Source: Propionicimonas sp. (GTDB lineage Bacteria > Actinomycetota > Actinomycetes > Propionibacteriales > Propionibacteriaceae). Taken from it: a DNA stretch of 64,000 nucleotides. Numbering within the stretch: the first letter of the stretch is position 1; every line of letters begins with the position of its first letter. The notes beneath the pieces were generated by a model that did no database searches, was not told the origin of the DNA, and saw only the letters and a program-made list of their open reading frames with translations. The DNA lies in NCBI RefSeq assembly GCF_029975155.1, contig NZ_JARKPQ010000160.1:37782-101781 (forward strand), read 5' to 3'. Positions 1 through 64,000 of this stretch are shown here, piece by piece. The position numbers and the translations under genes were made by a program.

Positions 1-900
1 CTGGGTTACTCCAACAACGGCAACACCAACTGGGTGCGCTTCGGGGTCTCCTGGTTCGGCGTGCAGCCGTCCGAGCTGGCGAAGCTCGCGATCGTGATGT
101 GGAGCGCCGACCTGTTCGCCCGGAAGCACAAGCGCCTCTCCGACCCGAGGCACCTGCTGATCCCGTTCCTGCCGGTCTCCGGCATCCTGATCGGCCTGGT
201 CGTCCTGCAGTCCGACCTGGGCACAGGGATCATCATGGGCGCCCTCGTGCTCGCGGCACTGTGGTACGTGGGCGCGTCGTGGAAGGTGATCGCCTCGCTG
301 GTGGGCGGCGTCGCCGCGGTCGTCGGCCTGCTCGTGGTCACCACCCCGTACCGGATGACGCGGATCCTCGGCTTCTTCAACCAGGACCTCGACCCGCTGG
401 GCGTCAACCACCAGCCGATCAAGGCGATCTTCGCGCTCGCCTCCGGCGGCTGGTGGGGTCTCGGGCTGGGGGCCAGCCGGCAGAAGTGGGGCGGCCTGGT
501 CGAGTCGCACACCGACTACATGTTCGCCGTGATCGGCGAGGAGCTGGGCCTGGTCGGCACGCTGCTGGTGCTGGGCCTGTTCCTCGTGCTCGGCTACGCC
601 GGCTTCCGGATCGCGATGCGCTCCGACATCCGGTTCTGCCGCTACACCGCCGCCGGCATCACCAGCTGGTTCATGATCCAGGCGCTGGTGAACATCGCCG
701 TCGTGCTGCGGATGATGCCGGTGTTCGGCGTGCCGCTGCCGCTGCTCTCCTACGGCGGTTCCGCGCTGATGGCGAACCTGATGGCGCTCGGTGTGCTGCT
801 GGCCTGCGCGCGGCAGGAGCCGCAGTCCCGGGCGTTCCTGCGGCGCCGGCGGCGGAAGGCGGGCCAGGCGCTGGTCACCACGGCCACGGGACGCGCGTGA
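1..900 (+). CDS. ftsW: FtsW/RodA/SpoVE family lipid II polymerase/flippase, 5' truncated by window edge
   Basis: Frame open from base 1 (LGYSNNGNTNWVRFGVSWFGVQPSELAKLAIV...); SEDS signatures GVQPSELAKLA, SHTDYMFAVIGEELGL, PLPLLSYGGSAL; followed by murG. Confidence 0.95.
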   Translation: MGYSNNGNTNWVRFGVSWFGVQPSELAKLAIVMWSADLFARKHKRLSDPRHLLIPFLPVSGILIGLVVLQSDLGTGIIMGALVLAALWYVGASWKVIASLVGGVAAVVGLLVVTTPYRMTRILGFFNQDLDPLGVNHQPIKAIFALASGGWWGLGLGASRQKWGGLVESHTDYMFAVIGEELGLVGTLLVLGLFLVLGYAGFRIAMRSDIRFCRYTAAGITSWFMIQALVNIAVVLRMMPVFGVPLPLLSYGGSALMANLMALGVLLACARQEPQSRAFLRRRRRKAGQALVTTATGRA

Positions 901-2000
901 GCGCCGTCCGGGTGGTGCTGGCCGGCGGCGGGACCGCGGGCCACACCTCACCGCTGATTGCGACCGCGCGGGCACTGCAGGACCTGGCGGACGCCGACAT
1001 CACCTGCGTCGGCACGCCCAGGGGCCTGGAGACCCGGGTCATTCCCGAGGCCGGCCTGGACCTGGAGCTGATCCCGCCCGTGCCGCTGCCGCGGCGGCTG
1101 ACGCCCGAACTGCTCGCCGTGCCCGGGCGACTGGTCCGGGCCGTGCAGGAGGCGGGTGCCATCCTGCGCACCCACGACGCGCAGGTCGCCGTCGGGTTCG
1201 GCGGCTACGTCTCGCTGCCGGTCTACCTGGCCGCGCGGCAGGCGAAGGTGCCGCTCGTGCTGCACGAGGGCAACGCCGTGCCGGGCCTGGCGAACCGGAT
1301 CGCCGCGCGGTTCACGCCGTACGTCGCGACCACGTTCCCGGACACCCGCCTGCCGCACGCCGTCCACCTCGGGCTGCCCGTGCGCGCCGGCATCGCCACT
1401 CTCGACCGTGCTGCCCGGCGGTCCGCCGCCCGCGCGGTGTTCGGACTGCCCGCCGACGGCACCGTGCTGCTGGTCAGCGGCGGCTCGCAGGGTGCCCGCA
1501 GCATCAACACCGCCACCTCCGGCGCGGCCGACCGGCTGCTCGCCGCGGGGATCTCGGTGCTGCACGTGCTGGGTCCGGCGAACCTCACCGACGAGACCGT
1601 CGCCCGCACCGACGCCGCGACCGGGGCGGGGTACGTCCCGGTCGGCTACGTCGACGAGATGGCGGACGCCTACGCCGCCGCGGACCTGATGCTGGGCCGC
1701 TCCGGCGCCGGCACGGTGATGGAGACGGCCATGACCGGGCTGCCGACGATCTTCGTCCCGCTGCCGCACGGCAACGGCGAACAGGCCCGCAACGCGAGCT
1801 TCCTCGTCGAGGCCGGGGCGGGGCTGCTGGTGGCCGACGCCGACCTGACCGCCGATCGGGTCGTGACCGAGGTGACCGCCCTCGCACAGCACCCCGACCG
1901 GCTCGACCGGATGGCCGCGGACTGCCGGCGGCTGGCACCGGCGGACGCGTCCGGCGCCCTCGCCCGACTGGTCCTCGACGCGGCGAACCGGCGACACTGA
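897..2000 (+). CDS. murG: UDP-N-acetylglucosamine--N-acetylmuramyl-(pentapeptide) pyrophosphoryl-undecaprenol N-acetylglucosamine transferase
   Basis: GTG start overlapping ftsW stop; VVLAGGGTAGHTSPLIATA, HEGNAVPGLANR, SGGSQGARSIN, GRSGAGTVMETAMTGLPTIFVPLPHGNGEQARNA. Confidence 0.95.
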   Translation: MSAVRVVLAGGGTAGHTSPLIATARALQDLADADITCVGTPRGLETRVIPEAGLDLELIPPVPLPRRLTPELLAVPGRLVRAVQEAGAILRTHDAQVAVGFGGYVSLPVYLAARQAKVPLVLHEGNAVPGLANRIAARFTPYVATTFPDTRLPHAVHLGLPVRAGIATLDRAARRSAARAVFGLPADGTVLLVSGGSQGARSINTATSGAADRLLAAGISVLHVLGPANLTDETVARTDAATGAGYVPVGYVDEMADAYAAADLMLGRSGAGTVMETAMTGLPTIFVPLPHGNGEQARNASFLVEAGAGLLVADADLTADRVVTEVTALAQHPDRLDRMAADCRRLAPADASGALARLVLDAANRRH

Positions 2001-2004
2001 ACCC

Positions 2005-3414
2005 ATGCTGGTCCAACCTGTCGACCTCGTGCCCGTGCCCGACCTCGGGCCCGTGCACTTCATCGCGGTCGGCGGCGCCGGCATGAGCGGCATCGCCGCG
2101 ATGTACGCGCAGTTGGGCGTGCGGGTGTCCGGCAGCGACCAGACCGACTCGGCGACGCTGGCGGAGCTGGCCGGGCTCGGCGTCCGGACGTTCGTCGGAC
2201 ACGATGCCGGCCAGCTGGGGGACGCCAGCACCGTGGTCGTGTCCTCCGCGGTCCGCGAGACCAACCCCGAGCTGATCGAGGCCCGGCGGCGCGGCCTGCG
2301 GGTGTGGCACCGCAGCGCGGCCCTCGCCGCGCTGATGCTGGGCCGGCGGGGGATCGCGGTCACCGGCACCCACGGCAAGACCACCACGTCCGCGATGACC
2401 GCCGTCCTGCTGGCCGGCGCCGGTGCCGACCCCGGCTGGGTGGTGGGTTCGCCGCTCGCCGCCACGGGCCGCGCCTGGCACACGGGGGCGGGGGAGCCGT
2501 TCGTGGTGGAGGCGGACGAGAGCGACGGGTCGTTCCTGCAGTACCCGGCCGACGTGGTGGTGATCACCAACGTCGAGGCCGACCACCTGGACAACTGGGG
2601 CACGGCGGAGGCCTATGCCGCCGGCTTTGTCGAGCTGGCGACCGGTCCCGCCGTGACCACGGTCGTGATCAGCGCGGACGACCCCGGCGCCGTCGCGATC
2701 ACTCCGGCGATCCGGGACGCGGGCAAGCGCGTGGTCACCTTCGGCGAGGGCGCCGGAGCCGACGTCCGGATCACGGCCGTCGAGCTCCCGCCGGGCCGCG
2801 CGCGGGCCGTGCTGGAGACGGCGGGCGACACCGGGGAGGTCGTGCTGGGCGTCCCGGGCCGCTACAACCTGCAGAACGCCGCCGCCGCCTACGCGGTGGG
2901 CAGGGCGCTCGGCGTCGACGGCCCCGCGCTGCGGGCGGCAGCCGGTGGCTTCAGCGGCACCCAACGCCGGTTCCAGCCGGTGGCCGACGTCGCGGGCGTC
3001 CGCGTGTTCGACGACTACGCGCACCACCCGACCGAGGTGGCCGCCACCCTCACCGCCGCCCGCGGTCTGGTCGGCGCCGGACGGCTGGTTGCCTGCTTCC
3101 AGCCGCACCTGTTCACCCGCACCCGCGACTTCGCCACCGAGTTCGGCCGGGTGCTCGCACCGGCGGACGAGGTCCTCGTGCTGGGCATCTACCCCGCGCG
3201 GGAGGACCCCATCCCCGGAGTCACCGGACGCCTCGTCGCCGACGCCGTCGCCGTCCTCGCGCCCGATCGCGTGCACTACGTGGAGACCGTGGCCGAGGCA
3301 GCACCCGCCCTGGCGGAGCTGGTCCGGCCCGGTGACGTCGTGGTCACCCTCGGCGCCGGGGACGTCACCACGGTCGGTCCCCGGCTCGCCACCCTGCTGG
3401 AGCAGCGGGCGTGA
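2005..3414 (+). CDS. murC: UDP-N-acetylmuramate--L-alanine ligase
   Basis: HFIAVGGAGMSGIAAMYAQLG, GTHGKTTTSAM, DDYAHHPTEVAATL; dcw cluster position. Confidence 0.96.
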   Translation: MLVQPVDLVPVPDLGPVHFIAVGGAGMSGIAAMYAQLGVRVSGSDQTDSATLAELAGLGVRTFVGHDAGQLGDASTVVVSSAVRETNPELIEARRRGLRVWHRSAALAALMLGRRGIAVTGTHGKTTTSAMTAVLLAGAGADPGWVVGSPLAATGRAWHTGAGEPFVVEADESDGSFLQYPADVVVITNVEADHLDNWGTAEAYAAGFVELATGPAVTTVVISADDPGAVAITPAIRDAGKRVVTFGEGAGADVRITAVELPPGRARAVLETAGDTGEVVLGVPGRYNLQNAAAAYAVGRALGVDGPALRAAAGGFSGTQRRFQPVADVAGVRVFDDYAHHPTEVAATLTAARGLVGAGRLVACFQPHLFTRTRDFATEFGRVLAPADEVLVLGIYPAREDPIPGVTGRLVADAVAVLAPDRVHYVETVAEAAPALAELVRPGDVVVTLGAGDVTTVGPRLATLLEQRA

Positions 3415-4127
3415 GCCAGGTCAGCGACGTCACCAACCGGCTGCAGCTGCGCCGCCGCGACACCCGCCGGCGGCGGGTGCTGCGCTGGCTCGCGGTCGGG
3501 CTCGTGCTCGCCGTGCTGGCCGGCGCGGGCTACGTGGTCGGGTTCTCGCCGTTGCTGGCCGTGAGGACCGTCAGCGTCTCGGGCACGGCGCTGCTCGGGA
3601 AGTCCGACGTGCTGGACGCCGCCGCGGTCGGTCTCGGCACCCCGCTCGCGCGGCTGGACACCGGTGAGGTCGCCGACCGGGTCGCGGGACTGCCGCCGGT
3701 GGCCGCGGTCACGGTGACCCGCAGCTGGCCGGACACGGTGCGGATCGTGGTGACCGAGCGGAAGGCCCGGCTCGCCGTCCCCGCCGGCGGGGGATACCTG
3801 CTCGCCGACGCCACCGGGGTGGTCTTCGAGGCCGTGGCGACGGCCCCGTCCGGTCTGGTGGTGGTCGCCGCGGACCCGGCCGAACAGCAGGTGCTGGTCG
3901 ACGTCGGCACGGTGTTCTCCGCCCTCAGCCCGCGGACGGCCGCGAAGGTGTCGCGCCTCGCCGCGCCGAGCCGGGACGGCATCGAGCTGCGGCTGCGGGA
4001 CGGCAGCAGGGTGATCTGGGGGAGCGCGGAGGACTCGGCGCTGAAGAGCCAGGTGCTGGACGAGCTGATGCCGCTCGGCGGCACCGAGTTCAACGTGTCC
4101 GCGCCGGCCTTCCCGACCCGCCGCTGA
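3411..4127 (+). CDS. ftsQ: Cell division protein FtsQ/DivIB (POTRA domain)
   Basis: Overlaps murC stop; single TM plus LLAVRTVSVSGTALLGKSDVLDAA; sits between murC and ftsZ. Confidence 0.9.
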   Translation: MSQVSDVTNRLQLRRRDTRRRRVLRWLAVGLVLAVLAGAGYVVGFSPLLAVRTVSVSGTALLGKSDVLDAAAVGLGTPLARLDTGEVADRVAGLPPVAAVTVTRSWPDTVRIVVTERKARLAVPAGGGYLLADATGVVFEAVATAPSGLVVVAADPAEQQVLVDVGTVFSALSPRTAAKVSRLAAPSRDGIELRLRDGSRVIWGSAEDSALKSQVLDELMPLGGTEFNVSAPAFPTRR

Positions 4128-4304
4128 GCCGCCCGGGACAACCCTGAACCCCTACTTGAGGGACACGCCGAGCCGCCCGGCATTCTTGGACACCCCGCTC
4201 GCGGGTTGCCTAGCCTTGAGGCCACGCCGAAGCAGTTGCCTTCCCCGGTTCGCCCGCTTCGTCGAGCCATGGCTGTGAATACGGGAACAAGTGCTGGAGT
4301 AAGG

Positions 4305-5471
4305 GTGGCTTTCGTGGGAACTGCGTCCCAGAACTACCTCGCCATCATCAAGGTGGTCGGGGTCGGCGGCGGCGGCGTGAACGCCGTGAACCGGATGATC
4401 GAATCGGGCCTGCGCGGGGTCGAGTTCATCGCGGTGAACACCGACGCCCAGGCACTGTTGATGAGCGACGCCGACGTGAAGCTCGACATCGGCCGCGACC
4501 TCACCCGGGGTCTCGGCGCGGGCGCCGACCCGGCGAAGGGCCAGCAGGCCGCCGAGGACCACGCGGACGAGATCGAGGAGGTGCTCAAGGGCGCCGACAT
4601 GGTCGTCGTCACCGCGGGCGAGGGCGGCGGCACCGGCACCGGTGGCGCGCCCGTCGTGGCCAGGATCGCCCGCTCGCTGGGCGCGCTGACCATCGGCGTG
4701 GTCACCCGTCCGTTCAGCTTCGAGGGACGCCGCCGCGCCACCCAGGCCGAGGACGGCATCGGCACCCTCCGCGAAGAGGTCGACACCCTGATCGTCATCC
4801 CCAACGACAAGCTGCTGGAGATGACCGATCACCACGTGGCGATCCTCGACGCGTTCCGCCAGGCCGACCAGGTGCTGATGCAGGGCGTCTCCGGCATCAC
4901 CGACCTGATCACCACGCCCGGCCTGATCAACCACGACTTCGCCGACGTGAAGGCGGTCATGCAGAACGCCGGGTCGGCCCTGATGGGCATCGGCTCCGCG
5001 CGTGGCGAGGACCGGGCGCGCGCCGCCGCCGAGATGGCGGTCTCCTCCCCGCTGCTGGAGGCCAGCATCGAGGGCGCCCACGGCGTCCTGCTGTCCATCG
5101 CCGGTGGCTCCGATCTCGGCCTGTTCGAGGTCTCCGCCGCGGCGAACCTGATCGAGGCCGCCGCCCACGAGGATGCCAACATCATCTTCGGCACCGTGAT
5201 CGACGACGCGCTCGGCGACGAGGTGCGCGTGACGGTGATCGCCGCCGGCTTCGACGGCGGGCTGCTGCCGCGCAAGGCGCCCGCCCGCCCGGAGGTGCGC
5301 CGTCCCGAGCCGGTCGCGCCGCGTCCCGCCCCGGTGCCGCCGGCACCGGTGGTCGATGAGGAGCCCGACGAGCCCGCTCCCGTCGAGGAGGCTCCCGCCG
5401 AGCCTCGCGTGCGGCCGGTCGCACCGCCGGTCGACGACGACGACCTGGACGTGCCGGACTTCCTGAAGTAG
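4305..5471 (+). CDS. ftsZ: Cell division protein FtsZ
   Basis: [58 protein letters not shown] start chosen for upstream GGAG (ORF track starts at TTG 4206; ATG 4269 also possible). Confidence 0.96.
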
Positions 5472-5485
5472 CCCTTCGGCACACA

Positions 5486-6172
5486 GTGTTCAGTTACCGC
5501 AACGACCCCGGCACCGATGGTGCCGGGGTCGCGTGCTGCGACGCGGTTGCGCCCGACGGCGGGGTGCTCGACCTCCGCGGCGCGGCCGACCGGGCGCTGG
5601 TCGCGGGCGAACTCGGCGTGCCGCTGCTCACCGTCCACCAGGTGCACGGTGATCGGGTGCTCACGGTGGACGCGGCCACCGACCCGGTGGCGCTGGCCGG
5701 CGAGCGGGCCGACGCGCTGGTCACCGCCGTTCGGGGCGTCGCTCTCGCCGTCCGGGTCGCCGACTGCCTGCCGGTCCTGTTCGCCGACGCCGCGGCCGGT
5801 GTGGCCGGCGCGGCCCACGCCGGCCGGGTCGGCCTCGCCGCCGGTGTCCTGCCCGCGACCGTCGCCCGGCTGACCGACCTCGGCGCGACCCGGATCACCG
5901 CCTGGATCGGTCCGCACATCTGCGGCGCCTGCTACGAGGTCCCGGAGTCGCTGCGGGACGAGTTCGCCATCGCCCACCCCGCCGCCGCGGCCACCACGAG
6001 CTGGGGCACACCGTCCCTCGACCTCGGCGCGGCCGCCGAGGCGCAGCTCGGCGCCCTCGGCTGCACGGTCGTCCGCGCCGATCCGTGCACCCGCACCACG
6101 CCCACGCTGCACTCCTACCGCCGCGACGGCGACCGTTCCGGCCGTCAGGCGGGCGTGGTCTGGCTGCCCTGA
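5486..6172 (+). CDS. pgeF: Polyphenol oxidase/purine nucleoside phosphorylase family (YfiH/PgeF, laccase domain)
   Basis: LTVHQVHGDRVL, VRVADCLPVLFAD, GAAHAGRVGLAAGVL, IGPHICGACYEV; downstream of ftsZ. Confidence 0.9.
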   Translation: MFSYRNDPGTDGAGVACCDAVAPDGGVLDLRGAADRALVAGELGVPLLTVHQVHGDRVLTVDAATDPVALAGERADALVTAVRGVALAVRVADCLPVLFADAAAGVAGAAHAGRVGLAAGVLPATVARLTDLGATRITAWIGPHICGACYEVPESLRDEFAIAHPAAAATTSWGTPSLDLGAAAEAQLGALGCTVVRADPCTRTTPTLHSYRRDGDRSGRQAGVVWLP

Positions 6173-6249
6173 CCCGGGCGTGCCTCCGCGATCGGGACAC
6201 GGTGCGCGGTTAGCATCGGTTGGGACTGGTGAGACGTAAGGGGCGAGTG

Positions 6250-6723
6250 ATGGCTGATCGCTTGAAGAAGGCGGCCGTGTGGCTGGGCCTGGTGTCCGAC
6301 AACGACTACGCGGAGACGGAGCCCGGCACCGAGGACGTGACGGAGCAGGTCCTCGAGCGCAGGGACGCCGAGGAGCGCCCCGCGTCCGCGACGGTCACCG
6401 AGCTCGAGACCCGGCGCCCGGCGCGGGAGCACCCGCGCGTCGCCGACATCAACCGGATCATCACCGTGCACCCCCGGACCTACAACGAGGCGCGCACGAT
6501 CGGGGAGAACTTCCGCGACGGCATCCCGGTGATCATGAACCTCGGCGACATGGAGGACGCGGACGCCAAGCGGCTGGTCGACTTCTCCGCCGGCCTGATC
6601 TTTGGACTGCGTGGCAGCATTGAGCGCATCACCAGCAAGGTGTTCCTGCTCTCGCCACACAATGTGACCGTGGCGGCCGAGGACAAGGAACGTCTCGCCG
6701 GGGGCTTCTTCAACCAGTCCTGA
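6250..6723 (+). CDS. sepF: Cell division protein SepF
   Basis: MADRLKKAAVWLGLVSDNDYAE..., RTYNEARTIGENFRDGIPVIMNLGDMEDADAKRLVDFSAGL. Confidence 0.95.
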   Translation: MADRLKKAAVWLGLVSDNDYAETEPGTEDVTEQVLERRDAEERPASATVTELETRRPAREHPRVADINRIITVHPRTYNEARTIGENFRDGIPVIMNLGDMEDADAKRLVDFSAGLIFGLRGSIERITSKVFLLSPHNVTVAAEDKERLAGGFFNQS

Positions 6724-6726
6724 AAG

Positions 6727-7011
6727 GTGGCCGGGATGGGCCTGATCCTCGCCGGAATCCACTGGATCCTGCTCGCATTCCTCGCCCTGCTCACGATCCG
6801 CGCGGTGCTCGCCCTCGTCCCGCTGTTCGCCCGCGACTGGGAGCCGAAGGGCGGCCTGCGCGTGCTGGCCGAGCTCGTGCTGACCCTCACCGATCCGCCG
6901 ATCCGGTTCCTCGGGCGCTTCCTGCCGCCGGTCCGGCTCGGCGGCCTCCAGCTGGACCTCGCTTTCACCGTGGTCTACTTCGCCGTGCTCGTCCTGCTGC
7001 GCTGGATCTGA
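6727..7011 (+). CDS. YggT family membrane protein
   Basis: Small two-TM protein, LTLTDPPIRFLGRFLPPVRLGGLQLDLAF; between sepF and wag31. Confidence 0.9.
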   Translation: MAGMGLILAGIHWILLAFLALLTIRAVLALVPLFARDWEPKGGLRVLAELVLTLTDPPIRFLGRFLPPVRLGGLQLDLAFTVVYFAVLVLLRWI

Positions 7012-7081
7012 GGGCAGCAGGACCCCGGCAGCAATGTCTCCACCTCTGGTTTACCCCTGCGCGACGCGGATCCCCCGGTGC

Positions 7082-7111
7082 TTGGACTGGACATTCCGTA
7101 CGCACTAGCCT
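7082..7111 (+). promoter_or_regulatory. Candidate sigma-70-type promoter for wag31/divIVA
   Basis: TTGGAC - 18 bp - TAGCCT, ~60 bp upstream of the start codon. Confidence 0.45.
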
Positions 7112-7171
7112 GAGAGCGCCCGTTCGGGGCCCGCTGGCACGGGTTCCGTAACCAATCACGTGAGGTGAGCA

Positions 7172-8173
7172 ATGACCCTGACCCTCGAGCAGGTCCGCCA
7201 GACCCGCTTTCACCTGGCCCGGCGGAACGGCTACGAACCCGTCGACGTCGACAACTTCGTCGACAAGGTAGAGGCCACGCTCTCGGCGCTCACCGAGGAG
7301 AACGCCACCCTCAAGCAGCAGGTCGACGCGCTGGGCTCCAGCGAGCCGTCCAGCATCTTCGTGCCCGGCGACTCGACGGACGCGGACAAGCTGAAGGCCG
7401 ACCTGCAGGGCCGCCAGGCCGAGCTGGACGGAGTGCGGGGCGAGCTCGCCGCCCGCGCCGACGAGCTCACCCAGCGCAGCCAGGAACTCGAACAGGCCCG
7501 TGGCGAGCTCGCCGCCCGGCAGGCGGAGCTCGACGCCCTGCGCGCCGAGGTGGAGCACCTTCGCCAGGCCGCCGCGCAGCCGGCCCCGGTGGCCCAGCCC
7601 GAGCAGCCCCAGGTGCCCACCGGCAAGGTCGAGAACATCGTCGTGACCACGTCCGCGGAGGCGTCCCCGGCGGTCACGCGCCTGCTGCAGATGGCGACGG
7701 AACAGTCCGAGCGGCTGGTCGGTGAGGCCCAGGTCGAGGCGCAGCGGATCGTGTCGTCCGCCCGGGCAGAGGCCGAGAGCGTCATCGACAACGCCAACAA
7801 GAAGTCCCACGAGACCCTCACCGATGCGCGTACCCGTGCCGACCGGATCGAGTCCGAGGCCCGCGTCAACGCGGAGAAGGTGACCACCGAGGCGCAGCAG
7901 CGCGCGGACGCCGTCAACGGCGAGGCCGACGCCCGCAGGGCGGAGCTGTTCACGGCTCTCGAGCAGGAGCGGGACGTGCTCCGCGGCAAGGTCGATCACC
8001 TGCGCAGCTTCGAGTCCAGCTTCCGTTCGAATCTGGCCAACCACCTGCAGAGCCAGATCAAGGCGCTCACCGACGCCACGATCGAGCCGTCCGACACCCC
8101 GCAGATCCTCAGCGAGCCCGCCGCGGAGTCCGCGACCCCGCGGCTGGACGCGCTGCTCAGCGAAGGCAACTGA
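7172..8173 (+). CDS. wag31: DivIVA/Wag31 polar growth protein
   Basis: MTLTLEQVRQTRFHLARRNGYEPVDVDNFVDKVEATL plus long coiled coil; end of dcw cluster. Confidence 0.93.
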   Translation: MTLTLEQVRQTRFHLARRNGYEPVDVDNFVDKVEATLSALTEENATLKQQVDALGSSEPSSIFVPGDSTDADKLKADLQGRQAELDGVRGELAARADELTQRSQELEQARGELAARQAELDALRAEVEHLRQAAAQPAPVAQPEQPQVPTGKVENIVVTTSAEASPAVTRLLQMATEQSERLVGEAQVEAQRIVSSARAEAESVIDNANKKSHETLTDARTRADRIESEARVNAEKVTTEAQQRADAVNGEADARRAELFTALEQERDVLRGKVDHLRSFESSFRSNLANHLQSQIKALTDATIEPSDTPQILSEPAAESATPRLDALLSEGN

Positions 8174-8184
8174 CCGAATCCACG

Positions 8185-8226
8185 CTTCCCGCCACCCGCG
8201 GCCCACGGCTTGCGAGTGGCGGGAAG
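8185..8226 (+). terminator. Hairpin (candidate intrinsic terminator) after wag31
   Basis: CTTCCCGCCAC ... GTGGCGGGAAG, 11-bp perfect arms, extendable through G-U; no strong U-tract. Confidence 0.5.
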
Positions 8227-8285
8227 TGTCGCGTCCGGGCAGGTGGTACTCTCCCTGCTCAAGCATGAGCAGGAGGAGTCTTTCG

Positions 8286-8726
8286 ATGGCGTCGGCACAC
8301 ACCCGGGAGAGCGGGCCCACCCGCACAGCTGCCGTTGACTTCCCCGTCGCCGAGGGCGAGGATCCCTGGACCGAGGAGGAGGTCGAGGAGGTCCGCCAGG
8401 AGCTGCTGGCCGACATCGCGCGGATGGAGCGGGCGATCGAGGTCGCAGAGGCCGGCCTCGCCGACCTGTTCGAGGAGGGCGCGGACGGTGCCGGCCGCGA
8501 CCCGGCCGACGTGGGCTCGTCCAACTTCGAGCGCGACCAGGAGATGTCGCTGGCGCAGAACGCCCGCGACATGCTGGAGCAGGCCCAGCTGGCCTACCGC
8601 ATGTTCGAGGCGGGCAACTACGGCATCTGCGAGTCCTGCGGCCAGCCGATCGGCAAGGACCGGCTCCAGGTGTTCCCGCGCGCGACGATGTGCGTCGCCT
8701 GCAAGCAGCGGGAGGAACGGCGATAG
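8286..8726 (+). CDS. TraR/DksA family zinc-finger transcriptional regulator
   Basis: [32 protein letters not shown] (C-x2-C...C-x2-C); AGGAGG upstream of ATG 8286 (ORF track start 8226). Confidence 0.9.
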   Translation: MASAHTRESGPTRTAAVDFPVAEGEDPWTEEEVEEVRQELLADIARMERAIEVAEAGLADLFEEGADGAGRDPADVGSSNFERDQEMSLAQNARDMLEQAQLAYRMFEAGNYGICESCGQPIGKDRLQVFPRATMCVACKQREERR

Positions 8727-9286
8727 CCGGCGAACCGGCCGCCGTGGAGGTTCCGGCCACCGTCGAGGTGAACGTGGTCCGGCTGCGGGTGCTCACCCTC
8801 GGCATCGCCGTGATCGGCTTCTGCCTCGACCTCCTGGCCAAGAACATCGCGCTCGCCACCCTCGACCCCACCCGGCCGATCCCGCTGCTGGGCGGCCTGG
8901 TCACCCTGCAGCTGATCCGCAACCCCGGGGCGGCCTTCAGCATGGGCGAGAACTTCACGGTCGTCCTGACGGGCGTGGCGATCGCCGCCCTGGTCGGAGT
9001 GCTCGGATGGGTGCTGCCGCGCGTCCGGCATATCGGCTGGGCGGTGGCCATCGGCTTCCTGCTGGCCGGCATCACCGGGAACCTGGCCGATCGGCTGTTC
9101 CGGGAGCCGGGGCCGTTCCGCGGCCACGTGGTCGACTTCATCCAGCTGCCGTACTTCGCGATCTTCAACGTCGCCGACATGTTCATCACCGCGGCCGCCG
9201 TGCTGGTGATCTGGCTGTCGATGATCACGCAGGTCTCCCTCGGTGGCGTCCGGCTGAAGGAGCGGCCCGGCGGGGGCGATGAGTAG
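8690..9286 (+). CDS. lspA: Signal peptidase II (lipoprotein signal peptidase)
   Basis: [58 protein letters not shown]; true start probably downstream of 8726. Confidence 0.93.
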
Positions 9287-10193
9287 CGTCTGGTTGGTGC
9301 CGGACGGCCTCGACGGCGACCGCGTGGACGCGGCCGCCGCCCGGATGACGGGGCTCTCCCGCAGTCGGATCGAGGATCTCGCTGCCGCCGGGGGAGTGCT
9401 GGTCAACTCGCTCCCGGTGGCGAAGTCGCATCGCGTCCGTGCCGGCGACCTGCTCGAGGTGGAGATCACCACCGCGCCGACGGTCGAGGTCGTGCCGAAC
9501 GAGGTGGCCGGCATCACGATCGTCCACGACGACGCCGACATCGTCGTGGTGGACAAGCCGGCCGGGGTGGCCGCGCACCCGAGCCTCGGCTGGGACGGGC
9601 CGTCCGTCGTCGAGCACCTCGCCGCAGCGGGCTTCCGGATCTCCACCTCCGGAGCCGCGGAGCGGCAGGGCATCGTGCAGCGGCTGGACGTCGGCACGTC
9701 CGGCCTGATGGTGGTGGCCAAGAGCGAGCCGGCCTACACCGCGCTCAAGCGGGCGTTCCGCTCCCGCGACGTGACCAAGACCTACCACACCCTCGTCCAG
9801 GGCCATCCCGACCCGTTCGAGGGCACCATCGAGGCGCCGATCGGCCGCCACCCGGGTGCGGACTGGAGGATGGCCGTCGTCGCCGGCGGACGGCACAGCG
9901 TCACCCACTACCGGATGCTGGAGGCCTTCCCGGCGGTGACCCTGCTCGAGGTGCACCTGGAGACCGGGCGCACCCACCAGATCCGGGTGCACATGCAGGC
10001 GATCCGGCATCCGTGCGTCGGTGACCCGACCTATGGCGGCGATCCGACGCTGGCCGCCCGGCTGGGCCTGGAGCGGCAGTGGCTGCACGCCGTCGAGCTG
10101 GGGTTCGCCCACCCGCGGACGGGTGAGCCCGTGACCTTCCACTCCGACTACCCTGAGGACCTGAGGGCAGCGCTGGAGCTCGTCCGCGGTTGA
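9279..10193 (+). CDS. rluD: RluA family pseudouridine synthase (RluD-like)
   Basis: S4 domain plus [54 protein letters not shown]. Confidence 0.92.
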
Positions 10194-10237
10194 CGCGCGC
10201 CCACCGGCGGGTGCCGGCAGGGACTAGGGTTCAACAC

Positions 10238-11644
10238 GTGCGTAGAGCAAAGATCGTGTGCACGATCGGCCCGGCGACCGACTCGGCCGAGGCCATCGTC
10301 AACCTTGTCAATGCGGGCATGAACGTGGCCCGGCTGAACATGAGCCACGGCGACCACCTGATCCATGCCAAGCGGCTGGGCTGGATCCGCGACGCCGCTC
10401 GCGTCGCCGGTCGCCCGGTCGGGATCCTGGCCGACCTGCAGGGCCCGAAGATCCGCCTGGGGGAGTTCACCGACGGCGAGGCGTGGCTGGAGCCGGGCGA
10501 CCGGTTCGTGATCACCACCGACGAGGTGCCCGGCACCGCGGAGCGGGCGTCCACCACGCTGAAGACCCTCACCCACGACGTCACCCCCGGTGACCAGATC
10601 CTGATCAACGACGGCGCCATCGAGTTGAGGGCGGTGGAGGTCACCGACACCGACGTGGTCACCGAGGTGGTGATCGGCGGCCGGGTCTCCGACCACAAGG
10701 GCATCAACCTGCCCGGCGTGCCGGTGAGCGTGCCGGCCCTGAGCGAGAAGGACGAGCGCGACCTGCGCTGGGCGTTGCGCCACGGGGTCGACATGGTCGC
10801 GCTGTCGTTCGTGCGCAACGCGTCGGACGTGGAGCCGGTGCGCACGGTGATGGACGAGGAGGACCGCCACGTCCCGGTGATCGCCAAGCTGGAGAAGCCG
10901 CAGGCGATCGAGAACCTGTACGAGGTGATCGACGCGTTCGACGCCTTCATGGTGGCCCGCGGCGACCTGGGCGTGGAGCTTCCGCTGGAGGAGGTGCCCG
11001 GTGTGCAGAAGCGGATCATCGACGCGGCCAGGGCGTGGGCGAAGCCGGTGATCGTGGCCACCCAGATGCTGGAGTCGATGATCACCGCGCACCGGCCGAC
11101 GCGCGCGGAGGCGTCCGACGTCGCGAACGCGATCCTCGACGGCGCGGACGCCGTGATGCTGTCCGGCGAGACGGCGGTGGGGGAGTACGCGATCGACGCG
11201 GTGAACGTGATGGCCCGGATCATCACCCGGACCGAGTCGGAGGGGCTGGACAAGATCCGTCCGCTGAACTGGAACCCGCACACGACGTCCGGTGTGATCT
11301 CGAAGGCCGCGGTCGAGGTGGCCGAGCGGGTCGGGGCGAAGTACCTGGCGGCGTTCACGATCTCCGGCGACACCCCGCACCGGCTGGCCAGGCTGCGCTC
11401 CGAGGTGCCGATCATGGCGTTCACGCCGTTGCCCAAGACCGCTCAGGAGCTCACCCTGTGCTGGGGCGTGCAGAGCTACGTGACGCCGGAGTACACCAGC
11501 ACCGACTCCATGGTCGAGTCCGTGCAGACCGGGCTGTCCGAGACCGGCTTCCTGCAGCACGGCGACCATGTCGTGATCGTCGCCGGCAACCCCGGTCGCC
11601 ACACCCGCCAGACCAACTCGCTGCGGGTCTACCAGATGGACTGA
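10238..11644 (+). CDS. pyk: Pyruvate kinase
   Basis: VRRAKIVCTIGPATDSAEAIVNLVNAGMNVARLNMSHGDH..., KPVIVATQMLESMITAHRPTRAEASDVANAILDGADAVMLSGETAVG. Confidence 0.97.
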   Translation: MRRAKIVCTIGPATDSAEAIVNLVNAGMNVARLNMSHGDHLIHAKRLGWIRDAARVAGRPVGILADLQGPKIRLGEFTDGEAWLEPGDRFVITTDEVPGTAERASTTLKTLTHDVTPGDQILINDGAIELRAVEVTDTDVVTEVVIGGRVSDHKGINLPGVPVSVPALSEKDERDLRWALRHGVDMVALSFVRNASDVEPVRTVMDEEDRHVPVIAKLEKPQAIENLYEVIDAFDAFMVARGDLGVELPLEEVPGVQKRIIDAARAWAKPVIVATQMLESMITAHRPTRAEASDVANAILDGADAVMLSGETAVGEYAIDAVNVMARIITRTESEGLDKIRPLNWNPHTTSGVISKAAVEVAERVGAKYLAAFTISGDTPHRLARLRSEVPIMAFTPLPKTAQELTLCWGVQSYVTPEYTSTDSMVESVQTGLSETGFLQHGDHVVIVAGNPGRHTRQTNSLRVYQMD

Positions 11645-11663
11645 GTCTGCGACCTTTGATCTA

Positions 11664-11692
11664 TTGACAGGACAAACTATTGTCGCTAGTTT
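11664..11692 (+). promoter_or_regulatory. Consensus promoter with internal dyad upstream of the alcohol dehydrogenase gene
   Basis: TTGACA (11664-11669) - 17 bp - TAGTTT (11687-11692); spacer contains GACAA-acta-TTGTC (11671-11684). Confidence 0.55.
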
Positions 11693-11734
11693 TCCTTTGT
11701 CGGCGGCGGAGCCGGCGAGGGGACCGAGCGACAG

Positions 11735-12895
11735 GTGAGCCAGGTGGACCAAGAGACCCTGACCATTCCCGAGACCATGCGTGCGGCCGTGCTGGTCGCT
11801 CCCGGTGAACCGCTGCAGGTGAAGCACATCCGGACGCCGCGTCCCGGCGCCGGAGAGGTGCTGGTGAAGGTCACCGCCTGTGGGCTGTGCCACTCCGACC
11901 TGCACGTGATGGCGGGCAAGATCCCGTTCCCGACACCCGCGGTGCTGGGGCACGAGGTGTCCGGCACGGTGGTTCAGCTGGGCGACAACACGCAGCACAG
12001 CGGGCTCTCGGTGGGCGACGCCGTCTGCGGTGCGTTCCTGATGCCGTGCGGCCAGTGCCCGGACTGCGCGCGCGGCCGGGACGACCTGTGCGCGCCGTTC
12101 TTCGACCTCAACCGCCTGAAGGGACAGCTGTTCGACGGCACCAGCCGGCTGGCCGACCTGGACGGCAGCGTGATCGCCCAGTACTCCATGGGCGGCCTGG
12201 CGGAGTACTGCGTGATCCCGGTCACGGCGGTGACGCCGATGGTGCCCGGAATGGACCCGGTGGCCGCGGCGATCCTCGGCTGCGCGGCCATGACGGCGTA
12301 CGGCGCCGTCCGCCGCGGAGCGGACCTGCGCTACGGCGAGACGGTCGCGGTGATCGGCATCGGCGGCGTGGGCTCGAACATCGTGCAGGTCGCACACGAA
12401 CTGGGTGCCCGCAAGGTGATCGCGATCGACGTCGACGACGAGAAGCTGGAGGCGGCGATCCGCTACGGCGCATCGGACGTGATCAACTCCCGCCACCTGG
12501 ATGCGCGGGACCGGGTGTTCGAGCTCACGGCCGGGCGGGGTGTGGATCTGGCGATCGAGGCGCTGGGCTTCCCGCAGACCTTCGAGCAGGCGCTGACCCT
12601 GCTGGCGGACGGCGGCCGGATGGTGCCGGTGGGCCTGGCGGCCGGCTCGCAGACCGCGGCCGTCGAGATCAACCGGATCGTGCGCAGGGGCCAGCAGATC
12701 TGCGGCTCCTACGGCGCCCGCACGCGCACCGACCTGCCGATCGTGGTCGACCTGGCCGCCCGCGGCGTCCTGGACTACCGCGGCGTGGTCTCCGAGCGGG
12801 TGTCGCTGTCGAACGCCGAGGCGACCTACCGCCGTCTCGAGCACGGCGGCGTCTCCGGCCGCGCCGTGGTGGAGATGGCCCTGAACGACCGCTGA
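11735..12895 (+). CDS. Zinc-dependent alcohol dehydrogenase (MDR superfamily)
   Basis: TACGLCHSDLHVMAGKIPFPTPAVLGHEVSGTVV, CGQCPDCARGRDDLC, IGIGGVGSNIVQVAHELGA; GTG 11735 or ATG 11777 start. Confidence 0.9.
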   Translation: MSQVDQETLTIPETMRAAVLVAPGEPLQVKHIRTPRPGAGEVLVKVTACGLCHSDLHVMAGKIPFPTPAVLGHEVSGTVVQLGDNTQHSGLSVGDAVCGAFLMPCGQCPDCARGRDDLCAPFFDLNRLKGQLFDGTSRLADLDGSVIAQYSMGGLAEYCVIPVTAVTPMVPGMDPVAAAILGCAAMTAYGAVRRGADLRYGETVAVIGIGGVGSNIVQVAHELGARKVIAIDVDDEKLEAAIRYGASDVINSRHLDARDRVFELTAGRGVDLAIEALGFPQTFEQALTLLADGGRMVPVGLAAGSQTAAVEINRIVRRGQQICGSYGARTRTDLPIVVDLAARGVLDYRGVVSERVSLSNAEATYRRLEHGGVSGRAVVEMALNDR

Positions 12896-12906
12896 CTCGT
12901 CCCCAA

Positions 12907-12933
12907 ACCGCTGGTCGAGCCTGTCGAGACCCC
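12907..12933 (+). repeat. Dispersed palindromic repeat, copy A (ACCGCTGGTCGAGCCTGTCGAGACCCC)
   Basis: Same ~25-bp element recurs at about 20886, 25462, 30002, 47722, 47755 and 63806. Confidence 0.8.
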
Positions 12934-12952
12934 TGTTGGCCGAACTCCACCC

Positions 12953-13136
12953 CGGCTCCTCGAGAGCGTGGAGGCAGGTGAGGTCGTGACGATCGCGCGC
13001 CGGGAAGCCGGTTGCGGATCTGGTGCCGCACCGGCATGCGGACATCGTCTGGGGCACCCTCGGCGGCGGGGTCGAGATCGCAGACGACTTCGATGCGCCC
13101 GACGAGCGGGTCATCGACCTGTTCGATGGCCGATGA
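12953..13136 (+). pseudogene. Phd/YefM-like antitoxin remnant, N-terminus missing and frameshifted
   Basis: Frame 1 from 12953: RLLESVEAGEVVTIARR; another frame from 13005: KPVADLVPHRHADIVWGTLGGGVEIADDFDAPDERVIDLFDGR*; together a Phd-like C-terminus whose stop overlaps the vapC ATG. Confidence 0.7.
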
Positions 13137-13519
13137 CCTCGCTGCTCCTCGACACGCAGGCGCTGCTGTGGCTGCTCAGCGACAGTCGGCGAATGGGTCC
13201 GCGTGCCAGGGCGTTGATCGCGTCGGCCACCAGCGTCCACTACTCGGCCGCATCGGTCTGGGAGATCCTGATCAAGTCCACCCTGGGGAAGCTTCGAATC
13301 GACGGTGACCTCGCGGCGTCGCTCAGGGCCGCGCATCTGCAGGAGCTGCCGATCACTGTTGACCACGCTCTCGCCGTCTCAACGGTGGACCTGCCGCACC
13401 GCGACCCCTTCGACCGGCTGCTGCTCACCCAGGCCGATGCAGAGGGAATGACCTTCCTCACGGCCGACGCGATTCTGCTCGGCACGGGACGCAGCGACGT
13501 CCGCGATGCCCGCGCGTAG
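13133..13519 (+). CDS. VapC-type PIN-domain toxin
   Basis: MTSLLLDTQALLWLLSDSRRMG..., SAASVWEILIKSTLGKL, DPFDRLLLTQADAEGMTFLTADAILL (PIN acidic residues). Confidence 0.88.
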   Translation: MTSLLLDTQALLWLLSDSRRMGPRARALIASATSVHYSAASVWEILIKSTLGKLRIDGDLAASLRAAHLQELPITVDHALAVSTVDLPHRDPFDRLLLTQADAEGMTFLTADAILLGTGRSDVRDARA

Positions 13520-13669
13520 TGTCTTGTCTGCGCACGATGTCTCCCCGGTGGCCGAACCTAGAGCCGAAACGTACCTGGAGGCCCGCGAAGGCAAGGATTG
13601 ACCGCGGAAGCGAGTAGCCAGGCGATTCGGCTGGTAGTGTTTCGTTGAGACTTCGCGGAAAGAAGCATA

Positions 13670-13969
13670 GTGTCGCGTCGAGTGGCGGTCGTCGCCGCCT
13701 CGTTAGGAGCACTTCTGTTTTCCGCGTGCGGCCCGGATTCGAACATCTGGGTGGTCAACAACTCAGACCAGTACCTGTACCTCTACGTGCCGATGACTGA
13801 TGGAGCGTGGCAGAAGCTGACGGAGATGCCGCCGAGGTCACGAGGGCAGCAGAACTTCGTTGTCTCCGCTGGGAAATGCCTCCCCGACGCTTTCATTGCT
13901 GACAAGAATGGGAATGTTCTCAAGCGCATAGAAAAGCTGTGCTGGCACGATACCGTCGCTTTTCCCTGA
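13670..13969 (+). CDS. Small putative lipoprotein
   Basis: GTG start; signal peptide with lipobox LLFSAC; 99 aa; no family recognised. Confidence 0.55.
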   Translation: MSRRVAVVAASLGALLFSACGPDSNIWVVNNSDQYLYLYVPMTDGAWQKLTEMPPRSRGQQNFVVSAGKCLPDAFIADKNGNVLKRIEKLCWHDTVAFP

Positions 13970-14142
13970 AGGCTCTGCACGCTCTTCTTCGTTCGCAGTG
14001 AACTGGCGGCCGGTCGGGTAGGCTAGTCTTCTCGGAATCCTCTATCTTTCTCTTTGGATCCGATGGAGTGGTCTGAACTACTGGAGCCTGGTCGCCAACT
14101 GCGCCGGCCGCCTTCCACCCTGCCCTCGGGTACCACACGACT

Positions 14143-15549
14143 TTGGTCGTTTCGCCGCGGGCGATCGTCCTTCTCGCGGTGACAACGGTTCCCAGTGCCG
14201 CCCAGCCAACTCCTACACCTCGGCCGGTCCCCGGACGCGACGACGTGGTAGCTACGCGGGGTTGGACGCGTCCGGTACCCGGCCCGAACCTGTTGGGGAA
14301 GGCAGAGCACGACACCACGGGCCCATCTGGGGCACCAGAGGTTCCTGAAGGACTGAGTCGTCCCGTTGAGCGTTTGCTGTCGGATGCCCGCTCGGGGAAG
14401 ATCTCCCGCGATCAGGCGCACGAGTTCGCCGTCGGGGCCTCAGTGGGAAGCCAGGGGATCCCAGTTCGCTACAGAGTGAAGACGCCCACGCGACTCGATC
14501 TGCAGGTGCTTGCGCTCACGGGTGCTCACTATCAGATCTCCGACGAGTCCGATGAGATCGCTCCGTCTCACCGGGCTGGCCCGCCCAGCTTCGCATGCCA
14601 AGTGAGTGGGTGGTGTGAACTCACCGGGCGTCACACGGCTGTTCTGTGGCCAGCGTCCGACTGGACGCAGGACGAGCAGCTTGACGTCGACCCTGCCGAC
14701 GGACGGCCCGACCACTACGCGAAGCTTATAGATCGCGCAGATCAGGCTTGGGATTATTTCAAGGACGATCTCGGCATGGAGGTGCTCGACCCGATCGTTT
14801 GGCACATGGGAGCGATGCCAGGCGGGACGATCAACTGTCCAGCCCACATCATTGCCGGCTCGGTGGAGTATCTGGCTATCCACGAGACTTTCCATCAGTT
14901 CCAGTGGACGTACCTCACAACCGCTGTCAATTCGGTACACTTCTTGGCCAACTACTTTAGCTTGAGTTGGTGGATTGAGGCTTCGGCGAGCTGGGCCACG
15001 AAATAGTTCGCAGTGGACGTCCTGGATCCGCAGCGAGTCGCTGCGAATCAACATCCAACCGGCGCTACGGAAAACATTGCTGAGGCGGCCCACATCCCAG
15101 AATTCCTGAACGGCGCAGGGCTGCCGCTTGATGACGACGATCCCGCCAACGAGCGACAGTACGGAGCCGTGGTGGTGGCGGAGTTCATGTCGCAGTACAC
15201 AGACGATCGCGACTTCGTGAAGAAGTCCTCCGTCTACCTGGAGGGCGACGAGTACCTCGACGGACTTGAGCAGATCGTGGGGACACTGGAGAACGAGGGC
15301 TACTGGCCGGCGTGGGCCCTAGCGGACATGTGGACATCGCTGTACCGGCTGTGCGACGACTCAGGCGACTCGTTCAACTCGATGCGGCTGCGCACGACCA
15401 GGGAGATGAGCGTGACGTTGCCGCTGGAGATGGCCGACCGGGCGGTGGAGGCGTGGATGCGTGAAGAGGTCGTGCCAGCCTGCGATCGGTTCGCCGCGGA
15501 ACCCATCCCGGGCTGTCTCGTCCGACGAGGCCTACCGCCAGCTGGGTGA
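14143..15549 (+). pseudogene. Secreted metallopeptidase-like protein interrupted by one in-frame TAG (15004-15006)
   Basis: ORFs 14143-15006 and 15013-15549 share a frame, separated only by TAG plus two codons before a GTG; IHETFHQFQW (HExxH) then WWIEASASWATK; TTG start uncertain. Confidence 0.6.
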
Positions 15550-15705
15550 GGTCACCGGGAGGTGATCACCCACTTCCGGAAATGCGTCGCGGTCGCCATC
15601 GTCGTGGGCTCGATCCGCTGGCGGTCGCTGCTCTCTCGTGTCTGCGCCGTCGGGGTCAAGTTGGTCGGCCCGCGCGGGTTCGCGCGGGCATCTGGTTGGG
15701 GCACC

Positions 15706-16362
15706 CTAGAGCAGGTGGAGTTCGCCGGCCCGTAGGGCCAGGGTGACGCGGTTGGTTGCGTCGAGCTTCTTGGTGAGGATTCCGATGTGGTACTTGACCG
15801 TGGCTTCGGACAGGTAGACCTGCTCGGCGATCCTCTTGTTGGTCAGCCCTTCAGCGAGCAGCTTGAGGATCCGGCTCTCGGTCTCGGTCAGTCTTGGGGC
15901 GTCTTCAGGTCGCAGCGGGGCGGTCAGCCGGTCGCGGACCTTGGGTGTGAGCACCGAGAGGCCGGAGCGGGCTGCTCGGATGGCGTCGGCGACGGCGTCG
16001 TGTGAGGTGTCCTTGTACAGGAAGCCGAGGGCGCCGGCGCAGTGCATGTCGGAGACGGTTTCCTGGCTGGTCAGTGAGGTGAGGGCGAGAACTCGAACTG
16101 AGGGTACTTGCTCGCGGATCAGCGCGGTCAGCTCGGCACCGCTCATGCCTGGCATTGCGACGTCGACCAGCATGACGTCGGGCGGGTCGGCGCGTGCGGC
16201 TTCGAGGGCTTCGGCGCCGTGCTGGTAGGTGTTGGTGATGTGCAGGTCGGGGTAGGCGTCGAGCAGTTTGGCCAGCGCGGTCCGGACGTACATGTCGTCG
16301 TCCACGATCACGACTTTGATGACTGCTGTGCTCCCAGTGGGATTCTGGCGCGGGTCATCCAT
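15706..16362 (-). CDS. NarL/LuxR-family response regulator
   Basis: VIKVVIVDDDMYVRTALAKLL..., DVMLVDVAMPGMSG receiver; LTETESRILKLLAEGLTNKRIAEQVYLSEATVKYHIGILTKKL HTH. Confidence 0.93.
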   Translation of the reverse strand: MDDPRQNPTGSTAVIKVVIVDDDMYVRTALAKLLDAYPDLHITNTYQHGAEALEAARADPPDVMLVDVAMPGMSGAELTALIREQVPSVRVLALTSLTSQETVSDMHCAGALGFLYKDTSHDAVADAIRAARSGLSVLTPKVRDRLTAPLRPEDAPRLTETESRILKLLAEGLTNKRIAEQVYLSEATVKYHIGILTKKLDATNRVTLALRAGELHLL

Positions 16363-17432
16363 CGCTTGTCCTCCTGCAGCGTGTTGAGTTCGCCGCCGAT
16401 CGGGGTGAGACGTTCGCGGACCCCGAGTAGTCCCATTGCGGAGTCGCCGGAGCCTGTCCGGGTTCCGCCGGGTGCCACGGTGTCGTTGATGAAGACCATA
16501 TCGACCGAGTGGTGGTCGATGCTGAGGATTAGCGCGCAGGGGCCGGACTTGCTGGCGTGCCGTTCGATGTTGGAGGTGGCCTCGCCGACCACGACTTTGA
16601 TGGTGGGCCACAGTTCGGGAGGGATCGTGTCAGGGTCGCCTTCGATGGTGAGTGCGACGCTGAATCTGATTGCTTCGAGGGCTTTGGCGGCCTCGCGGAG
16701 GACGTCGCCGGGCGAGCCGGCTTCGTCGGCCTGGCCGGGGGTTTCGGGTTGCGGGTCGCGCAGGAGGTTCATCAGTAGGCGAAGCTGCGCGAGTGCGGCC
16801 TGGATCTCGCCCACGACCGCGTTCATCTCGGAGGGGTCCAGGCTCTGTTGGGTGACCTGTGCGCGGAGAGCGGCGCGGGACAGGTCTCTGGCGACGGTGT
16901 CGTGAAGATCCCGGGCCAGAGATAGCCGCTGCTGGACCAGGGCGGCCGCTTGTGCCTCGGATTGGGCGTGGCGGAATGCGGCGAAGGCGTTGCCGATCAG
17001 CCACAGGACTGCGATCAAGGCCGCCCACACGACACCGCCGAGAAGGAATCGGGCGCTGCCGGGGTAGTCCTGGTACTGCAGGGCCACCAGGATCAGGCCG
17101 TAGCATGCGGTCATCCAGCGGCGCGCCAGCCTCAGGTTCCGCATCCCGGTGCCGAGGATCGGGATGAGCGTCGCGTACTGGCCCAGGGAAACCGAACCTG
17201 TTGGTACGAGGAAGTAGCCGACCAGCAGCAAGCCGAGCGCCACACCGGCGATCTTGGGCCAACGGACCGTGCAGCCGGCAGCCACACACATGGCGATATC
17301 GAGGGCCAGCGCCCAGGGCTGGCTGACCTGCAGACCGAGGGCAAGGCTCAGCACGGCGAGCATCGCCGCCAGGAAGACGTCCAGACCGCCGCCGAGCAAC
17401 AGCTTGGGGACGGATCGGAGCTGCTGGTCCAT
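16308..17432 (-). CDS. Sensor histidine kinase (HisKA_3 type, multi-TM N-terminus)
   Basis: LSLARDLHDTVARDLSRAALRAQ dimerisation/phosphoacceptor box; C-terminal ATPase region; multi-TM N-terminal half; overlaps regulator start. Confidence 0.9.
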   Translation of the reverse strand: MDQQLRSVPKLLLGGGLDVFLAAMLAVLSLALGLQVSQPWALALDIAMCVAAGCTVRWPKIAGVALGLLLVGYFLVPTGSVSLGQYATLIPILGTGMRNLRLARRWMTACYGLILVALQYQDYPGSARFLLGGVVWAALIAVLWLIGNAFAAFRHAQSEAQAAALVQQRLSLARDLHDTVARDLSRAALRAQVTQQSLDPSEMNAVVGEIQAALAQLRLLMNLLRDPQPETPGQADEAGSPGDVLREAAKALEAIRFSVALTIEGDPDTIPPELWPTIKVVVGEATSNIERHASKSGPCALILSIDHHSVDMVFINDTVAPGGTRTGSGDSAMGLLGVRERLTPIGGELNTLQEDKRWMTRARIPLGAQQSSKS

Positions 17433-17596
17433 GCCACCTCTCTGGTTCGGCCAAGACGACAGACTAGCCAGATGGGTGAACCGCGGGGCCGTTTCGCCTA
17501 TCCGACTGGGTGGATCTTCCCAATAGCCCTCACCCGAGTGGCTGGCTCTGCTCTGTCGGCATTCCGCGACGACGGGGCCGGTGGGACTCTCTGTCC

Positions 17597-17770
17597 ATGA
17601 AACAAGTACGCAGGCATGCGAGCCGGCTCCTCGCGGCCCAAATGCTCGGCATCGCGGCCGTCATCCCGATCGCGGCAACAACGGTGGCCAGCGTGAGCCC
17701 GCCCACTGCACAGAGCATCTGCGACGTCCTCCCGCTGTTTCCAGGCTGCCCCGCCAGACCCAAAGCCTGA
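17597..17770 (+). CDS. Small secreted peptide (57 aa) with two cysteines
   Basis: MKQVRRHASRLLAAQMLGIAAVIPIAATTVASVSPPTAQSICDVLPLFPGCPARPKA: signal peptide, short tail with C-x8-C; divergent from histidine kinase. Confidence 0.5.
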   Translation: MKQVRRHASRLLAAQMLGIAAVIPIAATTVASVSPPTAQSICDVLPLFPGCPARPKA

Positions 17771-18013
17771 TGCTCGCACCCGACCGCCTTCCAGGGCTGA
17801 TCTGTCAGCCGGATTGTGTTCGATGGAGTCGATGGTCTTGATGAGGGGTGTTTGCGCCTCGGCGCTCGGCCTGCGAAGCCTCCTCGGGAAGCTGGTGCCT
17901 TATCAAGCCAGCCACTCGGTAAACGGGCGCCCGGAGAACGGGAACCAGGGAGTAGCGTCCTCTTCGGGGCATGGACCTGGCGGCCCCAGAAGTATCGACG
18001 AACGGAGTTGACG

Positions 18014-18181
18014 ATGAAACCGGTGACCATCGCACTTACCCTCAGTGCGGCCATTTGTGCAACTCTCCTGTTGTTCCATGTTGCAGAAAACTTGGCAGTG
18101 CTGTGGTGGGCAGTGATACTTGCTAACGCGACTTGGGTCATTGTAGGAGTGGTCAGGAAGGGTCAAGATTCCGACCAATAG
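18014..18181 (+). CDS. Small two-TM membrane peptide (55 aa)
   Basis: GGAG at good spacing before ATG; MKPVTIALTLSAAICATLLLFHVAENLAVLWWAVILANATWVIVGVVRKGQDSDQ. Confidence 0.55.
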   Translation: MKPVTIALTLSAAICATLLLFHVAENLAVLWWAVILANATWVIVGVVRKGQDSDQ

Positions 18182-18218
18182 TCAGCGGAAGAACGCCAAT
18201 CAACAAAGGAGTTGTGGA

Positions 18219-18932
18219 ATGAGAAAGACAATGCTTGCGGCCATCGGAGTGGCAGTGTCGCTGAGTCTGGCGGTAGTTACGGCGCAACCCACCGCAGCAC
18301 ACCCGCGACTACCTGCCTCACCCATGTCACGGATCGACGTACGCAGCGCTGCGGTGGATCTTCAGAAGAAGGTCGAGCAGAGGGACTCGCGGCAGCACTT
18401 GCGGCGCTCTGAAGCGGTACGAACTCTCAAGGCAGCGTATCCACGCCTGGCGCTTTCTGGCTTCGGCGAGGTCGCAATCAATCAGGCGACTGGCTACCTA
18501 GATCACAGCACTCGGATCATCAGCGCCCCGGTTGTAGGTGGCAACCTAATGCTTGGATCAAATGTCACGGTGTTCGTCGGTCCCGATGGCAACTTGATCG
18601 ACTCCTACGAGATACTATTTGTGCCAATGGATGAAAATTCAGGCCGCACGGTAATCTGGCGTGCCGGCACAATAGTCTTCGACAAGGTGACGACCAACGA
18701 TGGGTCAGTGTTGGATCCTACTGACCCGGTCAATGTTGGTTTCAGCCTTTCCAAGTTCAACAAGTGTCTTGCCAGTCAGGGGATCGCGGCTTGGGTCGTT
18801 ACTGCGATCACAGCAGCTTGCAGTGTTGCATGCGCTGCCACGGTGGGGACCGGATGCGCCGTTTGCATCATCGCCCTAGCGCTCGTAGCTGGCCCGACCC
18901 TCGCGCTGTGCTTAGGGCGTGCGCAACAGTAG
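18219..18932 (+). CDS. Secreted protein with C-terminal hydrophobic six-Cys domain; candidate immunity/bacteriocin fusion precursor (halocin-C8-like)
   Basis: AAAGGAG RBS; signal peptide (ATAHP-like cleavage region); tail KCLASQGIAAWVVTAITAACSVACAATVGTGCAVCIIALALVAGPTLALCLGRAQQ (C-x17-C-x3-C-x7-C-x2-C-x14-C). Confidence 0.6.
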   Translation: MRKTMLAAIGVAVSLSLAVVTAQPTAAHPRLPASPMSRIDVRSAAVDLQKKVEQRDSRQHLRRSEAVRTLKAAYPRLALSGFGEVAINQATGYLDHSTRIISAPVVGGNLMLGSNVTVFVGPDGNLIDSYEILFVPMDENSGRTVIWRAGTIVFDKVTTNDGSVLDPTDPVNVGFSLSKFNKCLASQGIAAWVVTAITAACSVACAATVGTGCAVCIIALALVAGPTLALCLGRAQQ

Positions 18933-18951
18933 CTGGGCCAAAGCGGCCACA

Positions 18952-19611
18952 ATGAAAGAGGAGCGTGCGAAGGTCGTCGCGTACGTGTCGGCCCTCGCCG
19001 TTCTCCTTAGTGGGTGCGCGCACTCTGGGGCTGAACAGCCGCAGGTACCGTTGCCACGCGCTTCTCAACGCATCGCGAACGAGTGCCCGGAGGGTCTGCC
19101 CGACAGGGTGGCCCAGATGGTTGCAGCGGAGGGACTGCGTTCTAGCGGCGTTTTTGCCAGCGACAACGTGATCTTGGCAACTGCACACGGCGTCTCTAGC
19201 GCCGCCATCGTCGACGTCTCTGGGGGTCGCATCCACGCACGCGTCGTGATGCGCGATGAGTCGTTGGATTATTCGATCCTGGTTACAGCCGACCGGCTGC
19301 CTCGCGCAGGCCGAGTTCGGATCCAAGGGACAAGCCTCACCGTGGATGAACCCGTGGTGGCCGTCATGGCCGGGTCGGGCACTGCCGAGTGTGTCCCTGG
19401 GGTCGTGCTGGAGAGCCTCCCCAACCGAGTGCGAACCTCCGTGCCAGTTCAGTCTGGCGAGTCAGGATCGCCGGTGTTTGACCGCACCGGAGCGCTTGTC
19501 GGGATCATCCTCGCCCGAGGAGAAGGAAATCAAGGTTCCGTACTACTTCCTGCCGCGCGGTTCGCGAAGCAACTTCTGGACGCGGTGAGGACACATGCCG
19601 CGGACGCCTGA
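18952..19611 (+). CDS. Trypsin/chymotrypsin-fold serine protease-like lipoprotein
   Basis: Lipobox LLSGC; triad-like ILATAHGV (His), ESLDYSILV (Asp), SGESGSPVFDRTGALVGIILAR (Ser); ORF track start GTG 18919 overlaps upstream gene. Confidence 0.72.
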   Translation: MKEERAKVVAYVSALAVLLSGCAHSGAEQPQVPLPRASQRIANECPEGLPDRVAQMVAAEGLRSSGVFASDNVILATAHGVSSAAIVDVSGGRIHARVVMRDESLDYSILVTADRLPRAGRVRIQGTSLTVDEPVVAVMAGSGTAECVPGVVLESLPNRVRTSVPVQSGESGSPVFDRTGALVGIILARGEGNQGSVLLPAARFAKQLLDAVRTHAADA

Positions 19612-19881
19612 TGCTGAGCTCTTCGAACACACGGCCGGCTGGCTCGCCAATCACGCCATCGGACAGGACACGCCCTCAGCTTCACCGTGGCCATCGGTGT
19701 CCTCGCCACCATCGCCGCCGCCATCACCGCGATCCCGCCCGTCATCTACGCGACTGGACCCCGTCACTGTCATGCGCACACCCTGGATGTCCCTCGGCTG
19801 ATCATCCTGGCGGCGTTAACGTTCGTCCTCATGGCGATCGACTCAGGTCTTCACCGATCACGCTCGCGATGGCGAAGCTAA
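19595..19881 (+). pseudogene. Small membrane protein, apparently frameshifted
   Basis: ATG 19595 frame MPRTPDAELFEHTAGWLANHAIGQDT then loses sense; next frame continues ALSFTVAIGVLATIAAAITAIPPVIYATG...LIILAALTFVLMAIDSG to 19881. Confidence 0.4.
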
Positions 19882-20026
19882 CGTCCGCGGCGGGTGGCAT
19901 TAGCAGGCGGGCCGCGCGTATGTAGCCCGGAGTCGAAGTGGACGGGTGTAATGCCTAGTCAGCGAGGGGCCGCGGCTTCGCGCGCGGAGGGCGGGGTGGG
20001 AAGAGGAATCTTCGCGTCAGACCCAG

Positions 20027-20109
20027 TACCGGGAAGGGGAGTCGAACCCCTACGCCCTTTCGGGCAGACGGGTTTGAGCCGTCCGCGTATACCATTCCGC
20101 CACCCCGGC
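20027..20109 (-). tRNA. tRNA-Leu (anticodon CAA)
   Basis: Reverse complement GCCGGGGTGGCGGAATGGTATACGCGGACGGCTCAAACCCGTCTGCCCGAAAGGGCGTAGGGGTTCGACTCCCCTTCCCGGTA: acceptor stem, long variable arm, CTCAAAC loop, TTCGA T-arm; CCA not encoded. Confidence 0.95.
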
Positions 20110-20216
20110 AGGTGCCCAAGCAGTGTGCCACAACTTGGCGGCGCCTCGTCCCATCAGGGTAACCTCAACCGTGCAACCCACCCCCGTGCCGGAACCAGCC
20201 AGGAAGCTGAAGAGGA

Positions 20217-20837
20217 ATGACTGCCGAAGACGAGCGTAACGAGGACGACCAGCTGCGCGTGCTGGTGGCGGAGGACGAGGCACTGATCCGGCTCGACCTG
20301 GTCGAACTGCTCACCGAAGAGGGCTACCAGGTGATCGCGGAGGCCGCGGACGGCGAGGAGGCCCTCACCCTGGCCCGCAAGCTCATCCCCGACCTCGTGG
20401 TGATGGACGTGAAGATGCCCAAGATGGACGGCATCTCCGCCGCGGCCATCATCGCCGAGGAGCGGATCGCTCCCGTGGTCATGCTCACCGCCTTCAGCCA
20501 GCGCGAGCTCGTCGAGCGCGCCCGCGACGCCGGCGCGATGGCCTACGTCGTGAAGCCCTTCGACTCCTCGGACGTCATTCCGGCGATCGAGATCGCGATG
20601 GCCCGGTTCGCCGAGATCCGCGCGGTCGAGGCCGAGGTCGCCGACCTCGAGGACCGGTTCGCGTCCCGCAAGGCCGTCGACCACGCCAAGGGCCTGCTCC
20701 AGGAGGGGCTGGGGCTCACCGAGCCGGAGGCCTTCCGCTGGATTCAGAAGACCGCGATGGACCTGCGCAAGTCCATGCGGGAAGTGGCCGAGGCCGTGAT
20801 CGAGCAGTCGAAGAGCGAGAAGGCCAAGAAGAAGTAG
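20217..20837 (+). CDS. pdtaR: ANTAR-domain response regulator (PdtaR family)
   Basis: LRVLVAEDEALIRLDLVELLTEEGYQV receiver; ANTAR region KAVDHAKGLLQEGLGLTEPEAFRWIQKTAMDLRKSMREVAEAVI; upstream of polA. Confidence 0.92.
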   Translation: MTAEDERNEDDQLRVLVAEDEALIRLDLVELLTEEGYQVIAEAADGEEALTLARKLIPDLVVMDVKMPKMDGISAAAIIAEERIAPVVMLTAFSQRELVERARDAGAMAYVVKPFDSSDVIPAIEIAMARFAEIRAVEAEVADLEDRFASRKAVDHAKGLLQEGLGLTEPEAFRWIQKTAMDLRKSMREVAEAVIEQSKSEKAKKK

Positions 20838-20885
20838 TCAGGCTCGCTGCGGCAGCGTCACCACCACACGGCTGGTCACCCCCCG

Positions 20886-20941
20886 ACCGCTGGTCGAGCT
20901 TGTCGAGACCTACCGGCGTTTCGGCAAGCTCAACGAGCGGT
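20886..20941. repeat. Dispersed palindromic repeat, copy B plus degenerate inverted copy
   Basis: ACCGCTGGTCGAGCTTGTCGAGACC followed by CGTTTCGGCAAGCTCAACGAGCGGT. Confidence 0.75.
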
Positions 20942-21337
20942 CGTCGCCCGCTTCAGGAACACCGTGATCCTGGCGGCGCAGACCTGCTCGCCGGCGTCGC
21001 CGGTGATCGAGATGTCGTAGGTGGCCAGTGTGCCGCCGATCCGGATGGCCGTCGCCACTCCGGTGACCCAGCCCTCCCGCGCGGGGCGCAGGTGGGTTGC
21101 GTTGATGTCCACGCCGGTGACCGCGCCGTCCGGCCCCACCTCCGCGGCCGCGGCGAGCGATGCCAGGCTCTCGGCCAGCACGCAGGACGCGCCGCCGTGC
21201 CACAGTCCGAAGGGCTGGGTGTTGCCCTGCACCGGGCAGCGGCCCGTCGCCCGGGTGGGCGTCACCTCCAGCAGCTCGACCCCCATCTTCTCGTCCAGTG
21301 GGCTGCTCAGGCCGGCGAACCAGTCGGGAACGTTCAT
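20930..21337 (-). CDS. PaaI family hotdog thioesterase
   Basis: MNVPDWFAGLSSPLDEKMGVELLEVTPTRATGRCPVQGNTQPFGLWHGGASCVLAESLAS...GVDINATHLRPAREG. Confidence 0.9.
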   Translation of the reverse strand: MNVPDWFAGLSSPLDEKMGVELLEVTPTRATGRCPVQGNTQPFGLWHGGASCVLAESLASLAAAAEVGPDGAVTGVDINATHLRPAREGWVTGVATAIRIGGTLATYDISITGDAGEQVCAARITVFLKRATTAR

Positions 21338-21400
21338 GTGCCCAACCTTCGCACACGGCCCTGGGGATGCTGGGGGTGGTGGCCGGTAGTGTTCCGGAAT

Positions 21401-24100
21401 GTGACGAACCCAGCCACCACGCCCGGCGAACGACCCGAGACCCTGCTGCTGATCGACGGCCACTCGATCGCCTATCGCGCCTTCTTCGCCCTGCCCGTCG
21501 AGAACTTCTCCACCACGACCGGCCAGCACACGAACGCGGTCTACGGTTTCACCTCGATGCTGATCAACGTCCTGCGGGACGAGCAGCCCACCCACCTCGC
21601 GGTGGCCTTCGACGTGTCCCGCAAGACGTTCCGCAGCGAGCAGTACGCCGAGTACAAGGCGAACCGGTCGGCGTCCCCGGCGGAGTTCACCGGCCAGATC
21701 GGGCTGATCAAGGAAGTGCTGGACGCGCTGAACATCGTCCACCTCGAGCGCGACGGCTTCGAGGCCGACGACATCATCGCCACTCTCGCCACGCAGAGTG
21801 CGAAGGCAGGCCTGCGCGTGCTGATCTGCACCGGTGACCGTGACACCCTGCAGCTCGTCGACGAGCAGACCACGGTGCTCTACCCGCGCAAGGGCGTCTC
21901 CGACCTGGCCCGGCTCGACCCGCCGACCGTGCTGGAGCGGTATCTGGTGGAGCCGGCCCGCTACCCGGAGGTGGCCGCCCTGGTGGGTGAGAGCAGCGAC
22001 AACCTGCCCGGCGTGCCGGGCGTGGGGCCGAAGACCGCGGCCAAGTGGCTGGCCACCTACGACGGCCTCGAGAACCTGGTTCGGCACGCGGACGAACTCA
22101 CCGGCAAGGCCGGGGAGTCGCTGCGCGCCCACCTGGAGGACGTGCAGCGCAACCGCCGGCTGAACGCCCTGATCTGCGACCTCGACCTGCCGGTCGGGCC
22201 GGCCGACCTGCTTCGCAGGGACTGGAACCGGGACGCCGTGCACGAGGTGTTCGACGGTCTGGAGTTCCGGGTGCTGCGCGACCGGCTGCTGGAGACGCTG
22301 CCGGCGGACGACACCGAGTCGCAGGGTGGTTTCGAGGTGTCCGGGGAGGTGCTGCCCACGGGTGGCGTCCGGGCCTGGCTGGACGCCCATGCCCGTACCG
22401 GAGTGGTCGGGCTCGACGTGCAGGGACGCTGGCGCTCCGGCTCGGGTGACGTCACCGGACTCGCGCTGGCCGCGGCGGACGGCACCGCGGCCTGGATCGA
22501 CGTCACCGGCGTCTCGCCCGACGACGACACCGCGTTGGCCGGCTGGCTCGCCGATCCGTCCGCGCAGAAGGCCATGCACGATGCCAAGGGGCCGCTGCTC
22601 GCCCTGTGGTCCCGCGGCTGGGATCTCGCCGGCCTGGTCAGCGACACCCAGCTGGCCGCGTACCTGCTGCGCCCGGACCAACGGGTGTACGACCTGGCCG
22701 ACCTCACCGCCCGGCACCTCAGGCGCGATCTGGCCGTGGCCGGCTCGGGAGCGGACACCGGCGACCAGGCCGCGTTCAGCTTCGACGACACCGAGAGCCA
22801 CGACGCCATGATCAGGGCGCGCGCCGTGATCGACCTCGCCGCCGCGCTGGAACTGGAGCTGGAGGCCCACGGCGGCGCTCGGCTGATGCGCGAGGTCGAG
22901 CTGCCCCTCACCCGCACGCTCGCCACGATGGAGCGGGTCGGCGTCGCGGTCGACCTCGACTACCTCAACCGGCTGCACGCCGACTTCGACGCCGCCGTCG
23001 TGGCGGCGGAGTCAGACGCGTTCGCCGTCCTCGGCAGGCAGATCAACCTCGGGTCGCCCATGCAGCTGCAGGCGGTGCTGTTCGACGAGCTGGGCATGCC
23101 GAAGACGCGCCGCACCAAGACCGGCTGGACCACCGACGCCGAGTCGCTGGAGGGACTCTTCGCGAAGACCGAGCATCCGTTCCTCGCGCACCTGCTGCGG
23201 CACCGCGACCAGATCCGGCTGCGGCAGACGGTGGAAGGGCTGCTGAAGTCGGTGGCGGACGACGGTCGCGTCCACACCACGTACGTGCAGACCATCGCGG
23301 CCACCGGGCGGCTGTCGTCCACCGACCCGAACCTGCAGAACATCCCGATCCGCACCGAAGCAGGCCGGCGCATCCGGGAGGCGTTCGTGGTCGGGGCGGG
23401 CTACGAGACGCTCCTCACCGCCGACTACAGCCAGATCGAGATGCGGATCATGGCCGACCAGTCCGAGGACGCCGGCCTGATCGAGGCGTTCGCCTCGGGC
23501 CACGACTTCCACACCACGACGGCGTCCCGCGTGTTCGGCGTCGCGCCGGACGAGGTCACACCGGCGATGCGGGCGAAGATCAAGGCGATGAACTACGGGC
23601 TGGCGTACGGCCTGTCCGCGTTCGGGTTGAGCCAGCAGCTGAAGATCGAGAGGTCCGAGGCGGCCGGGCTGATGGACGAGTACTTCGAGCGGTTCGGGCA
23701 CGTGCGCGACTATCTGCACGAGATCGTCGACACCGCCCGCCGCACCGGCTTCACCGAGACCATCCTCGGCCGGCGGCGCTATCTGCCCGACCTCACCTCG
23801 TCGAACCGGCAGCGGCGGGAGATGGCGGAGCGGGCCGCGCTGAACGCGCCGATCCAGGGCTCTGCCGCCGACATCATCAAGGTTGCGATGCTGGACGTGG
23901 AGTCCGCGATCGCCCAGCGCGGCCTGCGCAGCCGGATGCTGCTGCAGGTGCACGACGAACTCGTGTTCGAGGTCGCGCCAGGGGAGCGGGACGAGTTCGA
24001 GGCGCTCGTCCGCGACAAGATGGCCCACGCCGTCGACATGGCCGTGCCGCTGGAGGTGTCGGTGGGCGCCGGCCGGTCCTGGCACGAAGCCGCCCACTGA
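21401..24100 (+). CDS. polA: DNA polymerase I
   Basis: GTG start; LLLIDGHSIAYRAFFALP, DRDTLQLV, TTDAESLEGL, LTADYSQIEMRIMA, MNYGLAYGLSAFGLSQQL, LLQVHDELVFEV. Confidence 0.97.
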   Translation: MTNPATTPGERPETLLLIDGHSIAYRAFFALPVENFSTTTGQHTNAVYGFTSMLINVLRDEQPTHLAVAFDVSRKTFRSEQYAEYKANRSASPAEFTGQIGLIKEVLDALNIVHLERDGFEADDIIATLATQSAKAGLRVLICTGDRDTLQLVDEQTTVLYPRKGVSDLARLDPPTVLERYLVEPARYPEVAALVGESSDNLPGVPGVGPKTAAKWLATYDGLENLVRHADELTGKAGESLRAHLEDVQRNRRLNALICDLDLPVGPADLLRRDWNRDAVHEVFDGLEFRVLRDRLLETLPADDTESQGGFEVSGEVLPTGGVRAWLDAHARTGVVGLDVQGRWRSGSGDVTGLALAAADGTAAWIDVTGVSPDDDTALAGWLADPSAQKAMHDAKGPLLALWSRGWDLAGLVSDTQLAAYLLRPDQRVYDLADLTARHLRRDLAVAGSGADTGDQAAFSFDDTESHDAMIRARAVIDLAAALELELEAHGGARLMREVELPLTRTLATMERVGVAVDLDYLNRLHADFDAAVVAAESDAFAVLGRQINLGSPMQLQAVLFDELGMPKTRRTKTGWTTDAESLEGLFAKTEHPFLAHLLRHRDQIRLRQTVEGLLKSVADDGRVHTTYVQTIAATGRLSSTDPNLQNIPIRTEAGRRIREAFVVGAGYETLLTADYSQIEMRIMADQSEDAGLIEAFASGHDFHTTTASRVFGVAPDEVTPAMRAKIKAMNYGLAYGLSAFGLSQQLKIERSEAAGLMDEYFERFGHVRDYLHEIVDTARRTGFTETILGRRRYLPDLTSSNRQRREMAERAALNAPIQGSAADIIKVAMLDVESAIAQRGLRSRMLLQVHDELVFEVAPGERDEFEALVRDKMAHAVDMAVPLEVSVGAGRSWHEAAH

Positions 24101-24105
24101 GCCGG

Positions 24106-25422
24106 TCACGGTGGTGGGTCGTCATGGTCGATGTCCCACAGGAGTTGGTCGAAGCGCCGGCGGTGGGGGTCGCGGAACATGGGTCGCGTGCCGTTGGGTC
24201 CGATGCGGTAGGTGTGTCCGGCCGGGGTGCGCCACCAGAAGACGCCGGGTCGTGGCTGTTCGAGGTGCCAGCCGCCGTGGGTCTTGGCCCGGTGCGCTCG
24301 CCGGGACAACGGGCCGAGGTTCGATGCGCGGGTCTGGTCGGGTTGGCCCGGTCGCCAGGGGATGGTGTGGTCGAGGTCCTGGTGGCGAGCGGTGCGGCTG
24401 CTGTGCGGGAAGACCTCGTAGGTGTCGCGGAGCAGGACCTGGCGGCGGATCGGATCGGGGATCTCGTAGCTGTCGACCGCGATGTGCTGGTAGGGCCGGA
24501 CCACGGGGGTGAGCCGGATCCGGGTGTGGCCGAGCAGATGGCCCAGCATGGTGGCCGCCAGCGGCCCGACGCCCTCGACCCGGGCTGTGCCGCGTCCGGT
24601 CAGCAGGGTCTCCTCGGCGACGTGCACGTACACGTCGGCCTGAGGCAGCAGCCGGGGGTCGGTCGAGGCGGTCTCGGGGTCTTCGGCGAGCATGAGCCGG
24701 GCTCGTTCCGGCGTGGCGAGGATACCGACGGCCCTGGCCCGGCGGACGTCCTTGGTGTCAGTGTCACCCCGGACGGCGAGGAGATCGGCGATCCGGTCGA
24801 TCATGGCGTCGAAGAAGATCGCGTCGGCGGTGTCGACCCGGGCCGACAGGTAGGCCACCGATGGGTCGTCCGTGGGCAGTTTGCGGACGAACCGGTCCGC
24901 CCGGGCCTTCCGGTTGAGCGCGGTCACCGTGTCGGCGGCCAGGTCGGTGATCAGCCCGCGGGTCAGGTGCAGCACCCGCCGCCAGGACAGGCCGGGGATC
25001 CTGGGGGCGAGCCGGGCGTCCAGTTCGCGCGCCTGGTCGAGGGTGAGGTCGAACCGGGCCACCTCGGCGGCCAGTTGGCAGGCCCGCCACATCGGGACGA
25101 GACCCTGGGTGGCCTGGAACCAGACCAGAGGGTGGCGGGCCTTGAGGTTCACGATGTCACGGATCAACCAGGTCGCCGCCGCCACCGAGATGCCCTTCAG
25201 CGCGGCCACCTCCAGGGGCAGGAACTCATCCACCAACGCGGTGCCGTCGGCGCCGATCCGGACCGGCCTGGTGCCGACCACATCGAAGGTGGCGTCGGCG
25301 TCCCAGGCGTGTTCGGCGGCCAGATCGGCGATCGCGACCGCCTCGGCGATCTCCGCCCGGGTGCGGGACTCGATCGCCACCCGCAGCCGCTCGGCTGCGC
25401 TCGGGGTCGAGGTCGTTTCCAT
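24106..25422 (-). CDS. DUF222/13E12-repeat family protein with C-terminal HNH-like nuclease domain
   Basis: Long DUF222-like helical region; LLRDTYEVFPHSSRTARHQDLDHTIPW...TRASNLGPLSRRAHRAKTHGGW. Confidence 0.85.
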   Translation of the reverse strand: METTSTPSAAERLRVAIESRTRAEIAEAVAIADLAAEHAWDADATFDVVGTRPVRIGADGTALVDEFLPLEVAALKGISVAAATWLIRDIVNLKARHPLVWFQATQGLVPMWRACQLAAEVARFDLTLDQARELDARLAPRIPGLSWRRVLHLTRGLITDLAADTVTALNRKARADRFVRKLPTDDPSVAYLSARVDTADAIFFDAMIDRIADLLAVRGDTDTKDVRRARAVGILATPERARLMLAEDPETASTDPRLLPQADVYVHVAEETLLTGRGTARVEGVGPLAATMLGHLLGHTRIRLTPVVRPYQHIAVDSYEIPDPIRRQVLLRDTYEVFPHSSRTARHQDLDHTIPWRPGQPDQTRASNLGPLSRRAHRAKTHGGWHLEQPRPGVFWWRTPAGHTYRIGPNGTRPMFRDPHRRRFDQLLWDIDHDDPPP

Positions 25423-25461
25423 GCAGACAGGTCTACACGGCGGCTCTGACGTTTCGGGCGC

Positions 25462-25488
25462 GGGGTCTCGACGGGCTCGACCAGCGGT
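25462..25488 (-). repeat. Dispersed palindromic repeat, copy C
   Basis: GGGGTCTCGACGGGCTCGACCAGCGGT. Confidence 0.75.
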
Positions 25489-25510
25489 GGGGTGGGGGTT
25501 CGACAGCGCG

Positions 25511-26080
25511 TCAGCGCAGGATGACGAGGGTCTGTTCCTGTTCGCCGTTCTCGTCGGTCCAGGTGCCGGTCAGGACGCCGAGCGGCGGGCGTCCACCCGG
25601 GACGTGCGCTCCGTCGAGCACCCGGACGACCCGCATCGACTCGCCGGCGGCGTTGGAGACCGGCACGATGCCGGAGCCGAGCACGGTCATGCTCTTCTCG
25701 CCACGGGAGAGGTCGGCCTCGGTGTCGCCCTCGTGGATCACCCGCATCAGTTCGACGAGGTAGACCGGATCGCCCACGGCGTCGTACACGTAGCGGGTGC
25801 CGAGCACCGAGTGGTCCATGGTGCCGACGAGCGAGTCGGACGCCTCGGCCAACGCCTCCGGGCGGTAGGTGAGCGGCACCTGGTACGTCACCCCCTTCGA
25901 GCGCACCAGGATGGTCTCGATGCCCACCTCGCCGTCAGGGTCGACGAACCGGTAGGCAGCCACCCGCATCAGGTCGTCGGGGTCGCCGAAGAACCACTCC
26001 TGTTTCGGCAGCCAGCCGGCCAGCAGCTCCAGCTTGGTGGGGGTCAGGGTTGCGTCATGGATCTCGGCGGTGCCGCTCAT
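25511..26080 (-). CDS. Hypothetical protein, possibly maltokinase N-terminal-cap-like
   Basis: MSGTAEIHDATLTPTKLELLAGWLPKQEWF...ILVRSKGVTYQVPLTYRPEALAEASDSLVGTMDHSVLGTRYVYDAVGDPVYLVEL. Confidence 0.65.
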   Translation of the reverse strand: MSGTAEIHDATLTPTKLELLAGWLPKQEWFFGDPDDLMRVAAYRFVDPDGEVGIETILVRSKGVTYQVPLTYRPEALAEASDSLVGTMDHSVLGTRYVYDAVGDPVYLVELMRVIHEGDTEADLSRGEKSMTVLGSGIVPVSNAAGESMRVVRVLDGAHVPGGRPPLGVLTGTWTDENGEQEQTLVILR

Positions 26081-26129
26081 GGTCCTCCTTCGGGCTCGCC
26101 ACTAGACTAAACCCCTTCCGGGGCCCGGA

Positions 26130-26159
26130 TTGACCCTCGTTCACAGCAATCGGTAGGCT
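26130..26159 (+). promoter_or_regulatory. Candidate rpsA promoter
   Basis: TTGACC - 18 bp - TAGGCT; long leader before ATG 26309. Confidence 0.4.
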
Positions 26160-26308
26160 GACACGCGCACTTCGACCGGCATGACCTCAGACCTAGCGGG
26201 TCGGCACGCTCAGCACGTGCGGTTGCCCAGACGTCAGCCTGGTCCTCGCACGGGAGCACGCGGCCGTCGTGCGGACAGATCTATACAAACCCATCGGAGC
26301 CCTACTAC

Positions 26309-27769
26309 ATGACCTCTAGTCCTGAGGCAGCCACCGTCGCAGTCGACGACTTCGGAACCCCCGAAGCTTTCCTGGCAGCGGTCGACGCGACCATCAAGTA
26401 CTTCAATGACGGCGACATCGTGACCGGCACGGTCGTCAAGGTCGATCGGGACGAGGTCCTGCTCGACATCGGTTACAAGACCGAAGGCGTCATCCCCTCC
26501 AAGGAACTCTCCATCAAGCACGATGTGGACCCGTTCGACGTGGTCACCGTGGGCGATGTGATCGAGGCCCTGGTCCAGACCAAGGAGGACAAGGAAGGCC
26601 GCCTGATCCTGTCCAAGAAGCGTGCGCAGTACGAGCGCGCCTGGGGCACGATCGAGAAGGTCAAGGAAGAGGACGGCGTCGTCACCGGCAAGGTGATCGA
26701 GGTGGTCAAGGGCGGCTTGATCGTCGACATCGGACTGCGCGGCTTCCTGCCGGCGTCCCTCGTCGAGATGCGTCGCGTCCGCGACCTCCAGCCCTACGTC
26801 GGCATGGAGCTCGAGGCCAAGATCATCGAGCTGGACAAGAACCGCAACAACGTGGTGCTGTCCCGCCGGGCATGGCTGGAGCAGACCCAGTCCGAGGTCC
26901 GGCACACCTTCCTCAACCAGCTCACCAAGGGCCAGATCCGCAAGGGTGTGGTGTCCTCGATCGTCAACTTCGGCGCGTTCGTCGATCTGGGCGGCGTGGA
27001 CGGCCTGGTGCACGTCTCCGAGCTGTCCTGGAAGCACATCGACCACCCGTCCGAGGTCGTCGAGGTCGGCGACGAGGTCACGGTCGAGGTGCTGGACGTC
27101 GACATGGACCGCGAGCGCGTCTCGCTGTCGCTGAAGGCGACCCAGGAGGATCCGTGGCAGACCTTCGCCCGGACCCACCAGATCGGCCAGATCGTGCCGG
27201 GCAAGGTCACCAAGCTGGTGCCGTTCGGCGCGTTCGTCCGCGTCGAGGAGGGCATCGAGGGCCTGGTGCACGTCTCCGAGCTGGCCGAGCGTCACGTGGA
27301 GATCCCCGAGCAGGTCGTCAGCGTCAACGACGAGGTCATGGTCAAGATCATCGACATCGACCTCGAGCGTCGCCGCATCTCGCTGAGCCTCAAGCAGGCC
27401 AACGAGGGCGTCGACGTCGCGGCGGACGACTTCGACCCGGCGCTGTACGGCATGACCGCGTCCTACGACGAGGCGGGCAACTACATCTACCCCGAGGGCT
27501 TCGATCCGGAGACCCAGGAGTGGAAGCCCGGCTACGAGGCCCAGCAGCGCGCGTGGGAGCAGCAGTACGCCGAGGCGCAGGCCCGCTGGGAGGCGCACAA
27601 GCGTCAGGTCCAGGAGGCCGAGCAGGCGGATGTGGACGCAGCGGTCGCCCAGGCGAACACCGCGGCCTACTCCTCCGGTGGCGCCGTGGAGGACGCCGCT
27701 CCGGAGGGCTCGCTCGCTTCGGACGAGGCCCTGCAGGCTCTGCGGGAGAAGCTGACCGGCGGTCGCTGA
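26309..27769 (+). CDS. rpsA: 30S ribosomal protein S1
   Basis: Four S1 repeats (GDIVTGTVVKVDRDEVLLDIGYKTEG..., VVSSIVNFGAFVDLGGVDGLVHVSELSW, KVTKLVPFGAFVRVEEGIEGLVHVSELAERH). Confidence 0.97.
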   Translation: MTSSPEAATVAVDDFGTPEAFLAAVDATIKYFNDGDIVTGTVVKVDRDEVLLDIGYKTEGVIPSKELSIKHDVDPFDVVTVGDVIEALVQTKEDKEGRLILSKKRAQYERAWGTIEKVKEEDGVVTGKVIEVVKGGLIVDIGLRGFLPASLVEMRRVRDLQPYVGMELEAKIIELDKNRNNVVLSRRAWLEQTQSEVRHTFLNQLTKGQIRKGVVSSIVNFGAFVDLGGVDGLVHVSELSWKHIDHPSEVVEVGDEVTVEVLDVDMDRERVSLSLKATQEDPWQTFARTHQIGQIVPGKVTKLVPFGAFVRVEEGIEGLVHVSELAERHVEIPEQVVSVNDEVMVKIIDIDLERRRISLSLKQANEGVDVAADDFDPALYGMTASYDEAGNYIYPEGFDPETQEWKPGYEAQQRAWEQQYAEAQARWEAHKRQVQEAEQADVDAAVAQANTAAYSSGGAVEDAAPEGSLASDEALQALREKLTGGR

Positions 27770-27784
27770 CCGGTTCGAAACGCG

Positions 27785-27817
27785 GACGTGCCCCCCACAT
27801 GGCGTGGGGGGCACGTC
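27785..27817 (+). terminator. Hairpin terminator downstream of rpsA
   Basis: GACGTGCCCCCCAC-atggc-GTGGGGGGCACGTC, 14-bp perfect stem followed by cgcgTTT. Confidence 0.75.
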
Positions 27818-27872
27818 GCGTTTGGTGACCTGCTGGCATGCTTGAGGTCACGGAGGCACCCCAGGAGACGCA

Positions 27873-28619
27873 GTGACGAGTCAACGGCCCACTCAGTTCG
27901 AGAACTATCCGCTCGAGCCGGACCCCGCCGCGTCCGCGTCCGGTGAGGGCGGACCGGCGCCCCGGGTGCAGCCCTACCTGCCGCCGCCCGTTCCCCGGCC
28001 GGCACCGGTGGTGCAGCGACTCCCGGAGCCGGGGACGTCGCGACGCACCGTGGTCGGGCTCGCGATCGGGGTGCCGCTCGCGGCGGTGCTCGGGATCTCC
28101 GTCCTCGGTCGCATCGGCGAGTCGGGCATGCCGTATGCGGAGGCGAGTGGCTGGGCGACGGAGGCCGTCCCGTACGACGACGAGGGCGGCTGGGAGACCG
28201 CCGAGATCGGCGGCCACAGCACCGACCTGGCCGACGGCTGGCAGGTGCTGGAGGAACACCCCGAGCGGCTCGTGCTCGGCAACGGCAGCAATCGGCTGTA
28301 CGCCTACCCGGAGCTCCTCTCGGCGTCGACCATCGCCGTCGAGGAGCTGCCCGCACTGGTGAGACAGGCACTGCAGGACGTGCCCGGCTTCCGTGGCGTC
28401 CCGGGAGCCGCGGTCGACTCGTCCACCCTCGACGTGCAGAAGGCCAGCCTCGGGGGCACCGGCACGTTCAAGAAGCACGCGGCGCGACTGCTGGCGAACC
28501 TGTGGGTGGCGTCGAGCGGCGAGGGACTACTGGTCGTCCGCGTCCTCACCGCCGCGCCGAACTCCGACGAGGCATACGGCGGGCAGGCCATGACCGACCA
28601 GCTCAGTTCGGATTTCTGA
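27873..28619 (+). CDS. Hypothetical membrane-anchored protein, Pro-rich N-terminus (paralog of next gene)
   Basis: Pro-rich N-terminus, TM TVVGLAIGVPLAAVLGISVLG, C-terminal domain FKKHAARLLANLWVASSGEGLLVVRVLTA. Confidence 0.75.
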   Translation: MTSQRPTQFENYPLEPDPAASASGEGGPAPRVQPYLPPPVPRPAPVVQRLPEPGTSRRTVVGLAIGVPLAAVLGISVLGRIGESGMPYAEASGWATEAVPYDDEGGWETAEIGGHSTDLADGWQVLEEHPERLVLGNGSNRLYAYPELLSASTIAVEELPALVRQALQDVPGFRGVPGAAVDSSTLDVQKASLGGTGTFKKHAARLLANLWVASSGEGLLVVRVLTAAPNSDEAYGGQAMTDQLSSDF

Positions 28620-29362
28620 TGAGCACCGGCGATCCCCGGCCCAGGTTCGAGGTGTATCCGCCCGCCGCGGAGGCCATCGAGCAGCCCGTCCCGCCCGAGC
28701 CGACCTGGGAGCAGCCCGGCGTCGAGCCGCCCGTCCAGCGGTACCAGGTCACGCCCTACGTGCCGCCGCCGACTCCTCCGAGAGCAGGCCCGAGTCGGCG
28801 TGGCGTCCTGGGGCTGGTGGTGGCTGTTCCCGTCGTGGCGGTCTGGTTGGGCTCGGTCAACAACTCCCGCACGTCGTCCTACGGCGAGGACGAGGAGACC
28901 GACGACGGCTACCTGTCGTCAGACGACACCACCGCGGGCGGCGCGACCATGTGGATCCGTGACGACACCTTCGAGCTGCCGGACGGCTGGGAGGCCACCC
29001 AGATCTCCGACGCGGAGGCGGTGGCCACCAACGGTGCGAGCCGGGTGCAGGCCTACCGCTTCGACGCCGATGCGGCGGACTCGGCCGCCGACCTCGTGTC
29101 CGCCCTGGTGTCGCGCCGTCTCGGCGCCTTCAAGGGAGATCTCGGCAAGCCGGTCGACGAGGTGGACGGCGACGTGCAGCGGGCCACCGTCAAGGGGTCG
29201 GGGAAGCTGTCCGGCAAGGCGGCGCGGCTCGTCGGCACGCTCTGGATCGATGCGGACGGCAACGCGCTCCTGGTGGTGAAGATCGTGACCGCCAGGAAAG
29301 GCTCCGACATCGCGCAGGAGGCGCAGGCCATCGTCGACGAGCTCGGCGCGAGCGTCGGATGA
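28620..29362 (+). CDS. Hypothetical membrane-anchored protein, Pro-rich N-terminus (paralog of previous gene)
   Basis: ATG directly after upstream stop; TM GVLGLVVAVPVVAVWLGSV; LSGKAARLVGTLWIDADGNALLVVKIVTA aligns with neighbour. Confidence 0.75.
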
Positions 29363-29988
29363 GCCGATCGGGGCCGGCGGTCGTGATCGGCCTGACCGGT
29401 GGGATCGCCTCCGGCAAGTCGGCGGTGGCCGACCTGCTGGCCGCGAGGGGTGCCGTGGTGATCGATGCCGACCTCCTGGCCCGCGAAGCGGTCGCGCCGG
29501 GCAGTCCCGGGCTGGCCGCGGTGGTGGAGCGGTTCGGCGCGGGCGTCCTCGGTCCCGATGGCGGGCTCGACCGGGCCGCGCTCGGCCGCCTGGTGTTCGC
29601 CGATCCGGCCGCTCGCCGTGATCTCGAGGCCATCGTCCATCCCGTCGTGCGGGCCAGGGCCGCGGAGCTGACCGCCGCCGCCCCGGACGGCTCCGTCGTG
29701 GTTCAGGTGATCCCCCTGCTGGTGGAGACCGGCCAGCAGGGCGCGTTCGACGTGGTCGCCGTGGTGGACGTCGATCCGGCCGTACAGGTGGCCCGCGTCC
29801 GGGAACGGGACGGCCTGGACGTCGCCGCGGCCACGGACCGGATCAACGCGCAGGCGGCCAGAGAAGAGCGACTGAACGCGGCGGACTGGGTGATCCACAA
29901 CGGCGGCAGCCTCGCCGAGCTCGCTACCGAGGTGGACCGATTCTGGGAGGCCTGCGTGCTGCCAGCCTGCCCACCTACCGCTGGCTGA
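29359..29988 (+). CDS. coaE: Dephospho-CoA kinase
   Basis: VIGLTGGIASGKSAVADLLAARGAVVIDADLLAREAV, IPLLVETGQQGAFDVVAVVDV. Confidence 0.95.
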   Translation: MSRSGPAVVIGLTGGIASGKSAVADLLAARGAVVIDADLLAREAVAPGSPGLAAVVERFGAGVLGPDGGLDRAALGRLVFADPAARRDLEAIVHPVVRARAAELTAAAPDGSVVVQVIPLLVETGQQGAFDVVAVVDVDPAVQVARVRERDGLDVAAATDRINAQAAREERLNAADWVIHNGGSLAELATEVDRFWEACVLPACPPTAG

Positions 29989-30027
29989 GCCAACCCACCT
30001 ATCGCTGGCTGAGCCTGTCGAAGCCCC
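29976..30027 (+). repeat. Short tandem repeat merging into dispersed repeat, copy D
   Basis: CCACCTACCGCTGGCTGAGCCAA / CCCACCTATCGCTGGCTGAGCCTGTCGAAGCCCC. Confidence 0.7.
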
Positions 30028-30038
30028 AGGCTCGAACG

Positions 30039-31145
30039 TCAGTCGCGTTTGGGTTTGTGGGTCATGTCGAGTTCCTCGGCCGTGGTGTGGGTGAGGATCA
30101 TGCCGCCGAAGTCGGCTCTGGCCTGGGCAAGCAGATCGGGGTCCACCGGATCGGTCTTGAGGAGTGGTGTGGCGTACCAGGTGGCCAGGTCTTTGGCTTC
30201 CACCAGGTAGTGGTGCTCGTCCAGCCGGGTGGTGGTCCACCCGCTGAGGTCGTTGGCCTTCGTCAAGTGCTGATCGGTCAAAATCTGGATACCACACGGA
30301 TCCAGGGTGAACTCATGCCAACGATCCGGGAACCGCTTGTACGCGAGCCGATCGAAATAGTCGGTGCCCGGAATCGGGGACATCAGCCAGCTGCCCCAGG
30401 TGAGGTGGGAGATCATGGCGATCGACAGCCGTTCGACTGGGGCCTGTAGCAGCGTGGCACGGAACTCGCCGATGGTCTCTGTCCAGTCCGTCTGGCCAGC
30501 CCTCGAGGTCAGCGACACCGCGCCAGGACGAAGGATGTCCACCTCGCGGATTTCTTGTCGTTCCTGCTGGTAGCTGTTGGACATGCTCACGTTCGTGTTG
30601 TTGGCTTGGCCGATCAGGATCTGTTTGGCGGTGGCCGGGTCAACCCAGAAGTCGGCGCGTAGGTTGATGTTGTCTTGGGCGCGCCCACCCTGGGCGCACA
30701 TCCAGTCGATGCCGTGGCTAACGGCCTGTTTGAGGGTGTCGTTGCCGCAGCCCCAGCCCGGCAACCGCCAGAACCCGTCGACTGGCTGGTATCCAAGCAA
30801 GCAGTTCAGCCGCGGGCCGAACATGAGTTCGTCCGTGGTCGCCCAGGCTGGTGGTCCCACGGTGCGAGCGCCTGTGAGCGTCCCCTCGACCCCGGCGGCG
30901 GCCAGTCGGTCGGCGAGTTGCTGGATCCAGGGGTTCATCTGCTCGGGCAGGCCTTCGATGAACAACATCCAGCCTGGCGGGCCGGAGAACCAGCCGCCAT
31001 TGGCCAGGCCCTCGCCATCGTCGTCGGGGACCGCCTCGTCCAGCAGACCGGCCTCGTAACGCTGCTTCGACTTCAGCAACAACAGGTTCTGCTCGCCACC
31101 CAACGACCGCTCCGCCCGAGCAATCCCCACCCAATCCACATCCAT
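30039..31145 (-). CDS. Hypothetical protein of unknown family
   Basis: MDVDWVGIARAERSLGGEQNLLLLKSKQRYEAGLLDE...THKPKRD, 368 aa, lower GC than neighbours; ORF track start 32813 runs antisense to uvrB and is not credible. Confidence 0.7.
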   Translation of the reverse strand: MDVDWVGIARAERSLGGEQNLLLLKSKQRYEAGLLDEAVPDDDGEGLANGGWFSGPPGWMLFIEGLPEQMNPWIQQLADRLAAAGVEGTLTGARTVGPPAWATTDELMFGPRLNCLLGYQPVDGFWRLPGWGCGNDTLKQAVSHGIDWMCAQGGRAQDNINLRADFWVDPATAKQILIGQANNTNVSMSNSYQQERQEIREVDILRPGAVSLTSRAGQTDWTETIGEFRATLLQAPVERLSIAMISHLTWGSWLMSPIPGTDYFDRLAYKRFPDRWHEFTLDPCGIQILTDQHLTKANDLSGWTTTRLDEHHYLVEAKDLATWYATPLLKTDPVDPDLLAQARADFGGMILTHTTAEELDMTHKPKRD

Positions 31146-31361
31146 AACCAACCTATTCCTCGAATGTCGTACCAATGAACTGCCCGGCGTCCGGGGACTC
31201 GCTGAGGATTGTCGTTGAGCGTAATGGACCAGTTCGATCGCCACCACGAAGTGAGGCGTCTGCGGCCGTGTGGTGCGTTGCTGGTGCCTCGGGATGCGCA
31301 CCCCGGCGGGTCCGTGCGAAGCCGTAGGTGCGTTGTCAGAGGGCACACCTATGCTCGTTCC

Positions 31362-33443
31362 GTGCGACCAGTGACCGATGTACAGCGCCGGGTGGCGCCC
31401 TTCCACGTGGTGGCCGACTTCGAGCCGGCCGGCGACCAGCCAGCGGCGATCGAGGAGCTCCAGCAGCGGATCGAGGCCGGCGAGAACGACGTGGTGCTGC
31501 TCGGTGCCACCGGCACCGGCAAGACCGCGACGATCGCGTGGCTGGCGGAGCGACTGCAGCGTCCGATGCTGGTCATGCAGCCGAACAAGACGCTCGCCGC
31601 GCAGTTCGCCAACGAGCTGAGACAGTTCTTCCCGGACAACGCCGTCGAGTACTTCGTCTCCTACTACGACTACTACCAGCCCGAGGCCTACGTCCCGCAG
31701 ACCGACACCTACATCGAGAAGGACTCCTCGCTGAACGAGGAGGTGGAGCGGCTGCGGCACTCCGCCACGAACTCGCTCCTGACCAGGCGGGACGTGATCG
31801 TGGTCGCCACCGTGTCGGCCATCTACGGCCTGGGCACGCCGCAGGAGTACGTCGACCGCATGGTGCGGCTGCGGCGCGGCGAGGAGATCGACCGCGACAC
31901 GCTGCTGCGGCGGCTGGTCGACATCCAGTACGTGCGCAACGACCTGGCCGCCACCCGCGGCACGTTCCGGGTGCACGGCGACACCGTCGAGGTCTTCCCG
32001 ATGTACGAGGAGCACGCCGTGCGGGTGGAGTTCTTCGGCGACGAGATCGAGGCGCTGTCCACGCTGCACCCGCTCACCGGTGAAGTGCTCAGCACGGACC
32101 AGGAGGTGTACGTCTTCCCCGCGTCGCACTACGTCGCCGGCGCCGAGCGCATGGAGCGGGCGATCGAGGGCATCGAGGCCGAACTCGCCGTCCGGCTCGC
32201 CGACCTGGAGGCCAACGGCCAGCTGCTGGAGGCGCAGCGGCTGCGGATGCGCACCAGCTACGACATCGAGATGATGCGCCAGATCGGCACGTGTTCCGGT
32301 ATCGAGAACTACTCCCGGCACATTGACGGACGCGACCAGGGCAGCGCCCCGAACTGCCTCCTCGACTACTTCCCCGAGGACTTCCTGCTGGTCATCGACG
32401 AGTCGCACGTCACCGTCCCGCAGATCGGCGGCATGTACGAGGGCGACATGTCCCGCAAGCGCACGCTGGTCGAGCACGGCTTCCGGCTGCCGTCCGCGAT
32501 GGACAACCGTCCGCTGCGGTGGGAGGAGTTCGTCGACCGGATCGGGCAGACCATCTACCTCTCCGCGACGCCCGGTCCCTACGAGCTGGCGAAGTCGCGC
32601 GGCTTCGTCGAGCAGCTGATCCGGCCGACCGGCCTGGTCGACCCCGAGATCGTGGTGAAACCCACCAAGGGCCAGATCGACGACCTGATGGCCGAGATCC
32701 GCGTCCGCACGGAGCTGAACGAGCGGGTGCTGGTCACGACCCTCACCAAGAAGATGGCGGAGGACCTCACCGACTACCTGATGGAGAACGGGGTCCGGAC
32801 GCGCTACCTGCACTCCGAGGTGGACACCCTGCGCCGGATCGAGCTGCTGCGCGAACTGCGGCTGGGCACCTACGACGTGCTGGTGGGCATCAACCTGCTG
32901 CGCGAGGGCCTCGACCTGCCCGAGGTGAGCCTGGTCTCCATCCTGGATGCCGACAAGGAGGGCTTCCTGCGCTCGGAGCGGTCACTGATCCAGACCACGG
33001 GACGGGCGGCGCGGAACGTGGCGGGCCAGGTCCACATGTACGCAGACAAGATCACGCCGTCGATGGCGGCCGCCATCGACGAGACCAATCGGCGGCGCGC
33101 CAAGCAGGTGGCCAACAACACCGAGCGTGGCAACGCCCCGCAGCCGCTGCGCAAGAAGATCGCCGACCTCACCGACCTGCTCGCCCGCGAGGACGCCGAC
33201 ACGTCCGCGCTGGTCAGCCGGGCCGGCGGGCGGCGACCGACGAGCCCGGTGCCGCTCAGCGCGGAGAAGACCCGTGACCTGGGCGCGATGCCGTCCAGCG
33301 AGCTCGCGGGGCTGATCAGCGAGCTGACCGAGCAGATGCACTCGGCCGCTGCCGAGCTGCAGTTCGAGCTCGCTGCCCGGCTGCGTGACGAGATCGCGGA
33401 CCTGAAGAAGACGCTGCGCCAGATGTTGGAGGCAACGCGCTGA
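31362..33443 (+). CDS. uvrB: Excinuclease ABC subunit B
   Basis: [73 protein letters not shown]-terminal UVR motif; GTG start. Confidence 0.97.
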
Positions 33444-33465
33444 CCGAACATGGGAGACTGCGGTC

Positions 33466-34440
33466 GTGCACGTGACCACGGAAGTCTGGCTGATCACGAT
33501 CGCGGTGCTGGTGGCCGTGCTGGTATTCGACCTGGTGGTGATCGGCCGCCGGCCGCATGAGCCCTCGATGCGCGAGTGCGGGATCGCGATCGGCGTCTAC
33601 TCGGGGCTGGCGGTGCTGTTCGGGCTCGGCGTCGGCTACCTGGCCGGCCCGCGGTACGCGGGGGAGTTCTTCGCCGGCTGGTTGACCGAGTACAGCCTGA
33701 GCGTGGACAACCTGTTCATCTTCGTGATCATCATGGCCAACCTGCGGGTGCCGCGGCACCTGCAGCAGTTCGCACTGATGGTCGGGATCGTGCTCGCCCT
33801 CATCTTCCGGGGCATCTTCATCGCGCTCGGGGCCGCGGCGATCGAGCGGTTCAGCTGGGTGTTCTTCGTCTTCGGGGCGTTCCTGATCTACACGGCGGTG
33901 AAGCTGTATCTCGACTACCGCTCCCATGACGACGATGACGAGGCGACGGAGAACGCCGTGATGCGCTGGGTGCGGCGCACCTTCCGGTCCAGCCAGGACT
34001 TCCACGGCACCAGCCTGACCGTGGTCCAGGACGGAAAGCGGCTGATCACGCCGATGTTCTTCGTCGTGGTCGCGCTCGGCACCACCGACCTGCTGTTCGC
34101 CCTGGACTCGATCCCGGCGATCTACGGGCTCACCCAGGAGCCGTACCTGGTGTTCACCGCGAACGTGTTCGCGCTGATGGGCCTGCGCCAGCTGTACTTC
34201 CTGATCGGAGGGCTGCTGCAGCGCCTGGTCTACCTCTCGGTCGGCTTGTCGGTGATCCTCGCCTTCATCGGCGTGAAACTGATCCTGCACGCGCTGCACG
34301 AGTACCACCTCGACGACCGGCTCGGGATCACCGTCGACGTCCCCATCTGGCTGTCGCTGCTGGTGATCATCGGCACCCTCGCCATCACCACCGTGGCGAG
34401 CCTGCTGAAATCCCGCCGCGACGTGCGGTCAGGCCAGTAG
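33466..34440 (+). CDS. TerC family integral membrane protein
   Basis: [67 protein letters not shown]. Confidence 0.93.
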
Positions 34441-35136
34441 GCCCGGCTGCAGCCCGTCCGCGCCCGACACGGCGGAGGCGGGCAGGCGTCCGCTCAACCA
34501 CGCCCAGAGGCGGGCGTCGCTGCCGCTGACGCGGGTGCGCTCGCCCGTCGTGCCCAGGTCCGCGGCGAGGGAGTCGCCCTCCACGCGCAGAGCCGGCAGA
34601 TCGGCGTCCGCGAGCAGGTCCAGCACCCAGCGCAGCAGCCAGGCGGCCGCGCCCGGGTCGATCGCGTCCGCGCTGAACCCGCAGTCCAGGTCGAGGGTGT
34701 GGACGCACAGTTCGTGCAGCCGGGCGAGCGGCACGGCGGCCAGCTCGACGTGCCGGTTGTGCACCAGGACCGGAGCGGTCCAGTCGGTGACCCTGTCGAG
34801 CGCTGCCTGCAGGGCGCCGGCGCTCGTGTCCAGGTCGATCTGGAGGGCGAGACCGCCCCGGTCGGCTCCGGCCTCCAGGCCGGAGAGGCGCTTCGCGGCG
34901 GTCGGACGCGCGGGCTGGGGGAGTCCGGCCGTGGCGGCGTGGACGACGGCGCGCAGGTGGTCGGCGTTGCGCGCGAGGTGGGTGGCGACGTGGGCCCGGG
35001 ACCATCCCGGCAGCCCGCTCGGCTGGCGCCACTGGTCGTCGCTGATGCTGATCGTGAAGCCGAGCAGGCGCTGGGTGGCGTCAGCCACCCAGCGGTGCAC
35101 GTCCGCCACCGGAATCGACCCGGCGTGCTGGCTCAT
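34429..35136 (-). CDS. Maleylpyruvate isomerase family / mycothiol-dependent (DinB-like) enzyme
   Basis: [47 protein letters not shown]-terminal MDMPI-like region. Confidence 0.85.
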
Positions 35137-35215
35137 GGGTCCAAACCTACGGCTCGCCACACCCTTCCGGCCAGCGGAAAGGGCCGCGGACCGGATGTCG
35201 GAGGCACCATCTACC

Positions 35216-38110
<2,895 letters not shown>

Positions 38111-38119
38111 GCGATCCGG

Positions 38120-38530
38120 TCAGCTGATCGTGAGCGTGTCACCGTCCACGGTCACGGTGGCCTTCGCGAGCGCGGTGGTCGCCGGGCCGGTGAGCACCGT
38201 GCCGTCGGCGAGGGAGAACGAGCTGCCGTGCCGGCCGCACACGATGGCGGCGTCGGTCACCTCCTGCACGGGCAGGTTCTGGTGGGTGCACAGGTAGCTG
38301 AACGCCTCGTAGCTGCCCTCTTTCGGCTGGGTGACCACGAAGGAGCCGACGATCTTGCCGCCGCCGACGGGGATCTCGGCGGCCTTGACCGTGTTGCCGC
38401 CGGACGAGCCGGACGTCGTGGAGCTGGTGCCGGACGTCGCCGCGGCGCAACCACCCAGGCAGAGCGTGACGGCGGCGATGCCGGCCGAGTTCAGGACGGT
38501 GCGTCGGGTCGGGAGCTGCTGGGCGGTCAT
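38120..38530 (-). CDS. Rieske (2Fe-2S) protein with Tat-like signal/lipobox
   Basis: MTAQQLPTRRTVLNSAGIAAVTLCLGGCAAA; Rieske motifs CTHQNL and CGRHGSSF. Confidence 0.9.
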   Translation of the reverse strand: MTAQQLPTRRTVLNSAGIAAVTLCLGGCAAATSGTSSTTSGSSGGNTVKAAEIPVGGGKIVGSFVVTQPKEGSYEAFSYLCTHQNLPVQEVTDAAIVCGRHGSSFSLADGTVLTGPATTALAKATVTVDGDTLTIS

Positions 38531-38832
38531 CGAGGCCTCCTCGGAACGGTTGGCCAAACAGTAGAACCTTCAACCACGTGTGTGGCTGTGCCCAACCTGT
38601 GAATCCCGCATGCGTTGTGCTGCGGGACCGGCACCTTCCCTTTCGGCGCGCCGAGGAACCAGGCTACCTGTCGTGATCTGGCCACGCGTGCTGTCCCGTC
38701 GGTCACTGCTGTCACGCCGAGCGGCTTCCGTGGCTGGATCGCGTCACCACCGATCCGGCACCGCCTTGGCACAGCGGTGATGCGGCTGGGCGTCGGGACG
38801 GGACTGTCGTCCGCGGTGCCTATGCTGACGGC

Positions 38833-40797
38833 ATGGCTGACCCGGCGAGCTACCGACCGGCGACCGGCACCATCCCCACGGGCCCGGGCGTCTACCGGTT
38901 CAGCGACCCGGACGGCCGGGTCATCTACGTCGGCAAGGCGATCAACCTCCGGCAGCGGCTGAACTCGTACTTCGCCGATCCGGCGGCCCTGCACTTCCGC
39001 ACCCAGACCATGGTCCGCACCGCGGCGAAGGTCGAGTGGACCCTGGTGCGCAATGAACTCGAGGCCCTGCAGCTCGAGTACACCTGGATCAAGCAGTTCG
39101 AACCCCGGTTCAACATCAAGTACCGCGACGACAAGTCCTATCCGTGGGTGGCGGTCACCTGGTCGGAGGAGTTCCCCCGCGTCTTCGTCGGCCGCGGCAG
39201 CAAGCGCAAGGGCACCCGCTACTTCGGCCCGTACGCGCAGGCCTGGGCGATTCGCGACACGATCGACTCGCTGCTGCGGGCCTTCCCGATGCGGTCGTGC
39301 ACGAAGGGTGTGTTCAACAGCGCTCGAGCGTCCGGCCGGCCGTGCCTGATGGGCTACATCGGCAAGTGCTCCGCGCCGTGCGTCGGCCGGATCGACGCCG
39401 ACGCTCACCGCGAACTCGTCCAGGACATGTGCGACTTCCTCGCCGGCCGCACCGGCGCCCTCGTCCGGCGCCTGGAGTCGGAGATGTACATCGCCTCCAC
39501 CAACCTCGAGTTCGAGCGGGCAGCGGTGCTGCGCGACCAGCTGGCCGCGCTGCGGCAGGCCACCGAGCGCAACGCGATCGTGCTCGGCGACGGCACGGAC
39601 GCCGATGTGGTCGCCCTCGCCGAGGACCCGCTCGAGGTGGCCGTCCAGGTGTTCCACGTCCGGGACGGGCGGGTGCGCGGCGAGCGCGGCTGGGTCGCCG
39701 AGCGCAGCGACGACGCCGACACCGGCGACCTGATCGAGCAGTTCCTGCTACAGCTCTACGCCGATGCCGACGCGGACGCCGTCCCGCCACTGGTGCTGCT
39801 GCCCGCGCTGCCCTCGTCCGCCGACGTGCTCGCGCAGCTGCTCGGCGAGCAGCGGGAGGGCACGGTGCGGCTGAGGGTGCCCCAGCGTGGCGACAAGGCG
39901 GCCCTGTTGCAGACCGCCGCCCGCAACGCCACGGAGGCCCTCACCCTGCACAAGGTGCGCCGGGCCAGCGATCTGTCCACCCGCAATCGTGCGCTGGAGG
40001 AGCTGCAGGAGGCCCTCGACCTGCCGCAGGCGCCGCTGCGGATCGAATGCTACGACGTCTCCCACACCCAGGGCAGCGAGGTCGTCGCATCGATGGTGGT
40101 GTTCGAGGACGGACTGGCGCGGAAGGGCGAGTACCGCCGGTTCGTCATCCGGACGGTCGAGGGCAGCAACGACGTCGGCGCCATGCACGAGGTGATCACC
40201 CGCCGGTTCGCCCGGCTGCTGGAGGAGCGCCGCCAGGAGACCGCCGCCGACGAGACGGCGGAGTCCGGGCCGCTGCTCGTCGACCCCACCACCGGTGCGC
40301 CACGGAAGTTCGCCTACCTGCCGGCACTGGTCGTCGTGGACGGTGGCGCGCCTCAGGTGGCCGCGGCCGAGCGGGCGCTGGCGGAACTGGGCATCGTGGA
40401 CGTGGCCCTGTGCGGCCTCGCCAAGCGGCTGGAGGAGGTCTGGCTGCCGGGCGAGGAGTACCCGCTGATCCTGCCGCGGACGAGCGAGGGACTGTACCTG
40501 TTGCAGCGGGTCCGGGACGAGGCGCACCGGTTCGCGATCACCCACCACCGCAACCGGCGCAGCGCGTCGATGGTCGAGTCGCTGCTGGACGACGTGCCCG
40601 GCCTCGGGGAGATCCGGCGCAAGGCGCTGATCACCTACTTCGGCTCGCTGCGCAAGCTGCGGGCGGCGAGCGTCGAGCAGATCGCGCAGGTGCCGGGCAT
40701 CGGTCCGCGCACGGCCGCCGCGATCAAGGCGGCGCTGGAGGCCCACGAAGCTCCGGTCGCGGTGAACGTCACCACCGGCGAGGTCATCGAGGGTTGA
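38833..40797 (+). CDS. uvrC: Excinuclease ABC subunit C
   Basis: [31 protein letters not shown] (GIY-YIG), UVR, RNase H-like and C-terminal HhH. Confidence 0.97.
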
Positions 40798-40822
40798 GGC
40801 GGCCGGGGCGGATAATGAGCGC

Positions 40823-41689
40823 ATGAACGACGCCGCGCCCGTGCAGCTGCTGGTGATCACCGGCATGTCCGGGGCAGGCCGGCGCACGGCCGGCCACACG
40901 CTCGAGGACCTCGGCTGGTTCGTGGTCGACAACCTGCCGCCCAGCATGCTGCCGGAGCTGATCGAGATCAGCCGCGAGCGCCAGTTCAGCCGGGTGGCAG
41001 TGCTGCTGGACGTGCGCAGCCGGTCGGACTTCCAGCAGATCCCGGCGGCCTTCGCCGCGCTGGGGGACGCCGGCGTCGTGCCCCAGATCCTGTTCCTCGA
41101 CGCGAGCGACGAGGTCATCGTCCGCCGCCAGGAGTCCGTCCGCCGGCCGCTGCCGCTGCAGGGTTCGGGCCGGCTGCTGGACGGCGTCCGCAAGGAGCGG
41201 CAGCTGCTGGCCGGACTGCGAGCCAGTGCCGACCTGGTCATCGACACCACCTCGATCAACGTCCACGAACTGGCCTCGCGCGTGGCCAAGGCCTACGCCG
41301 ATCCGGACGAGACGGAGCTGCAGCTGACCCTGATGTCCTTCGGCTTCAAGAACGGCATCCCCATCGATGCCGACATGGTCCTCGACGCGCGGTTCCTGCC
41401 GAACCCGCACTGGGTGCCGGCGCTGCGGCCGCAGACCGGTCTCGCCCAGCCGGTCTCCGCGTACGTGCTCGGGCAGGCCGACGCCGAGCCGTTCCTCGCC
41501 CACACGCTGGAGCTGATCGAGCTCGTCCGGCCCGGCTACGTGCGGGAGGGCAAGCGGCACGCCACCGTCGCCATCGGCTGCACCGGCGGCAAGCACCGTT
41601 CGACGGCGCTGGTGACCGAACTCGCCCGACGGCTGTCGGCCGAGGGTGTGCGTACCGAGGTCGTGCACCGGGATCTGGGCCTGGAGTGA
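40823..41689 (+). CDS. rapZ: RNase adapter RapZ / nucleotide-binding protein
   Basis: LLVITGMSGAGRRTAGHTLEDLGWFVVDNLPPSMLPEL, AIGCTGGKHRSTAL. Confidence 0.95.
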   Translation: MNDAAPVQLLVITGMSGAGRRTAGHTLEDLGWFVVDNLPPSMLPELIEISRERQFSRVAVLLDVRSRSDFQQIPAAFAALGDAGVVPQILFLDASDEVIVRRQESVRRPLPLQGSGRLLDGVRKERQLLAGLRASADLVIDTTSINVHELASRVAKAYADPDETELQLTLMSFGFKNGIPIDADMVLDARFLPNPHWVPALRPQTGLAQPVSAYVLGQADAEPFLAHTLELIELVRPGYVREGKRHATVAIGCTGGKHRSTALVTELARRLSAEGVRTEVVHRDLGLE

Positions 41690-41696
41690 ACACCGA

Positions 41697-42650
41697 GTGA
41701 GCAGCTTCGTCCAGCCCCCTGCCGTGGTCGCCTTCGGTGGCGGCCACGGGCTCGCCGCGAGCCTGAGCGCGCTGCGCCAGCTCACCCACCGGCTGACGGC
41801 CGTGGTCACGGTCGCGGACGACGGCGGGTCGTCCGGCCGGCTGCGCGCGGAGTTCCCGATCCTGCCGCCCGGCGACCTGCGGATGGCGCTGGCCGCCCTC
41901 TGCGGCGACGACGAGGTGGGCCGTGCCTGGGCGGCGGTGCTGCAGTCCCGGTTCCCCGGTGAGGGTCCGCTGGGCGGGCACAGCATCGGCAATCTGCTGA
42001 TCGCGGGACTGTGGCAGGAACTGGAGGACCCGGTCGACGGCCTCGACATGGTCGCGGCCATGCTCCACGTCGAAGGCCGCGTGCTGCCGATGGCGGCGGT
42101 GCCGCTGGTGATCGAGGCGGACGTGATCGGCGCCGATCGGGCCAAACCGGACGAGATCTCCCTCGTGGTGGGCCAGGAGGCGGTGGCGCTGGCCTCCGGC
42201 GAGATCGTGGACGTCCGGCTGACCCCGGCCGACCCGCCGGCGGTCCCCGAGGCGCTGCAGGCCATCCACGCCGCCGACTACCTCGTCCTCGGGCCCGGAT
42301 CGTGGTACTCGTCGGTGATCCCGCACCTGCTCGTGCCGGAGCTGCTGGAGGCGATCCTGACCACCCGCGCCCGGCGGGTGCTCGCGCTCAACCTGGTGCC
42401 GACCGACGACGAGACCCCGGCGTACACCGCGTCCCGGCACATCGAGGTGCTGGCCGAGCACGCCCCCGGCCTGCGGCTGGACGCGGTGGTGGCCGACCCG
42501 ACGTTCGCAGCCGACGATCCGCACCTGGCGGCCTACGTCGCGTCCCTCGGCGCGCGACTGGTGGTGGCACCTGTCCGGATGCGGGACGGAACGCCCCGTC
42601 ATGACCCTCATCTGCTGGCCTCGGTTTATGCGGGGATCATGGGTCTGTAG
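41697..42650 (+). CDS. yvcK: Gluconeogenesis factor/YvcK-CofD-like protein
   Basis: [59 protein letters not shown]; between rapZ and whiA. Confidence 0.94.
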
Positions 42651-42693
42651 GCTAAGCGACACCGTCCCCGGCGAAAGGCAGCGCAGTTCCACC

Positions 42694-43680
42694 ATGGCGA
42701 TGACGCAGCAGGTGAAGTCCGAGCTCGCCACCCTCGAGGTGGCCAAGCCGGAACTGCGCAAGGCGGAGGTGGCCGCGCTGCTGCGGTTCGCGAACGGCCT
42801 GCACATCGCCGGTGGCCGGATCGTGGTCGAGGCCGAGCTGGACACCGGCGCCGCCGCCCGCAGGCTGCGCACGGCGATCGCAGAGCTGTTCGGCTTCACC
42901 TGCGAGTTCGTGGTGATCACCGGCAGCGGGCTGCGCCGGGGCACGCGTTACGTCGTCCGGCTGATCCGGGACGGGGAGTCGCTCGCCCGCCAGACCGGGC
43001 TGATCGACCCGCGCGGCCGTCCCGTCCGCGGCCTGCCCGTGCAGATCGTCAACGGTGGTCTCGACGTCTCGGTCGCGGCCTGGCGTGGTGCGTTCCTCGC
43101 GCACGGCTCGCTCACCGAACCCGGCCGGTCGATGGCGCTGGAGGTCACCTGCCCCGGCTCGGAGGCGGCCCTCGCCCTCGTCGGCGCGGCCCGGCGGCTG
43201 GGGATCGGCGCCAAGGCCCGCGAGGTGCGCGGCATCGACCGGGTGGTGATCCGGGACGGGGACGCGATCGCCGCGATGCTGACCCGGCTCGGCGCGCACG
43301 AGTCCGTCCTGGCCTGGGAGGAACGCAGGATGCGCCGCGAGGTGCGTGCGTCCGCGAACCGGCTGGCGAACTTCGACGACGCCAACCTGCGCCGCTCGGC
43401 CCGCGCTGCGGTGGCCGCCGGTGCCAGGGTCAAGCGGGCGCTGGAGATTCTCGGCGACGACATCCCCGAGCACCTGCTGGTCGCGGGCAAGCTCCGGCTC
43501 GAGCACAAGCAGGCCAGTCTCGAAGAGCTCGGTCAGCTGCACGTGCCACCGCTCACCAAGGACGCTGTCGCGGGCCGGATCCGGCGGTTGCTGGCGACGG
43601 CGGACAAGCGCGCCGGGGAACTCGGCATTCCCAACACCGAGGCGGGGCTGACCCCCGACCTGCTGGAGGACGACGCGTGA
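42694..43680 (+). CDS. whiA: Sporulation/division regulator WhiA
   Basis: [50 protein letters not shown]-derived plus HTH; rapZ-yvcK-whiA order. Confidence 0.95.
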
Positions 43681-43729
43681 CCGGTCCGGATCGACGGTCC
43701 GGGTAACCCCGCCAGCAGTGAACCGCTAG

Positions 43730-44800
<1,071 letters not shown>

Positions 44801-44821
44801 CCTGACCCACAACCAAAGCAT

Positions 44822-44855
44822 CGGGCCGGCTCGCGTGGAAACGCGGGTCGGCCCG
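44822..44855 (+). terminator. Hairpin between gap and pgk
   Basis: CGGGCCGGCTCGCGT-ggaa-ACGCGGGTCGGCCCG, near-perfect stem; attenuator or terminator. Confidence 0.55.
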
Positions 44856-44890
44856 TTGCATGACATACCTTTTCCAGAAAGGACCGACTG

Positions 44891-46099
44891 GTGAAGTCCG
44901 TATCCGACCTCGGTGACCTCCGGGGCAAGCGGGTCCTGATCCGCTGTGATTTCAACGTGCCGCTGGACGGCGAGACCATCACCGACGATGGCCGGATCCG
45001 TGCCGCGCTGCCCACCCTCACCGAGCTCAAGGACGCCGGCGCCAAGGTGGTCGTGATGGCCCACCTCGGCCGTCCCAAGGGGAAGGTGGCCCCCGAATTC
45101 TCGCTCGCTCCCGTCGCGAAGCGGCTCGGCGAGCTGATCGGCGCGCCGATCACGCTGGCCGCCGACGTGGTCGGTGAGAGCGCGCAGGCGACCGTCGCCG
45201 GCCTCGCGGACGGCGAGATCGCGCTGCTGGAGAACGTCCGCTACGAGCCCGCCGAGGAGTCCAAGGTGGACGCCGAGCGTGAGGACCTCGCGGCGAAGTA
45301 CGCGGCTCTCGGCGACGTGTTCGTCTCCGACGGCTTCGGTGTGGTGCACCGCAAGCAGGCCTCGGTCTACGACGTGGCCAAGCTGTTGCCCAACGCCGCC
45401 GGCCACCTCGTGGCCAAGGAGGTCGAGGTGCTGAAGAAGCTCACCGAGAACCCCGAGAGCCCCTACGTGGTGGTGCTCGGCGGGGCGAAGGTGGCCGACA
45501 AGCTGGGCGTCATCGACAACCTGCTGAAGGTCGCCGACACCCTCGTGATCGGCGGCGGCATGGCGTACACCTTCCTCAAAGCGAAGGGCTACGAGGTCGG
45601 CACGTCGCTGCTCGACGCCGAGAAGGTCGACACCTGCGCGGGCTACCTCGAGCGGGCGACCGCAGCGGGCAAGCAGATCCTGCTGCCGGTCGACGTCCGG
45701 GTGGTGAAGGAGCTCGACATCTCCGGCCGCTACGCCAGCGAGGTGACCATCGTCGAGGCCGACGCGATCCCGGCCGACTCCGAGGGCGCCGACATCGGGC
45801 CGGCCTCGGAGGCGCTGTTCGCCGACGCGATCACCGGTGCGAGGACGATCTTCTGGAACGGCCCGATGGGCGTGGCCGAGATCGCCTCCCTGGCCAGCGG
45901 CACCGAGGCCGTGGCCAAGGCGCTCGCCGCGTCGAGCGGCTTCTCCGTCGTGGGTGGTGGCGATTCCGCTGCCGCCATCCGCAACCTGGGCTTCGGCGAC
46001 GACGAGTTCGGTCACATCTCGACCGGCGGCGGCGCCTCCCTGGAATACCTGGAGGGCAAGGTGCTCCCGGGTCTCGCTGTGCTCGAAGGAGAGAACTGA
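44891..46099 (+). CDS. pgk: Phosphoglycerate kinase
   Basis: [43 protein letters not shown]. Confidence 0.97.
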
Positions 46100-46100
46100 C

Positions 46101-46886
46101 ATGGCTCGCACGCCATTGATGGCCGGCAACTGGAAGATGAACCTCAACCACGTCGAGGCCACCGGCCTGGTGCAGAAGCTGGCCTGGACGCTGGCCGACG
46201 CCACCTACGACGCCGAGAAGTCGGAGGCGGCGGTGATCGTCCCGTTCACCGACATCCGGACCGTGCAGACGCTGGTCGAGGGTGACAGGCTGCCGCTGAA
46301 GTTCGGCGCGCAGGACGTCTCCGTCCATGCGTCGGGCGCCTACACCGGCGAGGTGTCGGCGGACATGCTGGCCAAGCTGAACTGCGCCTACGTGGTGGTC
46401 GGGCACTCCGAGCGCCGCGAGTACCACGGCGAGACCGACGCGCTGATCGGCGCCAAGGCGAAGGTGGTGTTCGAGGCCGGGATGACCCCGATCATCTGCT
46501 GTGGCGAGGTGCTGGAGATCCGCAAGCAGGGCACGCACGTCGAGCACGTGCTGGGCCAGATCGAGGAGTGCCTGGCCCCGCTGACCGCCGAGCAGGTCGC
46601 GGCGGCGGTGATCGCCTACGAGCCGGTCTGGGCGATCGGCACCGGCGAGGTGGCCACCCCGGACGACGCCCAGGAGGTCTGTGGCGCGATCCGTGGCTAC
46701 GTGGCGGAGACCTTCGGCGCCGAGGCCGCCGAGGCCGTCCGGATCCAGTACGGCGGCTCGGTGAAGGCCAGCAACGTCGTCGAGATCATGGCCCAGCCCG
46801 ACGTGGACGGTGCCCTCGTCGGCGGCGCGAGCCTGAACGCCGAGGAGTTCGCGAAGATCGTGATGTTCTACTCTTCGATCGGCTGA
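46101..46886 (+). CDS. tpiA: Triose-phosphate isomerase
   Basis: [55 protein letters not shown]. Confidence 0.97.
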
Positions 46887-46898
46887 CGATCCCCCGTC

Positions 46899-46972
46899 CG
46901 CCGAACGCCACCGTTACGGTCAAACGCCACTGCCCAGGGTGTGGCGAATGACCGGAACGGTGGCGTTCGGCG
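46899..46972. repeat. Long composite inverted repeat between tpiA and secG
   Basis: CGCCGAACGCCACCGTT (46899-46915) and AACGGTGGCGTTCGGCG (46956-46972) perfect arms; inner GGTCAAACGCCAC / GTGGCGAATGACC nearly complementary. Confidence 0.85.
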
Positions 46973-47024
46973 CAGGATGGGGCCGTTTCGTTGATGGGGT
47001 TCCGCGTGAGTTAGGATTCTCGGC

Positions 47025-47306
47025 GTGATCCTGCTCCCGCTGATGACCTGGCCGATCGTGACGCTCAACATCGTGCTGATCCTGACCAGTATCGTCCTGG
47101 CGCTGTTCATCCTGCTGCACAAGAGCCGCGGCGGCGGCATGTCCGACCTGTTCGGCGGCGGGATGACCACAGGCATGGGCGGAACCTCCGTCGCGGAGCG
47201 GAACCTCGACCGGCTGACCATCACGGTCGGCCTGGTCTGGCTGGCCAGCATCGTCGGACTGCTGGTGCTCTACCGGTACTTCCCCGAGGTCGGGACGCTG
47301 GGCTGA
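47025..47306 (+). CDS. secG: Preprotein translocase subunit SecG
   Basis: VTLNIVLILTSIVLALFILLHKSRGGGMSDLFGGGMTTGMGGTSVAERNLDRLT. Confidence 0.95.
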   Translation: MILLPLMTWPIVTLNIVLILTSIVLALFILLHKSRGGGMSDLFGGGMTTGMGGTSVAERNLDRLTITVGLVWLASIVGLLVLYRYFPEVGTLG

Positions 47307-47337
47307 GTCAGCCCCAGGCAGCAAGGAGTCAAAGCAC

Positions 47338-47694
47338 GTGGTTGGTGGTAGCGCGATTCGCGGCAGCCGGGTCGGAGCCGGTCCGATGGGAGAGGCGGAG
47401 CGCGGCGACGCGGCCCCCCGCCTGTACGTCTCGTACTTCTGTGCCAACCGGCACGAGACCCGTCCGGCGTTCGCGGCCGACGCCGCCGTCCCGGACAGCT
47501 GGGACTGCCCGCGCTGCGGGCTGCCGGCGAACCTCGACTCGGAGAACCCGCCGCCTCCGCCGAAGACTCAGCCGTACAAGACGCACCTGGCCTACGTGAA
47601 GGAGCGCCGGACGGAGGCCGAGGCGGTCGCCATCCTCGCGGAGGCCCTGGACTCGCTGCGCGCCCGCAGGGCCTCCGGCGAGGTCATCTACTAG
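47338..47694 (+). CDS. rbpA: RNA polymerase-binding protein RbpA
   Basis: CANRHETRPAFAADAAVPDSWDCPRCGLPANLD, TQPYKTHLAYVKERRTEAEAVAILAEAL. Confidence 0.95.
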   Translation: MVGGSAIRGSRVGAGPMGEAERGDAAPRLYVSYFCANRHETRPAFAADAAVPDSWDCPRCGLPANLDSENPPPPPKTQPYKTHLAYVKERRTEAEAVAILAEALDSLRARRASGEVIY

Positions 47695-47721
47695 CCCGCC
47701 AATCGCTCGTCGAGTAACCAC

Positions 47722-47780
47722 CAATCGTTCGTCGAGCTTGTCGAGACGCGGCGAGGTCTCGACAAGCTCGACCAGCGGTT
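47722..47780. repeat. Dispersed palindromic repeat, copies E/F in inverted orientation forming a hairpin
   Basis: GTCGAGCTTGTCGAGAC (47731-47747) - gcggcgag - GTCTCGACAAGCTCGAC (47756-47772), 17-bp perfect arms, between convergent rbpA and pgl. Confidence 0.85.
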
Positions 47781-47829
47781 GGTTGGGGGCCTGACCAGCG
47801 GTTTGTCTTGGGCCCGACAAGCGGTCTGC

Positions 47830-48567
47830 TCAGGACAGGCAGTCGAAGTAGGGCAGCTCGGACGCCGCCGAGGAGTCGACCAGCCACAGGGTGCGGTCGC
47901 CGCCGGCGACGCGGGCGGCGGGCAGGCTGCTGTCGCCGGCGAGCGAACGGGCGAGCGCGTTCGACTTCTCCGCGCCGCTGACCAGGAACCAGACCTGGTC
48001 GGACTCGTTCAGCCTCGGGATGGTCAGGCTGATCCGCTCGGGCGGTGGCTTCGGGGCATCGCTGACCCCGATCACCGGCTGGGTGGTCGGCTCGCCCGAC
48101 GGGTGGTTGGGGAAGATGGAGGCGACGTGCCCGTCCGGCCCCATGCCCAGCAGGCACAGGTCGAAGCGGGTGTCGCCGAGTTCTTTCGCGTAGGTGGCGG
48201 CGGAGGCGCCGGCGTCGATGACCCCGTCCGCGCTCGGCATCGGGTGGGTCCGGGCGGGATCCAGCTGGAAGTGCCGGGCCAGGAGCGCCAGCGTCGGTCC
48301 GGCGTTGCGTTCCGGGTCGTCCGTGGGGAGGAACCGCTCGTCGCCCCACCACAGCTCGAGCCGGGACGGGTCGAGGTCCGAACCGGCCACCAGCTCGCCG
48401 AGCCGCGCATAGATGGCATGGGCGATCCGGCCCCCGGTGAGGCACACCTGCGCGACGCGGCCGTCCCGCTGCAGCTCGACCAGCGTGGCCAGCAGGCGCA
48501 GCGCCGTGCGGTCGGCGAGCTCCACGGCGTCGGCGTGCCGCACGACCTGCGGCTGCGAGGTGGTCAT
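47830..48567 (-). CDS. pgl: 6-phosphogluconolactonase
   Basis: VCLTGGRIAHAIYARLGEL, LELWWGDERFLPTDDPERN, FDLCLLGMGPDGHVASIFPNH. Confidence 0.95.
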   Translation of the reverse strand: MTTSQPQVVRHADAVELADRTALRLLATLVELQRDGRVAQVCLTGGRIAHAIYARLGELVAGSDLDPSRLELWWGDERFLPTDDPERNAGPTLALLARHFQLDPARTHPMPSADGVIDAGASAATYAKELGDTRFDLCLLGMGPDGHVASIFPNHPSGEPTTQPVIGVSDAPKPPPERISLTIPRLNESDQVWFLVSGAEKSNALARSLAGDSSLPAARVAGGDRTLWLVDSSAASELPYFDCLS

Positions 48568-49499
48568 CCGGCGCGTCCCCGGCCGTGGGCCGCGGCCCGG
48601 TCCAGACGTCTCACCAGTGCTGCCATGGTCTCAGCGTAGATCGGATCGTCCTCCAGCCGCCGCAGTTCCTCGGCCAGCAGCGTGTTCAGGTCGCGCCGGG
48701 GGAGTGCGACCAGTCGCTGCGGCAGGCCGGGCGCGGAGAAGGCGGCCAGGTTGCCGTCCGTCCGCATCACCCGGATCTCGTCGTCGGACGAGGACAGCAC
48801 GACGCCGGTGATGCCGACGCCCGGCCGGCCCCGGTCGACGACCACCGGCACGTCCAGGCGGTCGGAGAGCCAGGCGGCGAGCAGCGTGCCGGCCGCGTTC
48901 TCCGGGGCCGCGGACACGGTCACCCCCGCCACCTCCATCGGGTAGGCGTCGAGCGCCGCCGCCAGCAGGCCCCGCCAGCGCGTCAGCCGGGTCCAGGTGA
49001 GGTCGGTGTCGCCGGGGCAGTAGTTCCGGGCCCGCACCTCCAGAGCGGCCAGCGGGCTCGGGTCACCCATCGCGTCGGTGATCCGGCGGGTCGCCAGGCG
49101 GCCGATCGGATCCACCCCGGGCGCCTGGGGCGAGCGTCCCGGCCACCACACGATCACCGGCAGGTCGGGCAGCAACAGCGGCAGCACCACGGACTCCCGG
49201 TGCTGTTGCAGCGCTCCGTGGAACTTGCAGGTGACGATCTCGCCGGGCGTGCCCTCGCCGGCCTGGACCTGGGCGTCGAGGCGGTCGGCCCGCGCCCGCC
49301 CGTTGACCAGCAGCAGGATCCGGGACGGGTGCTCGCGGCCCGCCTCGAGGCAGGCCTCGAGCGCCCGGTCGAACCCGGCAAGGTCCGCGATCACGACGAG
49401 GGTGAAGACGAGGCCGGACGTGCCGCCGAGGTTGTGCCGGGCCTGCGCGATGCCCTGCTGGATCTCGGCAGCATTGGTGTCGGGGAGGTTCACGATCAT
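48564..49499 (-). CDS. opcA: Glucose-6-phosphate dehydrogenase assembly protein OpcA
   Basis: MIVNLPDTNAAEIQQGIAQARHNLGG..., SVVLPLLLPDLPVIVWWPG; between zwf and pgl. Confidence 0.93.
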   Translation of the reverse strand: MIVNLPDTNAAEIQQGIAQARHNLGGTSGLVFTLVVIADLAGFDRALEACLEAGREHPSRILLLVNGRARADRLDAQVQAGEGTPGEIVTCKFHGALQQHRESVVLPLLLPDLPVIVWWPGRSPQAPGVDPIGRLATRRITDAMGDPSPLAALEVRARNYCPGDTDLTWTRLTRWRGLLAAALDAYPMEVAGVTVSAAPENAAGTLLAAWLSDRLDVPVVVDRGRPGVGITGVVLSSSDDEIRVMRTDGNLAAFSAPGLPQRLVALPRRDLNTLLAEELRRLEDDPIYAETMAALVRRLDRAAAHGRGRAG

Positions 49500-49509
49500 C
49501 GGTCTTCTC

Positions 49510-51027
49510 CTACGGGCGTCGCCAGCTGAAGCCGTCACGGGCGAGCATGTCCACGGCGGACTGCGGCCCCCACGTGCCGGCCGAGTAGTGCTCGGGTGGG
49601 CCGTCCAGCTCGGCCCAGCGGTCCAGCACCGGGTCGAGGATCCGCCAGGACAGCTCCACCTCCTCGGGCTGCGGGAACAGCGGCTCCGAGCCGAGCAGGA
49701 CGTCGAGCAGCAGGCGCTCGTACGCCTCAGGGCTCGACTCGGCGAAGGACGTGCCGTAGCCGAAGTCCATGTTCACGTCGCGGATCTCCATCGGGGTGGC
49801 CGGCACCTTCGCGCCGAAGCGGAGCGTGATGCCCTCGTCCGGCTGGATCCGCAGCACCAGCGCGTTGGTGCCCAGCGAGCGCACGTCCGTGCCGGGGAAC
49901 GGCAGGTGCGGGGCCGGCCGCAGGTTCAGCGCGACCTCGGTGACCCGGCGGGGGAGTCGCTTGCCCGCGCGCAGGTAGAACGGGACGCCGGCCCAGCGGC
50001 GGTTGTCGATGTCGACCCGGATGGCGGCGTAGGTGTCGGTGCGGGAACCGGCGGGGATGCCCTGTTCCTCGAGGTAGCCCGGCACCTCCTCGCCGCCCAC
50101 CCAGCCGGAGCCGTACTGGCCGCGGGCGGTGTGGGCGTCCAGGTCGGCGGGAGTTCTCGCGGCCGCCAGCACCTTGCGCTTCTCCGAGCTGAGCTCGTCC
50201 GCGCCGAACGAGGTCGGCTCCTCCATCGCGGTGAGGGCAAGGAGCTGCAGCAGGTGGTTCTGGATCACGTCGCGGGCGGCGCCGATGCCGTCGTAGTAGC
50301 CCGCGCGGCCGGCGATGCCGATGTCCTCGGCCATGGTGATCTGCACGTGGTCGATGTAGTTGCGGTTCCAGATCGGCTCGAACATCGTGTTCGCGAACCG
50401 GAAGGCCAGGAGGTTCTGCACGGTCTCCTTGCCGAGGTAGTGGTCGATCCGGAAGATGCTGGACGGCTCGAACGCGCGGGCGAGCTTGCGCTCGAGCTGC
50501 CGGGCGCTGGCCAGGTCGTGGCCGAACGGCTTCTCGATGACCACCCGTCGCCAGGAACCCTTCGGCCGGTCGGCGAGGCCGTGGCGGCGCAGCTGCGCGA
50601 CCGCCGTGTCGAACACGCCGGGCGGCACGGAGAGGTAGAACGCGTGGTTGCCGCCGGTGCCCTGCCGCTCGTCCAGGTCGGTGAGGGTCTGCTTGAGCTG
50701 CTCGAACGACTCGTCGGAGTCCATGTCGCCCGGCACGAACCGGATGCCCTCCAGCAGCTGCTTCCAGACGTCCTCGCGGAACGCCGTCCGCGCGTGCTGC
50801 CGGACGGCGTCCGCCACGACGTCCGCGAAGTGCTCGGCCGCCCAGTCGCGGCGGGCGAAGCCGACCAGCCCGAATCCGGGCGGCAGCAGGCCGCGGTTGG
50901 CCAGGTCGTAGACGGCGGGCAGCAGCTTCTTGCGGGCGAGATCGCCGGTGACGCCGAACAGCACCAGCGCGGACGGCCCGGCCATCCGGGGCAGTCGCGG
51001 GTCCCTCGGATCGCGGAGCGGGTTCAT
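49510..51027 (-). CDS. zwf: Glucose-6-phosphate 1-dehydrogenase
   Basis: ALVLFGVTGDLARKKLLPAVYDLANRGLL, FRIDHYLGKETVQNLLAFRFAN. Confidence 0.97.
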   Translation of the reverse strand: MNPLRDPRDPRLPRMAGPSALVLFGVTGDLARKKLLPAVYDLANRGLLPPGFGLVGFARRDWAAEHFADVVADAVRQHARTAFREDVWKQLLEGIRFVPGDMDSDESFEQLKQTLTDLDERQGTGGNHAFYLSVPPGVFDTAVAQLRRHGLADRPKGSWRRVVIEKPFGHDLASARQLERKLARAFEPSSIFRIDHYLGKETVQNLLAFRFANTMFEPIWNRNYIDHVQITMAEDIGIAGRAGYYDGIGAARDVIQNHLLQLLALTAMEEPTSFGADELSSEKRKVLAAARTPADLDAHTARGQYGSGWVGGEEVPGYLEEQGIPAGSRTDTYAAIRVDIDNRRWAGVPFYLRAGKRLPRRVTEVALNLRPAPHLPFPGTDVRSLGTNALVLRIQPDEGITLRFGAKVPATPMEIRDVNMDFGYGTSFAESSPEAYERLLLDVLLGSEPLFPQPEEVELSWRILDPVLDRWAELDGPPEHYSAGTWGPQSAVDMLARDGFSWRRP

Positions 51028-51101
51028 CACCTCACAGACTGTACCCAGACCAGCGCCGGGGGTCGCGCGCCCGGGGCGGGTGGTGGCTAGACTGCTCGGA
51101 C

Positions 51102-52064
51102 TTGTTGCAGCACCACGATCGGGGGGCGGGCTTGAAACCAGCCGAGGAGGGCGCTCCGCTGCCCGCCCTTGCACAGGGCGACTGGAGGGCCGTGGCCGGA
51201 GCGTACGTGGCTCTCGCCAAGCCGAGGATCATCGAGCTGCTGCTCGTGACCACCGTGCCCGCCATGTTCCTCGCCGCGGGAGGCTTCCCCGACTGGCAGC
51301 TGGTGCTCTGGACGCTGCTCGGCGGCACGGCCGCGGCCGGCAGCGCGAACGTGTTCAACTCCGTCCTCGATGCGGACATCGACGCCCGGATGCGCCGGAC
51401 GCACCGCCGGCCGATGGCGCGGGACCTGGTGTCGCCCGGCCGCGCGCTGGCGTTCGGCGCCGTGCTGGGGATCGCGGCCACCCTGATCCTCGGCCTCGGG
51501 GCGAACTGGCTGTCCGCGACGCTCGCGCTCGTCGCGAACCTCTACTACGTGTTCGTCTACACGATGGCGCTCAAGCGACGCACGTCGCAGAACATCGTCT
51601 GGGGCGGCATCGCCGGCTGCTTCCCGCCGCTGATCGGCTGGACGGCGGTCACGGGCTCGGTCGCCTGGCCGCCGCTGGTGCTGTTCGCGATCGTCTTCGC
51701 CTGGACGCCGCCGCACACCTGGGCGCTGGCCCTGCGCTACCGCGAGGACTACCTCAACGCCCACGTGCCGATGCTGCCGGTCGTCGCCCCGCCGGTGCGG
51801 GTCGCCTGGCGGATCCTCGCGTACAGCGCCCTCACCGTCGCGGTCAGCCTGCTGCTGTGGCCGGTGGCCGGCACCGGCTGGCTCTATCCGGTGGTCGCGG
51901 CCGTCGCCGGGGCCGCGATGCTGGCCGAGGCATCAGCACTCCTGCTGAGGGCCCGCCGGGGCCTGATGGACGCCGCCCTGAAGCCCATGCGGCTGTTCCA
52001 CCTCTCCAACAGCTACCTCGCGATCGTGTTCATCGCCGCCGCCGTGGACCCGCTGCTCTTCTGA
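51102..52064 (+). CDS. ctaB: Protoheme IX farnesyltransferase (heme O synthase)
   Basis: YVALAKPRIIELLLVTTVPAMFLA, NVFNSVLDADIDARMRRTHRRPMA; start approximate. Confidence 0.94.
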   Translation: MLQHHDRGAGLKPAEEGAPLPALAQGDWRAVAGAYVALAKPRIIELLLVTTVPAMFLAAGGFPDWQLVLWTLLGGTAAAGSANVFNSVLDADIDARMRRTHRRPMARDLVSPGRALAFGAVLGIAATLILGLGANWLSATLALVANLYYVFVYTMALKRRTSQNIVWGGIAGCFPPLIGWTAVTGSVAWPPLVLFAIVFAWTPPHTWALALRYREDYLNAHVPMLPVVAPPVRVAWRILAYSALTVAVSLLLWPVAGTGWLYPVVAAVAGAAMLAEASALLLRARRGLMDAALKPMRLFHLSNSYLAIVFIAAAVDPLLF

Positions 52065-52933
52065 GGGGCGGGGCGGGTGAGCCACCACAGGTGCGCCAGC
52101 GCGGCGGTGAACAGGGCGGTGCCGAGCATGTGCAGCGCGACCAGCGCGGGCGGCAGGCCGAGGAAGTACTGCGCGTAGCCGACGGCACCCTGCAGCAGTT
52201 CGACCACCAGGAGCAGCACCACGGCGCGACGGACCGCAGGCTCCCGCCGTACCGGCCAGAGCAGGACGAGCGTCGTGGCGACCACCGCCCACACCGTCAA
52301 CGAGTGGACGCGGGCGGTCCAGAGCGTGTCCAGGCCGTTGCGGGCAGCGCCGCCGTCGCCGGAGTTGGGGCCAGCCCCGGTCACCACGATGCCGAGCAGC
52401 ACGGCCAGCAGGCCCAGTCCGGACGCCGCCAGCACCAGCCACCGGACGAGCGGGCGCGTTGCGACCGGCGGCATCTCGTGAGCGTCGTGCACCATCAGCA
52501 CGCAGAGCACGATCAGCGCGACCGAGACCACCATGTGCAGCCCCACCACCCACGGGTTCAGGGCAGTGAGCACCGACAGTCCGCCGATCACGGCCTGCGC
52601 CGGTATGCCCAGACCGGCCGCCAGCGCCGGGCCGCGGAGGCCGCGTCGGGGTCGGCCGGCCGCGTCCCGCGCCCGCCAGGCGGCGAGGAAGGTCCCGATC
52701 GCGACCGCCGCGAGCACGAAGGTCAGCAGCCGGTTGCCGAACTCGATGTAGGCGTGCAGCGGCGCGTCGCCGTGCGGGGTGTACGAGCCGGGCTCGCACT
52801 GCGGCCACGTGCTGCAGCCGAGCCCGGAGCCGGTGACCCGCACCAGGCCGCCGGTGACGACCAGGCCCATGTTCGCGACCAGGGACGCGACCGTCCAGCG
52901 CCGCAGGGCCGCGGGCGTGCCTACGAGGTCCAT
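52013..52933 (-). CDS. ctaA: Heme A synthase (CtaA/Cox15 family)
   Basis: MGLVVTGGLVRVTGSGLGCSTWPQCEPGSYTPHGDAPLHAYIEFGNRLLT, LHMLGTALFTAALAHLWWL; 3' end overlaps ctaB. Confidence 0.92.
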   Translation of the reverse strand: MDLVGTPAALRRWTVASLVANMGLVVTGGLVRVTGSGLGCSTWPQCEPGSYTPHGDAPLHAYIEFGNRLLTFVLAAVAIGTFLAAWRARDAAGRPRRGLRGPALAAGLGIPAQAVIGGLSVLTALNPWVVGLHMVVSVALIVLCVLMVHDAHEMPPVATRPLVRWLVLAASGLGLLAVLLGIVVTGAGPNSGDGGAARNGLDTLWTARVHSLTVWAVVATTLVLLWPVRREPAVRRAVVLLLVVELLQGAVGYAQYFLGLPPALVALHMLGTALFTAALAHLWWLTRPAPQKSSGSTAAAMNTIAR

Positions 52934-53679
52934 CGGAACACCTTCCTTGCCAGGACGAGGGCCCCCACGGCCCAGAGCAGGACGACGAGCAGCGGCCAGG
53001 GGTCGAAGCCGCCGTTCGCCCAGGTGCGCAGTGCCTCGCCCAGCGCCGTCGTCGGCAGGGCGCCCAGCAGCGGCTGCGCCCACGCGGGAAAGGCGGCGAG
53101 CGGCACCAGCAGACCACCCGCGGCGCCGAGCAGGTAGACCAGGTTCGCGAGGCCGAGGGTGAGTTCCGCGGACGCGCGTCCGGCGAGCGAGAGCGCCAGT
53201 CCCGCGAACGCCGCCAGCGCCAGCGGCACGACACCGGCGAGCACGAGGGTCTGCGGCCCCACGGGGCGCGGCGCCCAGCCGGCGAGGAGCCCGGCCACGA
53301 CGAGCACCACGGCCTGGCCGAGGGCGACCAGCGCGATCATCGCCGCCTTGCCGAGCAACAGGTCGGAACGACGCAGCGGGGTGGCCGCCAGCCGCTCCAG
53401 CACCCCGTAGCGGCGCTCGAACGCCGTGGTGATCGCGGGGGAGGTGAAGCCGCTGGACCAGAGCCCCAGCGCGATCACCGACGCCACGAACGGCTCGCGG
53501 GCGATGCCGAACCGGGCACCGAGCGCCGCCTGGCCGACCACCAGCGCGAGCGGAATGACCAGGGCCAGCAGCAGCTGCTCGCCGTTGCGGACCAGCAACC
53601 GGGTCTCCATCAGGGCGTGGCGCACGATCCGGCCCGCGCGGGGCGCTGGTGCCGCTGCCGGACGCAGGTCGAGGCTCAC
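52921..53679 (-). CDS. ABC-2 type transporter permease
   Basis: Six-TM-like; MSLDLRPAAAPAPRAGRIVRHALMETRLLVRNGEQLLLALVIPLALVVG...; overlaps ATPase gene. Confidence 0.9.
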   Translation of the reverse strand: MSLDLRPAAAPAPRAGRIVRHALMETRLLVRNGEQLLLALVIPLALVVGQAALGARFGIAREPFVASVIALGLWSSGFTSPAITTAFERRYGVLERLAATPLRRSDLLLGKAAMIALVALGQAVVLVVAGLLAGWAPRPVGPQTLVLAGVVPLALAAFAGLALSLAGRASAELTLGLANLVYLLGAAGGLLVPLAAFPAWAQPLLGALPTTALGEALRTWANGGFDPWPLLVVLLWAVGALVLARKVFRWTS

Positions 53680-54383
53680 CGCCCACCTCCGGGCGTGGTC
53701 AGGTCGAGGAACAGCTGTTCGAGGCTGCGGTCCGCGGTGAGCTCCGCGACGGTCCCGGTCGCCACCTGGTGGCCGGCGTTCAGCAGCACGACCCGGTCGG
53801 CCAGCCGCTCGGCCTCGTCCATGGCATGGGTGGTCAGCAGCACGGCGACGCCGGCGTCGCGGAGGTTGCGGATCAGCGCCCACACCTGTTGGCGGACGTG
53901 CGGGTCGAGGCCCGCGGTGGGTTCGTCGAGGAACAGCAGTCGGGGGCGTCCGACGATGGCGCCGGCGAGGTTCACCAGCTGCTGCTGGCCACCGGAGAGC
54001 CGACGGTAGGGCGTGGCCGCGAACAGCTCGATGCCCAACTCCGCGACCAGCTCGGCGACGGGCAGGGGAGCGGCGTAGAGCGAGGCCAGGTAGCTGAGCA
54101 GTTCGCGCGGGCGGACGCCGGACCACGCTCCGGTCGACTGGGGCATCAGACCCACGCCGTCGTTGGCGGACGGCGCCCCCGCGGGCCGGCCGAGCACGTC
54201 GATCCGGCCGGAGTCGGGCACCAGCAGCCCGGTGCAGCACCGGATCATGGTGGTCTTGCCGGCCCCGTTCGGACCGAGGACGGCGGTCACCTCGCCGGCC
54301 GCGGCGGTCAGGCTCAGCCCGGCCAGGATCTCCCGTCCACCCAGGCTCAGCCGGACGTCGGCGAGGGTCAGGACAGCGGGCAC
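53676..54383 (-). CDS. ABC transporter ATP-binding protein
   Basis: VTAVLGPNGAGKTTMIRCCTGLL, YRRLSGGQQQLVNLAGAIVGRPRLLFLDEPTAGLDPHVRQQVW. Confidence 0.94.
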   Translation of the reverse strand: MPAVLTLADVRLSLGGREILAGLSLTAAAGEVTAVLGPNGAGKTTMIRCCTGLLVPDSGRIDVLGRPAGAPSANDGVGLMPQSTGAWSGVRPRELLSYLASLYAAPLPVAELVAELGIELFAATPYRRLSGGQQQLVNLAGAIVGRPRLLFLDEPTAGLDPHVRQQVWALIRNLRDAGVAVLLTTHAMDEAERLADRVVLLNAGHQVATGTVAELTADRSLEQLFLDLTTPGGGR

Positions 54384-54460
54384 CCGCTCAGTGTAGGGAA
54401 GCGGGAACGCCGCTGCCCGGCCCCCTCGCGGGAACCGGGCAGCGGACGGGATCGGACGGG

Positions 54461-57004
<2,544 letters not shown>

Positions 57005-57200
57005 GATGCTTCCTTTGAAGGTGGTTGCTGGTTGTCGGCGACCTGTCACCTTTGACAAGACAAAGTCACCGCCAGCACTCTACGACGCCATGTCGTAGGA
57101 GAGGTAAACCTGCCATCTGCTGGAAAGTGCGGTCTTGCCATCCGGGCGTGTGCCTCGCGGTCGAGTTGAGGTGGGCGGAGAATAAGGTAAGAATGGCGTT

Positions 57201-57920
57201 GTGAAAAGCGATCCGGAACTGGACGCCGACGCCGTCGCGGCGGAGGCCGAGCAGCAGGCCGAGGACGCTTCCACGCGCAGCAGGGTCGCCCGTTCGATCC
57301 TGCAGCACGGTCCGTCCACGGCCAACGACCTCGCGCGGCGTCTGGGGCTCACCCCGGCCGCCGTGCGGCGCCACCTCACCGTCCTGGCGAGCACCGGGCA
57401 GGTGACCAGTCGCGAGCAGCGGGTCTACGGGCACCGCGGCCGCGGTCGTCCCGCGAAGGTCTTCGCGCTCACCGACGCCGGCAGGGCCGAGTTCTTCCAG
57501 GCCTATGACCGGCTGGCGATCGAGGCCATCGACTACCTGCGCGAGGTGGCCGGGCCGAGCGCCGTCGAGCAGTTCGCCGCGCAGGTCGCGGACGCGGTGT
57601 CCACGAGGTTCCGCAGCATCGCCGCGGAATACGACACCCCCACCGAGGCGTTGGTGGAGGCGTTGACCGCCGAGGGCTTCGTCGCGTCCCTGCAGCCCGT
57701 GGCCTCCGGCGTCCAGCTGTGTCAGTACCACTGTCCGGTCGCCCACGTGGCGGCCGCGTTCCCGCAGCTGTGCGAGGCAGAGACCAGGGCGTTCGCGACG
57801 CTGCTGGACTCCCACGTGCAGCGGCTGGCGACCATCGCGCACGGCGACGGGGTGTGCACCACCCACGTGCCGCGGCCGGTGTCGGCGGCCATGCATCCGA
57901 CTACCAGCGAAAAGGGTTGA
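57201..57920 (+). CDS. sufR: Fe-S cluster-sensing HTH transcriptional regulator SufR
   Basis: [36 protein letters not shown] wHTH; C-terminal [22 protein letters not shown] Cys cluster; start of suf operon. Confidence 0.92.
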
Positions 57921-57924
57921 CGAT

Positions 57925-59367
57925 ATGACTTCCACTGCTCCGGTCGCACCGGGCCTGGGTGCCACCCAGGAAGAGCACCTGAAGGCCCTCGGCCACTACC
58001 AGTACGGCTGGCGGGACTCCGACATCGCGGGCGCGACGGCCCGGCGCGGCCTCACCGAGGACGTCGTCCGCAACATCTCCGCGCTGAAGGACGAGCCGGA
58101 GTGGATGCTGAACACCCGGCTGAAGGCCCTGAAGCTGTTCGACCGCAAGCCCATGCCCGCCTGGGGCGCGGACCTGTCCGGGATCGACTTCGACAACATC
58201 AAGTACTTCGTGCGCTCGACCGAGAAGCAGGCCCAGACCTGGGACGACCTGCCCGACGACATCAAGCGCACCTACGACCGCCTGGGCATCCCCGAGGCCG
58301 AGAAGGCACGGCTGGTGGCCGGCGTGGCCGCGCAGTACGAGTCCGAGGTGGTCTACCACAAGATCAACGAGGAACTGGAGCGCCAGGGCGTGATCTTCCT
58401 CGACACCGACACCGGCCTGAAGGAGCACCCCGAGATCTTCGAGGAGTACTTCGCGTCGGTGATCCCGGTGGGGGACAACAAGTTCGCGTCCCTGAACACC
58501 GCGGTGTGGTCGGGCGGCTCGTTCGTCTACGTGCCGAAGGGCGTCCACGTCTCGATTCCGCTGCAGGCCTACTTCCGGATCAACACCGAGAACATGGGCC
58601 AGTTCGAGCGGACGCTGATCATCGCCGACGAGGGCTCCTACGTGCACTACGTCGAGGGCTGCACGGCGCCGATCTACTCGTCCGACTCGCTGCACTCGGC
58701 GGTGGTCGAGATCATCGTGAAGAAGAACGCCCGGGTGCGGTACACCACGATCCAGAACTGGTCGACGAACGTGTACAACCTCGTCACCAAGCGCGCCACC
58801 TGCTCCGACGGCGCGACCATGGAGTGGATCGACGGCAACATCGGCTCCAAGGTGACGATGAAGTACCCGGCCGTCTACCTGCTCGGCGAGCACTCCCGCG
58901 GCGAGACGCTGTCGATCGCCTTCGCCGGCGAGGGCCAGCACCAGGACGCCGGCTCGAAGATGGTGCACGCCGCGCCGCACACGTCGTCCTCGATCATCAG
59001 CAAGTCGGTCGCGCGCTCCGGTGGCCGCTCGTCCTACCGCGGCCTCGTGCAGGTGCAGGAGGGTGCGCACCACTCCGCCAGCTCGGTGAAGTGCGACGCG
59101 CTGCTGGTCGACAACGTGTCCCGTTCCGACACCTACCCCTACGTCGACGTCCGTGAGGACGACGTGTCGATGGCCCACGAGGCCACCGTGTCGAAGGTGA
59201 GCGAGGACCAGCTCTTCTACCTGATGAGCCGGGGCATGGGCGAGGACGAGGCCATGGCGATGATCGTGCGCGGCTTCGTGGAGCCGATCGCCCGCGAACT
59301 GCCGATGGAGTACGCGCTCGAACTGAACCGCCTGATCGAGCTGCAGATGGAAGGGGCCGTGGGCTGA
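57925..59367 (+). CDS. sufB: Fe-S cluster assembly protein SufB
   Basis: [68 protein letters not shown]. Confidence 0.97.
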
Positions 59368-59398
59368 GCCCGCGGCTGCGAACGAGAGAGAAGAAGCG

Positions 59399-60592
59399 TT
59401 GACTGCTGTGCCCAATGTCGCCGAGGCGGTGGAGACGAAAGTCGAGTCCCACCTGCACCCCGTCGCGTCCTTCGACCTTGCCGACCACCCGGTGCCCACC
59501 GGCCGCGAGGAGGTGTGGCGGTTCACCCCGCTGCGCCGGCTGCGCGGCATGCTGGACGGGACGCCGAGCACCGCGCACCTGGGCGTGCACACCACGCTGC
59601 CGGACGGCGTGAGCGTACGCGAGATCACGACGGCCGAGGCCGTCGCCCTCGGTGTGCCTGCTCCGGTGGACCGGCCGTCCGCGCTCGCCGTGGCGCAGGC
59701 CGGAGGCGCGATCCTGGTCGAGGTGCCGCCGGGCAGGGAGCTGCACGAGCCGGTGCTCGTCGAACTGGCCGGTTCCGGTCTCGACGAGCAGGTCTACGGC
59801 CAGGTGGTGTTCTCCGTCGGCGCCTACGCCGGCGCGACGATCGTGCTGCGGCACACCGGCTCGGCGCGCTATGCGTCCAGCGTGTCCGTGCTGGTCGGTG
59901 AGGGTGCGAACCTCAACTTCGTCGGCCTGCAGGACTGGGCGGACGACACCGTCCACGTCGGGCACGTCGGGCTCAGGATCGGCAGGGACGCCCGGGTGCG
60001 CACGGTCACCGCGAGCCTCGGGGGCGACCTGGTGCGGCTGGTGGAGACCGCCGAGTACGAGGGACCCGGCGGTGAGCTGGAGCAGTTCGGCCTCTACTTC
60101 GTCGACGCCGGCCAGCACATCGAGCACCGGCTGTTCGTCGACCACAACGCCCCGCACACCCGCAGCCGGGTCGACTACCGCGGCGCGCTGCAGGGCAAGG
60201 GCGCGCACTCGGTGTGGGTGGGCGACGTGCTGATCCGCACCGTGGCCGAGGGCATCAACACCTACGAGACCAACAAGAACCTCGTCCTCACCGACGGCTG
60301 CCGGGCCGACTCGGTGCCGAACCTGGAGATCGAGACCGGGGAGATCGAGGGCGCCGGCCACTCCTCGACCACCGGCCGCTTCGACGACGAGCAGCTGTTC
60401 TACCTGCGTTCCCGGGGCATCCCCGAGGACGAGGCGCGCCGGCTGGTCGTGCACGGCTTCTTCGCCGACATCATCCGGCGGATCGGGGTTCCCGAGGTGG
60501 AGACCCGGCTGCTGGCGGCGGTGGAGAAGGAGCTGGAGATCATCGTCGGCCCTTCGGCCGGCTCAGGGAGCGATGAGGCGGGTGCCGCGTGA
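59399..60592 (+). CDS. sufD: Fe-S cluster assembly protein SufD
   Basis: EVWRFTPLRRLRGMLDG; DHNAPHTRSRVDYRGALQGKGAHSVWVGDVLIRTVAEGINTYETNKNLVLTDGCRADSVPNLEIETGEI. Confidence 0.95.
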   Translation: MTAVPNVAEAVETKVESHLHPVASFDLADHPVPTGREEVWRFTPLRRLRGMLDGTPSTAHLGVHTTLPDGVSVREITTAEAVALGVPAPVDRPSALAVAQAGGAILVEVPPGRELHEPVLVELAGSGLDEQVYGQVVFSVGAYAGATIVLRHTGSARYASSVSVLVGEGANLNFVGLQDWADDTVHVGHVGLRIGRDARVRTVTASLGGDLVRLVETAEYEGPGGELEQFGLYFVDAGQHIEHRLFVDHNAPHTRSRVDYRGALQGKGAHSVWVGDVLIRTVAEGINTYETNKNLVLTDGCRADSVPNLEIETGEIEGAGHSSTTGRFDDEQLFYLRSRGIPEDEARRLVVHGFFADIIRRIGVPEVETRLLAAVEKELEIIVGPSAGSGSDEAGAA

Positions 60593-60924
60593 GCTTCGTC
60601 CGCGCGTGTGCGGTCGCCGAGGTGCCGGTGGGGGCCGCCATCCCGGTGGACCTCGGCGGTGACGCCGACATCGCCGTGGTGAACACGGTGGAGGGCTTCT
60701 TCGCGATCCGGGACGTGTGCTCCCACGCGGAGGTGCCGCTCACCGACGGCGAGGTCGACGGTTGCACGATCGAGTGCTACATGCACGGCTCCCGCTTCGA
60801 CCTGCGCACAGGGCAGCCGCTGGAACTCCCGGCGACCCAGCCCGTCCCGACCTACCCCGTCCGCGTGGACGAGGGCAGCGTCTTCATTGACCCAGACAAT
60901 CCGATCGAGTACCAGGAGCAGTAA
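60589..60924 (+). CDS. Rieske-type non-heme ferredoxin in suf operon
   Basis: IRDVCSHAEVPLTDGEVDGCTIECYMHGSRFDLRTGQPL (C-x-H, C-x2-H). Confidence 0.93.
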   Translation: MSFVRACAVAEVPVGAAIPVDLGGDADIAVVNTVEGFFAIRDVCSHAEVPLTDGEVDGCTIECYMHGSRFDLRTGQPLELPATQPVPTYPVRVDEGSVFIDPDNPIEYQEQ

Positions 60925-61692
60925 GTGTCAGAACTCCGCATCAGCGACCTGCGCGTCGAGGTCCAGACCGAGAGCGGGCCGAAGGAGATCCTCAAGGGGG
61001 TCAACCTCACCGTCCGCAGCGGCGAGGTGCACGCCATCATGGGCCCGAACGGCTCCGGCAAGTCCACCCTGGCCTACTCGATCGCCGGCCACCCCAAGTA
61101 CGTGATCACCGGTGGCTCGGTGACCCTCGACGGCGTCGAGCTGACCACGCTCACCGTCGACGAGCGCGCCCGAGCGGGGCTGTTCCTCGCCATGCAGTAC
61201 CCGATCGAGGTGCCCGGGGTGTCGGTGGCGAACTTCCTGCGCACGGCGAGGACAGCCCTGAGCGGCGAGGCGCCGAAGGTGCGCACCTGGGTGAAGGACG
61301 TGAACGTCGCTCTGGAGCGGGTCGGCCTGGACGGCTCTTTCGCCGCCCGCTCGCTGAACGAGGGCTTCTCCGGCGGCGAGAAGAAGCGCAACGAGATCGC
61401 GCAGCTCGAACTGCTGAACCCCAAGTTCGCGATCCTCGACGAGACCGACTCCGGCCTCGACATCGACGCGCTGCGGATCGTCTCCGAAGGCGTCAACCGG
61501 TACACCGCGCAGGGCGATCGCGGCCTGCTGCTGATCACGCACTACACGCGGATCCTGAACTACATCAAGCCCGACTTCGTGCACGTGTTCGTGGACGGTC
61601 AGGTCGTCGAGGAGGGCGGCGTGGAGCTGGCCGACCGGCTCGAGATCGAGGGCTACGACCGGTTCGTCCGCGCGGCCAGGGTCGATGCCTGA
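60925..61692 (+). CDS. sufC: Fe-S cluster assembly ATPase SufC
   Basis: VHAIMGPNGSGKSTLAYSIAGHPKYVITGGSVTLDG, GFSGGEKKRNEIAQLELLNPKFAILDETDSGLDIDALRIV. Confidence 0.97.
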   Translation: MSELRISDLRVEVQTESGPKEILKGVNLTVRSGEVHAIMGPNGSGKSTLAYSIAGHPKYVITGGSVTLDGVELTTLTVDERARAGLFLAMQYPIEVPGVSVANFLRTARTALSGEAPKVRTWVKDVNVALERVGLDGSFAARSLNEGFSGGEKKRNEIAQLELLNPKFAILDETDSGLDIDALRIVSEGVNRYTAQGDRGLLLITHYTRILNYIKPDFVHVFVDGQVVEEGGVELADRLEIEGYDRFVRAARVDA

Positions 61693-62953
61693 GCAACTGC
61701 CCGGCTACGACGTCGAGGCCGTCCGCGCCGACTTCCCCATCCTGAAGCGCAGGGTGGGGGAGTGGCCGCTGGCCTACCTCGACTCGGCGAACACCTCCCA
61801 GAAGCCCGCGCGGGTGGTCGAGGCGATCGCCCGGCACTACCTCGAGCACAACGCCAACGTCGCCCGCGCCATGCACACGCTGGGCAGCGAGGCGACCGAG
61901 GCGTTCGAAGGAGCCCGGGCGAAGGTCGCGGCGTTCATCGGCGCGGCGGGGCCGCAGGAGGTCGTGTTCACCAAGAACGCGTCCGAGGCGCTGAACCTGG
62001 CCGCGCACACCCTCGGCGGGCGGCTGGCGCCCGGGGACGAGATCGTCATCACGGTGGCCGAGCACCACTCCAACATCGTGCCGTGGCAGTTGCTCGCGCA
62101 GCGTACCGGCGCGGTCCTGCGCTGGTTCGACATCACCGCGGACGGCCGGCTCGACCTGGAGCGGGCGGTCGCCGAGGGTCTGATCAACGAGCGCACCCGG
62201 ATCGTGGCGGTGGCGTGGGTCTCGAACGTGCTGGGCACGGTGAACCCGGTCGCCGAGATCGCCGGAATGGCGCACCGGGTGGGCGCGCACGTCGTCGTGG
62301 ACGGCTCCCAGGGCGTCCCGCAGTTGCCCACCGACGTCGCGACGCTCGGAGCCGACCTGCTGGCGTTCACCGGCCACAAGATGCTCGGCCCGACCGGCAT
62401 CGGCGTGCTCTGGGGACGGTACGACCTGCTGGAGACCCTGCCGCCGTTCCTCGGCGGCGGCGAGATGATCGAGGTCGTGAAGCTGAGTGGGTCGACCTTC
62501 GCGCCGCCACCGCGGCGGTTCGAGGCCGGCACGCCGCCGATCGCGCAGGCCGTGGGCCTGGGCGCGGCGATCGACTACCTCGAGACGCTCGGCATGGCCA
62601 ACGTCGCCGCGCACGAGCAGCAGGTCACGGCCTACGCGCTGGAGCGGCTGCAGCGGGTCGAGGGCGTGTCGATCCTCGGGCCGACCGAGGCCGTCGACCG
62701 GGGCGGGGCCATCGCGTTCACCCTGACCGCGGCGGACGGCACCGACGTGCATCCGCACGACGTGATGCAGTTCCTGGACGCCCGCGGCATCGCCGTCCGT
62801 GGCGGGCACCACTGCGCGCGTCCCCTGCACGAACGGCTCGGGCTCACCGCGTCCACGCGGGCTTCTGGGTATCTGTACACCACGGAGGCCGAGTTCGACG
62901 CGCTCGCCGACGGCCTGGCCTACGTCCGCGACTTCTTCGGAGGCAGACGATGA
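61685..62953 (+). CDS. sufS: SufS-type cysteine desulfurase
   Basis: VRADFPILKRRVGEWPLAYLDSANTSQKP, AFTGHKMLGPTGIGVLWG, VRGGHHCARPLHERLG. Confidence 0.97.
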   Translation: MPEQLPGYDVEAVRADFPILKRRVGEWPLAYLDSANTSQKPARVVEAIARHYLEHNANVARAMHTLGSEATEAFEGARAKVAAFIGAAGPQEVVFTKNASEALNLAAHTLGGRLAPGDEIVITVAEHHSNIVPWQLLAQRTGAVLRWFDITADGRLDLERAVAEGLINERTRIVAVAWVSNVLGTVNPVAEIAGMAHRVGAHVVVDGSQGVPQLPTDVATLGADLLAFTGHKMLGPTGIGVLWGRYDLLETLPPFLGGGEMIEVVKLSGSTFAPPPRRFEAGTPPIAQAVGLGAAIDYLETLGMANVAAHEQQVTAYALERLQRVEGVSILGPTEAVDRGGAIAFTLTAADGTDVHPHDVMQFLDARGIAVRGGHHCARPLHERLGLTASTRASGYLYTTEAEFDALADGLAYVRDFFGGRR

Positions 62954-63405
62954 GCGTGGAAGCCATGTACCAGGAGATCATCCTCGACCACTACAAGGCC
63001 AAGCACCACAGCGGCCTGCGCGAGCCGTACCAGGCGCAGGTGACGCACGTGAACCCCACGTGCGGCGACGAGGTGATGCTGCGTGTCGCACTCGACGGTG
63101 ACCGGGTGGTCGACGTGTCCTACGAGGGCGTCGGCTGCTCGATCTCGCAGGCGTCCACGTCGGTGATGACCGACCTGGTGATCGGCAGGACGGTGGCCGA
63201 GGCGCTCGACCTGCACACCGAGTTCACCGAGATGATGCACAGCCAGGGCAGGGCCGAGCCCGACGAGGAGCGCCTGGAGGACGCGGTGGCGTTCGTCGGC
63301 GTCGCCCAGTTCCCCGCCCGGGTGAAGTGCGCGCTGTTGGGCTGGTCGGCGTTCAAGGACGCCGCGGCGCAGGCCCTCGCCGCCGAAGGGAAGGAATCCG
63401 AATGA
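62950..63405 (+). CDS. sufU: SufU-type Fe-S scaffold/sulfurtransferase
   Basis: MYQEIILDHYKAKHHSGL, VNPTCGDEVMLRVALDGDRVVDVSYEGVGCSISQASTSVM, ARVKCALLGWSAF. Confidence 0.96.
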   Translation: MSVEAMYQEIILDHYKAKHHSGLREPYQAQVTHVNPTCGDEVMLRVALDGDRVVDVSYEGVGCSISQASTSVMTDLVIGRTVAEALDLHTEFTEMMHSQGRAEPDEERLEDAVAFVGVAQFPARVKCALLGWSAFKDAAAQALAAEGKESE

Positions 63406-63773
63406 CCCAGTACCCCCGTCCGTCCGATCTGGTCCAGGACACGTTCCCCGATGCGGCCACCGCGGCGCCGAGCGAGGAGGACGTGCTCGAGGCGATGAAG
63501 GACGTCGTCGACCCCGAGTTGATGGTGAACGTCGTCGACCTCGGACTCGTCTACGGCGTGACCATCGACGAGCAGAACAACGCCACCATTGACATGACCC
63601 TCACGTCGCCCACCTGTCCGCTCACCGACCGGCTCGAGTACGACACCCAGCTGGCCCTGGAGGGGCTGGTGAACTCGGTGACGATCAACTGGGTCTGGCT
63701 GCCGCCGTGGACCCTGGAGATGATCACCGAGGACGGCCGCGAGCAGCTGCGCTCGATCGGCTACAACCTGTAG
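63402..63773 (+). CDS. sufT: Metal-sulfur cluster assembly factor (DUF59/SufT-like)
   Basis: VLEAMKDVVDPELMVNVVDLGLVYGVTID, TLTSPTCPLTDRLE. Confidence 0.93.
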   Translation: MTQYPRPSDLVQDTFPDAATAAPSEEDVLEAMKDVVDPELMVNVVDLGLVYGVTIDEQNNATIDMTLTSPTCPLTDRLEYDTQLALEGLVNSVTINWVWLPPWTLEMITEDGREQLRSIGYNL

Positions 63774-63784
63774 TCCTCCCCGCT

Positions 63785-63834
63785 CACCGTTGGTCGGCTC
63801 ATCCTCACCGTTGGTCGAGCCTGTCGAGACCCCT
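63785..63834 (+). repeat. Dispersed palindromic repeat, copy G (with partial tandem copy)
   Basis: CACCGTTGGTCGGCTC then CACCGTTGGTCGAGCCTGTCGAGACCCC. Confidence 0.75.
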
Positions 63835-63849
63835 TCCCCTTCCGCAAAT

Positions 63850-63876
63850 AATCTGATATCACTTAGCTATCAGATT
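63850..63876. promoter_or_regulatory. Operator-like dyad upstream of final partial gene
   Basis: AATCTGATA-tcacttagc-TATCAGATT, 9-bp perfect arms, ~22 bp before ATG 63899. Confidence 0.6.
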
Positions 63877-63898
63877 TCTAGTGAGGGAGTGAGCCTCG

Positions 63899-64000
63899 AT
63901 GTCCGAACAAGACCTGCCCCGCGACGCCCAGGAGACCGTTGGTGGTGAGCCGGCCGGCGTGCCGGTGGGCCATGAAGGCACCCGGGTCGAGATCGAGGAG
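63899..64000 (+). CDS. Start of an unidentified CDS, truncated by window edge
   Basis: GAGGGAG RBS, ATG, MSEQDLPRDAQETVGGEPAGVPVGHEGTRVEIEE..., open to window end. Confidence 0.6.
   Translation, partial: MSEQDLPRDAQETVGGEPAGVPVGHEGTRVEIEE

What the first reader, a model, noticed from the sequence alone, without database searches (positions are those of the whole stretch)
15706..19881. Candidate undescribed bacteriocin-like cassette with its own two-component system, adjacent to tRNA-Leu
Seen: LuxR-type regulator and histidine kinase on minus strand; divergently, a 57-aa secreted two-Cys peptide, a 55-aa membrane peptide, a 237-aa secreted protein with a hydrophobic six-Cys tail, a trypsin-like lipoprotein protease and a damaged small membrane protein. 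Known: two-component systems, small secreted peptides, immunity proteins and proteases commonly cluster around peptide bacteriocin genes. Inference: the set is one functional unit with sensing, precursor, processing and self-protection roles.
Basis: partly seen in the sequence, partly recalled or inferred. Interest (0 to 1): 0.8.

Follow-up and report, generated by a model that had tools for sequence, protein, structure and literature searches.

The report
Peptide-sensing module beside bacteriocin-like gene pair
Next to a tRNA gene, this actinobacterium carries what looks like a small peptide-signalling switch (secreted loop peptide, sensor kinase and regulator) beside a separate toxin-and-protector gene pair that also occurs in Streptomyces and in Bacillus prophages; neither kind appears to have been described, and both are predictions from sequence.

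Summary

Unit 1 is RR + HK + the 57-aa peptide (15706-17770). It recurs across the bacterial family without the other genes. In 618 kb around 62 homologous kinase loci, every small secreted peptide ending in C-x3-P-x2-P-x-C (29; about 0.1 expected by shuffling) lies beside a kinase, in 7 genera. Helically phased palindromes (TGNCC-RNNY-GGNCA) precede the peptide genes. In the closest relative (77% DNA identity over exactly this unit) such arrays also precede a Cys-rich bacteriocin-like operon; in two others an RHS-repeat toxin-like gene follows the peptide. I read this as a peptide-pheromone three-component switch.

Unit 2 is the 55-aa two-helix membrane peptide + the 237-aa Cys-tail protein. 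This pair recurs in Streptomyces, Bacillus SPbeta-like prophages and Lactobacillaceae/Terribacillus plasmids. It resembles halocin-C8-type precursors but fails the NCBI family cut-offs.

The protease has no relative in the order, and no relative of the tail protein has it as neighbour. Everything sits in a 6.5-kb island at tRNA-Leu. A 14-bp copy of one regulator site precedes the 55-aa gene, so co-regulation is plausible, not shown. No expression or activity data exist.

The parts
13519..20025 (.). Accessory island next to tRNA-Leu: 6.5 kb here against about 750 bp in relative G873; lower GC (57-67% against ~70%)
15706..16362 (-). NarL/LuxR-type response regulator (start codon uncertain, overlaps the HK end)
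   Evidence: 74% identical in L057
16308..17432 (-). HisKA_3 histidine kinase with a transmembrane-only sensor part
   Evidence: homologs in 16 of 30 genus genomes and 44 of 128 family genomes
17463..17480 (.). Regulator-site palindrome 1 (ACTAGCCAGATGGGTGAA), the highest score in the 64-kb window
17497..17514 (.). Regulator-site palindrome 2, 34 bp from site 1
17529..17546 (.). Regulator-site palindrome 3, 32 bp from site 2
17597..17770 (+). 57-aa secreted peptide, candidate pheromone precursor; dN 0.21, dS 0.64 against the L057 ortholog
17720..17749 (+). C-terminal loop motif C-x3-P-x2-P-x-C (CDVLPLFPGC) of the peptide
17906..17919 (.). 14-bp exact copy (inverted) of part of palindrome 3, about 95 bp before the 55-aa gene
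   Evidence: none of 516 other 244-bp windows reaches 14 (maximum 12)
18014..18181 (+). 55-aa two-helix membrane peptide, candidate immunity protein
   Evidence: a 54-61-aa two-helix peptide lies next to the tail gene in Streptomyces, Terribacillus, B. velezensis prophages and L. brevis
18219..18932 (+). 237-aa secreted precursor with Cys-rich hydrophobic tail, candidate bacteriocin precursor
18765..18911 (+). Tail region Cys183-Cys231; all six Cys, Leu184, Trp192, Thr208 and Gly210 invariant in 7 relatives from two phyla
18952..19611 (+). Trypsin_2 lipoprotein protease; no relative in 149 genomes of the order
20026..20109 (-). tRNA-Leu(caa) at the edge of the island

Best explanation
The locus joins two modules in a tRNA-Leu island. 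(1) A three-component switch: the 57-aa precursor is exported (inferred from its signal-like helix), its C-terminal ten residues close into a Cys-Cys loop with two prolines (inferred), the loop peptide is sensed by the membrane-embedded kinase (inferred from gene linkage), and the response regulator binds helically phased palindromes upstream of the peptide gene (sites shown, binding inferred), giving positive feedback and switching on nearby competition genes. (2) Cargo: a secreted precursor whose Cys-rich hydrophobic tail is the likely killing peptide, released by proteolysis of the N-terminal domain, with the 55-aa two-helix peptide as self-protection (gene pair shown, functions inferred). 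The trypsin-like lipoprotein may do the cleavage here, but this rests on adjacency only.
For: Kinase homologs in 16 of 30 genus genomes and 44 of 128 family genomes (10 of 29 genera). 29 strict C-x3-P-x2-P-x-C secreted peptides in 618 kb around 62 kinase loci, all beside the kinase/regulator, 7 genera; shuffled sequence gives 0-1, natural control 0 in 299 kb. The motif was derived mainly in one genus and held in others. Peptide gene under purifying selection. Phased palindrome pairs in front of peptide genes; none in 1.1 Mb shuffled. In L057 two arrays that were not used to build the matrix precede a 52-aa Cys-rich peptide heading a MauE/ABC exporter/S26/LolD operon and a 131-aa secreted protein with a large membrane-protein gene; in L063/L068 an RHS/YD-repeat gene pair follows the peptide. 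Tail family: actinobacterial against Bacillaceae profile, probability 98.4, E 8e-15; conserved gene pair; 14-bp site copy before the 55-aa gene.
Against: No phased array in front of the 55-aa/237-aa/protease genes, only one partial site, and a weak terminator-like hairpin at 17795 (number within chance). The tail gene is absent from the other 29 genus genomes, so its link to the switch is recent or accidental. About half of the kinase loci show no such peptide, and several peptide modules lie next to Tad-pilus genes or unrelated genes. No binding, secretion, cleavage or killing data.
Confidence: 0.6

Rival explanations
1. The 57-aa loop peptide is itself an antimicrobial or a cell-envelope effector, and HK/RR is a LiaRS-like envelope-stress system that induces it; no pheromone is involved.
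For: The kinase has a transmembrane-only sensor and matches LiaS, MctS and similar models weakly; peptides are small and often Trp-rich; arrays show the peptide is probably a regulator target.
Against: No immunity or export gene accompanies the peptide in most loci. The peptide stays beside the kinase when the gene order changes (divergent, upstream co-oriented, or downstream of RR), as expected for a ligand-receptor pair. The loop is more constrained than the leader in three of four pairs, though not in the window/L057 pair.
Confidence: 0.25
2. All genes 15706-19611 form one co-selected bacteriocin operon system.
For: Adjacency, a single direction for the four right-hand genes, one island, a 14-bp site copy before the 55-aa gene, and analogous cargo next to the switch in L057, L063 and L068.
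Against: HK/RR/peptide without the rest in many genomes; tail gene pair without HK/RR and protease in Streptomyces and Bacillota; DNA similarity to L057 stops at the end of the peptide gene.
Confidence: 0.2
3. The Cys-tail protein is not a bacteriocin but a surface or signalling protein whose tail is a membrane anchor.
For: No activity data; no fold match; no curated family above cut-off.
Against: Conserved with a tiny two-helix peptide on plasmids and SPbeta-like prophages, places where bacteriocins are common; invariant six Cys with Gly/Ala-rich helices; weak hits to the immunity/bacteriocin fusion model TIGR04450 (E 0.05 and 1.8).
Confidence: 0.25

Closest known systems
Three-component bacteriocin regulation of Firmicutes (ComCDE, Blp, Pln; GSP-BlpHR of gallocin, PMC8545106)
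   Same: Secreted inducing peptide, dedicated membrane kinase and regulator encoded together; repeated operator motif in front of peptide and bacteriocin genes
   Different: Here HisKA_3 kinase and NarL/LuxR regulator instead of BlpR's LytTR domain; Sec-type signal-like helix instead of a double-glycine leader and ABC export; C-terminal C-x3-P-x2-P-x-C loop; Actinomycetota
agr-type autoinducing peptides (own knowledge)
   Same: Short cyclic C-terminal peptide sensed by a polytopic kinase
   Different: No AgrB-like cyclase seen among the genes I listed; ring would be a disulfide; other kinase and regulator families
Halocin C8 (HalC8) and the NCBIfam models TIGR04449/TIGR04450
   Same: Secreted precursor, N-terminal domain plus Cys-rich hydrophobic C-terminal peptide, proposed release by cleavage with the protease unidentified for HalC8 (PMC12893001)
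   Different: Window protein has no TIGR04450 match and relatives only below cut-off; separate two-helix partner peptide; six invariant tail Cys
SdpC/SDP toxin of Bacillus subtilis (own knowledge)
   Same: Secreted proprotein with a hydrophobic Cys-containing C-terminal killing peptide and a membrane immunity protein
   Different: No family match to SdpC models; SdpA/SdpB-like genes not seen; immunity partner is 54-61 aa

Membership tests
Halocin C8-like Gram-positive fusion family (TIGR04450) | Score above the curated cut-off (27 bits) | tested here: not met
   Window protein no match; best relative L003 13.2 bits, E 0.05, in the right register; own-class search none above cut-off
Halocin C8-like Gram-positive fusion family (TIGR04450) | N-terminal secreted domain followed by Cys-rich hydrophobic C-terminal peptide | tested here: met
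   Sequence and alignment of 7 relatives; Bacillus homolog model with helices, a beta sheet and three tail helices (mean pLDDT 61)
Halocin C8-like Gram-positive fusion family (TIGR04450) | N-terminal domain gives immunity | not testable with these tools
   Needs expression; a separate two-helix partner is conserved instead
Halocin C8 domain (TIGR04449) | Match to the domain model | tested here: not met
   No TIGR04449 match in NCBIfam scans of the window protein or its relatives; own genome has no match above cut-off
Peptide-pheromone three-component system | Small exported peptide genetically linked to HK and RR across species | tested here: met
Peptide-pheromone three-component system | Shared operator in front of peptide and effector genes | tested here: inconclusive
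   Seen in L057; in the window only the peptide gene has the array, with one partial site before the cargo
Peptide-pheromone three-component system | Double-glycine leader, HPK10-type kinase, LytTR regulator (ComCDE/Blp subtype) | tested here: not met
   HisKA_3 and GerE domains; no double-glycine leader before the mature loop
Peptide-pheromone three-component system | Kinase responds to the peptide | not testable with these tools
   Experiment needed

The most novel reading that the evidence does not exclude
A previously undescribed family of peptide-pheromone three-component systems in Actinomycetota (family-wide, at least 7 genera): Sec-exported precursors ending in a C-x3-P-x2-P-x-C disulfide loop, sensed by HisKA_3 kinases, acting through NarL-type regulators on helically phased palindromes, with exchangeable antibacterial cargo.
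Probability: 0.5. Interest if true: 0.82.

Novelty: new variant of a known kind. Interest (0 to 1): 0.68.

Why it matters
Peptide quorum sensing is known mainly from Firmicutes; for actinobacteria the review I checked names only gamma-butyrolactones (PMC13220807). A linked peptide, kinase, regulator and operator gives an immediately testable candidate in a second phylum, and the operator motif predicts its regulon. The tail gene pair points to a small bacteriocin-immunity family shared by Streptomyces, this family, Bacillus prophages and Lactobacillaceae.

Tried and rejected
Halocin C8 domain and TIGR04450 membership: below cut-offs. Fold match for the N-terminal domain: AlphaFold2 of the window protein poor (pLDDT 38); Bacillus homolog better (61) but no PDB match below E 0.4. 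A profile of five tail proteins was too diverged for a collection scan. Kinase and protease as conserved partners of the tail gene: rejected by the neighbourhoods seen. MauE-like reading of the 55-aa peptide (E 0.004, below cut-off): judged a compositional helix match. DNA pattern search for the loop motif alone gave mostly chance hits (forward matches clearly outnumber the reversed control, but only those beside kinases look like peptides). Loose hits L008-L011 were weak and partial; L009 and L011, the two I read, look spurious. TIGR04450 members for a direct profile comparison could not be fetched. Literature searches found no description of either family, but the library holds open papers only.
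Full report
Observation. Only the 'damaged membrane protein' cannot be confirmed. The assembly shows 8% contamination, but this contig is collinear with genus relatives on both sides of the locus.

Island. Relative G873 aligns with the window up to 13518 and again from tRNA-Leu at 20026, with about 750 bp between; the window has 6.5 kb there. Other genus members carry other lengths of unmatched sequence at the same place. The locus is therefore an insertion in a variable spot at tRNA-Leu, which explains the lower GC and the neighbouring tRNA.

Unit 1, the switch. The kinase has homologs in 16 of 30 genus genomes and, by profile, in 44 of 128 genomes of the family, 10 of 29 genera. The nearest ortholog (L057, genome G870) is 77% identical in DNA over 15705-17771 exactly, that is regulator, kinase and 57-aa peptide, and nothing beyond. 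Divergent small secreted peptides with the ending C-[DETQ]-x-x-P-x-[WFL]-P-G-C were first noticed at five genus loci and then at most others. The motif was relaxed to C-x3-P-x2-P-x-C, which already appeared beside kinases of three other genera, and then tested on 40 freshly fetched loci, nearly all from other genera. In 618 kb, 29 open frames with a hydrophobic segment and this ending were found; all lie beside the kinase or just after the regulator, in 7 genera and three gene orders. Ten shuffles gave one hit in total, 299 kb of natural control none, and the rest of the window none. L057 and L068 carry variants that the length filters missed; L140 carries a P-to-S variant. Between window and L057 the peptide gene has dN 0.21 and dS 0.64; in three other pairs the loop is more conserved than the leader.

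Operator. Motif search in 21 upstream regions gave the palindrome TGNCC-RNNY-GGNCA in arrays with centre spacings of 21-22 or 31-34 bp, two or three helical turns. In the window the sites are 17463, 17497 and 17529, and 17463 is the best of all 64 kb. Phased pairs occur at the kinase loci and not in 1.1 Mb of shuffled sequence. The matrix was trained on these regions, so their own scores are partly circular; the independent evidence is the arrays outside the training set. In L057 these precede a 52-aa Cys-rich peptide (MSLLKSIARQVFGVQTARAGCPTDCW...) followed by MauE-like, ABC exporter, S26 peptidase-like and LolD-like genes, and a 131-aa secreted protein followed by an 886-aa protein that I take for an FtsX-like permease (no Pfam match). 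In L063 and L068 the peptide is followed by a secreted 700-aa protein and an RHS/YD-repeat protein of the polymorphic-toxin type. Five other loci lie next to Tad-pilus-type genes (by eye). So the switch has exchangeable neighbours, several of them antibacterial in type.

Unit 2, the cargo. The tail protein has relatives in Streptomyces (L003, L012, L013; 28% identity), Terribacillus and Bacillus pumilus plasmids, B. velezensis plasmids and 21 SPbeta-like viral contigs, and a Levilactobacillus brevis plasmid. Profile comparison of the actinobacterial and Bacillaceae groups gives probability 98.4, E 8e-15; the L. brevis protein matches the window protein at E 2e-12 in a single pairwise comparison. 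All six tail cysteines are invariant. A 54-61-aa two-helix peptide with a basic end lies beside the gene in Streptomyces (before), the window (before), Terribacillus and B. velezensis (after) and L. brevis (before). This supports precursor plus immunity. The profile phrog_33667, which the prophage protein matches over its full length, reaches the window tail at E 0.007. One Streptomyces copy (L014) is degraded. The gene is absent from the other 29 genus genomes.

Link between the units. There is no second array before the 55-aa gene, but a 14-bp exact copy of part of palindrome 3 lies at 17906-17919; none of 516 other windows of equal size reaches 14. A weak hairpin at 17795 could end the peptide transcript (number within chance). 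Co-regulation is thus plausible and unproven. The protease has only distant HtrA-like relatives and is not a partner of the tail gene elsewhere.

Comparison. The switch works like ComCDE/Blp-type three-component systems, of which gallocin regulation is a well-studied case with a 30-bp operator (PMC8545106), but uses other kinase, regulator and peptide types. The cargo works like halocin C8, whose C-terminal fragment is released by an unknown protease (PMC12893001), but fails the cut-offs of the matching models. Searches of open papers found neither family described; subscription papers were not covered.

Shown: gene linkage, motif conservation, purifying selection, phased palindromes, conserved gene pair, island. 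Inferred: secretion, disulfide loop, ligand role, regulator binding, cleavage, killing, immunity.

Noticed in passing
window 14143-15549: One reading frame (287 + 178 codons) is interrupted by an in-frame TAG at about 15004; it contains HETFH, a zinc-peptidase-like motif. Likely a pseudogene in the island.
   Followed up: partly
L057, minus strand, about 6024-5866: 52-aa Cys-rich peptide MSLLKSIARQVFGVQTARAGCPTDCW... behind a regulator array, heading MauE-like/ABC exporter/S26/LolD-like genes: a possible new bacteriocin operon.
   Followed up: partly
L063 4881-7022 and 1-5014; L068 4855-6960 and 1-4845: RHS/YD-repeat secreted toxin-like gene pair directly after the loop peptide gene.
   Followed up: partly
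L034, L035, L065, L066, L067: The same switch lies next to Tad/Flp-pilus-type genes; a second array precedes a conserved ~100-aa small protein.
   Followed up: no
L175-L195 (IMG/VR contigs): SPbeta-like Bacillus prophages carry the Cys-tail gene; in those read (L175, L189) a 54-aa two-helix peptide starts right after its stop codon.
   Followed up: partly
L174 2708-3124: A thioredoxin-family gene follows the Cys-tail gene on an L. brevis plasmid, fitting a disulfide-rich product.
   Followed up: no
L014 6001-6462: Degraded copy of the Cys-tail gene in Streptomyces sp. NBC_01214 (internal deletion and stop).
   Followed up: no
L032 2408-2457 and L063 9433-9481: Phased arrays in front of a conserved 53-aa intracellular-looking Cys protein (MATKCSPYHSTDP...CGGCRRLD).
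   Followed up: no
window 13130-13519: PIN-domain gene at the left edge of the island; conserved with its neighbours in G873.
   Followed up: no
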